Positions 1-44,483 of a stretch of 44,483 nt of DNA are shown piece by piece. The position numbers were made by a program, and so were the translations under genes. The notes below the pieces were generated by a model that saw only the letters and a list, made by a program, of their open reading frames with translations, did no database searches and was not told where the DNA came from. Source of the stretch: a virus; IMG/VR virus record IMGVR_UViG_3300021425_002114, positions 1 to 44,483 of that record, one strand, 5' to 3'. Position 1 is the stretch's first letter, and the number at the start of each line of letters is the position of its first letter.

Positions 1-1312
1 CTGACATATAATTAAGACGATCGGGATCAGATGATCCCACTCCAAGTCTTTGATTATTATTTCCTGCTGCAGCAACATATATTGCTCCTGCATCCATCAA
101 TTCTCTACCAGCAGTATCAGTAGAGTTTGAACGAGATGAAGAAGACCAAGATTCATAAGCACCACTAATTTGATTATTTAATCCGGTTTTCATAGCAGTT
201 ACTTGATCTGTAACTGACGCACTGCCCAAAAATGTACCACTAGTACCTCTGAACAGATATGTGACAGTACTGGAAGAGAAGAATGCTGCTTGGTATCCCC
301 AACTTCCATTGATAAGTGTTGGGTTCTTTACTCCTGTTTCTGGATTGACTGGTTTGTATAAGTGAAATAATTTCATCAGGTCATAATTTTGTTCAATACT
401 AATTGAAGTTGGATCTCCAATACCAGACATATTCCATATATTTGCTTCAAACGCAAGTCCAAAATTTTTTCCAGCAACTAAAGATGCACAACAAGTACCA
501 TGTCCAGCTCCTATTGTATTATTACCAATTAAATCTGTACCCAAACAGTTTGGTACTGTATAGTTAGTTGGAACTGCAATTATACCAATAGTAGAGAATC
601 CTACAGATCTTTTTGATGAGGTTGTCCACCATTCTCTTGCAGAAGTCGTTGCAATTCCCACTCTACCGTCAGCTTTAGTATACTTAACTGCAGGTATTAC
701 ATTGTCAAAATAATCTGGATCAATGTAGTAAGGACCATCAAGAACAACATCCCTTACTCTGGATTGTCCATTCTCATCTAAAAATTCTGGATGATATTGT
801 AAAATTCCAGAGTCATGAATAACTACATCAACATTTTTTCCAGTTAAACTATACTCAACGTCCCGAATGATTGGGGAAGAATTGCCAGATGATCCATATG
901 TCCAACCACCATCTGCAGATGTTTTGGTTCCAGTTCTAATAATTTGCCATCCGGTTCTATCCAATTCTATACCACTTGGACTCGATACAGGAATTCCTGA
1001 ACTCCCCAAGTCCCGATAATGTTTTACACCTTTTCCCCACCTTTTAATATAATGACCTGGTTTTGGATATTCTTCTGGATATTCTGTTGGATCTAATTCA
1101 ATCCACTCAACATGCGGATGTGCAGCAATCTCCGATGCTTCCTCTTCGGTCAACTCATAGGTTCCTCTTGTGGGACTGTGATCTTTACTATCTGTGCAGG
1201 TTATTTGTCTATCGGGAATACCATCTTCATTGGAGTCAATTATAAGAGCGTGATGAATATCATCCCAATATTGAGCTTCGGTTACACTGATTGTATATTT
1301 TTTGAGAGTCAT
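1..1312 (-). CDS. Subtilisin-like serine protease (S8), 3' end outside window
   Basis: The reading frame starts at the ATG at 1312 on the minus strand and stays open to the left edge, giving about 437 residues. Family S8 landmarks are visible in order: the Asp motif DVVIHDSG (Asp about residue 167), the His motif GHGTCCAS (His about residue 271), and an oxyanion-type Asn stretch AAAGNNNQ close to the edge. The catalytic Ser (GTSxA) would lie outside the window. No signal peptide is seen, and the N-terminal 160 residues resemble no domain I recognise. The gene follows the collagen-like fibre gene on the same strand, so it is probably a virion-associated or structural-region protease, possibly one that processes fibres. 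The His-Gly-Thr-Cys-Cys form is unusual for bacterial subtilases. Confidence in the fold is high; the role is inferred. Confidence 0.85.
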   Translation of the reverse strand, partial: MTLKKYTISVTEAQYWDDIHHALIIDSNEDGIPDRQITCTDSKDHSPTRGTYELTEEEASEIAAHPHVEWIELDPTEYPEEYPKPGHYIKRWGKGVKHYRDLGSSGIPVSSPSGIELDRTGWQIIRTGTKTSADGGWTYGSSGNSSPIIRDVEYSLTGKNVDVVIHDSGILQYHPEFLDENGQSRVRDVVLDGPYYIDPDYFDNVIPAVKYTKADGRVGIATTSAREWWTTSSKRSVGFSTIGIIAVPTNYTVPNCLGTDLIGNNTIGAGHGTCCASLVAGKNFGLAFEANIWNMSGIGDPTSISIEQNYDLMKLFHLYKPVNPETGVKNPTLINGSWGYQAAFFSSSTVTYLFRGTSGTFLGSASVTDQVTAMKTGLNNQISGAYESWSSSSRSNSTDTAGRELMDAGAIYVAAAGNNNQRLGVGSSDPDRLNYMS

Positions 1313-1324
1313 TTTTTCAAGACT

Positions 1325-1331
1325 TATTTAG
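1325..1331 (-). promoter_or_regulatory. Possible late promoter of the protease gene
   Basis: The minus strand reads CTAAATA here, a form of the T4-like late promoter box, 12 bases before the protease ATG. It overlaps the stop codon of the upstream fibre gene. The leader would be very short, so this is tentative. Confidence 0.35.
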
Positions 1332-3448
1332 AGATTTATAATTGAAACCATGATATCCCCAAGGTTCAGTGGGTCCTCATTCCATCTTCTAGGAACAAAT
1401 ACAACATTGTCAGTATTTCTTTCAATACCAATCTGTGCGCCATTAGCAGAAACCCAATCAGTACCATCATAACTAGCATGAACAATGTAATCAGTTCTTG
1501 CCGAGTATGCTGTTGGGAATGTCAGTGTATAAACTTCATCGCCCCCACCGCCGCCAGAATGAGCAACTGTATATCCAGAAGTTCCAGTCCATGTTGGAGA
1601 ACTTCCATTTAGATTAATATATCCAGTGGCAGCAAATGTATTACTACCAATACCAGAAAGACCAACACCAGAACCAACAAATTGCGTAGCAGTTACTACA
1701 CCAGTGACTTGAATTCCTGTAGAATTAATTGTTTGGCCTGCACCAACTATAGATTCACCTACGGTTAGACTTGTACTTATTGCAACGGTGATGGCATTAA
1801 TATTTAAATTATTCGGAGAGTCAATAGTTGGTGTTCCTGCAGTTTGACTTTCAAATCTAGTTGCAGTCACAACCCCAGAAAAATTACCATCCCCAATAAC
1901 AGTAAGAGCATCTGTAGATAACTCTGTCCCAATACCTACGTTCTTACTTGTATGAATACCAGAAACGTTTACTGCCCAAGTTCCAGCAGATCCAACAACT
2001 CCACCACCTGTCCCTTCTGGACCTTGAATACCTTGAATACCTTGAACAGTAGCATCACTGCCTTGACTACCAGTAGTACCCTGTGATCCAGTAGTACCCT
2101 GAGTTCCAGTTGCAGTAAATCCTTGTGTACCAGTGAAACCTTGAGTACCAGTAGTTCCTTGAACGCTTAATCCATCGGTACCTTGTATTCCCTGAAGTCC
2201 ATCGGTACCTTGTGGTCCAGGATTTCCCGTAAGTCCAATAGCTCCCGTAGAACCTTGAGGACCAGTAACATTACCGACATCATCCCAACTTCCCCCATTC
2301 CACACCCATAGATGTCCGGTATCAAGGGTTATGTATCCATCACCAACTCCTCCAAGATATGCACCCGGCCAACCAGGTAATGCGGTTGAAGTTGGTACAG
2401 ATCCTTGAATTGTTACGGATGATCCCGCTGGTCCTGTAGTACCTTGAATCCCATCTAAACCTTGAGTTCCTTGAATACCTTGTAATCCAAATCCATCAGA
2501 ACCTTGAGTTCCATCCGATCCCTGAATTCCATCAGTACCTTGTGTACCATCAGCACCCTGGAAACCAGAACCTGTAGTTCCCTGAAGACCATCCGTTCCT
2601 TGAGTACCTGTAGTACCTTGAGCACCATCAGTACCTTGAGTACCGTCAGAACCCTGTGATCCCGTTATACCTTGAGTGCCTTGAGTTCCAGCACCAGTAG
2701 AACCCTGAATTCCATCGTTGCCTTGTGATCCAGGTAGACCTTGGATGCCTTGTTCGCCAGTGGTTCCCTGTGGACCATCAGTGCCTTGAGTACCGTCATA
2801 TCCCTGTGATCCCTGAAGAGCTGCTTCTCCAGAAAGGCCTTGGAGGCCTTGAAGTCCTGGATCTCCTTGAAGACCATCATCTCCTTTTGGACCATCAGTT
2901 CCTTGAATTCCCTGAATACCCTGACCACCAGAACCAGAAATACCCTGAATTCCCTGAAGACCTTGGGATCCAGAACCAACAGCAAATCCAGGTTCTAATG
3001 ATATATCTATTCTATTACTTCCATATACAGATCCAGCTACTATTCCATCAGTGAAATTTAATTCACTTGCAACACCTTTTCTTACACTATCATCAAGTAT
3101 TTCTAAACCAACACCAGTTGCAACAACGTTCTCTAACTGACTTCCATCTCCTCTAAATGAAACTGCAGTAATAATTCCTGTTGAAGTTATATTTGTTACT
3201 TCAATGTGTTCTGTTGTTGTTATTCCTGTGTTTAATATCCCACTTACTTGAATTGTAGGACTTCCAGTTAGATTCTCCGATAGCGTTGAAATTCCAGAAG
3301 TGTTTGCATAACTTACTATGTTTTCTCCATCTCCAAGTACATTATATACTTCCTGAAAGTTACTATTGATTTTTCCCATTGCTCTTCGCAATGAGTCTCC
3401 TTGGCCATCATTTGGATTTGTACCAGTATTAATTCCAAGTCTGGACAT
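1328..3448 (-). CDS. Collagen-like virion fibre/structural protein
   Basis: This protein has 706 residues. The N terminus (MSRLGINTGTNPNDGQGDSL, then a predicted helix with RRAMGKINSNFQEVY) is of a kind common at the start of cyanophage structural proteins. The middle (encoded at about 2020-2990) is dominated by Gly-X-Y triplets such as GIQGTDG and GLQGLQG, interrupted by a module around WVWNGGSWDD. The C-terminal part carries beta-rich GVVTATRF-type repeats and a poly-Gly turn. Collagen-like triplets form trimeric stalks, so a trimeric tail or fibre component is likely. Part of the C-terminal half (TPTIDSPNNLNINAI, about 1790-1850) matches a segment of the giant protein gene at 42365-42425, so the two share modules. 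The start is supported by a late promoter motif 29 bases upstream. Confidence 0.85.
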   Translation of the reverse strand: MSRLGINTGTNPNDGQGDSLRRAMGKINSNFQEVYNVLGDGENIVSYANTSGISTLSENLTGSPTIQVSGILNTGITTTEHIEVTNITSTGIITAVSFRGDGSQLENVVATGVGLEILDDSVRKGVASELNFTDGIVAGSVYGSNRIDISLEPGFAVGSGSQGLQGIQGISGSGGQGIQGIQGTDGPKGDDGLQGDPGLQGLQGLSGEAALQGSQGYDGTQGTDGPQGTTGEQGIQGLPGSQGNDGIQGSTGAGTQGTQGITGSQGSDGTQGTDGAQGTTGTQGTDGLQGTTGSGFQGADGTQGTDGIQGSDGTQGSDGFGLQGIQGTQGLDGIQGTTGPAGSSVTIQGSVPTSTALPGWPGAYLGGVGDGYITLDTGHLWVWNGGSWDDVGNVTGPQGSTGAIGLTGNPGPQGTDGLQGIQGTDGLSVQGTTGTQGFTGTQGFTATGTQGTTGSQGTTGSQGSDATVQGIQGIQGPEGTGGGVVGSAGTWAVNVSGIHTSKNVGIGTELSTDALTVIGDGNFSGVVTATRFESQTAGTPTIDSPNNLNINAITVAISTSLTVGESIVGAGQTINSTGIQVTGVVTATQFVGSGVGLSGIGSNTFAATGYINLNGSSPTWTGTSGYTVAHSGGGGGDEVYTLTFPTAYSARTDYIVHASYDGTDWVSANGAQIGIERNTDNVVFVPRRWNEDPLNLGDIMVSIINL

Positions 3449-3476
3449 TAATTTTACCCACTATTCCTGCTTTTTA

Positions 3477-3484
3477 TATTTATT
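3477..3484 (-). promoter_or_regulatory. Late promoter motif for the collagen-like fibre gene
   Basis: The minus strand reads AATAAATA, close to the T4 late consensus TATAAATA, 29 bases upstream of the minus-strand ATG at 3448. It sits back to back with a plus-strand late motif at 3499. Confidence 0.5.
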
Positions 3485-3498
3485 GGTTCTGGTATTAA

Positions 3499-3505
3499 CT
3501 AAATA
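3499..3505 (+). promoter_or_regulatory. Late promoter motif for the 509-residue structural gene
   Basis: CTAAATA lies 31 bases before the ATG at 3536. It forms a divergent late-promoter pair with the minus-strand motif at 3477-3484 in an 87-base intergenic region. Confidence 0.45.
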
Positions 3506-3535
3506 TTATTATAGTAAAAATGTTGTGTAGAGTCA

Positions 3536-5065
3536 ATGGAAGGAAAGGATCTTCAGAGTCTAATGGAGACTTACTTAAAGATGAATGAAAGCGTTGAATT
3601 ATTAAATGAAATCGATGCGGATGAAATGGGGACACCATCTCTCGCTTCTAGAAATGCTGCATCTCAACGCGAGAATGAAGCAAAACTAAAAAGACTTAGA
3701 GCACAGAGAGATCTATCTGGTAGACCTCCAGTTGCAAACCTTCCATCAAACTTAAAATCTACTGAACAGGGAGCAACTGCTGCTGGTATGAGAGTTGCTG
3801 GTAAAATGGCAGACATCAGAGGAAGTCAAACTCCTGGAAGTCAAACTCCAAAGACTACTTCTACAACTTCATCTTCACCAAGACCATCTGGAAGTTCATC
3901 AAAACCTGCTGCTCCTGCTAAACCATTTGTAAAGCAGACTGGTGATAAAGCAAAGGATATGGCAACATGGGCAAAGGCAAATCCAAAACTTGCTGCTGCC
4001 GCTGCTGAGAAATCAAGAATCCGTGGTACTCAACAGACTGACAATCCTCTCATGAAAGACATGAGATCAAAATTGCCAATGAACTCACCTTCAGTTCAAT
4101 CACCTGCAGTTGCTAAATTAGGAGCAGGACATCAATCATTAGTTAAGAATCCAAACGCATTTAAAGCTGCTCCTCCAAAACCTGCTGCTAAACCAGCATC
4201 AACTCCTGCTGCTAAACCAGCATCAACTCCTGCTGCTAAACCAGCATCAACTCCTGCTGCTAAACCAGCAAAACGGACTCCCACACAAATCAGACAGGGA
4301 ATCTATTCAGGTGTAGACATCTTTGATCTCGTCAAAGGATACCTTCTAGATGAAGGTTATGCAGAGACTGAAGAGAATGCACTTGTAATCATGACAAACA
4401 TGAGTGAAGAGTGGAGAGATGAGATTGTAGAACGTTACAAGGGCAAACACGGACAGTCCTCTGACGAATACAAGAGAGACCGTTCTCCTGGTGGTAAGAT
4501 GGTTTCTGGTGATGACAAACAATCTGGTGCCGAATACACCCATGGTCGTAGAGTTAAGGCAGAAAATCCTGGTTCTCAACCTGACGAAGGTGGTAAGACC
4601 AAACCAAAGTCCCAAGGTAAGATGGACAAGGGAACTCGTGCAGATCTTGAGTATCGTAAGGCAAACCTTAAGAAAGAAGAAGCTGAGTATGTAGACGAGA
4701 ACCGTCGTGCTGCTCGTTCTGCTGGTGGTTATAAAGATGACTCTGAGGGTCAACCAGATCCTTCCAAGGACGGATTCACTGGTATTGGTAAGATGAGCAT
4801 CAAAGATATCATGGCACTCAACAAGAAAATCGAAGCTCGCAAAGCCAAAAAAGAGGAAACTCAAGTAGAAGGTGATCAGATTGATGAGGTTCTAGGTGGA
4901 CAAGCTGGAGACGGATACATCGGTCACCCAAGACTCGGTATCAAGAATCCAATGGCTAAGAAACAAACAAATACAAATACCTCCTCAAATACTGGAATCG
5001 CTGGTAAACTAGGAAACAGAGCATCTCAAATGGATGCCGCAATGAAGGCAGCAAGAGGTCAGTGA
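3536..5065 (+). CDS. Putative virion structural protein with AKPASTP repeats
   Basis: This 509-residue protein matches no enzyme family I know. Residues 1-80 are charged and helical (LNEIDADEM), followed by a low-complexity Ser/Thr/Pro/Ala region and an Ala-Lys-Pro-Ala-Ser-Thr-Pro repeat at about residues 216-245. A folded segment follows (YSGVDIFDLVKGYLLDEGY, then an acidic helix with NMSEEWRDEIV), and the C terminus is Lys/Glu-rich. The FDLVKGYLLDEGYAETEENAL type of segment recurs in cyanophage structural genes as I remember them, but I could not search for it. No Shine-Dalgarno sequence stands out; Met10 is an alternative start. A strong hairpin terminator follows directly, closing the structural block. 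Structural role: moderate confidence. Confidence 0.6.
   Translation: MEGKDLQSLMETYLKMNESVELLNEIDADEMGTPSLASRNAASQRENEAKLKRLRAQRDLSGRPPVANLPSNLKSTEQGATAAGMRVAGKMADIRGSQTPGSQTPKTTSTTSSSPRPSGSSSKPAAPAKPFVKQTGDKAKDMATWAKANPKLAAAAAEKSRIRGTQQTDNPLMKDMRSKLPMNSPSVQSPAVAKLGAGHQSLVKNPNAFKAAPPKPAAKPASTPAAKPASTPAAKPASTPAAKPAKRTPTQIRQGIYSGVDIFDLVKGYLLDEGYAETEENALVIMTNMSEEWRDEIVERYKGKHGQSSDEYKRDRSPGGKMVSGDDKQSGAEYTHGRRVKAENPGSQPDEGGKTKPKSQGKMDKGTRADLEYRKANLKKEEAEYVDENRRAARSAGGYKDDSEGQPDPSKDGFTGIGKMSIKDIMALNKKIEARKAKKEETQVEGDQIDEVLGGQAGDGYIGHPRLGIKNPMAKKQTNTNTSSNTGIAGKLGNRASQMDAAMKAARGQ
4181..4270 (+). repeat. 24-bp tandem repeat coding for AKPASTPA
   Basis: Three perfect 24-base units start at 4181, 4205 and 4229, followed by a partial fourth unit. 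They encode an Ala-Lys-Pro-Ala-Ser-Thr-Pro-Ala linker inside the structural protein. The exact nucleotide identity between units suggests recent slippage or recombination. Confidence 0.9.
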
Positions 5066-5085
5066 TATAAAACTTGAAGTTTTAG

Positions 5086-5111
5086 GAGTCCGCTTGACGG
5101 ACTCTTTTTTT
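5086..5111 (+). terminator. Rho-independent terminator
   Basis: The perfect 7-bp stem GAGTCCG/CGGACTC has a CTTGA loop and is followed by seven T. It lies 20 bases after the stop of the structural gene. The loop and 3' arm also carry a sigma70 -35 box. Confidence 0.9.
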
Positions 5112-5122
5112 ATGGTTACAAT
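5094..5122 (+). promoter_or_regulatory. Sigma70-type promoter inside the terminator
   Basis: TTGACG (5094-5099), a spacer of exactly 17 bases, and TACAAT (5117-5122). The -35 box lies in the loop and 3' arm of the terminator hairpin. It would drive the SegE-like gene and those after it early in infection. Confidence 0.65.
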
Positions 5123-5142
5123 AACTCTGCCAGGGTTCAAGA

Positions 5143-5150
5143 GATAAATA
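5143..5150 (+). promoter_or_regulatory. Late promoter motif upstream of the SegE-like gene
   Basis: GATAAATA differs by one base from the T4 late consensus TATAAATA and lies 26 bases before the ATG at 5176. With the sigma70 promoter just upstream, it suggests both early and late expression. Confidence 0.5.
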
Positions 5151-5175
5151 AGCTCATGAATTCTAAAGAGCTTTA

Positions 5176-5622
5176 ATGAGTTGTGACTATGAGAATCCCT
5201 GGATATATGGCGACAAATATTTTACTACTGATGATATTGGGGACTACTTCGGTTTTGTTTATCTCATTACCAATAAGTCCAACTCACGACGTTACATTGG
5301 TCGAAAGTATTTTTGGTCGTTTCGGAAACCAAAAGGAAAAAGCCGCAGAGTAAAACAAGAATCCGATTGGAAAAAGTATTACGGATCTTGTCCAGAATTA
5401 AAAGAAGATATTAAAAAGTACGGAAAACAGAACTTCCAACGTTATATTTTGTCACTACATAGTACACTAGGAAAAGTAAACTATGAGGAGACCCGTCAAT
5501 TGTTTGCAATGAACGTCCTCACGGAATCACTTGACAATGGGGAACCCGCATACTACAATTCTAATGTTCTCGGTCGTTACTACAGGAAGGACTATTTTCA
5601 TGGAACAGGAAATGATGAATGA
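5176..5622 (+). CDS. SegE-like GIY-YIG endonuclease
   Basis: This 148-residue protein carries a GIY-YIG nuclease core: FVYLI at about residues 27-31 (the GIY strand), RYIGRK at 39-44 (the YIG strand plus the Arg that follows), and an acidic helix NYEETRQLF that supplies the likely metal-binding Glu. Lys/Arg-rich segments between them suit DNA binding. Stand-alone GIY-YIG enzymes of the T4 Seg type are homing or site-specific endonucleases that spread their own genes, and SegE-like versions are widespread in cyanophages. The start overlaps the stop of an upstream 6-codon ORF (TAATG). The gene lies just after a terminator/promoter and before the lysozyme group. A good internal sigma70 promoter lies near its 3' end. 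Confidence 0.8.
   Translation: MSCDYENPWIYGDKYFTTDDIGDYFGFVYLITNKSNSRRYIGRKYFWSFRKPKGKSRRVKQESDWKKYYGSCPELKEDIKKYGKQNFQRYILSLHSTLGKVNYEETRQLFAMNVLTESLDNGEPAYYNSNVLGRYYRKDYFHGTGNDE
5531..5559 (+). promoter_or_regulatory. Intragenic sigma70-type promoter
   Basis: TTGACA, a 17-base spacer, and TACAAT (5554-5559) lie inside the 3' end of the SegE-like gene, 40 bases before the small gene at 5600. It could transcribe the small gene and the lysozyme separately from segE. Confidence 0.5.
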
Positions 5623-5740
5623 GACTCAAATGCTCAAGGACCAAATCATTGATCGCATCCATGACCTAGTGGCTATGGGTGATTATCTAAATGCTACAGC
5701 TGTTTATGAAGAATTTAAAGAAAGCTTTGCCAATGTTTAG
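5600..5740 (+). CDS. Small acidic helical protein, unknown
   Basis: This 46-residue protein starts MEQEMMNETQ and ends YEEFKESFANV. It is acidic and probably all-helical. The start at 5600 is chosen because a strong Shine-Dalgarno sequence (AGGAAGGA, 5583-5590) precedes it by nine bases, although the frame is open further upstream inside segE. It overlaps the end of segE by 23 bases. The Met codon at 5615 is an alternative. Function is not recognised. Confidence 0.6.
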   Translation: MEQEMMNETQMLKDQIIDRIHDLVAMGDYLNATAVYEEFKESFANV

Positions 5741-5757
5741 ACTTTCCTGTAATGTAT

Positions 5758-5764
5758 CTAAATA
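5758..5764 (+). promoter_or_regulatory. Late promoter motif before the lysozyme group
   Basis: CTAAATA (in the context TATCTAAATAAA) lies 78 bases before the lysozyme ATG and just upstream of a 24-codon mini-ORF. Confidence 0.45.
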
Positions 5765-5766
5765 AA

Positions 5767-5841
5767 ATGAGCCGTGAAGATTGCTCTCTGAAAAGAGGGT
5801 ATACCCCTTTCTTTAAACGGATGTTGAATTCTGTTAATTAA
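5767..5841 (+). CDS. Possible 24-residue peptide abutting the lysozyme gene
   Basis: ATG at 5767 opens a 24-codon frame (MSREDCSLKRGYTPFFKRML and four more residues) whose TAA touches the lysozyme ATG at 5842. The perfect abutment and basic composition are suggestive, but no Shine-Dalgarno sequence is clear. It could be a leader peptide coupled to lysozyme translation, or chance. Confidence 0.3.
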   Translation: MSREDCSLKRGYTPFFKRMLNSVN

Positions 5842-6447
5842 ATGCTTAAAAGACTATCCATCCTATCTTTCCTTTCAATTCCTATTGCTGCTTGTGCATA
5901 TCCTGCAATTAATGAAATTAAAAATCCACCTCCAGTAGATGTTTCTGTCAACAAAGAAAAAGCAATTAAATTGGAAGTAGTAGAAAAAGAATGGAAGTGT
6001 CCAAGTTGTAACAAGAACGAACAATATGTCCTTGAACAACTTCAAAAGAAAACCAAAATCTCCGATCGCAATGCACTTGCAACGATCATGGGAAATATTA
6101 AATCAGAAAGTAACTTCACTCCCAATATTTGTGAGGGAGGTGCTAGAGTTCCTTACGATCGTTGCCTTCGCGGTGGTTACGGACTCATTCAGTGGACCTC
6201 TACGAACCGTTATCTGGGGTTAGGACGCTTCGCTAAGAAGTATGGTTATGATCCTTCTTCCCTTGAAGGTCAGACAGCATACATGATTAACGAGTATACC
6301 TTCCAGAGATACCTTCCCGAGTTTGAAGGTCCTGGTCAGACAGTCGATCAGTATATGGTCGGGGCTTATTACTGGTTGGGTTGGGGCATTAAGGGATATC
6401 GTCAACAGTATGCTTATCAGTACACTAAAAAACTTGTGTGGTCATGA
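5842..6447 (+). CDS. Phage tail-type lysozyme with lipoprotein signal peptide
   Basis: This 201-residue protein begins with a positive n-region, a hydrophobic stretch and a lipobox-like IAAC ending at Cys18, which suggests export and lipid attachment. A CPSC pair follows at 53-56. From about residue 60 it reads like the phage tail lysozyme domain (Phage_lysozyme2): NALATIMGNIKSESNF with a likely catalytic Glu at 89, then GGYGLIQWTS and a helical C terminus. Such enzymes cut peptidoglycan. The lipoprotein signal is odd for a virion lysozyme and suggests a periplasmic, membrane-anchored enzyme acting at lysis or in superinfection. The next gene overlaps it by ATGA. Confidence 0.8.
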   Translation: MLKRLSILSFLSIPIAACAYPAINEIKNPPPVDVSVNKEKAIKLEVVEKEWKCPSCNKNEQYVLEQLQKKTKISDRNALATIMGNIKSESNFTPNICEGGARVPYDRCLRGGYGLIQWTSTNRYLGLGRFAKKYGYDPSSLEGQTAYMINEYTFQRYLPEFEGPGQTVDQYMVGAYYWLGWGIKGYRQQYAYQYTKKLVWS

Positions 6448-6860
6448 TTAAAAAAGTAATTGGTGGTATAAAAAAACTCAAAGGAGTGTTTATTCCTAAA
6501 AGTGAGTTTATAGAAAAAAAGAAAAAAGTTGAGCCTCAAAAACCTTCTTACACTGGAGTTGCTGCTCCAGTAACAACTCCTTTTGACTCTTGGTTCTCTA
6601 AACCTGTAAAAAGTGAAAAGGTTATTGCTTACGAAAAACATATTGCTCAAAAGATTGAAGAGCAAAGGTTTATTGAGGCAACACAACCTAAAAAAGAACC
6701 AGAAGATATTCATCAACAGATGTATGCTCGTGCTTCTAAACACTGGGCAACTTGGCAAGAGAATGTTGGTGGTTCGGAAAATTTCCAGGAAGGTCCTGGT
6801 GGATGGGACTCTGGTTCTGGTATATGGAATTCTGCTACTGGGTTGAGGCAGTTTCAATGA
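6444..6860 (+). CDS. Basic hypothetical protein after lysozyme
   Basis: This protein has 138 residues from the ATG at 6444, which overlaps the lysozyme stop as ATGA; a GTG at 6438 is the alternative. The N terminus is very Lys-rich (IKKVIGGIKKLKG, IEKKKKV), followed by a Pro-rich stretch, a charged helix (about 55-75) and a Trp/Gly-rich tail (WATWQENVGG, GGWDSGSGIW). No family is recognised. Co-translation with the lysozyme suggests a linked lysis or entry role, but this is only context. Confidence 0.65.
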   Translation: MIKKVIGGIKKLKGVFIPKSEFIEKKKKVEPQKPSYTGVAAPVTTPFDSWFSKPVKSEKVIAYEKHIAQKIEEQRFIEATQPKKEPEDIHQQMYARASKHWATWQENVGGSENFQEGPGGWDSGSGIWNSATGLRQFQ

Positions 6861-7072
6861 ATGAAGATTGGAGATACTCTGATGATCGAATGGAGATTAG
6901 ACAGAAAGTTTATTATTCTCTATTAAATATGTTCGGTTCCGAATTGGATAGTAATGGAGAACCACTTCATAGTATGAAAAATATTACTGAATGTGCTCAT
7001 GATTGGGTATCTCAAGGCAATTCATCTCTTGTTGGTTTGATTAAATACTATGAGAATTATTACATCTCATGA
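6857..7072 (+). CDS. Small hypothetical protein
   Basis: This 71-residue protein (MNEDWRYSDDRMEIRQKVYY...) starts at 6857, overlapping the upstream stop as ATGA with GAGG eleven bases before it. It is acidic, with a probable helix-turn-helix-like layout of three helices and no membrane segment. It is part of an ATGA-coupled chain that continues into the next small gene. Function unknown. Confidence 0.6.
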   Translation: MNEDWRYSDDRMEIRQKVYYSLLNMFGSELDSNGEPLHSMKNITECAHDWVSQGNSSLVGLIKYYENYYIS

Positions 7073-7170
7073 AAAAAATTTTAGATTTTATACGTAACTG
7101 GAAGAAAGAAAGATCTTTCAAGAAACGATTAAAAGAACTTCAAAAAAGAGATCCTTTTATTTACAAATAG
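7069..7170 (+). CDS. Very small basic peptide gene
   Basis: The ORF of 33 residues (MKKILDFIRNWKKERSFKKR...) begins in an ATGA overlap with the upstream stop and ends four bases before the SGNH gene. It has 12 Lys/Arg and reads as one amphipathic helix, so it could bind nucleic acid or membranes. The exact fit between its neighbours supports it as a real gene. Confidence 0.5.
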   Translation: MKKILDFIRNWKKERSFKKRLKELQKRDPFIYK

Positions 7171-7174
7171 TTTA

Positions 7175-7939
7175 ATGAAAAGGACTTTATTAGCCTTTGG
7201 TGATAGTCATACAGCTGGAGCAGAGATTCTAGAAAGATATTCTTATGAATGTTTTGATAGGTCTTATGCTGCGTATGTTGCAAACTATTATAAATTTGAT
7301 TATAAAAATTTTTCTCAAGCCGGTTGTGGAAACGATTGGTTAATTCATAGATTCAACAAAGAGATAAAGTCAGCAATTAAAAATAAAGAAGATGTTTTTG
7401 TTTTGTTTAACTTTTGTGAATCTTCTCGAATGTTCTTTGAAGACAAAGGAGATCTAACAGTTCATTTTTATCCCAGTCTTCTTGATAAAAAATATTATAA
7501 AGAAGTTGAAAATTCTTTTATTAAGAAAGGCGAAGAGGATACTGATTTTTTTAAAGATCTTAAAAGATTGTTGCCTGTATATGAAGACTACTTAAGAGAC
7601 AATACGTTAGAATCTTTAGATTTAAAATCTCTTACACAAGTACAGTATATTCAAAAAATTTGTATAGAAAATAATATACCATTTGTTTTTCATAGTAGTT
7701 GTCAATGGTACAGTGGATCTTGGGATGATATTTTAGAACAAAATTATTATGGACATAATAAAAAGTTTAATTTTAATTTTTCGTATTCAAATTATTCTTT
7801 CTGGGGAAGAGCAACAACTAATGAGAGGTGGAAACATCTGCAGAAAGAACATAGGTGGTCGGAACATTATCCAGAAGAGTATCACAGACACTACGCTTCT
7901 TTACTCATAAATTTTATTAATAATCAGGGAATACTATAA
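7175..7939 (+). CDS. SGNH/GDSL-type hydrolase
   Basis: This 254-residue protein starts with a typical block I, LLAFGDSHTAG (Ser11 as nucleophile), followed by a block II-like FSQAGCGND (Gly and Asn). A late acidic-His region, EHYPEEYHRHYA, could supply block V. SGNH hydrolases act as esterases or O-acyl (often O-acetyl) transferases or hydrolases on glycans and lipids. The canonical DxxH is replaced here by an EEYH-like arrangement, so activity is uncertain. The stop overlaps the next gene's ATG (TAATG), which pairs it with the radical SAM protein. With the glycosyltransferases nearby, a role in glycan deacylation or acylation is plausible. Confidence 0.65.
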   Translation: MKRTLLAFGDSHTAGAEILERYSYECFDRSYAAYVANYYKFDYKNFSQAGCGNDWLIHRFNKEIKSAIKNKEDVFVLFNFCESSRMFFEDKGDLTVHFYPSLLDKKYYKEVENSFIKKGEEDTDFFKDLKRLLPVYEDYLRDNTLESLDLKSLTQVQYIQKICIENNIPFVFHSSCQWYSGSWDDILEQNYYGHNKKFNFNFSYSNYSFWGRATTNERWKHLQKEHRWSEHYPEEYHRHYASLLINFINNQGIL

Positions 7940-9141
7940 TGAAGTGTATCGTTCCTTGGTTATGGTTACATATGGAACCAAGTGGTAAAGTAATACCATG
8001 TTGCAGTAATCCGAAAATTCTTGGTGATATTAAAACTCAATCCCTAGAAGAAATTTGGAATGGGGAGGAGATGAAAAAATTTAGATTGTCTCTTTTGGAG
8101 GAGTTGCCAGAATCTTGTTTTTCTTGTAAAAAATCTGAAGAACTCGGATCAATAAGTCTAAGAAAAACTTACAATCAAATCTTTAAAGATTCATTTGATG
8201 AAGCAATTAATAATACTAACAATGATGGATCTTTAAAGGTAACTAAGTTCAAGGGATATCACTTTAGAATTAGTAGTAAGTGTAACTTTAAATGCAGAAT
8301 GTGTGATGAAGAAACTAGCAGTGCATTTAATGGAAAAATTGTAGAACATACTAAAGATTTAAATTTTGAAGAATTTGTAGAAAATAATATTCAGGATTTA
8401 GAAGCAATAGGATTTGCTGGTGGTGAAACTTTAATTATGGATGAACATTATTGGTTTCTTCAAAAATTAATAGATAATGGAAAGACAAATATCGATATAC
8501 AGTATAGCACTAATGCATCAATTCTTAAATATAAATCTCATGATGTTTTGGACTATTGGAAAAAATTCAATCCAGAAAAACTTTCTATAGCTGCAAGTAT
8601 TGATGAGATTGGTGAAAGAGCGGAATACATTAGAAAGGGAACGGTATGGTCTGTTGTAGATAAAAATTTAAAAATATTGACAACTCAACCATTCAACAGA
8701 CAGATTACAACAGTTGTTTCCTGTTATAACGTGTTTAGACTACCTGAAATTATTCAGTACCTTACAGACATTGGGTATATTAAACCTGAAAAATTTTTAG
8801 AGGGTGATCAACAACATCTTCAATTGTGGTTTATGGATAATGGTGTGGAAGAATCTTATAGAGCCTGTTGGATTCTTCCTAATAAATTTAAAGAAAAGAT
8901 CAAATTAAAATTAAATTCTTTTATTGATCGATATAATTCCGAGTATAATACAGATATTAGTTTCTTGATGAATCCTATTATAACGTATCTAAATAAAGAA
9001 ACAAATAAAAGAGTTGTACAACAATTCTTATGGGAGAATGTTTACTTAGATAAGTCTAACGGAGAAAATCTTTTTAAAACCTTTCCTGAATTTCTTGAAA
9101 TTTTAGACGAGTGGAGACTTGACAATCTTCTCTCCACATAG
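7939..9141 (+). CDS. Radical SAM protein with N-terminal twitch-like domain (copy 1)
   Basis: This protein has 400 residues. The radical SAM [4Fe-4S] motif CxxxCxxC is CNFKCRMC at residues 115-122, followed by a GGETL-type SAM-binding motif (FAGGETLIMD). An N-terminal cysteine-rich segment (CC at 21-22 after GKVIP, IWNGEEM, CFSCKK near 60) looks like a SPASM/twitch half placed before the core. It therefore fits the twitch domain-containing radical SAM group seen in cyanophages and marine bacteria. Substrates of this group are unknown. It is translationally coupled to the SGNH hydrolase and has a paralogue at 16343. A promoter for the following tRNAs lies in its last codons. Confidence 0.85.
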   Translation: MKCIVPWLWLHMEPSGKVIPCCSNPKILGDIKTQSLEEIWNGEEMKKFRLSLLEELPESCFSCKKSEELGSISLRKTYNQIFKDSFDEAINNTNNDGSLKVTKFKGYHFRISSKCNFKCRMCDEETSSAFNGKIVEHTKDLNFEEFVENNIQDLEAIGFAGGETLIMDEHYWFLQKLIDNGKTNIDIQYSTNASILKYKSHDVLDYWKKFNPEKLSIAASIDEIGERAEYIRKGTVWSVVDKNLKILTTQPFNRQITTVVSCYNVFRLPEIIQYLTDIGYIKPEKFLEGDQQHLQLWFMDNGVEESYRACWILPNKFKEKIKLKLNSFIDRYNSEYNTDISFLMNPIITYLNKETNKRVVQQFLWENVYLDKSNGENLFKTFPEFLEILDEWRLDNLLST

Positions 9142-9147
9142 TATCAT
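9119..9147 (+). promoter_or_regulatory. Sigma70-type promoter for the Arg-Asn-Leu tRNAs
   Basis: TTGACA, a 17-base spacer, and TATCAT (9142-9147). The box starts inside the 3' end of the radical SAM gene. The tRNA-Arg begins eight bases after the -10 box, so transcription would start at or just before the tRNA. Confidence 0.7.
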
Positions 9148-9155
9148 TATCTCAT

Positions 9156-9229
9156 GACTCAGTAGCTCAGTTGGATAGAGCATCTGCCTTCTAAGCAGTT
9201 GGTCGGGGGTTCAAGTCCCTCCTGAGTCG
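9156..9229 (+). tRNA. tRNA-Arg (TCT)
   Basis: Acceptor GACTCAG pairs with CTGAGTC. The anticodon loop is CTTCTAA and the T-arm contains GGTTCAA. No CCA is encoded. It reads AGA, a codon frequent in these phage genes. Confidence 0.9.
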
Positions 9230-9234
9230 CCTAT

Positions 9235-9306
9235 TCCCCTGTGGCGCAGCGGTAGCGCAGTTGACTGTTAATCAATGGGTCGCAAGTTCGAATCTTGCCG
9301 GGGGAG
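9235..9306 (+). tRNA. tRNA-Asn (GTT)
   Basis: Acceptor TCCCCTG pairs with CGGGGGA, with one G-T pair. The anticodon loop is CTGTTAA and the T-arm is GCAAG-TTCGAAT-CTTGC. It lies five bases after tRNA-Arg. Confidence 0.9.
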
Positions 9307-9309
9307 TTC

Positions 9310-9391
9310 GTCGGTATGGCGGAATTGGTAGACGCGCTGGGTTTAGGTTCCAGTAGAGTAATCTGTGGAGGTTCAAGTCCTCTTACCGACA
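9310..9391 (+). tRNA. tRNA-Leu (TAG)
   Basis: Acceptor GTCGGTA pairs with TACCGAC. The anticodon stem is CTGGG/TCCAG around loop TTTAGGT, and the variable arm is long, as expected for a class II tRNA. It is the third member of the tRNA group. Confidence 0.88.
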
Positions 9392-9406
9392 TTAACAATA
9401 TGAACT

Positions 9407-10039
9407 ATGACTAGGTTATACGATAAAGATGCCAGAACATTTACTACCATGAATGTTTTTGGTAGAACTTTATACCACGCATATAACTGTTTAAGTCCTG
9501 AAGATATTGAGGGACTTAAGGAAGAAATTGATGATGAATTGAAAAGTAATCCAGATAATAGAGATGGGTTACTTGAGACTACTAACGGACTGTATTATAG
9601 AAAATTAAAAAATAAAAAGTGTTGGGTCAATTTTTTTAGTATGGTTAAATCTCATATGAGAAAATATGCCAAACTAACAAACGATCCCTCTGTTCTTCAA
9701 TTGAAAGTTGCATCTTATTGGGCAAAAAGACTTGTTGATTGTACCCAGGAAGAATATGAAAGTGAAATGTATATAAATTATGGCAATCTTCATTCACATC
9801 AGAATTTAAATCTTGGTATAATATATTATCTTGAAAACCCTTCTAGGATATATGGAACTCTGATTGAAGACTCTGGTAGAGAATATATAGTTCCTGGGGA
9901 TGAAAACTCTATGATAATTCATCATCCCAACGTAAATCATGCTGCAGTTTTGCCTCCTCCTTCTTTAACAAGAGATTATCCTAGAACAGTTATTGTTGTT
10001 GATTTTAAACATTACGATCTAATTAAGTTTGATGAATGA
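9407..10039 (+). CDS. Hypothetical protein, possible 2OG-Fe(II) oxygenase-like fold
   Basis: This 210-residue protein has an N-terminal helical part (about 30-110) and a C-terminal beta-rich half. The sequence NLHSHQNLNLGIIYYLENP, then YGTLIE, then IIHHPNVNHA and a final RTVIVVDF strand is laid out like a double-stranded beta helix with His ligands and a late Arg. That layout is seen in 2OG-Fe(II) oxygenases and related cupins, but no clear HxD motif is present, so the call is weak. The gene lies between two tRNA groups and overlaps the next gene by 8 bases. Confidence 0.45.
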   Translation: MTRLYDKDARTFTTMNVFGRTLYHAYNCLSPEDIEGLKEEIDDELKSNPDNRDGLLETTNGLYYRKLKNKKCWVNFFSMVKSHMRKYAKLTNDPSVLQLKVASYWAKRLVDCTQEEYESEMYINYGNLHSHQNLNLGIIYYLENPSRIYGTLIEDSGREYIVPGDENSMIIHHPNVNHAAVLPPPSLTRDYPRTVIVVDFKHYDLIKFDE

Positions 10040-10457
10040 TGATGATAAATTAAAATTGAGAGATCTTATTTCTAGAGTTCTCAATAGATGTACACCAAAA
10101 GATTATAAAAACTTTGATGATCTTATGGAGAAACAATACTATAATGTTCCTCCTGGAGGTAAACCAACTTTTATAACTGACGATGATTTAAAGTTTATAG
10201 AAAAAAATCCTCCAATAAGAGAAAAATTTATTGAATTGTGTATTGCTTTTGGTAATCATCAAGAAAAAATGATGATTAAAAATTACAATCATACAACAGA
10301 ATACTTATTGGATTTGTTAAATATGAGTAATCACAACTCTAAAGAGATTCCTAAAAATATTGAATATATAAAGAAGGGGATCGAAAATAATCTTAACGGA
10401 ACTATCGAAGAAATATTAATCATGCTTGATTTAAGTCACAGGCCATATGACGCTTGA
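10032..10457 (+). CDS. Hypothetical helical protein
   Basis: This protein has 141 residues from the ATG at 10032; a TTG three bases upstream is in frame. It is strongly charged and helical (DDDKLKLRDLISRVLNR, then a Pro-rich turn NVPPGGKPTF, then helices) with no known motif. The beginning overlaps the preceding gene. Its stop codon TGA lies within the TTGACA box of the promoter for the next tRNA pair. Confidence 0.6.
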   Translation: MNDDDKLKLRDLISRVLNRCTPKDYKNFDDLMEKQYYNVPPGGKPTFITDDDLKFIEKNPPIREKFIELCIAFGNHQEKMMIKNYNHTTEYLLDLLNMSNHNSKEIPKNIEYIKKGIENNLNGTIEEILIMLDLSHRPYDA

Positions 10458-10482
10458 CAATATATTCTAAATAAAGTATACT
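10454..10482 (+). promoter_or_regulatory. Near-consensus sigma70 promoter for tRNA-Gly/Val
   Basis: TTGACA, a 17-base spacer, and TATACT (10477-10482). tRNA-Gly starts eight bases downstream, the same spacing as at the Arg-Asn-Leu group. A CTAAATA late box (10467-10473) lies in the spacer, so late transcription may also start here. Confidence 0.75.
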
Positions 10483-10490
10483 TAAATCAT

Positions 10491-10561
10491 GCGGGTATGG
10501 TGTAGCGGTAACACGCCATCCTTCCAAGTTGGAATCACCGGTTCGAACCCGGTTACCCGCT
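10491..10561 (+). tRNA. tRNA-Gly (TCC)
   Basis: Acceptor GCGGGTA pairs with TACCCGC. The anticodon loop is CTTCCAA and the T-arm is ACCGG-TTCGAAC-CCGGT. No CCA is encoded. Confidence 0.92.
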
Positions 10562-10564
10562 TCC

Positions 10565-10636
10565 GCAAGATTAGCTCAGCGGTAGAGCATCTCGTTTACA
10601 CCGAGGCGGTCGGCGGTTCGATCCCGTCATCTTGCA
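10565..10636 (+). tRNA. tRNA-Val (TAC)
   Basis: Acceptor GCAAGAT pairs with ATCTTGC. The anticodon stem is CTCGT/CCGAG-like with loop TTTACAC. It lies three bases after tRNA-Gly. Confidence 0.9.
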
Positions 10637-10652
10637 TAACTAAAATAGAACA

Positions 10653-10904
10653 ATGTTACGAATCAGATGCAAACTCTGCAATACCGAGTTAGAAGGACAT
10701 CCAACAAAAACGAAGTGCTGTGGATGTGATAATTTAACAACTATTAAAGACAGTAAAGTTACTGCACTTGACTTATCTCAAGTGATTATGTTAAACTCTA
10801 TCAAAGAAGATAAAAAAACATCAGTATTATCGAATGAAGATTTGGCTTATCAAGAGTCAAGAAGGACAAGAAAAGTTCGCAAATTGAACTTCGAAGTTCG
10901 ATAA
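10653..10904 (+). CDS. Small zinc-ribbon-like protein
   Basis: This 83-residue protein has a CKLC pair at the N terminus and CCGC near residue 22, which together form a one-knuckle zinc ribbon. A short strand-like stretch and a charged C-terminal helix (RRTRKVRKLNFEVR) follow. Such small phage proteins often contact nucleic acid or RNA polymerase, but nothing specific is shown. It is flanked by tRNA-Val and tRNA-Ser and may be transcribed with them from the promoter at 10454. Confidence 0.65.
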   Translation: MLRIRCKLCNTELEGHPTKTKCCGCDNLTTIKDSKVTALDLSQVIMLNSIKEDKKTSVLSNEDLAYQESRRTRKVRKLNFEVR

Positions 10905-10910
10905 AAATTT

Positions 10911-10995
10911 GGAAAGGTGGTCGAGTGGTTGAAGGCTCTAGTCTTGAAAACTAGCGAAGTGAAAGCTTCCGTGGGTTCGAATCCCACCCTTTCCG
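10911..10995 (+). tRNA. tRNA-Ser (TGA)
   Basis: Acceptor GGAAAGG pairs with CCTTTCC. The anticodon loop is CTTGAAA between CTAGT and ACTAG, and a long variable arm is present. This is a clear class II tRNA. Confidence 0.92.
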
Positions 10996-11004
10996 TTTAA
11001 TAGA

Positions 11005-11012
11005 AATAAATA
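11005..11012 (+). promoter_or_regulatory. Late promoter motif before the fucosyltransferase-like pair
   Basis: AATAAATA lies 22 bases before the ATG at 11035. It implies late expression of the two O-fucosyltransferase-like genes. Confidence 0.5.
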
Positions 11013-11034
11013 AAATATACCTTTCAATATTCTC

Positions 11035-12108
11035 ATGACCGAAAAGAAAGTATATATTACTTCATTCACTGAAGAAGTTTATTTGAATAGAAATGAATAT
11101 TATCTTGATTCTGGTTTTGGTCAGAGACTCTATGATATGTTGCATATGAATATTCTATCAAGAATTTATAACTTCACAATAATTGTTGATAGAAATTATT
11201 TTCCAGAAAGTGAGATTATTCATTTACCTAACATTACTTTCTTGACTAGAGAAGAAATACAATCACAACTTTCTGTAGAAAGTAATTGTTTAGTACGTTT
11301 TCCTCATATAACATCTAAATCTGCCGTTCTTTTAGAATCTTATTCTCCACCAGATTCTATCGACGGCAAAACACCATACGAGTTGTTGGGATCATTTGTT
11401 AGTGAAAGTGTCTCTATTTTTAATGTTGATGGTCAGTTATATGATTCTATCGTTCTTGACTATCAAAATACTGACGGATATATAGAATATTGCGAAGAAA
11501 GACGTAGACTCTATAGATGGATTAAAATCTACGATAATATTTACTCATGGTTTATAAATCTAGGATTTATAAAAAAAGAAGTGAATGAATTTTTCAAACA
11601 AAATTTTTCTAATGTAACTGTCGTTCATCTCAGAAGAGGTTCTGGAGTGCTGCCAACTGAAGAGTATTTAAATGATCTTTCTCAATACGTCAATCCCGAT
11701 TTAATAAAGAAATTTTATAGAGAGGTAGCTGTCTTTGATGATCCTTATCAGATGCCAATCGCATCTGATGAAGAAATTTATGAAATTATTGAAAAGAAGA
11801 TAGAGGAAGATCCATCTGTAATGATATATTTGAGTTATGATGTACCATCATCATTCGTTCAACACTTTATTAATAAGTATCCCAATAATTTAATTTCTAA
11901 AAAAGATTACATAGAGCAATATTTTTCTTTCTTTTCCGAGTTCAATCTAAAAGATCCCTTACCTAGATTCGTCTCATTGGAAAAGGTTCTTGCTTATTTG
12001 TTGGATTTCTTCGTTCTCTGTCACTCAAGAGAATTATATCCAACAGAATCATACGATTCGTGTTGGGGTCATACTTCTAATTGTTTTAGATCTAAAGAAA
12101 ATATGTAA
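11035..12108 (+). CDS. O-fucosyltransferase-like glycosyltransferase (paralogue 1)
   Basis: This protein has 357 residues. Residues 196-202 read VVHLRRG, the GDP-fucose-binding signature shared by alpha-1,2/alpha-1,6 and protein O-fucosyltransferases (HxRRG after a beta strand). A later MIYLSYDVPSSFVQHFINKY segment corresponds to the second Rossmann half. The usual Asp after RRG is missing (RRGSG), so donor use may differ. The next gene is a clear paralogue with matching YLSYDVP...FIxHFIxKYP and DDYxxxYxxxFS motifs. A GT-B fucosyltransferase role is inferred. Confidence 0.65.
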   Translation: MTEKKVYITSFTEEVYLNRNEYYLDSGFGQRLYDMLHMNILSRIYNFTIIVDRNYFPESEIIHLPNITFLTREEIQSQLSVESNCLVRFPHITSKSAVLLESYSPPDSIDGKTPYELLGSFVSESVSIFNVDGQLYDSIVLDYQNTDGYIEYCEERRRLYRWIKIYDNIYSWFINLGFIKKEVNEFFKQNFSNVTVVHLRRGSGVLPTEEYLNDLSQYVNPDLIKKFYREVAVFDDPYQMPIASDEEIYEIIEKKIEEDPSVMIYLSYDVPSSFVQHFINKYPNNLISKKDYIEQYFSFFSEFNLKDPLPRFVSLEKVLAYLLDFFVLCHSRELYPTESYDSCWGHTSNCFRSKENM

Positions 12109-12122
12109 TAATTTATTAAAGA

Positions 12123-13532
12123 ATGAAGAAAAGAATATTTTTGGATTTGAATGTAAAATCACACATACCACATTCAGTGAGTTCTGGTTTATTGTACCGA
12201 ATAAATCTGTGGCAATATTTTCATCACATTTGTCAGATATGTGATTGTTCTTTATTGGTAAATTCTTTTGATTGGCCAGAACTGGAAGTATTGAATCTTC
12301 CAAATACCGAGATAGTTAAAAGTAATTATCTTAAGGGAAAAAAATATCATAAATTAGATTCATCTACTATAACTCAAAAAATGAGTTTGGTTTATCAGAA
12401 CTATGTGATGTCTGAACAAACTCATTTGGACCTTTGTCTAAATGACCAAGCTACTGGTGCTGGTGGGTTGGAGTCAAAGGATGGGGAAGATATAAAAACT
12501 TTTCACTCAAAGATTTTTGTTTATCTCAATAGAGAATTGCAAAAAGAAAACTCTTACTATGTGAAAGGAAACAGAGTGATTTTTTCTAACCCTCCTACCC
12601 GGGGATCTTCATGTAAGATATATTATTACATGGGTTCGCATAAGGATAAAATTCCTTTATTGGATAAAGATGATCCAAATAAGTTCATGGTGTTTAATTC
12701 TATTGAAGATAAGTTTGATAATACAAAGTATAAGTTTCAGTTAGCTTTAACCAAACCAGGCAAGACTCAGATCGCACATGAATTATTAAGACCATGTGTG
12801 AACGAAGAAAATTCTCTATTCAATATTGATGGAGTTGAACATGAAATTTTATATTATGACTGGAATGATATGTGGCCTGGACCATTCAATGCAGTGTATG
12901 ATAGGTATATTGACTTTGTAAATATGCATTCTGATTGTGCAGAAACTGCTGGATTTTTTTATAATTTTAGATTGATAAAATTTAAAGATAATAATCTGAA
13001 TGAATTTTTTGATAATACTTTTTCTGATATGGTGTCTGTTCAAATTAGGAGAGGTATTCGTGCCAAAGTTACCCCAGAGTATCTTGAAGAGTTAAAACAG
13101 TATGTTGATAAGAGTGAAATATCAAATTTCTATACCCAGGTTTACAAAGCAAATCGTGGAATTGTTGACATAAACATACATTCGGATCAATATTATTATG
13201 AAAGAATGGATAAATTCATACAAGAAAATCCAAATAAAAAGATATATCTAAGTTATGATGTGCCAAAAAGTTTCATACAACATTTTATTGACAAATATCC
13301 AGAACACCTTGTAACGAGAGATGATTATCTGGATGAGTATATGAAATACTTTAGTGACTGTGATTTTGATTCTGAAAAATATTTTTATCCTTTGCAAAAT
13401 AGTTTAGTAAATCTTTTGGATTTATTTGCAATGGTCTATTCAAGTGGAATGATATTTGATAGAGTTACTACTCCTGCCCATTCGATGTGGACATTTTTTG
13501 CACAAGCTTATAAGCACAAAAAATTATATTAA
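12123..13532 (+). CDS. O-fucosyltransferase-like protein with inserted fibre-type module
   Basis: This 469-residue protein is paralogous to the preceding gene: VSVQIRRG at about 304-311, then IYLSYDVPKSFIQHFIDKYP and DDYLDEYMKYFS. It is about 110 residues longer. Part of the difference is a segment at about residues 108-172 (TGAGG, FVYLNRELQKENSYYVKGNR, VIFSNPPTRGSSCKIYYYMG) that reads like the small beta module recurring in cyanophage tail and fibre proteins (a 'V-x-LNGxLQ...YxVxGxxIxF...P..G' pattern). A glycosyltransferase carrying a virion-type module may be held on the fibre or on its substrate. The call on the module is pattern-based. Confidence 0.6.
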   Translation: MKKRIFLDLNVKSHIPHSVSSGLLYRINLWQYFHHICQICDCSLLVNSFDWPELEVLNLPNTEIVKSNYLKGKKYHKLDSSTITQKMSLVYQNYVMSEQTHLDLCLNDQATGAGGLESKDGEDIKTFHSKIFVYLNRELQKENSYYVKGNRVIFSNPPTRGSSCKIYYYMGSHKDKIPLLDKDDPNKFMVFNSIEDKFDNTKYKFQLALTKPGKTQIAHELLRPCVNEENSLFNIDGVEHEILYYDWNDMWPGPFNAVYDRYIDFVNMHSDCAETAGFFYNFRLIKFKDNNLNEFFDNTFSDMVSVQIRRGIRAKVTPEYLEELKQYVDKSEISNFYTQVYKANRGIVDINIHSDQYYYERMDKFIQENPNKKIYLSYDVPKSFIQHFIDKYPEHLVTRDDYLDEYMKYFSDCDFDSEKYFYPLQNSLVNLLDLFAMVYSSGMIFDRVTTPAHSMWTFFAQAYKHKKLY

Positions 13533-13642
13533 AAATAGTTACAAATTTAATTATTACTTAATAAATGTTACGATACGAACACAGAATGGTGCTTTTTAAG
13601 GAGTAGTAATTATTATATAGCTATGTACAACTCAATAATCAC

Positions 13643-13792
13643 ATGGACGAACAAACCTATAATAATTGGGTGAAGATCAAGGAGACCTTTGAGTCTTCTG
13701 GTAACACTGATAATATGTTCTACAAAAGAGCATGTGCAATTGTTAGAGGTGAAAAAGATCCATTGGCTAAATTTCTCGGAGACGAAAAATGA
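13643..13792 (+). CDS. Small conserved-looking hypothetical protein
   Basis: This 49-residue protein (MDEQTYNNWVKIKETFESSG...) is soluble, with helices and an FYKRACAIVRGEKDPL segment. It overlaps the next gene by ATGA and heads a chain of six overlapping tiny genes. The 110 bases before it hold no other clear gene; a 13-codon ORF starts at 13566 but has no support. Confidence 0.6.
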   Translation: MDEQTYNNWVKIKETFESSGNTDNMFYKRACAIVRGEKDPLAKFLGDEK

Positions 13793-14001
13793 TGGAACCC
13801 TTTGACGAGGAGTATGTAAGTCGTACTGAAGTTCAGGAGATGATTGATGCTGCTATACGCAGACACAATAGGAATGCTTCCATTATTTCTATGTGCGTTG
13901 GTTGGGTTGTGCTTGCTTTATTTGCTGAAGGACTTTTGAGACTCATTGGCGTTATTCCACCAGTTCTACCATGGCTGAATATCACATTACCGAATGGGTA
14001 G
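13789..14001 (+). CDS. Small single-pass membrane protein
   Basis: This 70-residue protein starts MMEPFDEEYVS. A charged helix (residues 13-27) precedes a hydrophobic segment of about 22 residues (IISMCVGWVVLALFAEGLL) and a Pro-rich end. It is coupled to the preceding gene by ATGA and overlapped by the next gene by 31 bases. Function unknown. Confidence 0.65.
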   Translation: MMEPFDEEYVSRTEVQEMIDAAIRRHNRNASIISMCVGWVVLALFAEGLLRLIGVIPPVLPWLNITLPNG

Positions 14002-14156
14002 GAGTAGTAACTCTATTCCTCTTTGGTATCACTATGATTGTCCAGGGTCATTTTATATTTCACGGTAAACATGGATATAGACATGCAGAACGTGAGAAAG
14101 AAAAGATGACCAATGCTCGTAAACAAGTAGAGGACTTATTCAAGAGAGATGAGTAA
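13971..14156 (+). CDS. Small single-pass membrane protein
   Basis: This 61-residue protein (MAEYHITEWVGVV...) has one hydrophobic segment at about residues 10-28 followed by a His/Lys-rich, highly charged helix (YRHAEREKEKMTNARKQVED). It starts inside the previous gene in another frame. The membrane helix plus cytoplasmic coil layout resembles small phage proteins that act at the host membrane. Confidence 0.65.
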   Translation: MAEYHITEWVGVVTLFLFGITMIVQGHFIFHGKHGYRHAEREKEKMTNARKQVEDLFKRDE

Positions 14157-14280
14157 AGAAGAACAAGAGGAGTTTTACCGACAAATTTACGAAAGAACGA
14201 ATCAACTTCGGATGCAATATCTCTTTGAAGAACCTTGCCCTTTATATGAGGAGGACGATGACTACGACGGAATGGCTTGA
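14149..14280 (+). CDS. Small acidic protein
   Basis: This 43-residue protein (MSKEEQEEFYRQIYERTNQL...) ends with an acidic tail (YEEDDDYDGMA). It starts eight bases inside the preceding gene and is overlapped by the next one by 23 bases. It is probably a short helix. Function unknown. Confidence 0.55.
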   Translation: MSKEEQEEFYRQIYERTNQLRMQYLFEEPCPLYEEDDDYDGMA

Positions 14281-14383
14281 GTTCATTGCATTTGTGTCTC
14301 ACATGTTATATTTGTGGGTATCATTTATGTGTGGAGTTTTGATTGGTTACATTGTAGGATTCCGTAACGGAGGAGGAATGTGA
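14258..14383 (+). CDS. Tiny membrane protein
   Basis: This 41-residue protein (MTTTEWLEFIAFVSHMLYLW...) is almost entirely one transmembrane helix ending in a glycine-zipper-like GYIVGFRNGGG. A strong Shine-Dalgarno sequence (GAGGAGGA) ends a few bases before the ATG although it lies inside the preceding ORF, which supports the start. Confidence 0.6.
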   Translation: MTTTEWLEFIAFVSHMLYLWVSFMCGVLIGYIVGFRNGGGM

Positions 14384-14472
14384 TGAATAGTCTGACTCTA
14401 TATACCTTGGTCATTTTTGGAACCATAGGATTATTTGTTTTATGGGGAGTGACACATGCCTATCCTTTTTAA
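14383..14472 (+). CDS. Tiny membrane peptide
   Basis: This 29-residue peptide (MNSLTLYTLVIFGTIGLFVL...) has a single transmembrane helix and ends WGVTHAYPF. TGATG overlaps the stop of the gene before it, and talC follows ten bases later. Its size and form recall the small single-helix subunits of photosynthetic complexes, but no specific match is claimed. Confidence 0.5.
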   Translation: MNSLTLYTLVIFGTIGLFVLWGVTHAYPF

Positions 14473-14481
14473 GAAGTAAAT

Positions 14482-15150
14482 ATGAAAATCTTTCTAGACA
14501 CCGCCGACATTGATATGATTAGATCAGTATATGAAACTGGTCTCTTGAATGGCGTTACAACTAATCCAACTCTTATTCGAAAGAGTGGGCGTGATCCAAT
14601 CGAAGTTATTAAAGAAATTCATCAATCATTCCCAAGGTTGGAATCAATCTCTGCCGAGGTTGTTGCTGATACTGCGGAAGAAATGATTGATCAGGCAAAG
14701 GCATTTAATGGTATGTGGAATGTGACTATCAAAGTTCCTTGTACTGTGGAAGGACTTAAATCGTGCCTGGCACTTACGGTCGCTGATTATAAGGTCAATG
14801 TTACTTTAGTCTTCTCAGTCGCACAGGCGATCCTTGCAGAGAAGTCTGGCGCTGCATACATCTCACCTTTCGTGGGTAGATGGATGGACAACTCCGTGGA
14901 TGGACTCGGACTTATCAAAGACATACGTGAAGTGTACACTGGAGATGGTAGATTTACTACTACCCAGATTCTTGGTGCATCAATTCGTGATGTACGTCAA
15001 GTAGAACAAGCTGCCAAGTTTGGTGCAGACATTGTTACGATTCCCCCAGTAGTTTTCTGGGCAATGTATAAGAATGTCATGACCGAGAAAGGTCTAGAAC
15101 AATTCCAGAAAGACTGGGATCAAGTACAAAAACAAGAGGAAAACAAATGA
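14482..15150 (+). CDS. talC: Transaldolase TalC
   Basis: This 222-residue protein is a close match in length and motifs to the short TalC/fructose-6-phosphate aldolase-type transaldolase. It has FLDTADI at 4-10 (Asp6), GVTTNPTLI at 24-32, VTIKVPCT with the Schiff-base Lys84, AAYISPFVGR, and TQILGASIR. Cyanophages carry talC as a host-like metabolic gene. By moving sugar carbons in the pentose phosphate pathway it is thought to support NADPH and ribose supply for phage DNA while the Calvin cycle is blocked. A gnd-like gene (also pentose phosphate pathway) lies 529 bases downstream, which fits that role. Overlaps the next gene by ATGA. Confidence 0.95.
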   Translation: MKIFLDTADIDMIRSVYETGLLNGVTTNPTLIRKSGRDPIEVIKEIHQSFPRLESISAEVVADTAEEMIDQAKAFNGMWNVTIKVPCTVEGLKSCLALTVADYKVNVTLVFSVAQAILAEKSGAAYISPFVGRWMDNSVDGLGLIKDIREVYTGDGRFTTTQILGASIRDVRQVEQAAKFGADIVTIPPVVFWAMYKNVMTEKGLEQFQKDWDQVQKQEENK

Positions 15151-15308
15151 AGGAATTCACCTTTACCGAAGAACAAGTAAAGATGTTGGCTGATGCCGTT
15201 TGGATGAGACAACGTTGTTTTATCGCTGGAGATAGAAAGTTCAGAGAGTATGGTGCAATTCTTGATCAAGTTTTAGAAGACATTGAATACGTACCTAGTA
15301 GAGTATGA
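15147..15308 (+). CDS. Small hypothetical helical protein
   Basis: This 53-residue protein (MKEFTFTEEQVKMLADAVWM...) has an N-terminal TEEQVKMLADAV helix and no known motif. It is coupled by ATGA to talC upstream and to the zinc-ribbon gene downstream. Small proteins with this opening are common in cyanophages as I recall. Function unknown. Confidence 0.6.
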   Translation: MKEFTFTEEQVKMLADAVWMRQRCFIAGDRKFREYGAILDQVLEDIEYVPSRV

Positions 15309-15475
15309 TTTACCCATTAACACTCAGAGAATGTCCACATTGTCATAAGAGTTTGGTTGACGCTGAAATCAGTGAACCAATCAAACAATTTTGTGAGTCT
15401 GGTGCATTCCATTCAAGTTTACTTTTTGGTGATGAGGGATGGATATGTCCTCATTGTGGAGGAGTAGTGGAGTGA
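15305..15475 (+). CDS. Small zinc-ribbon protein
   Basis: This 56-residue protein has two zinc knuckles, CPHCHK near residue 10 and CPHCGG near residue 48, with a helical spacer. It is a typical two-knuckle zinc ribbon and probably binds nucleic acid or protein. ATGA coupling on both sides puts it in the talC operon. Confidence 0.7.
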   Translation: MIYPLTLRECPHCHKSLVDAEISEPIKQFCESGAFHSSLLFGDEGWICPHCGGVVE

Positions 15476-15678
15476 AAAAAGAAGACATGTGTTGGCATTT
15501 TGTAATGTCATCACTTGCAAGAATATATGGAATTGATGTTGTTCATAACAATGTAAAATTTCATGAGTTCGCATTAGAATGGTGTGATGATCATGGATAT
15601 ACTTGCAATGTCCATCTTGATGATCTTAAAAAAGTTGATAGTTACTTTAGATCTCAATATCAGTCTTGGGAGGAATAG
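15472..15678 (+). CDS. Small hypothetical protein with GTG start
   Basis: This protein has 68 residues from GTG at 15472 (MKKEDMCWHFVMSSLARIYG...). The GTG is preferred over the ATG at 15439 because a GGAGGAG ribosome site ends about seven bases before it and because it keeps the AGTGA overlap pattern of the operon. Cys/His residues are present but form no clear metal motif. It ends directly before the gnd-like gene. Confidence 0.6.
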   Translation: MKKEDMCWHFVMSSLARIYGIDVVHNNVKFHEFALEWCDDHGYTCNVHLDDLKKVDSYFRSQYQSWEE

Positions 15679-16203
15679 ATGAAAATAGGACTTATTGGAC
15701 TGGGACAAATAGGTGAAGGAATTTCTCGTTTATTAATCAAAAATGGCCATGAAATATGGGGTTATGGGAAAGATGTTAAAAAAGCAGATGAGCAATTTGA
15801 AAAGGGTTATATCAGTGGATATACCACTTCTCTGGAAAGCCTTTCTCAAATGATACATAGTCATAAGAATATTTCTGATAAGAAACCAGGAATTTTTATG
15901 ATTGCAGTTCCACAAGAAAACGTAGAGGATATACTCAATGAGTTACTACGATTATGTCGTGAAGGCGATATTGTTATTAATTATGGCAATAGCAGTATTG
16001 CGGACAGTTGGAAAAGAGAAGAGTACTGTTCAAAATTGGGCATCGCATATCTTGATTGTGATGTTAATCGTGATGTTTGTAGTATGGACAGTGGATACAA
16101 CCTTATGGTTAGGGGCGGAGATACTACGATCGCCACTTGTAAAAGCATTTTTAATTCCCTCGGAAAGTGGGATTACTCCACCAGATATTCATCTGTAATC
16201 TAA
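15679..16203 (+). CDS. gnd: Truncated 6-phosphogluconate dehydrogenase (NAD(P)-binding domain only)
   Basis: This 174-residue protein begins with a Rossmann motif GLIGLGQIG and follows the NAD(P)-binding domain of 6-phosphogluconate dehydrogenase: FMIAVPQENV, then GDIVINYGNSS (normally DGGNS), then DVNRDVCSMDSGYNLMVRGG (normally SGGVxGxxxGxCLMxGG). The protein stops there. The C-terminal helical domain with the catalytic Lys is absent, and the next gene starts on the stop codon. Full-length Gnd is about 300-480 residues. It may have lost activity or may act as a nucleotide-binding regulator. The region is not degraded by frameshifts, so it is called a CDS. Pairing with talC fits the cyanophage pentose phosphate theme. 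Confidence 0.7.
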   Translation: MKIGLIGLGQIGEGISRLLIKNGHEIWGYGKDVKKADEQFEKGYISGYTTSLESLSQMIHSHKNISDKKPGIFMIAVPQENVEDILNELLRLCREGDIVINYGNSSIADSWKREEYCSKLGIAYLDCDVNRDVCSMDSGYNLMVRGGDTTIATCKSIFNSLGKWDYSTRYSSVI

Positions 16204-16346
16204 TGGAACATCTACTTGGAAAGGCTCTGACTATTATTGCAATACCTTTTGTTTTAACTACAATTTTTGTTGCTACTAGAAAAGGTGGATATTACGATAC
16301 CGATAAATATGATGGCGATGGTACAGCCCATAAAGTTTTGAAATGA
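16203..16346 (+). CDS. Small membrane protein
   Basis: This 47-residue protein has one hydrophobic segment (LTIIAIPFVLTTIFVA) followed by a polar tail rich in Gly/Tyr/Asp. It overlaps the gnd-like stop by one base (TAATG) and the next radical SAM gene by ATGA. Function unknown. Confidence 0.6.
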   Translation: MEHLLGKALTIIAIPFVLTTIFVATRKGGYYDTDKYDGDGTAHKVLK

Positions 16347-17542
16347 ATGATACTCTTTGTGTAGCTCCTTGGACTCACGTTAATATCCATCCAAATGGTA
16401 TTATTACTCCATGTTGTTGGATTTCTGATCCCAAATATAGTTATGGTTCTATTCTTGATAATGATTTAGAACAAATTTGGAATTCGGATCAAATTAAAAA
16501 CATGAGATTGGACATGTTAAATGGTGTAAAAAGACCAGAGTGTTCCGAGTGTTATGCATGTGAAAAAACGGGTCATGAATCTTTAAGACAATATTTAAAT
16601 AAAGAGTTTTCCAATCATTTAGAGTTAGTCGATCAAACTAAATCTGATGGCACATTTGAAAAATTTAACATAGTTTATTGGGATTTTAGATTAAGTAATG
16701 TTTGCAACTTTAAATGTAGAACTTGTTACGAAGGTTGTAGTAGTTCATGGGCTAAAGAAAAGGGGAAAATTCCATTCCTAATAAGCCAAGAAGAAGATGA
16801 ATCTGTATGGAAAAAAATTGAAAAGTTATTTCCTATCGTTGAAAAAATATATTTTGCTGGGGGTGAACCATTAATAATGGATACTCACTATAAAATATTG
16901 GATGAGTTGATAGAGAGAGAAAAATTTGAAACAAAATTAATTTATAGTACAAACTTTAGTGTGTTGGACTATAAAAACAAAAATGTATTAGACTATTGGG
17001 AAAAGTTTTCTAATTTACTTTTGTCCATTAGTGTAGACGGGCTTTATGAACGTGGTGAATTGATAAGAAAAGGTTTTAATTGGAATAAATTTGTCTCCAA
17101 TGTAGGTGATTTTCAAGAAAAATTTCCACACCGCAAAGATCAACTTGTCATAACATGTACAGTGGGGTTATTAAATTGCTTTGAAGTTATTGATGTACAT
17201 AAAACTCTATATGAAACTGGTATAATTCAAACCCTTGAGAATTTTGAACTTAATTTCGTTCAGTCTCCCTCATATTTTTCTGTAGAGTGTTTACCTTTAG
17301 ATGAAAAGAGAAAACTTCTTAGTAAAATTTCAGACCATATTTTAAATTATTTAAAACCAAGGGGTGCAGACATTTCTGATTTTGTTTCATATGCTAAACG
17401 ATTAGTGGTAATGGAATCAAAAACAGATGAACTTGGAGACTTTGTAAAAGAAATTCAAAGAGTGGATGAGGTCAGAAATGAAAATACTAGAGAACTATTC
17501 CCAGAATTTGAAGAGTCTATATGGAGTGTGTATTTAAAATGA
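16343..17542 (+). CDS. Radical SAM protein with N-terminal twitch-like domain (copy 2)
   Basis: This 399-residue protein has the same layout as the protein at 7939. An N-terminal cysteine segment (APWTHVNIHPNG, PCCW at 23-26, IWNSDQI, CSECYAC at 67-73) is followed by the radical SAM motif CNFKCRTC (121-128) and FAGGEPLIMD. It binds a [4Fe-4S] cluster and S-adenosylmethionine and probably an auxiliary cluster. The two copies are clearly related but diverged, so they are likely to act on different substrates. The gene follows the small membrane gene by ATGA and is followed the same way by a coiled-coil gene. No substrate can be assigned. Confidence 0.85.
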   Translation: MNDTLCVAPWTHVNIHPNGIITPCCWISDPKYSYGSILDNDLEQIWNSDQIKNMRLDMLNGVKRPECSECYACEKTGHESLRQYLNKEFSNHLELVDQTKSDGTFEKFNIVYWDFRLSNVCNFKCRTCYEGCSSSWAKEKGKIPFLISQEEDESVWKKIEKLFPIVEKIYFAGGEPLIMDTHYKILDELIEREKFETKLIYSTNFSVLDYKNKNVLDYWEKFSNLLLSISVDGLYERGELIRKGFNWNKFVSNVGDFQEKFPHRKDQLVITCTVGLLNCFEVIDVHKTLYETGIIQTLENFELNFVQSPSYFSVECLPLDEKRKLLSKISDHILNYLKPRGADISDFVSYAKRLVVMESKTDELGDFVKEIQRVDEVRNENTRELFPEFEESIWSVYLK

Positions 17543-17706
17543 AACTAGAATATCGTATTAAAGAACTAGAAAACGAGAATCGCTGGTTAAAGGAAGAGAT
17601 TAGGAGACTGAGACATCAATTATCTCAGAAAGAGGAAAGAGAATGGGCACATCCAGAATCATGTTTGCATAACTGTAACCCCTGGGAAACATGGAAGTCC
17701 AAATAG
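17539..17706 (+). CDS. Small coiled-coil protein
   Basis: This protein has 55 residues from the ATG at 17539 (ATGA overlap); an in-frame ATG lies 18 bases upstream. The first 40 residues form a heptad-rich coiled coil (KELENENRWLKEEIRRLRHQ), followed by a Cys/His/Trp tail (HPESCLHNCNPWETW) that could bind metal. The next tiny gene begins inside its 3' end. Confidence 0.6.
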   Translation: MKLEYRIKELENENRWLKEEIRRLRHQLSQKEEREWAHPESCLHNCNPWETWKSK

Positions 17707-17774
17707 GTATACTTATTTTCATGTGTAGTTTTGGCTTATTTTTATTTGTAGTTTCTATTTTATCGGATCAATGA
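17691..17774 (+). CDS. Tiny membrane peptide
   Basis: This 27-residue peptide consists of one transmembrane helix (IGILIFMCSFGLFLFVVSIL). It starts 16 bases before the end of the coiled-coil gene and overlaps the next gene by ATGA. The tight packing supports it, but it is short. Confidence 0.45.
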   Translation: MEVQIGILIFMCSFGLFLFVVSILSDQ

Positions 17775-17932
17775 TGCATCAACTGGGACATTTTGCTCGA
17801 ATTGTTATGGAGAATCCTATTGCTCTTGGGGTAATGGGATTCTCCCTGGTCTTTTTTCCTATCTTAGGTATGTGGGCAGTTCATAAATATCGGTGGGAAC
17901 ATTGGGAACCATTTACTAAATCAAAGCATTAA
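17771..17932 (+). CDS. Small membrane protein
   Basis: This 53-residue protein has one hydrophobic segment (IALGVMGFSLVFFPILGMWA) followed by an aromatic, basic tail (HKYRWEHWEPF). It is ATGA-coupled to the preceding peptide and may be co-translated with it. Function unknown. Confidence 0.6.
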   Translation: MMHQLGHFARIVMENPIALGVMGFSLVFFPILGMWAVHKYRWEHWEPFTKSKH

Positions 17933-17943
17933 AATTATAATTT

Positions 17944-18666
17944 ATGCAAGAAGATATTAATATATACAATCAAGATGATTTTGAAGAAAAAAGTAAAACA
18001 AAATCATGGTATAAAACATTAATTGAAAAGTATGATGTGGTCTCATTTGAACCTGAACTCGATACCTCCATGGAGAATCCTCTAGATACACCAAGAGGAG
18101 TATTAACCTCCTCTGTCTTTGATGCTTCTATTTTATATTATTTGGAGTATTTGGTTGAATTGAATCCTAATAAAATTTATGATATTGGATGTGGGTGTAA
18201 TGCGTTCAAACAGTGTTTTCCAAATATAATAGGAATAGATGTTCCCGACTCCAAACTGGATAAAAGTAGTAATGCAGATATGTATATTAACCTTGGTGAT
18301 AAATTTTATAAAGACTATTTTGAAAAAATGGAGTCTGCGTATGCAATAAATTCATTACATTTTTGTCCGTTGTCAAAAATTAGAGATAGAGTGATTCAAT
18401 TTTCATCACTCATCTCTAAAGGTGGTAGGGGATTTGTTACTTTTAATGTAAAACGAATGGTCGAATATCAGTATAATACGGATTCTACTCAACTCATTTC
18501 AAAAGAGGCTAAAAAAAAGATAGAACTTTATGTGAGAAAACAGTTATATAATTTGCCATTTACAATAGAAGTATTCGAAGTTACAATCCATTCTAATACT
18601 TCTTCACCTTTGGAAATAGATTATCCATTAAATGGAAATGTAAAACTTGTATTTACAAAAAGTTGA
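17944..18666 (+). CDS. Class I SAM-dependent methyltransferase-like protein
   Basis: This 240-residue protein has motif I as KIYDIGCGCN (about residues 77-86), then a strand with an acidic residue (IIGIDVPDS) and a post-motif loop around AINSLHFCPLS. That is a Rossmann methyltransferase layout with an unusual Cys-rich motif I (GCGCN). The substrate is unknown. The stop codon TGA overlaps the -35 box of the promoter for tRNA-Pro. It stands apart from the overlapping small-gene chain by 11 bases. Confidence 0.65.
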   Translation: MQEDINIYNQDDFEEKSKTKSWYKTLIEKYDVVSFEPELDTSMENPLDTPRGVLTSSVFDASILYYLEYLVELNPNKIYDIGCGCNAFKQCFPNIIGIDVPDSKLDKSSNADMYINLGDKFYKDYFEKMESAYAINSLHFCPLSKIRDRVIQFSSLISKGGRGFVTFNVKRMVEYQYNTDSTQLISKEAKKKIELYVRKQLYNLPFTIEVFEVTIHSNTSSPLEIDYPLNGNVKLVFTKS

Positions 18667-18691
18667 CAGAAAAAAATTAATATAGTACTAT
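18663..18691 (+). promoter_or_regulatory. Sigma70-type promoter for tRNA-Pro
   Basis: TTGACA, a 17-base spacer, and TACTAT (18686-18691). The -35 box contains the TGA stop of the methyltransferase gene. tRNA-Pro starts 11 bases downstream of the -10 box. Confidence 0.6.
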
Positions 18692-18702
18692 ATAAAAGTA
18701 TT

Positions 18703-18776
18703 CGGGGCGTAGCTCAGCTTGGTAGAGCGCTGCTTTTGGGAAGCAGAAGTCGTAGGTTCGAATCCTGTCGCCCCGA
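18703..18776 (+). tRNA. tRNA-Pro (TGG)
   Basis: Acceptor CGGGGCG pairs with CGCCCCG. The anticodon stem is CTGCT/AGCAG with loop TTTGGGA. The T-arm contains GGTTCGAATCC. Confidence 0.93.
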
Positions 18777-18778
18777 CT

Positions 18779-18786
18779 TATAAATA
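18779..18786 (+). promoter_or_regulatory. Perfect T4-type late promoter box
   Basis: TATAAATA matches the T4 late consensus exactly. It starts two bases after tRNA-Pro and ten bases before the ATG of the antitoxin-like gene. Confidence 0.6.
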
Positions 18787-18795
18787 TCCTCAACT

Positions 18796-18972
18796 ATGGA
18801 CTTTTATTCTGTGGAATACTGGCAAGAAAACTGGGATGTTCTCTTGGAAAGAGTTGAGAACGGAGAACATATAGGCATAGAAAATAAAGAAACTGGCGAA
18901 AGAGCAGTAATGATTCCTGCGGATGATGAACTCATACGCATGTATACAGAACAGAATAACGAAGCTTCTTAA
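18796..18972 (+). CDS. Phd/YefM-like antitoxin-type protein
   Basis: This 58-residue protein has the compact N-terminal fold of Phd/YefM antitoxins: YSVEYWQENWDVLLERVENG, a helix pair with a conserved Glu-Asn-Gly turn, then a strand-turn-strand (IGIENKETGERAVMIP) and a short C-terminal helix. Phd proteins bind operator DNA as dimers and neutralise a toxin through a C-terminal extension. Here that extension is very short and no toxin-like partner lies beside it; the next gene, overlapping by one base, is a fucosyltransferase-like protein. It may be a solitary antitoxin that protects against a host toxin, or a small DNA-binding regulator. Confidence 0.55.
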   Translation: MDFYSVEYWQENWDVLLERVENGEHIGIENKETGERAVMIPADDELIRMYTEQNNEAS

Positions 18973-20105
18973 TGAGGAAGTACGTTTCTTTTGCACCGAC
19001 AGATGCAGGATTCGTTAATGTATTAATGAATCTTGAAGTTGCTCTGTCTATCAGTGAAATTACAAATAGAACTTTAATATTGCCTCCAGACTTTTGGTTT
19101 TTTTATGCCTCGAAAAAATTTAATAAAGAAAACTTTATAGATATTTTTAATTATATTAACAAAGATTATCTTTATTCTAATTTTAATTGTATCGATTTGT
19201 ATGATGTGCCTGAACTGGATGGATTATTCTCTAAGATAGAACAGAAAGAAACTGACTGTCCCATTAGAGGTAAGAGACCTTATTCATATACTGGTAATAT
19301 TCAAAAGTATATTTCAAATATAAAAAATATTGACATGGGTAAAGATGTTGTTGTATCTGGATCTCCATATGTCTTTTATTCTGGAACTATAGAAGATTAT
19401 TCTGATTTTAGTAAATTTTCTGGCAAAAGGACTAAATTCTCTTTAGATTTTGAAGAACAGTTTCTTCACTTTGAAAGAAATCTATATGGTCTTTACTGGT
19501 ATAGTGTTTATCCTGGAGGTCCATTAAAGAGGAATGAATTGAAAAAGAAAGTAAATTCTTCTTTGATGTACAAAGATAAATTTGCTGAAATGTCTGAGAA
19601 AGTGTATAATACTATCGGTCCATATAATTCAATACATGTTCGTAGAAATGATTTTCTAGAAGATAGATCAGAATACATATCAGATACTTCTCAATCTTCA
19701 AAACTTTCTGCGATAATTAAATATCTTTTTAAAGATGATAAACCCGTATACATATCAACAGATGAAAAGGACTTAACCTTTTTTGATGATTTGAGTAAGT
19801 ATAAAAATTTATATTTTCTCAAAGATTTTTATACTGATATTGATGACAAACTTTCGGAATCAATATTAGAACAATTAATCTGTGTAAATTCTGATTTGTT
19901 TTATGGGACTTATATGTCAACATATTCAAAAAGAATTAATATATTAAGAGGTTATCAAAATAAACAAACCTCAGATGGCATGGGTATTAATAATCTATAT
20001 CATCCATTATGTGATTATACAGATCCCTTGCCTTGGACCAAATACAACGTATACTGGAACTGGGAATCATCATCCCATCCACAATGGTTAAACGAGCTGG
20101 TTTAG
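18972..20105 (+). CDS. O-fucosyltransferase-like glycosyltransferase (paralogue 3)
   Basis: This 377-residue protein has a fucosyltransferase-type N terminus (APTDAGFVNVLMNLEVALSI, comparable to the GGLGNQL helix in the family) and SIHVRRNDF at about 220-228, the GDP-fucose-binding HxRR(G/N)D motif. A later segment with PVYISTDEKDLTFFDDLSKY, the second Rossmann half, is like O-fucosyltransferases. It is more distant from the 11035/12123 pair. The stop overlaps the Phd-like gene start upstream (TAATG), and the last ten bases are also the 5' end of a tRNA. Confidence 0.65.
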   Translation: MRKYVSFAPTDAGFVNVLMNLEVALSISEITNRTLILPPDFWFFYASKKFNKENFIDIFNYINKDYLYSNFNCIDLYDVPELDGLFSKIEQKETDCPIRGKRPYSYTGNIQKYISNIKNIDMGKDVVVSGSPYVFYSGTIEDYSDFSKFSGKRTKFSLDFEEQFLHFERNLYGLYWYSVYPGGPLKRNELKKKVNSSLMYKDKFAEMSEKVYNTIGPYNSIHVRRNDFLEDRSEYISDTSQSSKLSAIIKYLFKDDKPVYISTDEKDLTFFDDLSKYKNLYFLKDFYTDIDDKLSESILEQLICVNSDLFYGTYMSTYSKRINILRGYQNKQTSDGMGINNLYHPLCDYTDPLPWTKYNVYWNWESSSHPQWLNELV

Positions 20106-20168
20106 CTCTCTGGTGAAAGCACCCGACTCATAATCGGAGATAGGCGAGTTCGATCCTCGCAACCAGCA
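20096..20168 (+). tRNA. tRNA with CAT anticodon (Met, or Ile2 after modification)
   Basis: Acceptor GCTGGTT pairs with AACCAGC. The anticodon loop is CTCATAA and the T-arm is GCGAG-TTCGATC-CTCGC. The first ten bases overlap the end of the preceding CDS, including its TAG stop. Elongator Met and lysidine-type Ile cannot be told apart by eye. Confidence 0.88.
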
Positions 20169-20170
20169 TA

Positions 20171-20190
20171 GGACAGAAACTACTCTGTCC
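20171..20190 (+). other. Hairpin after the tRNA
   Basis: GGACAGA/TCTGTCC forms a perfect 7-bp stem with an AACTAC loop two bases after the tRNA. No T-run follows, so it is more likely a tRNA 3'-processing or RNA-stability element than a strong terminator. Confidence 0.5.
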
Positions 20191-20193
20191 ATA

Positions 20194-20222
20194 TTGACGA
20201 AATACCGTCATCACCCTATAAT
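20194..20222 (+). promoter_or_regulatory. Strong sigma70-type promoter
   Basis: TTGACG, a 17-base spacer, and TATAAT (20217-20222). One base differs from full consensus. It lies 24 bases before the small gene at 20246. Confidence 0.7.
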
Positions 20223-20245
20223 TACTAGGTAATCAACACACGACA

Positions 20246-20461
20246 ATGGCACTGACCGCAAAATTCAAGAAAGACATCCAAACCCTTCGTGGTGCTGCAA
20301 ATGGTGAATTTTTCCTTGATGTAAAGAATCCGAAACTTTTCAAAAAGGTTCGTCGTTATTATGAAAACGAAGGTGTAGTATTCTCTGGTGATCCTTTGGA
20401 TGACTATGAAATGCTCATGGAATATGTTTATAATGATCTCCAATCTATTGAGGTCGCTTGA
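20246..20461 (+). CDS. Small cyanophage hypothetical protein
   Basis: This 71-residue protein (MALTAKFKKDIQTLRGAANG...) has a mixed helix/strand composition and an acidic C terminus (DPLDDYEMLMEYVYNDL). I recall similar proteins as frequent, unannotated cyanophage early genes. A near-perfect sigma70 promoter lies directly upstream, so early expression is likely. It overlaps the next gene by one base (TGATG). Confidence 0.65.
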   Translation: MALTAKFKKDIQTLRGAANGEFFLDVKNPKLFKKVRRYYENEGVVFSGDPLDDYEMLMEYVYNDLQSIEVA

Positions 20462-20682
20462 TGAAAATTCTTCTCGAACGTTTTCCTTATCGTTATGTTG
20501 AGTGTGGAACTCTAGATAATGGATTCCCTGACTATCGAATTCAAAAAGCCGATAGTTGGACTAAACGTTATAGTGATATGTATCTTTGTGATAATGGTAT
20601 GCAACTGCAAACCGCAATGGAAGACTTTGAATACACTAAATGGTTAGATCCTGAAGGTGTTCCTTGTTATGTCAGAGACTGA
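20461..20682 (+). CDS. Small hypothetical protein
   Basis: This protein has 73 residues from the ATG at 20461 (TGATG overlap); an in-frame TTG precedes it. It is rich in Tyr/Asp with strand-like stretches (YRYVECGTLDNGFPDYRI) and no known motif. Its 3' end overlaps the oxygenase gene by 14 bases, so the three genes from 20246 form one unit. Confidence 0.6.
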   Translation: MKILLERFPYRYVECGTLDNGFPDYRIQKADSWTKRYSDMYLCDNGMQLQTAMEDFEYTKWLDPEGVPCYVRD

Positions 20683-21193
20683 TAATTACATTTATGTAAA
20701 AGAAAAATCCCTGACTAAAGATCAATGTGATTCTGTAATTGAATACATTAACAGTTCCCGTACATCTTTTGCTAATTTTTATTTCGGACATTTCCCTTGT
20801 GTGAGTACAACACCACATCAATTTCTAATAGATATTGTCCAAGAAAATGTCAATCGGTATGTCGAGGAACATAAGTTTCTTAAAACATTATGTTCTCCCT
20901 GGGGAATTTTTGAACATTATAATTTACAGAAGTATTTGCCTGGTCAAGCTTACCACCCAGAACACATGGAACATGGTAAAGACGAAGATAGTAAAAGACT
21001 TCTTGCTTGGATGATTTATTTGAATGATGTTAAAGATGGTGGGGAAACTTACTGGCCTCAACAAAACTTCAAAAAATCTGCAAGAGTAGGCGATCTTTGT
21101 ATTTGGCCAGCCGGATGGACTCATAGTCATTATGGAATAGTTTCTAAAACTGAATATAAGTACATTGTCACTGGATGGTGTGCATTTTTATAG
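20669..21193 (+). CDS. 2OG-Fe(II) oxygenase, prolyl 4-hydroxylase type
   Basis: This protein has 174 residues from the ATG at 20669. The core follows prolyl 4-hydroxylase-like phage oxygenases: a YHPEHMEHG segment (His96 and Glu98 or nearby as iron ligands), LAWMIYLNDVKDGGETYWPQ, GDLCIWPAGWTHSHYGIVS (distal His152 or 154), and EYKYIVTGW with Lys164 as the likely 2-oxoglutarate-binding residue. The usual HxD is HxE here, an accepted variant in this superfamily. Such genes are common in cyanophages. The substrate could be a protein or a nucleotide and is unknown. It ends 21 bases before the structured RNA region. Confidence 0.8.
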   Translation: MSETDNYIYVKEKSLTKDQCDSVIEYINSSRTSFANFYFGHFPCVSTTPHQFLIDIVQENVNRYVEEHKFLKTLCSPWGIFEHYNLQKYLPGQAYHPEHMEHGKDEDSKRLLAWMIYLNDVKDGGETYWPQQNFKKSARVGDLCIWPAGWTHSHYGIVSKTEYKYIVTGWCAFL

Positions 21194-21213
21194 TCCCGGA
21201 GTGACTATAAACC

Positions 21214-21284
21214 TGCCCTGGTCGGGATGGTCAACAGACCCTCGCGTTTCCTAGTTCGTAAAACTAGGTGGTGGAGTCATCCCC
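21214..21284 (+). ncRNA. Structured RNA, copy 1 of tandem pair (candidate wcaG motif)
   Basis: This GC-rich, gene-free segment begins TGCCCTGGT-CGGGATGG. Elements in order are hairpin GGTC-AACA-GACC (21229-21240), a CGTTT linker, hairpin CCTAGTT/AACTAGG (21250-21268), and GGTGGAG. A long-range pairing of GGGAT (21224-21228) with ATCCC (21279-21283) closes the unit. The same order recurs in copy 2 with changed but still paired stems. It lies upstream of a GDP-sugar epimerase. The wcaG RNA motif is known from cyanophages upstream of such genes and of hli genes, so it is the likeliest identity, but I cannot check it against the covariance model. Confidence 0.6.
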
Positions 21285-21314
21285 AATATGCCCGTCGCGG
21301 ACAGACGTTAATTG

Positions 21315-21394
21315 TGCCCTGGTGCGGATGGGGTTAACCCCGCCGAGTTTCTTGTTTTCTCGTACTCAAAACAAGTGGCGAGCCTGCAATACCC
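21315..21394 (+). ncRNA. Structured RNA, copy 2 of tandem pair (candidate wcaG motif)
   Basis: TGCCCTGGT-GCGGATGG repeats the start of copy 1. It is followed by hairpin GGGG-TTAA-CCCC (21330-21341), a CGAGTTT linker, hairpin CTTGTTTT/AAAACAAG (21351-21375), and TGGCGAG. Both hairpins keep pairing while their sequences differ from copy 1, which is what conserved RNA structure predicts. The intercopy stretch (21285-21314) can itself form CGTC/GACG. A terminator hairpin follows 13 bases later and the GDP-mannose epimerase gene 84 bases later. Confidence 0.6.
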
Positions 21395-21406
21395 AAATAT
21401 ATTATT

Positions 21407-21436
21407 AAAGAGAGGTTGCATAAACCTCTCTTTTTT
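21407..21436 (+). terminator. Terminator between the tandem RNA and the glycan operon
   Basis: The 11-bp stem AAAGAGAGGTT/AACCTCTCTTT has a GCATA loop and runs into a T-tract (21431-21436). It could end the RNA transcript constitutively or act as the off switch of a riboswitch-like leader. Confidence 0.85.
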
Positions 21437-21444
21437 AGTATACT
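21416..21444 (+). promoter_or_regulatory. Sigma70-type promoter inside the terminator
   Basis: TTGCAT (21416-21421, in the hairpin loop), a 17-base spacer, and TATACT (21439-21444). This is the same terminator-promoter overlap as at 5094 and 38133. It would drive the glycan operon without passing through the tandem RNA. Confidence 0.55.
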
Positions 21445-21452
21445 ATATACTA
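21436..21452. repeat. Inverted repeat overlapping the -10 box
   Basis: TAGTATA-CTA-TATACTA is a perfect 7-bp inverted repeat that covers the TATACT box. It could be a repressor operator, or a by-product of AT-rich sequence. Confidence 0.4.
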
Positions 21453-21477
21453 ATAAGATTATTATTTTTGATCAAAA

Positions 21478-22536
21478 ATGAGTCAATATACTAAGACAGC
21501 ACTTGTACTTGGTGCTGGTGGCTTTATTGGAAGTCATATGGTTAAACGCCTTCGTTCTGAAGGTTATTGGGTACGTGGTGTAGACCTTAAGTATCCAGAG
21601 TATTCTGTAAGTGAAGCAAACGAATTCATCCGTGGTGATCTTCGTGATGTTAATTTTGTTCGTCGTTGCATTCGTTATGCTGGGCCTTACAATAATTTCT
21701 ACGCACAAATCGTAGACAAGTTCCTAGAACCCTTTGATGAAATCTATCAGTTCGCTGCTGATATGGGTGGTGCAGGTTTCGTTTTCACTGGAGAGAACGA
21801 TGCAGACATCATGCACAATTCAGTCTCTATTAACTTAAATGTTCTTGATGAACAACATAAGTTGAACGAAACCAAGGGTGTAAATAAGACTAAGATTTTC
21901 TATTCTGGATCTGCTTGTATGTATCCAGAGCACAATCAACTGGATCCTGACAACCCCGACTGCCGTGAAGAATCCGCATACCCCGCTAACCCCGATTCCG
22001 AATACGGATGGGAAAAACTATTCTCTGAGCGACTTTATTTTGCATACCATAGGAATTATGGTATTCCTGTTCGTGTTACCCGTTATCACAATATCTTTGG
22101 GCCAGAGGGAACCTGGGACGGTGGAAGAGAAAAGGCACCAGCTGCAATCTGCCGTAAAGTCGCTCTCCTCCCAGAGGACGGTGGATGCATCGATGTGTGG
22201 GGAGACGGCCTACAAACTCGTTCCTTCCTGTACATTGACGAATGCATTGAAGCGTCTAGACGACTGATGGACTCCAACTTCATTGGTCCTGTCAATATTG
22301 GTTCCGAAGAGATGGTTACTATTAACCAACTCGTTGAGACTGCTGCTAAGGTTGCAGGTAAGAACGTAGAGAAGAATCATATTGATGGTCCTCTAGGTGT
22401 TCGTGGACGCAATTCCAACAACGATGTAATCCGCAGAGAACTCGGTTGGGATTATCAACAGACTCTTGAAGAGGGTATCCGTAAGACATACAATTGGATC
22501 AGTGAGCAAATTTATTCAAAAGAGAACAACAAATGA
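21478..22536 (+). CDS. gme: GDP-mannose 3,5-epimerase
   Basis: This 352-residue extended SDR protein has a glycine motif GAGGFIG (12-18). Its motifs are those of plant GDP-D-mannose 3',5'-epimerase: AADMGGAGF, SGSACMYPE, YGWEK, RYHNIFGPEGTWDGGREKAP, WGDGLQTRSF, IDECIEAS, VNIGSEEMV and GVRGRNS. The residues Tyr176/Lys180, Cys147 and Lys219 sit at a constant offset of two from the Arabidopsis catalytic set as I remember it (Tyr174/Lys178, Cys145, Lys217), so it should be active. The product would be GDP-L-galactose (or GDP-L-gulose). It heads the glycan operon behind the tandem RNA and is ATGA-coupled to the radical SAM gene. Confidence 0.88.
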   Translation: MSQYTKTALVLGAGGFIGSHMVKRLRSEGYWVRGVDLKYPEYSVSEANEFIRGDLRDVNFVRRCIRYAGPYNNFYAQIVDKFLEPFDEIYQFAADMGGAGFVFTGENDADIMHNSVSINLNVLDEQHKLNETKGVNKTKIFYSGSACMYPEHNQLDPDNPDCREESAYPANPDSEYGWEKLFSERLYFAYHRNYGIPVRVTRYHNIFGPEGTWDGGREKAPAAICRKVALLPEDGGCIDVWGDGLQTRSFLYIDECIEASRRLMDSNFIGPVNIGSEEMVTINQLVETAAKVAGKNVEKNHIDGPLGVRGRNSNNDVIRRELGWDYQQTLEEGIRKTYNWISEQIYSKENNK

Positions 22537-23642
22537 AATCACTTCGCACTCCAAATAAAACTGAAGTAACAACCGTACTCGGTAATGCAGAAAAATTTGA
22601 TCCTGTCAGGAATGCTGTAGATCCTGAAGCATACGATGAATATCGTAGACTTTGGGATGAGACTTCTAAACTTCAAACTGTTACCGATTTTCCTCTGCAG
22701 TTGGATTTTGAATTAAATTACTCTTGTAATTTTTCTTGTCCGATGTGTACATGGAATGCTGAAACGACCTCAAGATTCGGTAAGGACAAGTGGTTCCCCT
22801 TTGAGGTTTGGAAAGAACTCATTGATGAAGCAATCCCCAAAGGACTTAAATCAATCAGACTTAATCAAATTAATGAACCTCTGATTCGTCAGGACATTGT
22901 TAAGTTTGTAGAGTATGCTAGAAGTAAAGGTATTCTTGATATCTACTTTTCTACTAATGGATCACTCCTTACTGAGAAGATTTCCAGAGGTTTAATTGAA
23001 GCAGGTTTGATGAGACTTCAGGTTTCTTTGGATGCTGCAACTGAAGAAACATATAATAAGATTAGAATTGGTGGAGACTACCACAAAATTCTTAATAACA
23101 TTGATAATTTCCTTCGTATTAGAGACGAGATGGGTTCTAAACTTCCCACTTTGCGAGTTAATTTTGTGAAGACTCCAGAGAATGTCCATGAACTTGATCA
23201 GTTTGTTAAAATGTGGGAGGGTAAAGCAGATTTCATTGGTATTCAGGACCTGCTTGGCATTGTTGATAAGTTTGATAAGTCCAAGGAAGAAGGATATGAT
23301 GCTTCAATTGAAGACTTTAAGTGTGCTCAACCTTATCAGCACATGACTGTAAGGTCGAATGGACACATTCTTCCTTGCTGCTCTTTCTTTGGACCAGATA
23401 CACCTATTGCTAAACTCAAACATAACATTGAGGGTGTAGAAATGACTGGCGAAGATGGTATTCTTGTATCTGATGAGACGAAAGAAACCATTGCAAACCT
23501 TATGGTAAAGAGTATTGAGGAAGCTTGGAACAGTGATGAGATGAAATTCTTTAGAGAAATTCATAAAAATGGAGAATATTGGAAGCATCCTGTATGTAAG
23601 AAGTGCGTTCAGTCAACATCGCACGTAGATGAAACTCAGTGA
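22533..23642 (+). CDS. Radical SAM/SPASM protein
   Basis: This 369-residue protein has the radical SAM motif CNFSCPMC at 65-72, followed by a core with LNQINEPLI and FSTNGSLL. A C-terminal SPASM-type cysteine cluster (CAQPYQHMTVRSNGHILPCC, then CKKC near the end) should hold auxiliary [4Fe-4S] clusters. Unlike the two N-twitch copies in the accessory region, it has the standard order core-SPASM. SPASM enzymes modify peptides or dehydrogenate sugars and alcohols. Coupled by ATGA to the epimerase, it may modify a sugar or its carrier, but the substrate is unknown. Confidence 0.85.
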   Translation: MKSLRTPNKTEVTTVLGNAEKFDPVRNAVDPEAYDEYRRLWDETSKLQTVTDFPLQLDFELNYSCNFSCPMCTWNAETTSRFGKDKWFPFEVWKELIDEAIPKGLKSIRLNQINEPLIRQDIVKFVEYARSKGILDIYFSTNGSLLTEKISRGLIEAGLMRLQVSLDAATEETYNKIRIGGDYHKILNNIDNFLRIRDEMGSKLPTLRVNFVKTPENVHELDQFVKMWEGKADFIGIQDLLGIVDKFDKSKEEGYDASIEDFKCAQPYQHMTVRSNGHILPCCSFFGPDTPIAKLKHNIEGVEMTGEDGILVSDETKETIANLMVKSIEEAWNSDEMKFFREIHKNGEYWKHPVCKKCVQSTSHVDETQ

Positions 23643-23650
23643 GGGTATAA

Positions 23651-24343
23651 ATGTTTTGCTTTTCTTGTAAATATTTTGATGGTTCTCCAGTAAGAAGAAC
23701 TGTAGATTCCATCAAAAAATTTCATCCCTCCGAAAAAATTGTCATCGTTGATTCTATGTCTGACGACAAGAGTTACTATGACTTCTTTTCAGATGATGAT
23801 AACGTACATATATTAGATGACTGTAATCAGCATAGAGTTCCTGGTGCATTTTATCAGACATTAAAACACTTTCCCGACGAACCATATTATATTAATATTC
23901 AAGATTCTTTTATTATCAAAAAATCTTGGCAAGAATATATCGATATGGATCATCAGTTCATTTCTATTGGTTACTTTCCTGATGTAACTCATTCAGAAAG
24001 TACACATCAGTATCAATACATGAAAAAGGTATTTGATGGCACACCATATACTTGTCCTCCACCAAACTCAAGATTTGATGCATGTTGGGGTCCTGTTTAT
24101 ATCATTAAAAATTCATTTGCCATGGAACTTTATGATAATGGAGTTCTTTCTAATATGAAATCTACCTGTAAAGTAGATGATGAAATGGGAGAGAGACTCT
24201 TTGGTATTATTGCTGAAGCACATGGATGGTCGCCTAAAAGATTTAATATCGAAGGTGATATCATAGCAAGATGGCATCAGATGGAAGTAGATAATCTTGA
24301 GTATTACACCAAAATATTTGGTTCTAGACTCGGGAGGAAGTAA
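23651..24343 (+). CDS. Putative GT-A type glycosyltransferase
   Basis: This 230-residue protein starts with a strand (MFCFSCKYF) and a GT-A-like pattern: RRTVDSIKKFHPSEKIVIVDSMSDD, like GT2 openings with a nucleotide-binding Asp. YYINIQDSF is a possible acceptor or DxD-like segment, followed by FDACWGPVYIIKN and a C-terminal DDEMGERLFGI helix with GW. No standard DXD is seen, so the class is uncertain. It starts eight bases after the radical SAM gene with GAGGG as ribosome site, and its TAA is followed at once by a perfect promoter. Confidence 0.55.
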   Translation: MFCFSCKYFDGSPVRRTVDSIKKFHPSEKIVIVDSMSDDKSYYDFFSDDDNVHILDDCNQHRVPGAFYQTLKHFPDEPYYINIQDSFIIKKSWQEYIDMDHQFISIGYFPDVTHSESTHQYQYMKKVFDGTPYTCPPPNSRFDACWGPVYIIKNSFAMELYDNGVLSNMKSTCKVDDEMGERLFGIIAEAHGWSPKRFNIEGDIIARWHQMEVDNLEYYTKIFGSRLGRK

Positions 24344-24372
24344 TTGACATCGATTGTATATTGTATTATAAT
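24344..24372 (+). promoter_or_regulatory. Perfect-consensus sigma70 promoter inside the glycan operon
   Basis: TTGACA, a 17-base spacer, and TATAAT (24367-24372) match the full bacterial consensus. It lies between the upstream stop codon and the NTase-RibB gene, whose ATG is 27 bases after the -10 box. Strong early transcription of that module is expected. Confidence 0.8.
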
Positions 24373-24398
24373 CTGAAAGTATAATTAAAAATTAGGGT

Positions 24399-25826
24399 AT
24401 GAATATTTTATTTCCAATTGCTGGACTTGGAACTCGCTTTAAAAAGAATGGATATGTTGACCCCAAACCCTTTGTAAAGTTTAAGGGAAAACCTCTGATC
24501 GAGTGGGCACTGTCTTCCTTTAAATTGACTGGTAAGTATTATGTCATTGTGAACGGACTTGAAAAAAATTATCAACAAGTTCTTCATATGATTCGTGATA
24601 AGTATTTTCTCGATCTTGAAATCGTTGACATTGGTGCGTCAACCAGAGGTCAGGCAGAGACTTGTTTGAAAGCAATTCAAAAGTTTAATATTGATACAAC
24701 TGCTCCTCTTATCATTACCAATTGTGATCAGTATACTCCTTGGAATCATAATCGTTTTTTGAGTTTTATCAGGAATAATGATCCCGATGGTGCTGTGAGT
24801 ACCTATAATCGCCCAGAAATCCCTGAAGGATCAGAAAGTCCATATAGTCACATGCTTCTTGGTGATGATGGATATGCAGTTAAGTTTGCAGAAAAGGTTG
24901 CTATTTCTCCTATTTCACTGAATGGAATTTTTTACTGGAAAACTGGTCAACTGTTTGTTGATAGTGCAACCAAAATGATGAATGATGATTCTGATGCTGG
25001 TTGGGGATTCGGTTCATTCTCATATAGTCGAGAAAAGTATGTTGCTCCCACTTACAATTATCTCATTGATGAAGGTAAAAAGATTTTGAATTATCATATG
25101 GAAGATGATGAGTATCTTTCTCTCGGAAGTCCTCAGGACATTATGCTTCATGTAAAAAGGGAAAATGTAAAACAAGCAGTTGAAGATCTCCGTAAGGGCA
25201 AACCAATCGTTATGGTAGATGATTATGATCGTGAGTTTGAAGGTGATATCGTTCTCTCCGCAGAAAAAACAACCGAAGAAAATCTTTTGTTTGCTATGAG
25301 ACATGCTCGTGGTCTGATGTGTCTCCCTTGTAATCAAGAAAAACTGGATCAGTTTGAGATTCCAATGATGAACTCCAATGGTTGTGATGAGTTTGGGACA
25401 CCTTTTGCTACTAGTATCGATGCAGTTTTTGGTGCCACCACTGGCATGTCTGTCTCTGACCGTTTAGCAACTATTAAGACATTTGTTTCTGATACTTCTA
25501 AACCAACTGAACTTGCTCAACCTGGACACCTGTTTCCTCTACGTGCTCGTCCTGGACGCTTAACTGAACGTCGTGGGCATACTGAGGGTTGCGTTGAGAT
25601 TTTGAAACTTGCAGGATTGAAGCAAGTTGGTGTGATTATTGAAATCATGGATGAATACGGTAAGATGATCAAAGGTGATAACCTTAAACAGTTTGCAGAA
25701 ATTTATAATTTGACTTTTGTTTCTATTGAAGAACTGTATGATGAAGTGTACAATAAGGATTCTGTTGGTAGTGTTCCACTGTCTGCAGTAGACGAAAAAA
25801 CCCTTGAATCGATGGTAAAAGTTTGA
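24399..25826 (+). CDS. Fusion of sugar-phosphate nucleotidyltransferase and RibB (DHBP synthase)
   Basis: This protein has 475 residues in two domains. Residues 1-250 look like a sugar nucleotidyltransferase: FPIAGLGTRFKK (NTP loop), DPKPFVKFKGKPLIEWAL, a metal-type NCDQY at 108-112, and a C-terminal SLGSPQD. Residues 255-450 match 3,4-dihydroxy-2-butanone-4-phosphate synthase (RibB): VMVDDYDREFEGDIV (277-283 core), ARGLMCLP, GATTGMSVSDR, QPGHLFPLRA (375-383) and RRGHTEGCVEILKLAGL (393-397 core). Key acidic and His residues are kept. RibB turns ribulose 5-phosphate into DHBP plus formate, normally for riboflavin. No other riboflavin gene is here. The fusion seems undescribed to me. It heads a kinase/HAD/transaldolase/SDR set. 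Confidence 0.85.
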   Translation: MNILFPIAGLGTRFKKNGYVDPKPFVKFKGKPLIEWALSSFKLTGKYYVIVNGLEKNYQQVLHMIRDKYFLDLEIVDIGASTRGQAETCLKAIQKFNIDTTAPLIITNCDQYTPWNHNRFLSFIRNNDPDGAVSTYNRPEIPEGSESPYSHMLLGDDGYAVKFAEKVAISPISLNGIFYWKTGQLFVDSATKMMNDDSDAGWGFGSFSYSREKYVAPTYNYLIDEGKKILNYHMEDDEYLSLGSPQDIMLHVKRENVKQAVEDLRKGKPIVMVDDYDREFEGDIVLSAEKTTEENLLFAMRHARGLMCLPCNQEKLDQFEIPMMNSNGCDEFGTPFATSIDAVFGATTGMSVSDRLATIKTFVSDTSKPTELAQPGHLFPLRARPGRLTERRGHTEGCVEILKLAGLKQVGVIIEIMDEYGKMIKGDNLKQFAEIYNLTFVSIEELYDEVYNKDSVGSVPLSAVDEKTLESMVKV

Positions 25827-26788
25827 TGAAGTTTACCACTAGAGCATATAATAGTTTTGCCCTGAATCCTAAAACAAAGGCAAGCATTATTAAAACTAGT
25901 GAAGAAGAGAGACTGAAGGGAGAAGCAGAATACTATCTGGATCTCCCTGATGATCTCAGAGTATTCTTTCCTAGAATGATTGATTGTGATCTGACTCCTC
26001 CATATACTATGGAATTGGAGTTGTATGCATATGATAATCTTGGAAATGTTATGGTATCTTCAAATTATCATGACAATTTCTGGGAAAAAGCATTTGACTT
26101 TCTTCTTGGATATATCAATGCATATAAGGAGTCAGAATCTATTCCAGCGAACCGTGAAGATTCTCTCTTGATGTTTGTCGATAAGACTGAAAGAGAATAT
26201 GTAAAGTTGATGCATGACTTCGATTTCTTCAGATCTTTGAGACTTGAAGAAGAGTTTGTTTTGAATGGCAAACCTCTAAAATCTTTCAATGTAATCTGGG
26301 GAAAACTCAAAGAGTTTATTGAAACCAAACTGATTGAAGACAAATTTTATTATATTCACGGCGACCTCTGCTTCAGTAATATTCTTTATGGGATTAATCC
26401 AATTACAAAAGATTTAGTCCTCAAGATGATTGATCCTAGAGGCGTATTTGGAAAAACCCAGTTCTTTGGTGATCCTTATTATGATTTGGCAAAAATTTCG
26501 CATTCCTGTAGTGGTGGATATGAATATTTTATCTACGATCAGTTTCAGGTAGATGTAGAATCAAATAAATTTTTCCTTGATTTTAGGAATGAGTCTAACA
26601 AAGATAAAATTAATTCTAAGTTTGTTGACTTAGTTGAGGAATATAAGTTTGATTATCAGAAGATTAAACTTATTGAAGGATGTATTTTTGTTGGAATGTG
26701 TGCCAGACACTATGATAGTCTCGAAAGACAGAAGTCCATGTTTATTACTGGTCTTAAAATACTGAATGAGATTTATGAAACACTATAG
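25826..26788 (+). CDS. Aminoglycoside phosphotransferase-like small-molecule kinase
   Basis: This protein has 320 residues from the ATG at 25826 (TGATG overlap). The catalytic loop YIHGDLCFSNILY (His-Gly-Asp at about 178-180 with Asn185) and the metal-binding LKMIDPRG (Asp204) are those of APH/choline kinase-like enzymes. FFGDPYYDLAKI is also typical. The substrate in this setting is probably a sugar or sugar-like alcohol rather than an antibiotic. Its position right after a nucleotidyltransferase matches the kinase-then-nucleotidyltransferase logic of pathways that activate a free small molecule (as in LicA/LicC for choline). Confidence 0.75.
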   Translation: MKFTTRAYNSFALNPKTKASIIKTSEEERLKGEAEYYLDLPDDLRVFFPRMIDCDLTPPYTMELELYAYDNLGNVMVSSNYHDNFWEKAFDFLLGYINAYKESESIPANREDSLLMFVDKTEREYVKLMHDFDFFRSLRLEEEFVLNGKPLKSFNVIWGKLKEFIETKLIEDKFYYIHGDLCFSNILYGINPITKDLVLKMIDPRGVFGKTQFFGDPYYDLAKISHSCSGGYEYFIYDQFQVDVESNKFFLDFRNESNKDKINSKFVDLVEEYKFDYQKIKLIEGCIFVGMCARHYDSLERQKSMFITGLKILNEIYETL

Positions 26789-27131
26789 ATTTTGTTTTGA
26801 TCTTGATGGCACTCTGTGTTATACGAGAAAAGAAGATGAACACTACAGAGATGTAAAACCAATTCCTGGAGCAATTGAAACAGTTCAGAGACTAAAGGCG
26901 GAAGGTCATTATATTATTATTATGACTGCCAGAAATATGGTTACTCATAATAATAATCTTGGTAAAATTATTGCCAATCAATGTCCTATTGTGGTAGAAT
27001 GGTTGGATAGGCATGGTATTCCTTATGATGAACTTCACTTTGGAAAACCTGTTGCAGATTTTTACGTCGATGACAAAGCAGTCAAACTAGAAGACTGGAA
27101 TACTTTTAACAAAACTTTGGAACAACTATGA
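26775..27131 (+). CDS. HAD-superfamily phosphatase
   Basis: This protein has 118 residues from the ATG at 26775; an ATG nine bases upstream is possible. Motif I is FCFDLDGTLC (Asp9 and Asp11), motif II is IIIMTAR (Thr), and the C terminus ends in DFYVDDKA (motif IV acidic pair). A small capless HAD of this length fits phosphatases found in capsule and polysaccharide clusters. It overlaps the kinase gene by 14 bases and is ATGA-coupled to the transaldolase-like gene, so it probably dephosphorylates an intermediate of the same pathway. Confidence 0.8.
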   Translation: MKHYRFCFDLDGTLCYTRKEDEHYRDVKPIPGAIETVQRLKAEGHYIIIMTARNMVTHNNNLGKIIANQCPIVVEWLDRHGIPYDELHFGKPVADFYVDDKAVKLEDWNTFNKTLEQL

Positions 27132-27934
27132 GAGATTTTTTCTTTGACACTGCTAATGTAGACTTTATCAAGTCTACTATGGATAAGTATGGATCTGATA
27201 TTGATCCAAAGTGGGTGCGTGGTGTAACCACTAATCCAAATGCTTTTAGTAAACTTGATAAGTATCACCTTGATGAGTGGTTGGATCACTCTGTTGTGAT
27301 GGGTAAACTCATTGCGGATATTCGTGGTGACAATGCTGGTGAGGTTCACATTCAAGCACCTTATTCTCACCTTGACCCTGAAGTGATCCTTGAGTATGCC
27401 AAGATGATTACTGATGCTACTCAAGGCACCTGTAGGGTTGGTATGAAGATTCCTCCATATCAGCGAGTGCTTGAGTATGTTAATCAATATAATGAGTATG
27501 TCATCACCAACGTCACTGGTCTTGCTGATTCTTCTACTGCTCTAAAGTGTTGCACCTATGATGTTGGATATATCAGCATTATTCCTGGTCGCATGGAAGA
27601 AGTTGGTATTGATGCACAGTCTGCTATTGCTTTTGTGAATCAGTGCAACTTTGGAAACACTGAGATTATTACTGGTAGTCAGAGAACCACTGAGCAGATC
27701 ATCTATTCCTTCTATCTTGACACTGTTCCTACCATTGGCGAGAAGTGTTGGGCAGACATCTTCCAAGGTGACAACTTCCAACGCATCCTAAATATGGAGT
27801 ATGGTTATGATCCAGTTGGTTCGTTTAGTCCAACGATTTCGCAGGATAATATTAATTTGTCTCTTGCTTTCTTTGAACAAATGGATGGATTGGGTGATAC
27901 CGCTCGTAAAGATCTTGAAGAAAGAATTAAATGA
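27128..27934 (+). CDS. Second transaldolase/aldolase of the TalC-like fold
   Basis: This 268-residue protein keeps the transaldolase signatures FFDTANVDFI (Asp7), RGVTTNPNAFSK (31-42), VGMKIPPY with the probable Schiff-base Lys107, and TGLADSSTAL in place of the usual N-V-T-L strand. It is clearly different from TalC at 14482: longer and with a divergent C-terminal half. Its place inside the sugar cluster, coupled by ATGA on both sides, suggests an aldol step on a dedicated sugar and not pentose phosphate metabolism. It could be an FSA-like aldolase that joins a ketone donor to an aldehyde. Confidence 0.75.
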   Translation: MRDFFFDTANVDFIKSTMDKYGSDIDPKWVRGVTTNPNAFSKLDKYHLDEWLDHSVVMGKLIADIRGDNAGEVHIQAPYSHLDPEVILEYAKMITDATQGTCRVGMKIPPYQRVLEYVNQYNEYVITNVTGLADSSTALKCCTYDVGYISIIPGRMEEVGIDAQSAIAFVNQCNFGNTEIITGSQRTTEQIIYSFYLDTVPTIGEKCWADIFQGDNFQRILNMEYGYDPVGSFSPTISQDNINLSLAFFEQMDGLGDTARKDLEERIK

Positions 27935-28788
27935 AAATTACAGTTCTAGGTTCGGGTGGGCAAATTGGTGCCTACCTGACTGAATACCTTCGTGAGAAAG
28001 GTCATAAAATTCATGAGTTTGATGTTGTCAATGGTGTCCATCAGGACATGACAACTATTCCTAATCCCGAATTGCATCGGGTTATCATGGATACAGACTT
28101 TGTTTTCTTCCTTGCATTTGATGTTGGTGGATCAAGATACCTGAAGAAGTATCAGCACACCTTTGACTTCATCAACAACAATGCTCGTATCATGGTCAAT
28201 GTGTTTGACCTGCTGAAGAAGTATCATAAGAAGTTTGTTTTTGCATCATCTCAGATGAGTAACATGAGTTACTCTCCATACGGTGTAATGAAGCGTGTGG
28301 GTGAGATGTATACTCAGAACTTGAATGGACGCATTGTTAAGTTCTGGAATGTCTATGGTATCGAGAAAGATCCAGAGAAGTCTCATGTTATCACTGACTT
28401 CATTCGTAAAGGATTTGAAGAAGGTGAATTTGAAATGATGACCGATGGCACAGAAGAGCGTCAGTTCTTGTATGCAGAAGACTGCTGCAAAGCACTTGAA
28501 ACAGTGATGGAATGCTACAGTGATTTCAGTGTTGATGATCCTCTCCATATCACATCATTTAGATCTGATACAATTAAGGATGTTGCAGCAACTATTCAGG
28601 GGTGCTTTAATAGAATTGGAATGTACGATGTAAAAATTAAACCTGGTCTGGCAAAAGACAGCGTTCAAATGGATAAGAGAAACGAAGCAGATAACTTTAT
28701 TACTGGTTGGTGGTTGCCAGAAACTAACCTCGGTGCTGGCATTCAAAAAGTATTTGATGAAATGAAAAAGGAGTATGTGAAAGAATGA
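27931..28788 (+). CDS. NAD-dependent epimerase/dehydratase (extended SDR)
   Basis: This 285-residue protein has VLGSGGQIGAYL (GxxGxxG) at the N terminus, FVFASSQMS with a Ser, YGVMKR (Tyr-xxx-Lys active pair), FWNVYG and ERQFLYAEDCCKAL, all typical of nucleotide-sugar SDRs. The first glycine motif is GSGGQIG, slightly unusual. ATGA overlap on both sides links it to the transaldolase-like gene and the fucosyltransferase. A likely role is epimerisation, reduction or dehydration of the activated sugar made by this module. Confidence 0.8.
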   Translation: MKITVLGSGGQIGAYLTEYLREKGHKIHEFDVVNGVHQDMTTIPNPELHRVIMDTDFVFFLAFDVGGSRYLKKYQHTFDFINNNARIMVNVFDLLKKYHKKFVFASSQMSNMSYSPYGVMKRVGEMYTQNLNGRIVKFWNVYGIEKDPEKSHVITDFIRKGFEEGEFEMMTDGTEERQFLYAEDCCKALETVMECYSDFSVDDPLHITSFRSDTIKDVAATIQGCFNRIGMYDVKIKPGLAKDSVQMDKRNEADNFITGWWLPETNLGAGIQKVFDEMKKEYVKE

Positions 28789-29633
28789 TTGGATTTAATC
28801 ATCTCGGCAATCTAGGCAGACTGGGAAACCAGATGTTTGAGTTTGCCGCTCTTCGTGGTATCGGAGAAAAACATGGATATGAGATTTGCATTCCTCCAGC
28901 AGAACATGAGGGCATTGAAAACTACAGTCTTCATCAGTGTTTTAAGTTTGATCACGTTCGGACTGGATTTGTCGAAGCACAAACTTATGCTCAAGAACAG
29001 TACTTTCACTTTAATGAAAATCTATTCGAGACTTGTCCTGATAATTTGAGTCTTTATGGATTCTTTCAATCAGAAAGATATTTTGCTCATGCTGCAGATG
29101 TTATCAGAAAAGACTTTACATTTCATGATGATATTATCGCACCTTGTTTCGAATTTATACAACAATTTCTTTCTGAAGAACCAATCATGCTTCACGTTCG
29201 TCGTGGAGATCCAAACTTGACTGATCCTCGTGGATTTAAGTGGTCTTATACTCAGTGTGGGGATCAGCATCCTGTTCAACCATTGTCTTATTATGAAGAG
29301 GCACTTTCCCACTTTAGTGATACTCAACCTGTAATTGTTTTTTCTGATTCTCCTGAATGGGTTAAGGAACAAGAGTTCTTCTCTGGTGATCGATTCATGA
29401 TTTCAGAACCACAAGAAAAATATAAAGATGGATCATATACTCCATATACAGATCTTTGCTTGATGTCTTTGTGTTCTCATGCTATAATTGCAAATAGTTC
29501 CATGAGTTGGTGGGGTGCTTGGTTGCAATCGAATCCATATAAAAAAGTAATCGCACCTAAAATGTGGTTTGGTCCTGCATACAAGGACAAAAATACAAAA
29601 GATCTTTATTGCCCTAATTGGATAACACTATGA
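28785..29633 (+). CDS. GT11 alpha-1,2-fucosyltransferase-type glycosyltransferase (copy 1)
   Basis: This 282-residue protein has family 11 motifs in order: GRLGNQMFEFAAL (11-23), MLHVRRGDP (135-143, GDP-sugar binding), YYEEAL, VIVFSDSPEW and IIANSSMSWWGAWL (about 234-247). GT11 enzymes use GDP-fucose. With a GDP-mannose epimerase in the operon, GDP-L-galactose, which differs from GDP-L-fucose only at C6, is a possible natural donor. It is paralogous to the gene at 34967 (shared TCPD-x-SLYGFFQ). ATGA overlaps on both sides. Confidence 0.88.
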   Translation: MIGFNHLGNLGRLGNQMFEFAALRGIGEKHGYEICIPPAEHEGIENYSLHQCFKFDHVRTGFVEAQTYAQEQYFHFNENLFETCPDNLSLYGFFQSERYFAHAADVIRKDFTFHDDIIAPCFEFIQQFLSEEPIMLHVRRGDPNLTDPRGFKWSYTQCGDQHPVQPLSYYEEALSHFSDTQPVIVFSDSPEWVKEQEFFSGDRFMISEPQEKYKDGSYTPYTDLCLMSLCSHAIIANSSMSWWGAWLQSNPYKKVIAPKMWFGPAYKDKNTKDLYCPNWITL

Positions 29634-30625
29634 AAATTTTCGTAACAGGATGCGCTGGACTTCTTGGCGCAAATTATACTAGACACCTACTTCAATACGG
29701 TCATGAGGTTATCGGTATTGATAATCTGTCTGGTGGATATAAAGCATTTGTCCCCAAAGGAGAGAACTTTACATTTGTCAAGTTGAATCTTGAGAATAGG
29801 AAGAAAGTGGTAGAACTTTTTGATGAACATAAACCAGATGTTTTACTTCACTTTGCTGCTTATGCTGCAGAAGGACTCTCTCCTTTTATTCGTAATTTCA
29901 ATTATCGGAACAACTTAATTTGCTCTACCAATCTGGTCAATGAGTGTATCAAGAATGATACCAAGATGATCTTTACATCTAGTATGGCGGTTTATGGAGA
30001 GCAAGAACCACCTTTTACTGAGGATAAGCAACCTGCTCCAGTTGATCCCTATGGCATTGCAAAGTATGCTGTAGAGTGTGATTTGAAGTTGGCACATGAA
30101 CAGTTTGGTCTGCGGTATAATATTATTCGTCCTCACAATGTTTTGGGAATTTATCAAAATATTTGGGATAAGTATCGTAATGTAATTGGTATTTTTATTC
30201 GTAAGACTTTAACTGGTGAACCTCTTCTTGTGTATGGTGATGGAGAGCAAACTCGTGCATTTTCTGATATTCAATATTACTTGGAACCCTTTGATAAACT
30301 TCTAACGGATTACGACAACGAAACCTTCAATATTGGTGCGGATAAATATTTTACACTCAACGAAGTTGCAGAGACAGTACAAAAGATTGGTAGGAAATAT
30401 GGTTATGATGTTCCTATTGAGCATGGAGAACCACGCCATGAAGTCAAACACGCATATTGTGATCACACGAAAGCAAAGACCGTATTAGACTTCAAGGATG
30501 AAACTAACCTTGAAGAACTTATTGAAAGTATGTTTGTTTGGTCTATGAAGCAACCAAACAGAAAAGTGAAGCAGATGGAGTATGAAGTGACAAAGGATAT
30601 GTATGAGTATTGGAAGGACAACTGA
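29630..30625 (+). CDS. UDP-glucose 4-epimerase-like SDR
   Basis: This protein has 331 residues from the ATG at 29630 (ATGA overlap); an in-frame TTG lies 12 bases upstream. Motifs are VTGCAGLLG (NAD), IDNLSGGY, LLHFAAYAAEG, FTSSMAVYGE, DPYGIAKY (active Tyr/Lys), RPHNVLG and VYGDGEQTRAFSDI, a GalE/WbpP-type pattern. The product may be a UDP- or GDP-sugar C4 epimer. It lies between a GT11 enzyme and two methyltransferases, coupled by TGATG to the next gene. Confidence 0.85.
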   Translation: MKIFVTGCAGLLGANYTRHLLQYGHEVIGIDNLSGGYKAFVPKGENFTFVKLNLENRKKVVELFDEHKPDVLLHFAAYAAEGLSPFIRNFNYRNNLICSTNLVNECIKNDTKMIFTSSMAVYGEQEPPFTEDKQPAPVDPYGIAKYAVECDLKLAHEQFGLRYNIIRPHNVLGIYQNIWDKYRNVIGIFIRKTLTGEPLLVYGDGEQTRAFSDIQYYLEPFDKLLTDYDNETFNIGADKYFTLNEVAETVQKIGRKYGYDVPIEHGEPRHEVKHAYCDHTKAKTVLDFKDETNLEELIESMFVWSMKQPNRKVKQMEYEVTKDMYEYWKDN

Positions 30626-31221
30626 TGAAGTTTTTGGACAAGTTCTGCGACAAGGCACTTCACGGTGACCTTGATTCTGATCGACACATCATTTCAATTT
30701 TTTCTATTGCATTAGCATCTAGAGGAAAAACATTTGTTGAACTTGGTGTGCGAGAAGGTCACACAAGTGAACCTCTGTATGAGGCAGCAAAATTGAACAA
30801 TGGACATCTTTGGTCTGTTGATCTCAATGACCCTTCAGAATACAAACCAAACAATGGTCATTACACTTTCTGCAAGCAGGACAGCATTAAGTTCCTAGAG
30901 GAATGGCCAAAGGATAAGAAGATCGATGTTGTCTATGTTGATGACTGGCATTCATATCCTCATGTCAAAAAACAACTTGAACTTCTTGATGGACTGGTTG
31001 GACCTAGCAGCATCATTCTTCTGCATGATTTGATGTATGGTGGAACTGATCCTTTCTATCACTGTGACCTTGCTCATGGCGGCGCCCAATGGGATGGTGG
31101 TGGTCCTTATCGTGCAGTAGCAGAACTTAATCCACAGTTTTGGGAGTGGTCAACTCTTCCTTGGAACAATGGACTAACAATCCTTCGTAAAAAATATAGT
31201 AATCGTTATCATAGGAGGTAA
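30625..31221 (+). CDS. Class I SAM-dependent methyltransferase
   Basis: This 198-residue protein has motif I FVELGVREGHTSEPL, an acidic strand end LWSVDLND, KQDSIKFLEEW, and DVVYVDDWHSYPHVKKQLEL followed by IILLHDL. This resembles the Methyltransf_24/cephalosporin hydroxylase-like group that often methylates sugars in polysaccharide clusters. The His-rich C terminus (DPFYHCDLAHGG) may bind metal. It starts on the stop codon of the epimerase (TGATG). Confidence 0.75.
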   Translation: MKFLDKFCDKALHGDLDSDRHIISIFSIALASRGKTFVELGVREGHTSEPLYEAAKLNNGHLWSVDLNDPSEYKPNNGHYTFCKQDSIKFLEEWPKDKKIDVVYVDDWHSYPHVKKQLELLDGLVGPSSIILLHDLMYGGTDPFYHCDLAHGGAQWDGGGPYRAVAELNPQFWEWSTLPWNNGLTILRKKYSNRYHRR

Positions 31222-31223
31222 AC

Positions 31224-31940
31224 ATGACACAAAATCTAGCGTATAGTATGCCATTACCTGAACTGGAGGCATTTGAATATTTCAAAGACGATATCAACGT
31301 ATTAGTTGATATTGGGTGTAGAGAAAATGATGAGTATTCTCAAATTAAACCAACAGCGGAGGCATATCTATTCGATGCAAATAGTTATTTCATCGATAGA
31401 CTGAATGAAAAAGTCAAAGGAAACAAGAACATCAAGGTCTTTGCATTTGGTCTTTCTAATCGTAATGAAGAAGTTCAATACGATGATGATAGTGAATCAA
31501 TTCTAGAGCATCGATTTAGGAAGAGTGATCTGACTACCGTCAAGGTTAGGAAGTTTGATGAGGTCATGAAGGAGTGTAAAATCCTAGGTAAGATTGATTT
31601 CTTGAAAGTTGATATTGAAGGATGTGAACCTGATATCCTTGAGCACTACGATGTTATCAAAGATATCAAGTATGTCCAGTTTGAGTTTGGTAGGGGTTGG
31701 CCAAATCTTGATAATTATAATGTTTGGAATGTAGTAGAACAATATAAAGAAACCCATAAATGTTACTATCTCAGAGATCTTAGTCATAGTATTTGTAAAG
31801 AACATGATCTAGATCTCTTTACCTACATTGATAAAGACCTTCATGAAATTCTTCATAAGAGAATGGTGGAAGGTCCTTGGGGTGAAGGCGGAAATGTTTG
31901 GATGATCAAGAAAGAAATCGCAGAAGAACTTGGAGTTTAA
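31224..31940 (+). CDS. FkbM-family methyltransferase
   Basis: This 238-residue protein has VLVDIGCREND (26-36), AYLFDANSYF, and the hallmark FLKVDIEGCEPDIL (about 125-138) followed by YVQFEFG. FkbM enzymes are O-methyltransferases, often acting on sugars of lipopolysaccharides or glycolipids. The start follows an AGGAGG ribosome site. Two neighbouring methyltransferases suggest a heavily O-methylated glycan, which can help hide a surface sugar from recognition. Confidence 0.8.
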   Translation: MTQNLAYSMPLPELEAFEYFKDDINVLVDIGCRENDEYSQIKPTAEAYLFDANSYFIDRLNEKVKGNKNIKVFAFGLSNRNEEVQYDDDSESILEHRFRKSDLTTVKVRKFDEVMKECKILGKIDFLKVDIEGCEPDILEHYDVIKDIKYVQFEFGRGWPNLDNYNVWNVVEQYKETHKCYYLRDLSHSICKEHDLDLFTYIDKDLHEILHKRMVEGPWGEGGNVWMIKKEIAEELGV

Positions 31941-31942
31941 TT

Positions 31943-32872
31943 ATGTTAGCAGCAAGTATTCATGAACATGCTGGACTTGGTAATCAAATCTGGAGAGCAG
32001 TTGTTTGTAGAGTTTTTGCAGATCGTCTCGGTTATGATTATGGAATCAGTTATCCAGGTTGGAGAGGAAAATTTCTTGATTTTGATTGGGGAAAAGAAGT
32101 AAATTTAAATGTTGAAGAAGACTTACACTTCCAACAATCACATGAGTTTCAACATTATTATAAGGAAGTGTGTGAACCTTTCCCCGAAGTCATGGGGGAG
32201 ATTGGTCGAGCAGATAAAAATCTCTGGGAACTAAAGGATAATACCTACATCAATGGTAACTTCCAGAGAATGTCATACATTGAAGATTACCGAGATAAGA
32301 TTTGTGATTGGTTGTCTTATGATGACAAGTATAAAGTAAGGGATTATTCATCAGATAATGTTTGTGTGATTCAGTTGAGGGGTGGAGACTATACTACAGG
32401 GCACTCAATGCTTCCTCCTGAGTATTATCGTTCTGCGATGACTCATATGCGTAAAAATAATCCAGACATTGAGTTTGTGATTGTGACTGATGATCTTAAC
32501 ACTGCAAGGAGAATGATTCCTGGTGTTCCTGTTGTTGGTTCTGCTGCTTCGGATGAAAAAGATCCCGATCAGAAATTCATCTCTTGGTATGAGTACACTG
32601 GTGGTCCTGTTTCAATTGATTATAGTATTCTCAATACAGCAAAGTATGCTATAATATCCTCATCTACATTTGCTTTTTGGCCCATTTGGACAAATAATGA
32701 ACTGGAGAATGTGATTGCACCAATGTATTGGTTTGACTGGTCTAGGTCAACTGGTTGGTGGAGACCATACGACTCGATTGTAAATGACGAAAGATGGTTG
32801 TGGTTGGATAGGTTTGGTGACTTGTATCAGAGTTCCGCATGTATTGAGGGAAGGGATCGTGAAAGTAATTGA
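31943..32872 (+). CDS. GT11-like glycosyltransferase (divergent)
   Basis: This protein has 309 residues from the ATG at 31943. It has HAGLGNQIWRAV at the start (GLGNQ motif), CVIQLRGGDYTTG (the HxRRGD site in a variant LRGGD form), FVIVTDDLNTA and AIISSSTFAFWPIW, which corresponds to the SSxSWW motif of the family. The changed second Arg suggests altered donor specificity. It is overlapped by the next gene by 14 bases. Confidence 0.7.
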   Translation: MLAASIHEHAGLGNQIWRAVVCRVFADRLGYDYGISYPGWRGKFLDFDWGKEVNLNVEEDLHFQQSHEFQHYYKEVCEPFPEVMGEIGRADKNLWELKDNTYINGNFQRMSYIEDYRDKICDWLSYDDKYKVRDYSSDNVCVIQLRGGDYTTGHSMLPPEYYRSAMTHMRKNNPDIEFVIVTDDLNTARRMIPGVPVVGSAASDEKDPDQKFISWYEYTGGPVSIDYSILNTAKYAIISSSTFAFWPIWTNNELENVIAPMYWFDWSRSTGWWRPYDSIVNDERWLWLDRFGDLYQSSACIEGRDRESN

Positions 32873-33698
32873 TGTATTTCCATTTTTCAATGAACTTGAT
32901 ATTCTGGAAATTCGACTGAATGTGTTAGATCCATATGTGGATTATTTCATTCTGAGTGAAGCAACCAAGACTTTCTCTGGTCTTGATAAACCATTGTATT
33001 ATCAAGAGAACAAAGAAAGGTTTGCTAAGTTCAAGGATAAAATTATTCACAACATTGTTGAGGATAATACAGATCCTCGTCTTCATCCTTATGAAAGGGA
33101 TATCTTTCAGAAGAATAGTATCAAGCAACTTGTCATGGAGAAAGCATCAGATAATGATGCAATTATCTGGAGTGATGTAGATGAAGTTCCTAATCCAGAA
33201 GCAATCGAAGAAATCGATAGTTATTTTGAGAAGGATGTCATCTATCACTTTGCACAAGAGAACTGCATTGGATATCTAAATCTAGTAGAAACTACTGGTC
33301 ATATTAAAGCAATGACTCCTGATTGGGGATTTGAGGATCGTGCTCGATGGTTAGGTACAAAACTTTTCAGTAAGTCAATTCTTGAAAGGTACACAATGTC
33401 CGAACTGCGAAGTAAGCAGGAACGGGAAACTAACTCTAGGATTTTCCCAGGTGGTTGGCACTGGAGTTATGTTGGGAGTGAAGGACTCTCAGTTGAAGAT
33501 CGTATTATCAAGAAACTAGAGTGTGCTGCACACTTAGAATCAAACACTGATACAATTAGAATTGGCGTATCAAAAATTAAGGATAATAAAGATCCTTTGG
33601 GGAGAAATTATGCTGCATATCAAACAGTTCCTATTAATCACTCCTATCCAGAATACATTGTTAACAACAAAGAAAAGTACTCTTATTTAATTAAATAA
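32859..33698 (+). CDS. GT17-family glycosyltransferase
   Basis: This protein has 279 residues from GTG at 32859, placed by a GAGGGAAGGG ribosome site and by the family N terminus MKVIDVFPFFNELDILEIRL. VDYFILSEATKTFSGLDKPL and IIWSDVDEVPNP (a DVDE metal motif) are the recognised features of family 17 (beta-1,4-N-acetylglucosaminyltransferase-like) enzymes. FPGGWHWSY is also conserved. Phage GT17 proteins are common in marine viruses. The frame is open upstream, but those residues do not fit the family. Confidence 0.85.
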   Translation: MKVIDVFPFFNELDILEIRLNVLDPYVDYFILSEATKTFSGLDKPLYYQENKERFAKFKDKIIHNIVEDNTDPRLHPYERDIFQKNSIKQLVMEKASDNDAIIWSDVDEVPNPEAIEEIDSYFEKDVIYHFAQENCIGYLNLVETTGHIKAMTPDWGFEDRARWLGTKLFSKSILERYTMSELRSKQERETNSRIFPGGWHWSYVGSEGLSVEDRIIKKLECAAHLESNTDTIRIGVSKIKDNKDPLGRNYAAYQTVPINHSYPEYIVNNKEKYSYLIK

Positions 33699-33699
33699 A

Positions 33700-34269
33700 A
33701 TGTCTCACAAAGAACAACAAGATTATTTTCAATCTGTAAAGGATAAATTTCCAGAATCATTCATTGGGAAAAAAGTTCTTGATATTGGATCTTATGATTT
33801 GAATGGAACTAATGAATATCTTTTTACCGAATGTGAATTCACTGGATTAGATATTGAGGAAGGTCCAGGTGTTGATATTGTATGCGAAGCACAGAAATAT
33901 GATGCTCCAGATGAGTCTTATGATGTAATTATATCGAGTGAGTGTTTTGAGCATAATCCTTACTATAAGGAGACTATTCAAAATGCTATCCGTATGTTAA
34001 AATCTGGAGGATTCTTTTTGTTTGCCTGTGCTACTACTGGTAGACCTGTTCATGGTCTTGGATCTCAACAAGAAGAAATGTTGAGAACAGATCCTACCTG
34101 GACTGTTATGCCTAGTGCAAAGCATGAAAATTGGCAAACTGAGTATTATAAAAATCTTACTGAAGAAGACATTAGAGAAGTTATTAACATTGAAAAAACA
34201 TTTTCTTCTCATGAATTCTCTGTGCATGAAGAGCACTGTGATCTTTATTTCTGGGGATTTAAAAAATGA
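33700..34269 (+). CDS. SAM-dependent methyltransferase (Methyltransf_11 type)
   Basis: This 189-residue protein has VLDIGSYDLNGT (motif I, about 24-35), FTGLDIEEGPGVD (the acidic residue that binds the adenosine ribose), YDVIISSECFEHNPYY and MLKSGGFFLF, a complete small class I methyltransferase. It is the third methyltransferase of the island. It starts one base after the GT17 gene and is ATGA-coupled to the DUF5672-like gene. Confidence 0.8.
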   Translation: MSHKEQQDYFQSVKDKFPESFIGKKVLDIGSYDLNGTNEYLFTECEFTGLDIEEGPGVDIVCEAQKYDAPDESYDVIISSECFEHNPYYKETIQNAIRMLKSGGFFLFACATTGRPVHGLGSQQEEMLRTDPTWTVMPSAKHENWQTEYYKNLTEEDIREVINIEKTFSSHEFSVHEEHCDLYFWGFKK

Positions 34270-34970
34270 TTGAATTGCCTGATGTAACTCTATTTGCTTT
34301 TGATAATACCCCCAAAATAGAAGAAACTATTCAAGCACTTTATACCAGCATGAATGGTATAAAGTATGGTGCGATTAAAATGGTTACTTCCAAAGAACAA
34401 ATAGAACAGTATCGATCTCAACTTGAACCAGATGGTATCATTCTGGAAGAACCAGTGATGGAAGTTAATAATTATAATGATTATAATTACTACTGGATCT
34501 ACAAAGTTGGGGAACATATTGATACATCTCATTGTCTCTTAATTCAATCGGATGGTTTTGTTTTATTCCCAGAGAAATGGGATGATGCATGGTTGGAATA
34601 TGATTACATTGGTGCTCCATGGCCTTTAGTAAAAGATTCTTATTTGGATCCATGGGGAAATCCACAACGTGTTGGTAATGGTGGTTTTTGTTTGATGAGT
34701 AAAAAACTTCTTGATGTGCCAAATAATGTAGAGGTTCCTTGGGAAATAAACAATAGTGATTTCTATAAGATGCCACCAGGAGTTGTAAATTACCATGGAG
34801 ATGGTAATGTATGTGTTCATAATAAACACATCTATGTTGAACATGGGTGTAAGTTTGCACCAGTAGATGTTGCAGTGAGGTTCTCACAGGAGAATAGACT
34901 TAAAGAATGTGAAGGTATTACGCCATTTGGATTTCATTATCGGTTACCACCAGGAGTTGAACTATCATGA
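34266..34970 (+). CDS. DUF5672-type putative glycosyltransferase
   Basis: This 234-residue protein has CLLIQSDGFVLFPEKWDDAW, LEYDYIGAPWP, and VGNGGFCLMSKKLL, which are the signature blocks of DUF5672, a family found in sugar clusters and regarded as glycosyltransferases. The SDG block may be the metal site. ATGA overlaps join it to the methyltransferase and to the second GT11 gene. Confidence 0.75.
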   Translation: MIELPDVTLFAFDNTPKIEETIQALYTSMNGIKYGAIKMVTSKEQIEQYRSQLEPDGIILEEPVMEVNNYNDYNYYWIYKVGEHIDTSHCLLIQSDGFVLFPEKWDDAWLEYDYIGAPWPLVKDSYLDPWGNPQRVGNGGFCLMSKKLLDVPNNVEVPWEINNSDFYKMPPGVVNYHGDGNVCVHNKHIYVEHGCKFAPVDVAVRFSQENRLKECEGITPFGFHYRLPPGVELS

Positions 34971-35749
34971 TTGGTTCTAATTACATTGGCAGGAATGGGC
35001 GCTTTGCCAATCAAATGTTTCAGTATGCTGCTTTGATGGGTATTGCAGCAAAGCATGAGTATGACATCTGCATTCCTTCTGGTCCGAAGACTGAGGAGGA
35101 ATTTACTGATGAAGAGAATCAGCACAAACTCTTTATGGCATTTGATTTAAGTGCCAGAGAAGGAGCAGGTTTTATGGAGTATAGACAAGAAAAGTCATTT
35201 ACTTTTGATCAAGAACTATTTGATACTTGTCCTGATCACATTAGTCTGTATGGATTTTTTCAGACAGAAAAATACTTCAAGCATATTGAAGATGAGATTC
35301 GCAAAGAGTTTACCTTCAAAGAAAGTATTCGCAAAGCATGTGAAGAGTCATTCCCATTTGAAGATGCTATCTCTTTGCATGTTCGTCGCAGCGACTATGT
35401 TCAAAAACAAAGTTATCATCCCCTCTGTCCTCTAGAATATTATGAAGCAGCATTGGAGAAACTTCCTAAAGATGTACCAGTTATCATCTTTTCTGATGAT
35501 CCTGAGTGGTGTATGAATCAAGATTTATTTCAACCAGATAGATTTAATGTATCCGAAACATATAATAACCTTATTGACATGTGTTTAATGACAATGTGTA
35601 GTTTTCATGTTATTGCTAACTCATCATTCTCTTGGTGGGGTGCATGGTTGGCAGATAGTGCAAAGGTGATTGCACCAAAGGTTTGGTTTGGTCCTCAAGC
35701 AAATCTTGATGATAGCGATCTTGTTCTTAAGTCTTGGGAGAGAATCTGA
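34967..35749 (+). CDS. GT11 alpha-1,2-fucosyltransferase-type glycosyltransferase (copy 2)
   Basis: This 260-residue protein has GRFANQMFQYAAL (11-23), SLHVRRSDY (136-144), YYEAALEKL, VIIFSDDPEW and VIANSSFSWWGAWL. It is a clear paralogue of the enzyme at 28785, with the shared TCPD-x-SLYGFFQ-x-E-x-YF stretch, but shorter, with HVRRSD in place of HVRRGD. Two GT11 copies in one operon suggest two different linkages or acceptors. Coupled by TGATG to the GT2 gene. Confidence 0.88.
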   Translation: MIGSNYIGRNGRFANQMFQYAALMGIAAKHEYDICIPSGPKTEEEFTDEENQHKLFMAFDLSAREGAGFMEYRQEKSFTFDQELFDTCPDHISLYGFFQTEKYFKHIEDEIRKEFTFKESIRKACEESFPFEDAISLHVRRSDYVQKQSYHPLCPLEYYEAALEKLPKDVPVIIFSDDPEWCMNQDLFQPDRFNVSETYNNLIDMCLMTMCSFHVIANSSFSWWGAWLADSAKVIAPKVWFGPQANLDDSDLVLKSWERI

Positions 35750-36507
35750 TGCCAGAGTTTAGTATTGCTATTCCCACCCATGATCGTGGGAAGAATGGTC
35801 CGAAGTGGATGAGGCAATTGCTGACCACTTTGCAGAATCAAACCTTCCGTGATTTTGATATTGTTGTATCGGATCAGAGTAAGAATGATAACATTCTAAA
35901 TGTTTGTAAAGAATACTCTGATGAGTTTGATTTTACCTATGTCAGATACGAAGGAACTGTTCCTTGCGAAAATATTAATATCGCCCTCAGCGAGTGTACG
36001 GGAAGAATTATCAAGATTATGTTCTCTGATGATGTTCTCGTTGATGACAGCGCCTTAGAGATTATTCAGAATGCGTATAATGATACTGGGTGTAAGTGGG
36101 CATTTAGTGGGTTCTGTGGCACTCGTGATGGAGAGAATACTTATGAGCATAAAATCCCAATGTGGACTGACTATATGCTGGAGGGTAGAAACCTCCTGAG
36201 CAGTCCATCTGTAGTCTCATTTTTGAATGAGTGCAAACTTGAATTTGATGAGAATCTCAAGTTGTTTCTTGACACAGACTTCTACCACAGGATGCGATGG
36301 GAACATGGTATGCCGCACATCATCAAAGATGTATTGGTTGCCAACCGAGATCATAATGAAAGGATCAGTAGTCATGCAACCTCACAGTATGACGGTATCT
36401 TTCAACACCCTGAAGGGGGTTGGCAAATTAATATTAGTGAGTTAAAATATCTACAGTCCAAGTATCCAGACTTCTGTAAGAATAGGAAATACCCAGATGA
36501 AAATTAA
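35749..36507 (+). CDS. GT2-family glycosyltransferase
   Basis: This protein has 252 residues from the ATG at 35749 (TGATG). A family 2 opening FSIAIPTHDRG is followed by LLTTLQNQTFRDFDIVVSDQS, a typical GT-A nucleotide fold, and IKIMFSDDVLVDD carries the DxD-like metal site. FLDTDFYHRM near the end is the usual acceptor/catalytic segment. It is likely to transfer a hexose in building the glycan. Confidence 0.85.
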   Translation: MPEFSIAIPTHDRGKNGPKWMRQLLTTLQNQTFRDFDIVVSDQSKNDNILNVCKEYSDEFDFTYVRYEGTVPCENINIALSECTGRIIKIMFSDDVLVDDSALEIIQNAYNDTGCKWAFSGFCGTRDGENTYEHKIPMWTDYMLEGRNLLSSPSVVSFLNECKLEFDENLKLFLDTDFYHRMRWEHGMPHIIKDVLVANRDHNERISSHATSQYDGIFQHPEGGWQINISELKYLQSKYPDFCKNRKYPDEN

Positions 36508-37312
36508 TTTAGAAAAAGCAACATTTATTGTACCTATTCGCATTGAGTCTGATGATAGACTTAGAAATGTTATTACAATAGTAGCATTTTTGCTTGAAAA
36601 CTTTAATACGAATATCATCATAAAAGAAGTTGATTCTTATTCTGTATTTCAGGAGAAAGCAGTTCCTATTTTAAAAGAAATACTTGAGGAAGATATTAAT
36701 GTAAAACATATTTTTCATAAAGATGATAAACCTTTGTTCCATCGACAAAGAGTTTTGAATGAGATGATTATGGAATCAGATACTGAAATAGTCGTTAATT
36801 ATGACTGTGATGTGTTGCTTCCAATTTATTCTTATTATCATGCTTATGAATTGATTTTGAATAAAACATATGATATTGTATATCCATATTCTGAAGGAAT
36901 GTATCAATATCAAGTAAAGGCAGATGACGAAGTAGTTTCTGAATTTTTGCAGGATTATAATTTTTCTTGCTTGGATAAAAATTCAAATTTACATACTTCT
37001 GATTTTGGTTGGGTTCAATTTTTCAATCGTCAAGTTTATATTGAAGGTGGTATGGAAAATGAAAACTTTAAAGCATATGCACCAGAGGATAAGGAAAGAT
37101 TTTACAGATATAATACTTTAGGGTATAATGTGGGAAGAGTAGATGGATATGTCTATCACTTAGAACATATAAGGGGGCAGAATTCCTGGTTTAATAATCC
37201 ACATATGGATATTAATATGAGTGAATGGGATAAGATTCAGAAAATGAACAAAGAACAACTTTTAGATTATTACCAAAAGCAATTTTATTTGAAAAAATAT
37301 GGACAAAAATAA
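36497..37312 (+). CDS. GT-A glycosyltransferase with galactosyltransferase-like C terminus
   Basis: This 271-residue protein has an N-terminal FIVPIRIESDDRLRNV block, a DCD metal motif (IVVNYDCDVLLP, Asp103/Asp105), and a C-terminal part (YAPEDKERFYRYNTLGYNVG, then VYHLEHIRG) like the galactosyltransferase C-terminal domain (Glyco_transf_7C) where the ED and HxxH residues contact acceptor and metal. It starts 11 bases before the end of the GT2 gene. Confidence 0.75.
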   Translation: MKINLEKATFIVPIRIESDDRLRNVITIVAFLLENFNTNIIIKEVDSYSVFQEKAVPILKEILEEDINVKHIFHKDDKPLFHRQRVLNEMIMESDTEIVVNYDCDVLLPIYSYYHAYELILNKTYDIVYPYSEGMYQYQVKADDEVVSEFLQDYNFSCLDKNSNLHTSDFGWVQFFNRQVYIEGGMENENFKAYAPEDKERFYRYNTLGYNVGRVDGYVYHLEHIRGQNSWFNNPHMDINMSEWDKIQKMNKEQLLDYYQKQFYLKKYGQK

Positions 37313-38084
37313 ATCTGCGTATAAACTTCAAGGTATTCCTCCCATTTATTATTTGAACTTGGATGGTCAGGAAGATCGAAGAGAATACATGGAATCTCAG
37401 ATGAAATACTGGGAGATTGGAAACTATGAACGTATTTCTGCATACGATGGCAGGTTTGACGATCTTAGTGATATTATCAAGGGCAAGTATCCAGAAAACA
37501 TGACTTCTGGTGAGATTGGTTGTACTACCTCTCACCTCAAGGCAATCAAGCATTGGATGGAAACATCTGATTCTCCATGTGCTATTTTTATGGAAGATGA
37601 TGTTGACCTTCAAATTGTTAAGAATTGGGATTTTACTTGGAAAGATTTTTATGGATTAATTCCATATGACTATGATGTCATACAGTTAGCGATAATTTGC
37701 ACTGGCCCACTTCATGTTACCTTACACAAAAGGTTTGTTAATGATTTTTCTACTGCTGCATATATGATCACTCGTCATCATGCGGAGAAACTACTTAGAC
37801 ATCATGTTCGTGGAGATAAGTATAAGTTGGATCAAGGTATTAAACCTCGTGCAGTTGCAGATGATTTGATTTATAATTCTGGAAATACTTTTTCTATCCC
37901 CTTATTCTTATATAAAATTTCTTTGGGTTCATCTATTCATCCAGAACATGTTGATTTGATTCACAGGCAAAATTATAATGGACTTCTGGAGCATTGGCAA
38001 AGAAAAGGTCCAGACATGGATATCAAAAGTCTTATGAATTATGATCCATATCTAGGAAGAATTACAGAAAATCCTCCAGGATAA
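37299..38084 (+). CDS. GT25-family glycosyltransferase
   Basis: This 261-residue protein has PIYYLNLDGQEDRREYM (residues 15-31) and the family 25 middle blocks EIGCTTSHLKAIKHW and AIFMEDDVDL (EDD metal motif at 99-101), then FSTAAYMITRHHAEKLL. GT25 enzymes are beta-galactosyltransferases of lipooligosaccharides and are found in many large phages. It is the last gene of the glycan operon, followed by a terminator 40 bases downstream. Confidence 0.85.
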   Translation: MDKNKSAYKLQGIPPIYYLNLDGQEDRREYMESQMKYWEIGNYERISAYDGRFDDLSDIIKGKYPENMTSGEIGCTTSHLKAIKHWMETSDSPCAIFMEDDVDLQIVKNWDFTWKDFYGLIPYDYDVIQLAIICTGPLHVTLHKRFVNDFSTAAYMITRHHAEKLLRHHVRGDKYKLDQGIKPRAVADDLIYNSGNTFSIPLFLYKISLGSSIHPEHVDLIHRQNYNGLLEHWQRKGPDMDIKSLMNYDPYLGRITENPPG

Positions 38085-38123
38085 TAAGTATCGATATAAT
38101 ACACTTTATCGGGAAACCGTAAC

Positions 38124-38151
38124 AAGAGGTGCTTGACACCTCTTTCTTTTT
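38124..38151 (+). terminator. Terminator of the glycan operon
   Basis: The perfect 8-bp stem AAGAGGTG/CACCTCTT has a CTTGA loop and is followed by a T-rich tail. It has the same CTTGA loop as the terminator at 5086. The -35 box of the hli promoter is inside the hairpin. Confidence 0.85.
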
Positions 38152-38161
38152 GCTATATAAT
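38133..38161 (+). promoter_or_regulatory. Perfect-consensus sigma70 promoter for hli/peroxiredoxin
   Basis: TTGACA (38133-38138), a 17-base spacer, and TATAAT (38156-38161). The -35 box is in the terminator loop and 3' arm. The hli ATG follows 28 bases after the -10 box. Confidence 0.85.
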
Positions 38162-38188
38162 TGTGTAACAGTTCTTTACAAAACTACA

Positions 38189-38392
38189 ATGACCGTAACA
38201 ACTAATGACCGTGGTCAAATGAATATGTGGGCGAAGGAACCCGAGATGGTTTACCAAGAGTATAACCGTAAAGGTCTCCTGACCCCCATGCAAATGACCG
38301 AGATGTATAATGGTCGTTGGGCAATGATGGGCATCATCTTTGGTGCTGTATCTTACCTCGCCACTGGCAAACTTTTCTTTGGAATTTTCTGA
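38189..38392 (+). CDS. hli: High-light-inducible protein (Hli), first copy
   Basis: This protein has 67 residues from the ATG at 38189; the longer upstream frame would run through the promoter. The chlorophyll-binding helix carries the Hli signature as EMYNGRWAMMGIIFGAVSYL (residues 38-57), with the Glu and Asn ligands and Arg spaced as in the family. Hli proteins sit in the thylakoid membrane and protect photosystems, so phage copies are thought to keep photosynthesis going during infection. The expected expression is early, from the perfect promoter. It pairs with a second hli gene 14 bases downstream. Confidence 0.92.
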   Translation: MTVTTNDRGQMNMWAKEPEMVYQEYNRKGLLTPMQMTEMYNGRWAMMGIIFGAVSYLATGKLFFGIF

Positions 38393-38405
38393 TAGGAGAA
38401 CAACT

Positions 38406-38525
38406 ATGAAATTCGGATTCACCCCTGAGGCAGAGATCCTCAACGCACGTCTGGCAATGCTTGGTTTCGTTGCTGGTGTTGGTGCTTACTTTACCACTGG
38501 TCAATTGATTCCTGGATTATTCTGA
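38406..38525 (+). CDS. hli: High-light-inducible protein (Hli), short second copy
   Basis: This protein has 39 residues from the ATG at 38406, preceded by a TAGGAGAAC ribosome site; a longer open frame upstream overlaps the first hli gene and is rejected. It is almost only the core helix, TPEAEILNARLAMLGFVAG, with the Glu-x-x-Asn-x-Arg-x-Ala-Met motif. This is among the shortest Hli forms and resembles the reduced phage-type Hlis. Its end overlaps an upstream in-frame Met of the peroxiredoxin frame. Confidence 0.9.
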   Translation: MKFGFTPEAEILNARLAMLGFVAGVGAYFTTGQLIPGLF

Positions 38526-38536
38526 TGGAGGTAAAA

Positions 38537-39064
38537 ATGCGTAAAGAACAGTATCAAGTCCCCCAAGTAGAATTTGTATTCCGTGAAGATGGAGAGTTTG
38601 TTGCTAAACCTTCCCTGGATCTCTTCACTGGTAAGCGTGTGGTTATTTTTAGTCTACCTGGTGCATTTACTCCTACTTGCAGTGCTTATCAACTCCCTGG
38701 ATTTGAAGAGCAGTATGAAGAGTTTATTCAACTTGGTATCGATGATATTTACTGCATCTCTGTTAATGATGGTTTTGTGATGAATGCCTGGGCCAAAGAG
38801 CAGGGCATTGAAAAAGTAAAACTTATCCCCGATGGAAATGCTTTCTTCACTCGCTCAATGGGTTATCTGGTCAATAAATCCAATCTCGGTTTTGGTCAGC
38901 GTAGTTGGCGTTATGCTGCTGTGGTTGAGAATGGAGTCATTGAAAAGATGTTCGTTGAAGACGGTATGCGTGACAACGCAGACACCGACCCATACGAGGT
39001 ATCAACACCCGAAGCAGTATTAGAATACGTTAAGTCAACTGTCAGGGAACCCGCATCTGTTTGA
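38537..39064 (+). CDS. Peroxiredoxin, Prx5 type
   Basis: This protein has 175 residues from the ATG at 38537, chosen because GGAGGT lies six bases before it; an ATG at 38525 is in frame. The peroxidatic site LPGAFTPTCSAYQLPGF (Cys48) is that of Prx5-type thioredoxin-fold peroxidases. DDIYCISVNDGFVMNAWAKE and a late RSWRYA match the fold. It reduces hydrogen peroxide and organic peroxides. Being in one unit with two hli genes, it should limit light-driven oxidative damage during infection. A terminator follows. Confidence 0.92.
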   Translation: MRKEQYQVPQVEFVFREDGEFVAKPSLDLFTGKRVVIFSLPGAFTPTCSAYQLPGFEEQYEEFIQLGIDDIYCISVNDGFVMNAWAKEQGIEKVKLIPDGNAFFTRSMGYLVNKSNLGFGQRSWRYAAVVENGVIEKMFVEDGMRDNADTDPYEVSTPEAVLEYVKSTVREPASV

Positions 39065-39084
39065 TGCAATAGGTAACATTACTT

Positions 39085-39116
39085 AACTCTGTCCTATATA
39101 CAGGGCAGAGTTTTTT
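39085..39116 (+). terminator. Terminator after the peroxiredoxin gene
   Basis: The stem AACTCTGTCC/GGGCAGAGTT (one G-T pair) has a TATATACA loop and is followed by six T. Confidence 0.85.
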
Positions 39117-39121
39117 ATGTC

Positions 39122-39277
39122 ATGCCAAGAAATCAACTTGATAAAGAAGAATTGAAGTGTTATGTCCTTAAGTTGAAGCATCAGGTTGATTCTGATGAAG
39201 GATATCCTGGAGAGAAAAAAATCGCTCATAAGTATCTCAACAAGGTGCTGGACAAAATTGAGGAGTATAGGGTATAA
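39122..39277 (+). CDS. Small charged helical protein
   Basis: This 51-residue protein (MPRNQLDKEELKCYVLKLKH...) is strongly charged and helical (KIAHKYLNKVLDKIEEYR). I recall this layout as a common short cyanophage protein. The ATG lies six bases after the terminator T-run, so its transcription either reads through or starts from an unseen promoter. A late promoter motif overlaps its stop codon. Confidence 0.6.
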   Translation: MPRNQLDKEELKCYVLKLKHQVDSDEGYPGEKKIAHKYLNKVLDKIEEYRV

Positions 39278-39283
39278 TAAATA
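39276..39283 (+). promoter_or_regulatory. Late promoter motif for the giant structural gene
   Basis: AATAAATA, preceded by T, lies 25 bases before the GTG start of the giant gene and overlaps the stop of the small gene. Confidence 0.5.
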
Positions 39284-39307
39284 TTAGGAAAAGAAAGAAA
39301 ATAGTAA

Positions 39308-42300
39308 GTGGCACTTAAGAAACCATCGGAATTTTTTAAAGTAAATAAAATTTCTTCTATTAATGAAGAAGTGGAGGAAATTTCAAAAGATCTTCAAGAT
39401 GATAATCTTGAGGAAAAAATTTCAGCGTCTTTTAGTAATATTGATGGTGTTTTTTCGGATATTCAAAGACAACTTCAAGAGTCTAGTGACAATAAAATAA
39501 AAGTAGTAAAGGATGAAATAGTAAAACTTTACAAGGTAGTAGATAATATTGTTGAAAATGATATCCCAAAATATAAAAAACACTTAAGTACTACTGAACT
39601 TCGTGTTGAGAGTAGAATTAAAAATTTAAAAGATGAACTTTGCGAGCATTTAGATTGTCAGGTAAAGAGCACTAGAAATAAGATAGAAGAATTATATAAA
39701 GAAACTCTTGATGAGGAACTTTTTAGTGCCAGAAAATTTGTTAAGGATATATATCGATCTGAAATTCAAATTGCAGTTGAGAAATATGTTTCCACTTACT
39801 CAGAAGATATTGTTTCGCTGAGGGAAGAACTGCTTAGTGAAATTAAAAAAAGACCAAAAACTTTAGTACATATAGAAACTAAGTTAGAAGAACTTTCTAA
39901 AAAATATAGAGTTTTATCTGAAAATCTAAACAACATTGAAACCAATGATCCTCTTTTAAATACAAATCCAATAACATTAGAGCAGTTAAAAACACATTAT
40001 CAGATACTTGTTGGTAGACTTCAAGAGCAACTCGCCTCTCTTGGTGGTGGCGGTGAAGTTCGCCTTGAATTTCTAGATGATGTTGATAGGAATTCTGCAA
40101 AAGTTAATGGTAAGTTTTTAAAATATGATAGTTCAGTTGGTAAGTGGATTGGTGCAGACGCTAGTGGCGGTGTATCTGATATTGTCGATGACTTAACACC
40201 ACAACTTGGTGGTGACTTAGACCTCAACGGTAGTGATATTACTGGTACAGGTAATATTAATATCACTGGTGATGCAAGAATTGCTGGTATCCTGACTGTT
40301 GGAACTGGATCTGTAACTATAAATGGCAATGATGATTCAATAACTATTGGTAATAATTTAACCATTACTTCTTCGGGAAACGCTGAATATTCTGGAGTTG
40401 TTACTGCAACCTCTTTTTCTGGTGATGGTTCAAATTTAACTGGAGTTATTACTAGTTTAAATGGTTATGCAACTGAAGCGTATGTAGATCTCGCAGTTGC
40501 TGGAGTTAACACATTCACTGGTGCTGCTACCAGTATCACTGCAACTCAGATAGTAAATTGGGACACTGCTTATAGTTGGGGAGATCACTCAATTGCTGGA
40601 TACGTTACCTCTATTTCATTAGTAGGTTACGCAACAGAAGGATATGTCGATAATGCTGTCTCTGGTGTCTCTACCTTCTCTGGTGACTATGCAGATTTAA
40701 CAAATAAACCCACGATTCCATCTGATACTGGAGACCTTACTAATAATGTTGGATTCATTACCGCTGGGTCTTTAGTTGGTTATGCAACAGAAACTTTTGT
40801 TAATAATGCAGTTGCTAATTTAGTTGATAGTGCTCCATCAACGTTGGATACTCTTAATGAATTAGCTTCTGCTTTGGGAGATGACCCAAATTTTGCAACA
40901 ACTATTACTACTTCTTTAGGGAACAAAGCAAATTTATCTGGAGCATCTTTTAGTGGAGTTGTTACTGCAACTTCTTTTGTTGGCGATGGTTCAAATTTAA
41001 CTGGACTTTCCACTTTCTCTGGTGACTATGCAGATTTAACAAATAAACCTACTATCCCCTCAGATACTGGAGACCTTACTAATAATGTTGGATTCATTAC
41101 CGCTGGATCTTTAGTTGGTTATGCAACAGAAGGATATGTTGATAATGCTGTAGTTGGTTTTGTTACTTCGGGTATTGTAGTTGGTTATGCTACAGAGGGG
41201 TATGTTGATAACGCTGTCTCTGGTGTTTCTACCTTCTCTGGTGACTATAATGATTTGACAAATAAACCCAGTTTGGGTGATCTTTCTGATGTTAGTTCTT
41301 CTACTCCTTCTGCAGGGCAAGTTTTAAAGTGGTCTGGTTCTGAATGGCAACCTGCTGCAGATCTCACTGCTGCTGGTGGAAGTGGTATTGGATTGACAGA
41401 TTTATCTGTAGTTGTAAATTCTGCTGGAATAAATTCTTTAAGTTATAGTAACATAACTGGTGTCTTTGAATTTACCCCCACATCACTAGTAGGATATGCC
41501 ACCGAAGGTTATGTTGATAATGCTGTAGTTGGTTTTGTTACTTCTGGAATCGTAGATGGGTATGCAACAGAAGTTTATGTTAATAATGCTCTAGTTGGTT
41601 ATGCAACAGAAGGATATGTTGATAATGCTGTAGTTGGTTTTGTTACTTCTGGAATCGTAGTAGGATATGCAACAGAAGGATATGTTGATAATGCTGTAGT
41701 TGGTTTTGTTACTTCTGGAATCGTAGTAGGATATGCAACAGAAGGATATGTTGATAATGCTGTTTCTGGTGTCTCTACCTTCTCTGGTGACTATGCAGAT
41801 TTAACAAATAAACCTACGATTCCATCTGATACTGGTGATTTAACTAATAGTGTTGGATTCATTACCGCTGGGTCTTTAGTTGGTTATGCTACGGAGGGGT
41901 ATGTTGATAATGCTGTAGTTGGTTTTGTTACTTCGGGTATTGTAGTTGGTTATGCAACAGAAGGATATGTTGATAATGCAGTAGTTGGTTTTGTTACTTC
42001 TGGAATCGTAGATGGGTATGCAACTGAAGTTTATGTTAATAATGCTCTAGTTGGTTATGCGACAGAAACTTTTGTTAATAATGCAGTTGCTAATTTAGTT
42101 GACAGTGCTCCAGCGACTTTGGATACTCTTAATGAGTTAGCTGCTGCTTTAGGTGATGACCCAAATTTTGCAACAACTATTACTACTTCTTTAGGAAACA
42201 AAGCAAACTTATCTGGAGCATCCTTTACTGGAATTACCACTATTAGTCAACTAAACGTTACTGGTATTTCTACACTAGGAGTTACCACTGTAACTGATTT

Positions 42301-44483
42301 AACAGCACAACAGATAAATGTTTCTGGGATTGTTACTGCGAATCGATTTGAAAGTTCTTCTACTGGAACTCCAACTATTGATTCCCCCAATAATATAAAC
42401 ATTAATGCTGTTAATGTTGCAATTAGTACAGATTTAACTGTTGGTAGGAATCTTTATACAAGTGACTTTAATGCTACAGGTAATGCTGAGGTATCTGGAA
42501 TTGTCACTGCGACTACTTTTGCTGGAAGTCTTACTGGTAATTCTACTACAGCAACTTCTTTACAGACAGCAAGAACTTTTGAAATAACTGGAGATGTTGT
42601 TGGACATGCAGTATCTTTTGATGGTACTGGAAATGTTTCTATTGCAGCAACTATTCAACCAGATAGTGTTACATTGGGTCAAGATACTACTGGTATTTAT
42701 GTTGCTTCTATTTCTGGTACTTCTGGGGAAATAGAAGTATCTGGTTCTGGAAATGAACAGTCATCAGTTACGATTGGTCTGCCCGATTATGTTACAGTAA
42801 CGGGAATTAACGCTTCTGGTATTGTTACTGCTGGTACATTCGCTGGCAATCTGACTGGAACTGCATCCACTGCAACTCTTGCTCTTGGATTCAGCACCAC
42901 TGCTTCTATCAACACCAGTGGAATCATCACTGCTTCCACATTCAGTGGTGGATTCATTGGTAACGTTCAGGGAACTGCAAGCATTGCTCAGGTTGCTCTG
43001 GCACTCACAACAACCGCAGATGCAACCATAAATTCACTGGTTGTAAGTGGTGTTTCTACCTTCCAGAGCAATGTTTCCCTCGGTGACAACGACAAGATTC
43101 TCCTTGGAGATACTGATGAATTTGAAATTTATAACGATTCAAGTGGAAATACAATTTTCAAAAATTCTGCTTCAAACACTGGTGGTGATATCTACATCAG
43201 ATCTGATGAGATTCTGATTCAAAAATATGATGGTTCACAAACTATCGCTCAGTTTACTGAGGGTGCAGGTGTTGAACTGAATTGGGTAGGTATTACAAAG
43301 TTTGCAACATCAAATACTGGTGCCAGTGTATTTGGTGACCTATCTGTACTAGGAGTTACCAGTACAACAGATCTGACGGCACAACAGATAAATGTATCTG
43401 GTATTTCTACACTAGGAGTTACCAGTACAACAGATCTGACGGCACAACAACTAAGTGTTACTGGTATTTCTACATTTGGAAATCATGTTGAAGTAGATGG
43501 TCTTTTAAATGCTACTAACACTATTACTGCACCTAGTTTAATTGTCAATGGTGGAAATATCAATGCTATAAATGGAAATATATATTTCTCGACTACAAAT
43601 AAAGAATTAGGTTGGGCAACTGGTAGTGGTATTATAAGAACTGTTAGTGCTGGAAGTTCTCTTTCTATTAGAGGTGGAAATCCTGGTGAAAATATGGGAG
43701 TCTTTACTGAAGGTTCTTCAGTAGATTTATACTATGATGGAGTTAAAAAATTCGAAACCACTAATACTGGTATTAAGGTTAGTGGAATTACTTCAACAAC
43801 AAACTTAAATGTCTCTGGTATTTCTACACTAGGAGTTACCACTGTAACTGACCTAACAGCACAACAGATAAATGTCACTGGTGTTTCTACATTTAGTGAT
43901 AGTGTAAACATAATAAGTTCTAATGTTTATTTCACCGAAGGTTTTAATATTTTAACTCCTCTTGGTCACACAATGGTGAACCTTGGTTCATCTAGCGTTG
44001 GCATCTTTAATAGGGACTTTAGAGTTTCCAATAAAGATTTTTACGTAGAAAATTTATTTAATAATGATAGACCTTTCTTTGTTGATAATACTGGTTCATC
44101 TGATCCAAGTAAGGTAGGAATTAATAGTTCAACACCAAGATCAGAACTTGATGTTCGTGGAAATCTGATTGTCTCTGGTATTTCTACACTAGGAGTTACC
44201 ACTGTAACTGACCTAACAGCACAACAGATAAATGTCACTGGTGTATCAACAATATCGGTCAACAGCACTTCCGATGCATTAAGAATCACTCAAACAGGAA
44301 CTGGTAATGCTTTAATTGTTGAAGATTCTACTAACCCAGATTCGAGTCCTTTTGTTGTAAATTGGGACGGAAGAATTGGAATAGGAACCACAGATCCTGG
44401 TGGTTCAAGATATTCTACGGCTTACACTAGTTTAGTAGTAAGTGGTCCTGATAGTTCTGTAAGACAAGGAATTACAATTGATG
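39308..44483 (+). CDS. Giant repeat-rich virion/fibre protein, 3' end outside window
   Basis: The frame is open from GTG at 39308 to the right edge, over 1,725 codons. GTG is used because a TAA sits directly before it in frame and the start MALKKPSEFF is one I recall from cyanophage structural genes. Residues 1-235 form a long charged coiled coil. After that come beta repeats (GVVTATSFSGDGSNLTGV, LVGYATEGYVDNAVVGFVTS, GDYADLTNKPTIPSDTGDLT, GVTTVTDLTAQQINVTG) typical of cyanophage fibres. A module around LDTLNELASALGDDPNFATT occurs twice. It probably forms a long trimeric fibre. A late motif lies upstream. It shares modules with the collagen-like gene at 1328-3448. Confidence 0.85.
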   Translation, partial: MALKKPSEFFKVNKISSINEEVEEISKDLQDDNLEEKISASFSNIDGVFSDIQRQLQESSDNKIKVVKDEIVKLYKVVDNIVENDIPKYKKHLSTTELRVESRIKNLKDELCEHLDCQVKSTRNKIEELYKETLDEELFSARKFVKDIYRSEIQIAVEKYVSTYSEDIVSLREELLSEIKKRPKTLVHIETKLEELSKKYRVLSENLNNIETNDPLLNTNPITLEQLKTHYQILVGRLQEQLASLGGGGEVRLEFLDDVDRNSAKVNGKFLKYDSSVGKWIGADASGGVSDIVDDLTPQLGGDLDLNGSDITGTGNINITGDARIAGILTVGTGSVTINGNDDSITIGNNLTITSSGNAEYSGVVTATSFSGDGSNLTGVITSLNGYATEAYVDLAVAGVNTFTGAATSITATQIVNWDTAYSWGDHSIAGYVTSISLVGYATEGYVDNAVSGVSTFSGDYADLTNKPTIPSDTGDLTNNVGFITAGSLVGYATETFVNNAVANLVDSAPSTLDTLNELASALGDDPNFATTITTSLGNKANLSGASFSGVVTATSFVGDGSNLTGLSTFSGDYADLTNKPTIPSDTGDLTNNVGFITAGSLVGYATEGYVDNAVVGFVTSGIVVGYATEGYVDNAVSGVSTFSGDYNDLTNKPSLGDLSDVSSSTPSAGQVLKWSGSEWQPAADLTAAGGSGIGLTDLSVVVNSAGINSLSYSNITGVFEFTPTSLVGYATEGYVDNAVVGFVTSGIVDGYATEVYVNNALVGYATEGYVDNAVVGFVTSGIVVGYATEGYVDNAVVGFVTSGIVVGYATEGYVDNAVSGVSTFSGDYADLTNKPTIPSDTGDLTNSVGFITAGSLVGYATEGYVDNAVVGFVTSGIVVGYATEGYVDNAVVGFVTSGIVDGYATEVYVNNALVGYATETFVNNAVANLVDSAPATLDTLNELAAALGDDPNFATTITTSLGNKANLSGASFTGITTISQLNVTGISTLGVTTVTDLTAQQINVSGIVTANRFESSSTGTPTIDSPNNININAVNVAISTDLTVGRNLYTSDFNATGNAEVSGIVTATTFAGSLTGNSTTATSLQTARTFEITGDVVGHAVSFDGTGNVSIAATIQPDSVTLGQDTTGIYVASISGTSGEIEVSGSGNEQSSVTIGLPDYVTVTGINASGIVTAGTFAGNLTGTASTATLALGFSTTASINTSGIITASTFSGGFIGNVQGTASIAQVALALTTTADATINSLVVSGVSTFQSNVSLGDNDKILLGDTDEFEIYNDSSGNTIFKNSASNTGGDIYIRSDEILIQKYDGSQTIAQFTEGAGVELNWVGITKFATSNTGASVFGDLSVLGVTSTTDLTAQQINVSGISTLGVTSTTDLTAQQLSVTGISTFGNHVEVDGLLNATNTITAPSLIVNGGNINAINGNIYFSTTNKELGWATGSGIIRTVSAGSSLSIRGGNPGENMGVFTEGSSVDLYYDGVKKFETTNTGIKVSGITSTTNLNVSGISTLGVTTVTDLTAQQINVTGVSTFSDSVNIISSNVYFTEGFNILTPLGHTMVNLGSSSVGIFNRDFRVSNKDFYVENLFNNDRPFFVDNTGSSDPSKVGINSSTPRSELDVRGNLIVSGISTLGVTTVTDLTAQQINVTGVSTISVNSTSDALRITQTGTGNALIVEDSTNPDSSPFVVNWDGRIGIGTTDPGGSRYSTAYTSLVVSGPDSSVRQGITID
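40772..40956 (+). repeat. Fibre module LDTLNELASALGDDPNF, first copy
   Basis: This segment from LVGYATETFVNNAV to LSGASF is nearly the same as 42050-42233 in the same gene. It encodes a helix module seen in phage fibre proteins. Confidence 0.8.
41100..42049 (+). repeat. Array of GYATEGYVDNAVVGFVTSG coding repeats
   Basis: About eight near-identical coding units of roughly 60 bases encode a GYATEGYVDNAVVGFVTSG-type sequence, mixed with the GDYADLTNKP unit. They are long and similar enough for recombination to add or remove copies. Confidence 0.85.
42050..42233 (+). repeat. Fibre module LDTLNELAAALGDDPNF, second copy
   Basis: Second copy of the module at 40772-40956, with a few base changes. 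Confidence 0.8.
43810..43884 (+). repeat. 75-bp perfect direct repeat, copy A
   Basis: Identical to 44170-44244, exactly 360 bases apart. It encodes VSGISTLGVTTVTDLTAQQI and a few more residues. Weaker copies lie near 42255 and 43345. Confidence 0.85.
44170..44244 (+). repeat. 75-bp perfect direct repeat, copy B
   Basis: Identical to 43810-43884. The 360-base spacing equals 120 codons, so recombination between the copies would keep the reading frame. Confidence 0.85.

Follow-up and report, generated by a model that had tools for sequence, protein, structure and literature searches.

Predicted intrinsic terminators nested around host-type promoters at gene junctions of cyanophage genomes

We found three gene junctions in a single viral DNA at which a terminator-like hairpin encloses the -35 box of a promoter that leads into the next gene. 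The window, by which we mean the whole stretch of DNA analysed here, is the IMG/VR virus record IMGVR_UViG_3300021425_002114 of 44,483 bases, and its top nucleotide matches are cyanomyoviruses, chiefly S-SKS1. Comparison with related loci makes it very probable that these are nested terminator/promoter elements, in which the downstream gene possesses the promoter, and a terminator has formed about its -35 box where the upstream gene is co-directional. A preliminary description of this DNA had proposed that one compact element would end one operon and start the next; this proposal is well supported by the comparative evidence, from which we infer that the hairpin terminates transcription and that the promoter fires in infected cells. 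Such elements would represent a recurrent compact regulatory unit of abundant marine viruses. They occur beside genes for photosynthesis and other auxiliary functions (hli, psbA) and follow a simple rule, namely that the terminator surrounds the promoter mainly where the neighbouring gene reads in. Because terminators and promoters are predicted independently of each other in standard annotation, nested ones are easily missed.

On direct reading of the sequence, the hairpins previously noted at 5086, 21407 and 38124 are all present, each of them encloses the -35 box, and the spacer between the -35 and -10 boxes is 17 bases at all three sites. Two of the loops were said to be identical, and CTTGA is indeed seen at 5093-5097 and 38132-38136. 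The further claim that every hairpin carries a sigma70 -35 box holds for TTGACG and TTGACA, but is weak for TTGCAT, which matches the consensus at three of six positions. All three hairpins have the GC-rich stem and the following U tract of intrinsic terminators, with folding z-scores of -3.0 (5084 site), -7.0 (21408 site) and -2.7 (38124 site). Hairpin search yielded four convincing intergenic terminators on the plus strand of the window (5084, 21408, 38124 and 39085), and three of the four are composites with a promoter. The boxes are those of a host sigma70-type promoter, that is, TTGACA-like and TATAAT-like sequences about 17 bp apart, with a weak -35 at the 21.4-kb site.

The first junction follows a gene at 3536-5065, whose candidate intrinsic terminator, AGGAGTCCG(cttga)CGGACTCTT plus a T tract, was located by hairpin search and folding on the plus strand at 5084-5111. 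The stem arms at 5084-5092 and 5098-5106 flank the loop, and the -35 box TTGACG (5094-5099), with relatives in L162, L163 and L177, occupies the loop and the loop-proximal 3′ arm; the -10 box TACAAT, which is TATAAT in L177, lies at 5117-5122. The downstream gene (5176-5622, plus strand) encodes a SegE-type GIY-YIG endonuclease-like protein (Pfam PF19835, E 4.5e-53), and the best PHROG of this protein, phrog_447, bears the name “NAD synthetase,” which looks wrong here. The same end of the window also holds, on the minus strand at 1328-3448, a 706-aa ORF with collagen triple-helix repeats. Following the -10 box, the motif GATAAATA is found on the plus strand at 5143-5150, and it resembles the T4 late promoter consensus TATAAATA associated with gp55/gp33/gp45 (PMC1524935). 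It follows the early -10 at 18-20 nt in 10/10 composites of this locus (among them L162, L163, L173, L174, L177, L184, L185, L190, and L206), a fixed distance in every relative found, whereas its background frequency is 0.006 per 60 nt. It is a separate downstream element and is absent from the 21.4-kb and 38.1-kb sites. The 5084 locus can thus be read as a putative triple element, in which some 70 bp would contain a terminator, an early-type promoter and a late-type promoter. In three other places (L139:442, L173:9360, and L176:1100), the T tract of a UUCG terminator passes directly into TATAAATA or AATAAATA, an arrangement that may be the counterpart of the composite for late promoters.

The preliminary description had suggested scanning cyanophage genomes for such overlaps, and held that the lack of an excess in related phages would speak against its reading; an excess is in fact seen, and comparison of terminators with control windows indicates that the overlap exceeds chance. 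TTGAC in or beside the loop, with a -10 box at 16-18 bp, was found at 11/168 intergenic terminators from 11 cyanomyovirus isolate genomes, against 25/3696 displaced windows (0.7%) around those same terminators (binomial p 3e-8; this and the other p-values given here overstate independence because the loci are related). Under a looser criterion the count was 65/375 terminators in related contigs vs. 2.2% of control windows, a sample biased by the fetching of contigs via genes of the window. The strict TTGAC criterion yields just 0-3 composites per cyanophage isolate genome, with none in Syn9, P-SSM2 and S-CRM01, and strong promoters are mostly without a hairpin, so that the nested hairpin is optional. 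The same criterion gave 0/17 intergenic terminators in T4 and 0/30 in RB49. An origin of the composite in the host was also considered and rejected: under the looser criterion none was seen among 144 terminators of cyanobacterial loci, which had been fetched by a phage psbA query (a phage hli query returned no host relatives), and the T-tract promoter pattern had no match in five Synechococcus/Cyanobium-type genomes, a subset of hosts.

At the 21.4-kb junction, the predicted terminator AAGAGAGGTT(gcata)AACCTCTCTT plus T tract occupies 21408-21436 of the plus strand (hairpin search, folding), its stem arms at 21408-21417 and 21423-21432 surrounding the loop GCATA at 21418-21422. The weak -35-like TTGCAT (21416-21421) spans the stem end and the loop, the -10 box TATACT lies at 21439-21444, and the downstream gene (21478-22536, plus strand) encodes an NAD-dependent nucleotide-sugar epimerase (PF01370 E 7e-35, phrog_540). 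Because the -35 is so far from consensus, the promoter call rests on the -10 box and on relatives that have TTGACA, TTTACA or TTGTAT in the corresponding position; most relatives of the epimerase locus have the hairpin, the T tract and a TATAAT-like -10, with TTGACA, TTGCAT, TTTACA, TTGTAT or TTGCAC in the -35 position. Directly 5′ of this composite lie two tandem copies of the wcaG RNA (RF01761) on the plus strand, one at 21291-21389 (58.4 bits), which passes the gathering score of 42, and one at 21189-21282 (39.0 bits), which falls just below it. The wcaG RNA has been proposed as a cis-regulatory riboswitch candidate (PMC2864571). Cyanophage epimerase genes usually have this RNA on their upstream side: it precedes the composite and the epimerase in 10/12 related contigs scanned, and in the window some 5-20 nt lie between its end and the hairpin. 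Given this proximity, the hairpin might serve as the wcaG expression platform, a regulated terminator for which the -10/-35 match is secondary, and we consider this reading possible for the 21.4-kb site, though less likely than a nested promoter. The aptamer-like domain is separate from the terminator and promoter and is absent at the 5084 and 38124 sites, and composites are common without it; moreover, TATAAT keeps a constant spacing to the hairpin in many relatives of the epimerase locus despite the varying -35, and an independent promoter 3′ of a regulated terminator would bypass the wcaG switch.

The dependence of the hairpin on its neighbour is best seen at the 38.1-kb junction, which separates a GT25 glycosyltransferase gene (37299-38084) from a gene for a high-light-inducible protein (hli; 38189-38392, plus strand; phrog_178 E 5e-26). 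Here the candidate terminator AAGAGGTG(cttga)CACCTCTT, followed by an interrupted T tract, was located on the plus strand at 38124-38150 (hairpin search, folding), with stem arms at 38124-38131 and 38137-38144, a consensus -35 TTGACA (38133-38138) in the loop and 3′ arm that is conserved across hli loci, and a consensus -10 TATAAT at 38156-38161. TTGAC-N17/18 with TATAAT or a close variant is present in nearly all of 59 distinct hli relatives, and in nearly every one the form is TTGAC-N17-TATA[AC]T. The hairpin, in several registers, is present in 26 and absent in 30 of 56 hli loci under a stricter rule, and a T5 run fills the spacer in 23/26 hairpin loci vs. 3/30 hairpin-less ones (Fisher 2e-9, relatedness uncorrected). 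On the downstream side, 53/53 loci form one homologous cluster, while the upstream side falls into 13 clusters. The upstream ORF is co-directional at 22/24 hairpin-bearing loci, and 17/19 loci with an opposite upstream ORF have no hairpin (Fisher 1e-4); orientation was that of the longest nearby ORF, with a check by eye at three loci, whose ORF lists confirm divergent neighbours. Eleven hairpin-less loci have a plus-strand upstream ORF, of which four have an ORF that extends to the -35 and four have another terminator-like hairpin further upstream; L055, also hairpin-less, has a conventional terminator just upstream. Pairing of the stem arms is above shuffles at T-run loci (21/5000), not in the remaining loci, and covariation at hli is modest (78% paired vs. 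a shuffle mean of 74%) because many stems consist of a G run and a C run. Since the presence of the hairpin tracks the upstream neighbour, the promoter would be that of the downstream gene, with the terminator fitted around it against incoming transcription, and the simplest reading is that hli owns its promoter and the terminator was added where read-in would occur.

We therefore propose that the conserved core is a strong host-sigma70-type promoter, TTGAC-N17-TATAAT, belonging to the downstream gene. Where the upstream gene is co-directional, complementary bases flanking the -35 would form a terminator around it, such that the loop and the loop-proximal 3′ arm contain TTGAC while the spacer is taken up by the U tract. 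RNA polymerase arriving from upstream would make the hairpin and U tract and release its RNA just before the next -10, and host holoenzyme would then initiate the next operon within the same 40-45 bp. What the sequences themselves establish is the composite architecture, its recurrence, its exact and switching registers, and, at hli, its dependence on the upstream neighbour. Lying upstream of the predicted start, the hairpin can act only within the upstream transcript, and the downstream gene is co-stranded in 92/98 cyanophage composites. The most likely purpose would be to shield the gene that follows (hli, psbA, epimerase, endonuclease) against read-in at no cost in extra DNA, and insulation together with compactness explains all comparative patterns seen.

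The preliminary description also suggested that occupancy by the hairpin or by polymerase could couple the two operons. A nested arrangement may allow the polymerase to be handed over, if a terminated enzyme that is still bound to DNA re-initiates 20-25 bp downstream and thereby couples the downstream gene to upstream traffic. RNA polymerase recycling after intrinsic termination is a known process able to link a terminator with an adjacent promoter: in single-molecule work with templates other than nested sites or cyanophage DNA, most intrinsic terminations leave the E. coli enzyme bound to the DNA, and in 37-55% of events it starts again from a promoter further downstream (PMC6978380; PMC6978322), and the composite places RNA release directly before the next -10. 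Such a hand-over is physically plausible and speculative, and we judge it unlikely, because the hli promoter is present without a terminator where the upstream gene points away, hence independent of incoming polymerase, and because insulation alone predicts the same pattern. Marginally less probable again is a fuller version in which the released, DNA-bound polymerase would pick up sigma and begin a new transcript no more than about 25 bp away, upstream traffic thereby supplying the downstream auxiliary metabolic gene, and in which host and phage sigma could make successive use of the 5084 junction, where a late-type promoter adjoins the nested pair. These junctions offer natural templates for tests of polymerase recycling at adjacent terminator/promoter pairs. 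In the papers searched we found no TSS or Term-seq data for a cyanomyovirus, and the S-PM2 RNA-seq paper has nothing about terminators.

The closest known kind of element is the PeSL (promoter-early stem-loop), a composite reportedly described in the T4-like phages RB49/phi1 and relatives by Arbiol et al. in 2010 and Comeau et al. in 2014, the latter under a title that calls the PeSLs of T4-like coliphages composite promoter-terminator motifs. Both elements combine a strong sigma70-like early promoter with an intergenic stem-loop taken as a terminator, and this combination is present at the window sites. However, the geometry is different, and membership of the cyanophage element in the PeSL family is not demonstrated. 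Among 19 RB49 (NC_005066) hairpins near TTGAC promoters, none encloses the -35; twelve lie within the spacer and have no U tract, four are T-tract terminators just upstream of the -35, and three are located around the -10. The cyanophage element instead carries the -35 within its loop and 3′ arm, with the U tract serving as the spacer, and none of the window sites has the RB49 placement, whether inside the spacer or immediately 5′ of the -35. At the twelve RB49 TTGAC promoters with a spacer hairpin (e.g., L382 and L383), the hairpin is perfect and fills the spacer (AGGGGATCggtGATCCCCT and similar). This comparison suggests that T4-like lineages reached such solutions convergently, with the hairpin placed around the -35 in cyanophages and in the spacer in RB49. 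PeSLs have reportedly been proposed to mediate gene-module shuffling in T4-like phages, and the joining of 13 unrelated upstream contexts to one conserved hli segment would agree with a hairpin that acts as a PeSL-like recombination hot spot, its transcriptional roles being incidental. We find this improbable, since stems differ strongly between loci, hairpin-less hli loci shuffle equally, and hairpin presence tracks the orientation of the upstream gene; in addition, PMC4503421 judged PeSL-mediated acquisition unlikely for the ORFanage region of S-PM2.

The two functions share their bases in more than one way, and TTGAC is seen in the registers G(cttga)C, C(ttgac)G, TT(gaca)AA, TTG(acaa)CAA and CT(tgac)AG, always 17 bases from the -10. 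Such shifts at a fixed promoter point to a hairpin that was rebuilt around the promoter and not inherited as one block, and this register switching is stronger evidence than the covariation at hli. When all viral records of IMG/VR were scanned, without regard to genes, for the pattern TTGAC...TTTTT...TATAAT, the matches listed comprised 127 distinct sites, of which 87 have a spacing of 17, and a hairpin surrounds the -35 in 25/87 of these vs. 1/40 at other spacings, again among the matches listed (Fisher 3e-4). With a permuted -35 (TTCAG) the spacing peak is absent and a hairpin occurs in 8/119 of the matches listed; a second control with a scrambled -10 (TAATAT) was contaminated by TATAATAT, so the count was confined to sites that do not follow a TA. 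It is hardly credible that CTTGA is just a favoured terminator loop whose -35/-10 likeness arose by accident in AT-rich DNA: related contigs do have G(CTTGA)C and UUCG among their most frequent loops, but the promoter is retained at loci without a hairpin, and register switching, the spacing peak and its loss with the permuted -35 rule out both chance and loop stability.

Composites are also located beside other genes of annotated isolates: near hli in S-PM2, S-SKS1, S-SM2 and DSL-LC02, near psbA in S-SKS1 and just after psbA in Syn1, and near nrdC (P-SSM4), a cAMP phosphodiesterase gene (S-SM2) and hsp20 (S-RSM4). Similar nested hairpin/promoters are found as well in contigs of apparently non-cyanophage character (L540, L479, L496, L541, L516, and L539). 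One of these, L540, has weak similarity to PA5oct-like jumbo Pseudomonas phages, and L539, whose sole named match is RtcB-like, belongs to a 97-kb record with six T-tract promoter matches. As the nearest named matches of L540 and L539 are not cyanophages, the nested solution may have arisen more than once. One further composite, at L507:4635, lies immediately 5′ of the start of an apparent tRNA gene (GGCGTAGCTCAGT), and matches to the abiF RNA (RF03085) were observed beside tRNA arrays in two cyanophage contigs (L138:2722-2758 and L132:3283-3319).
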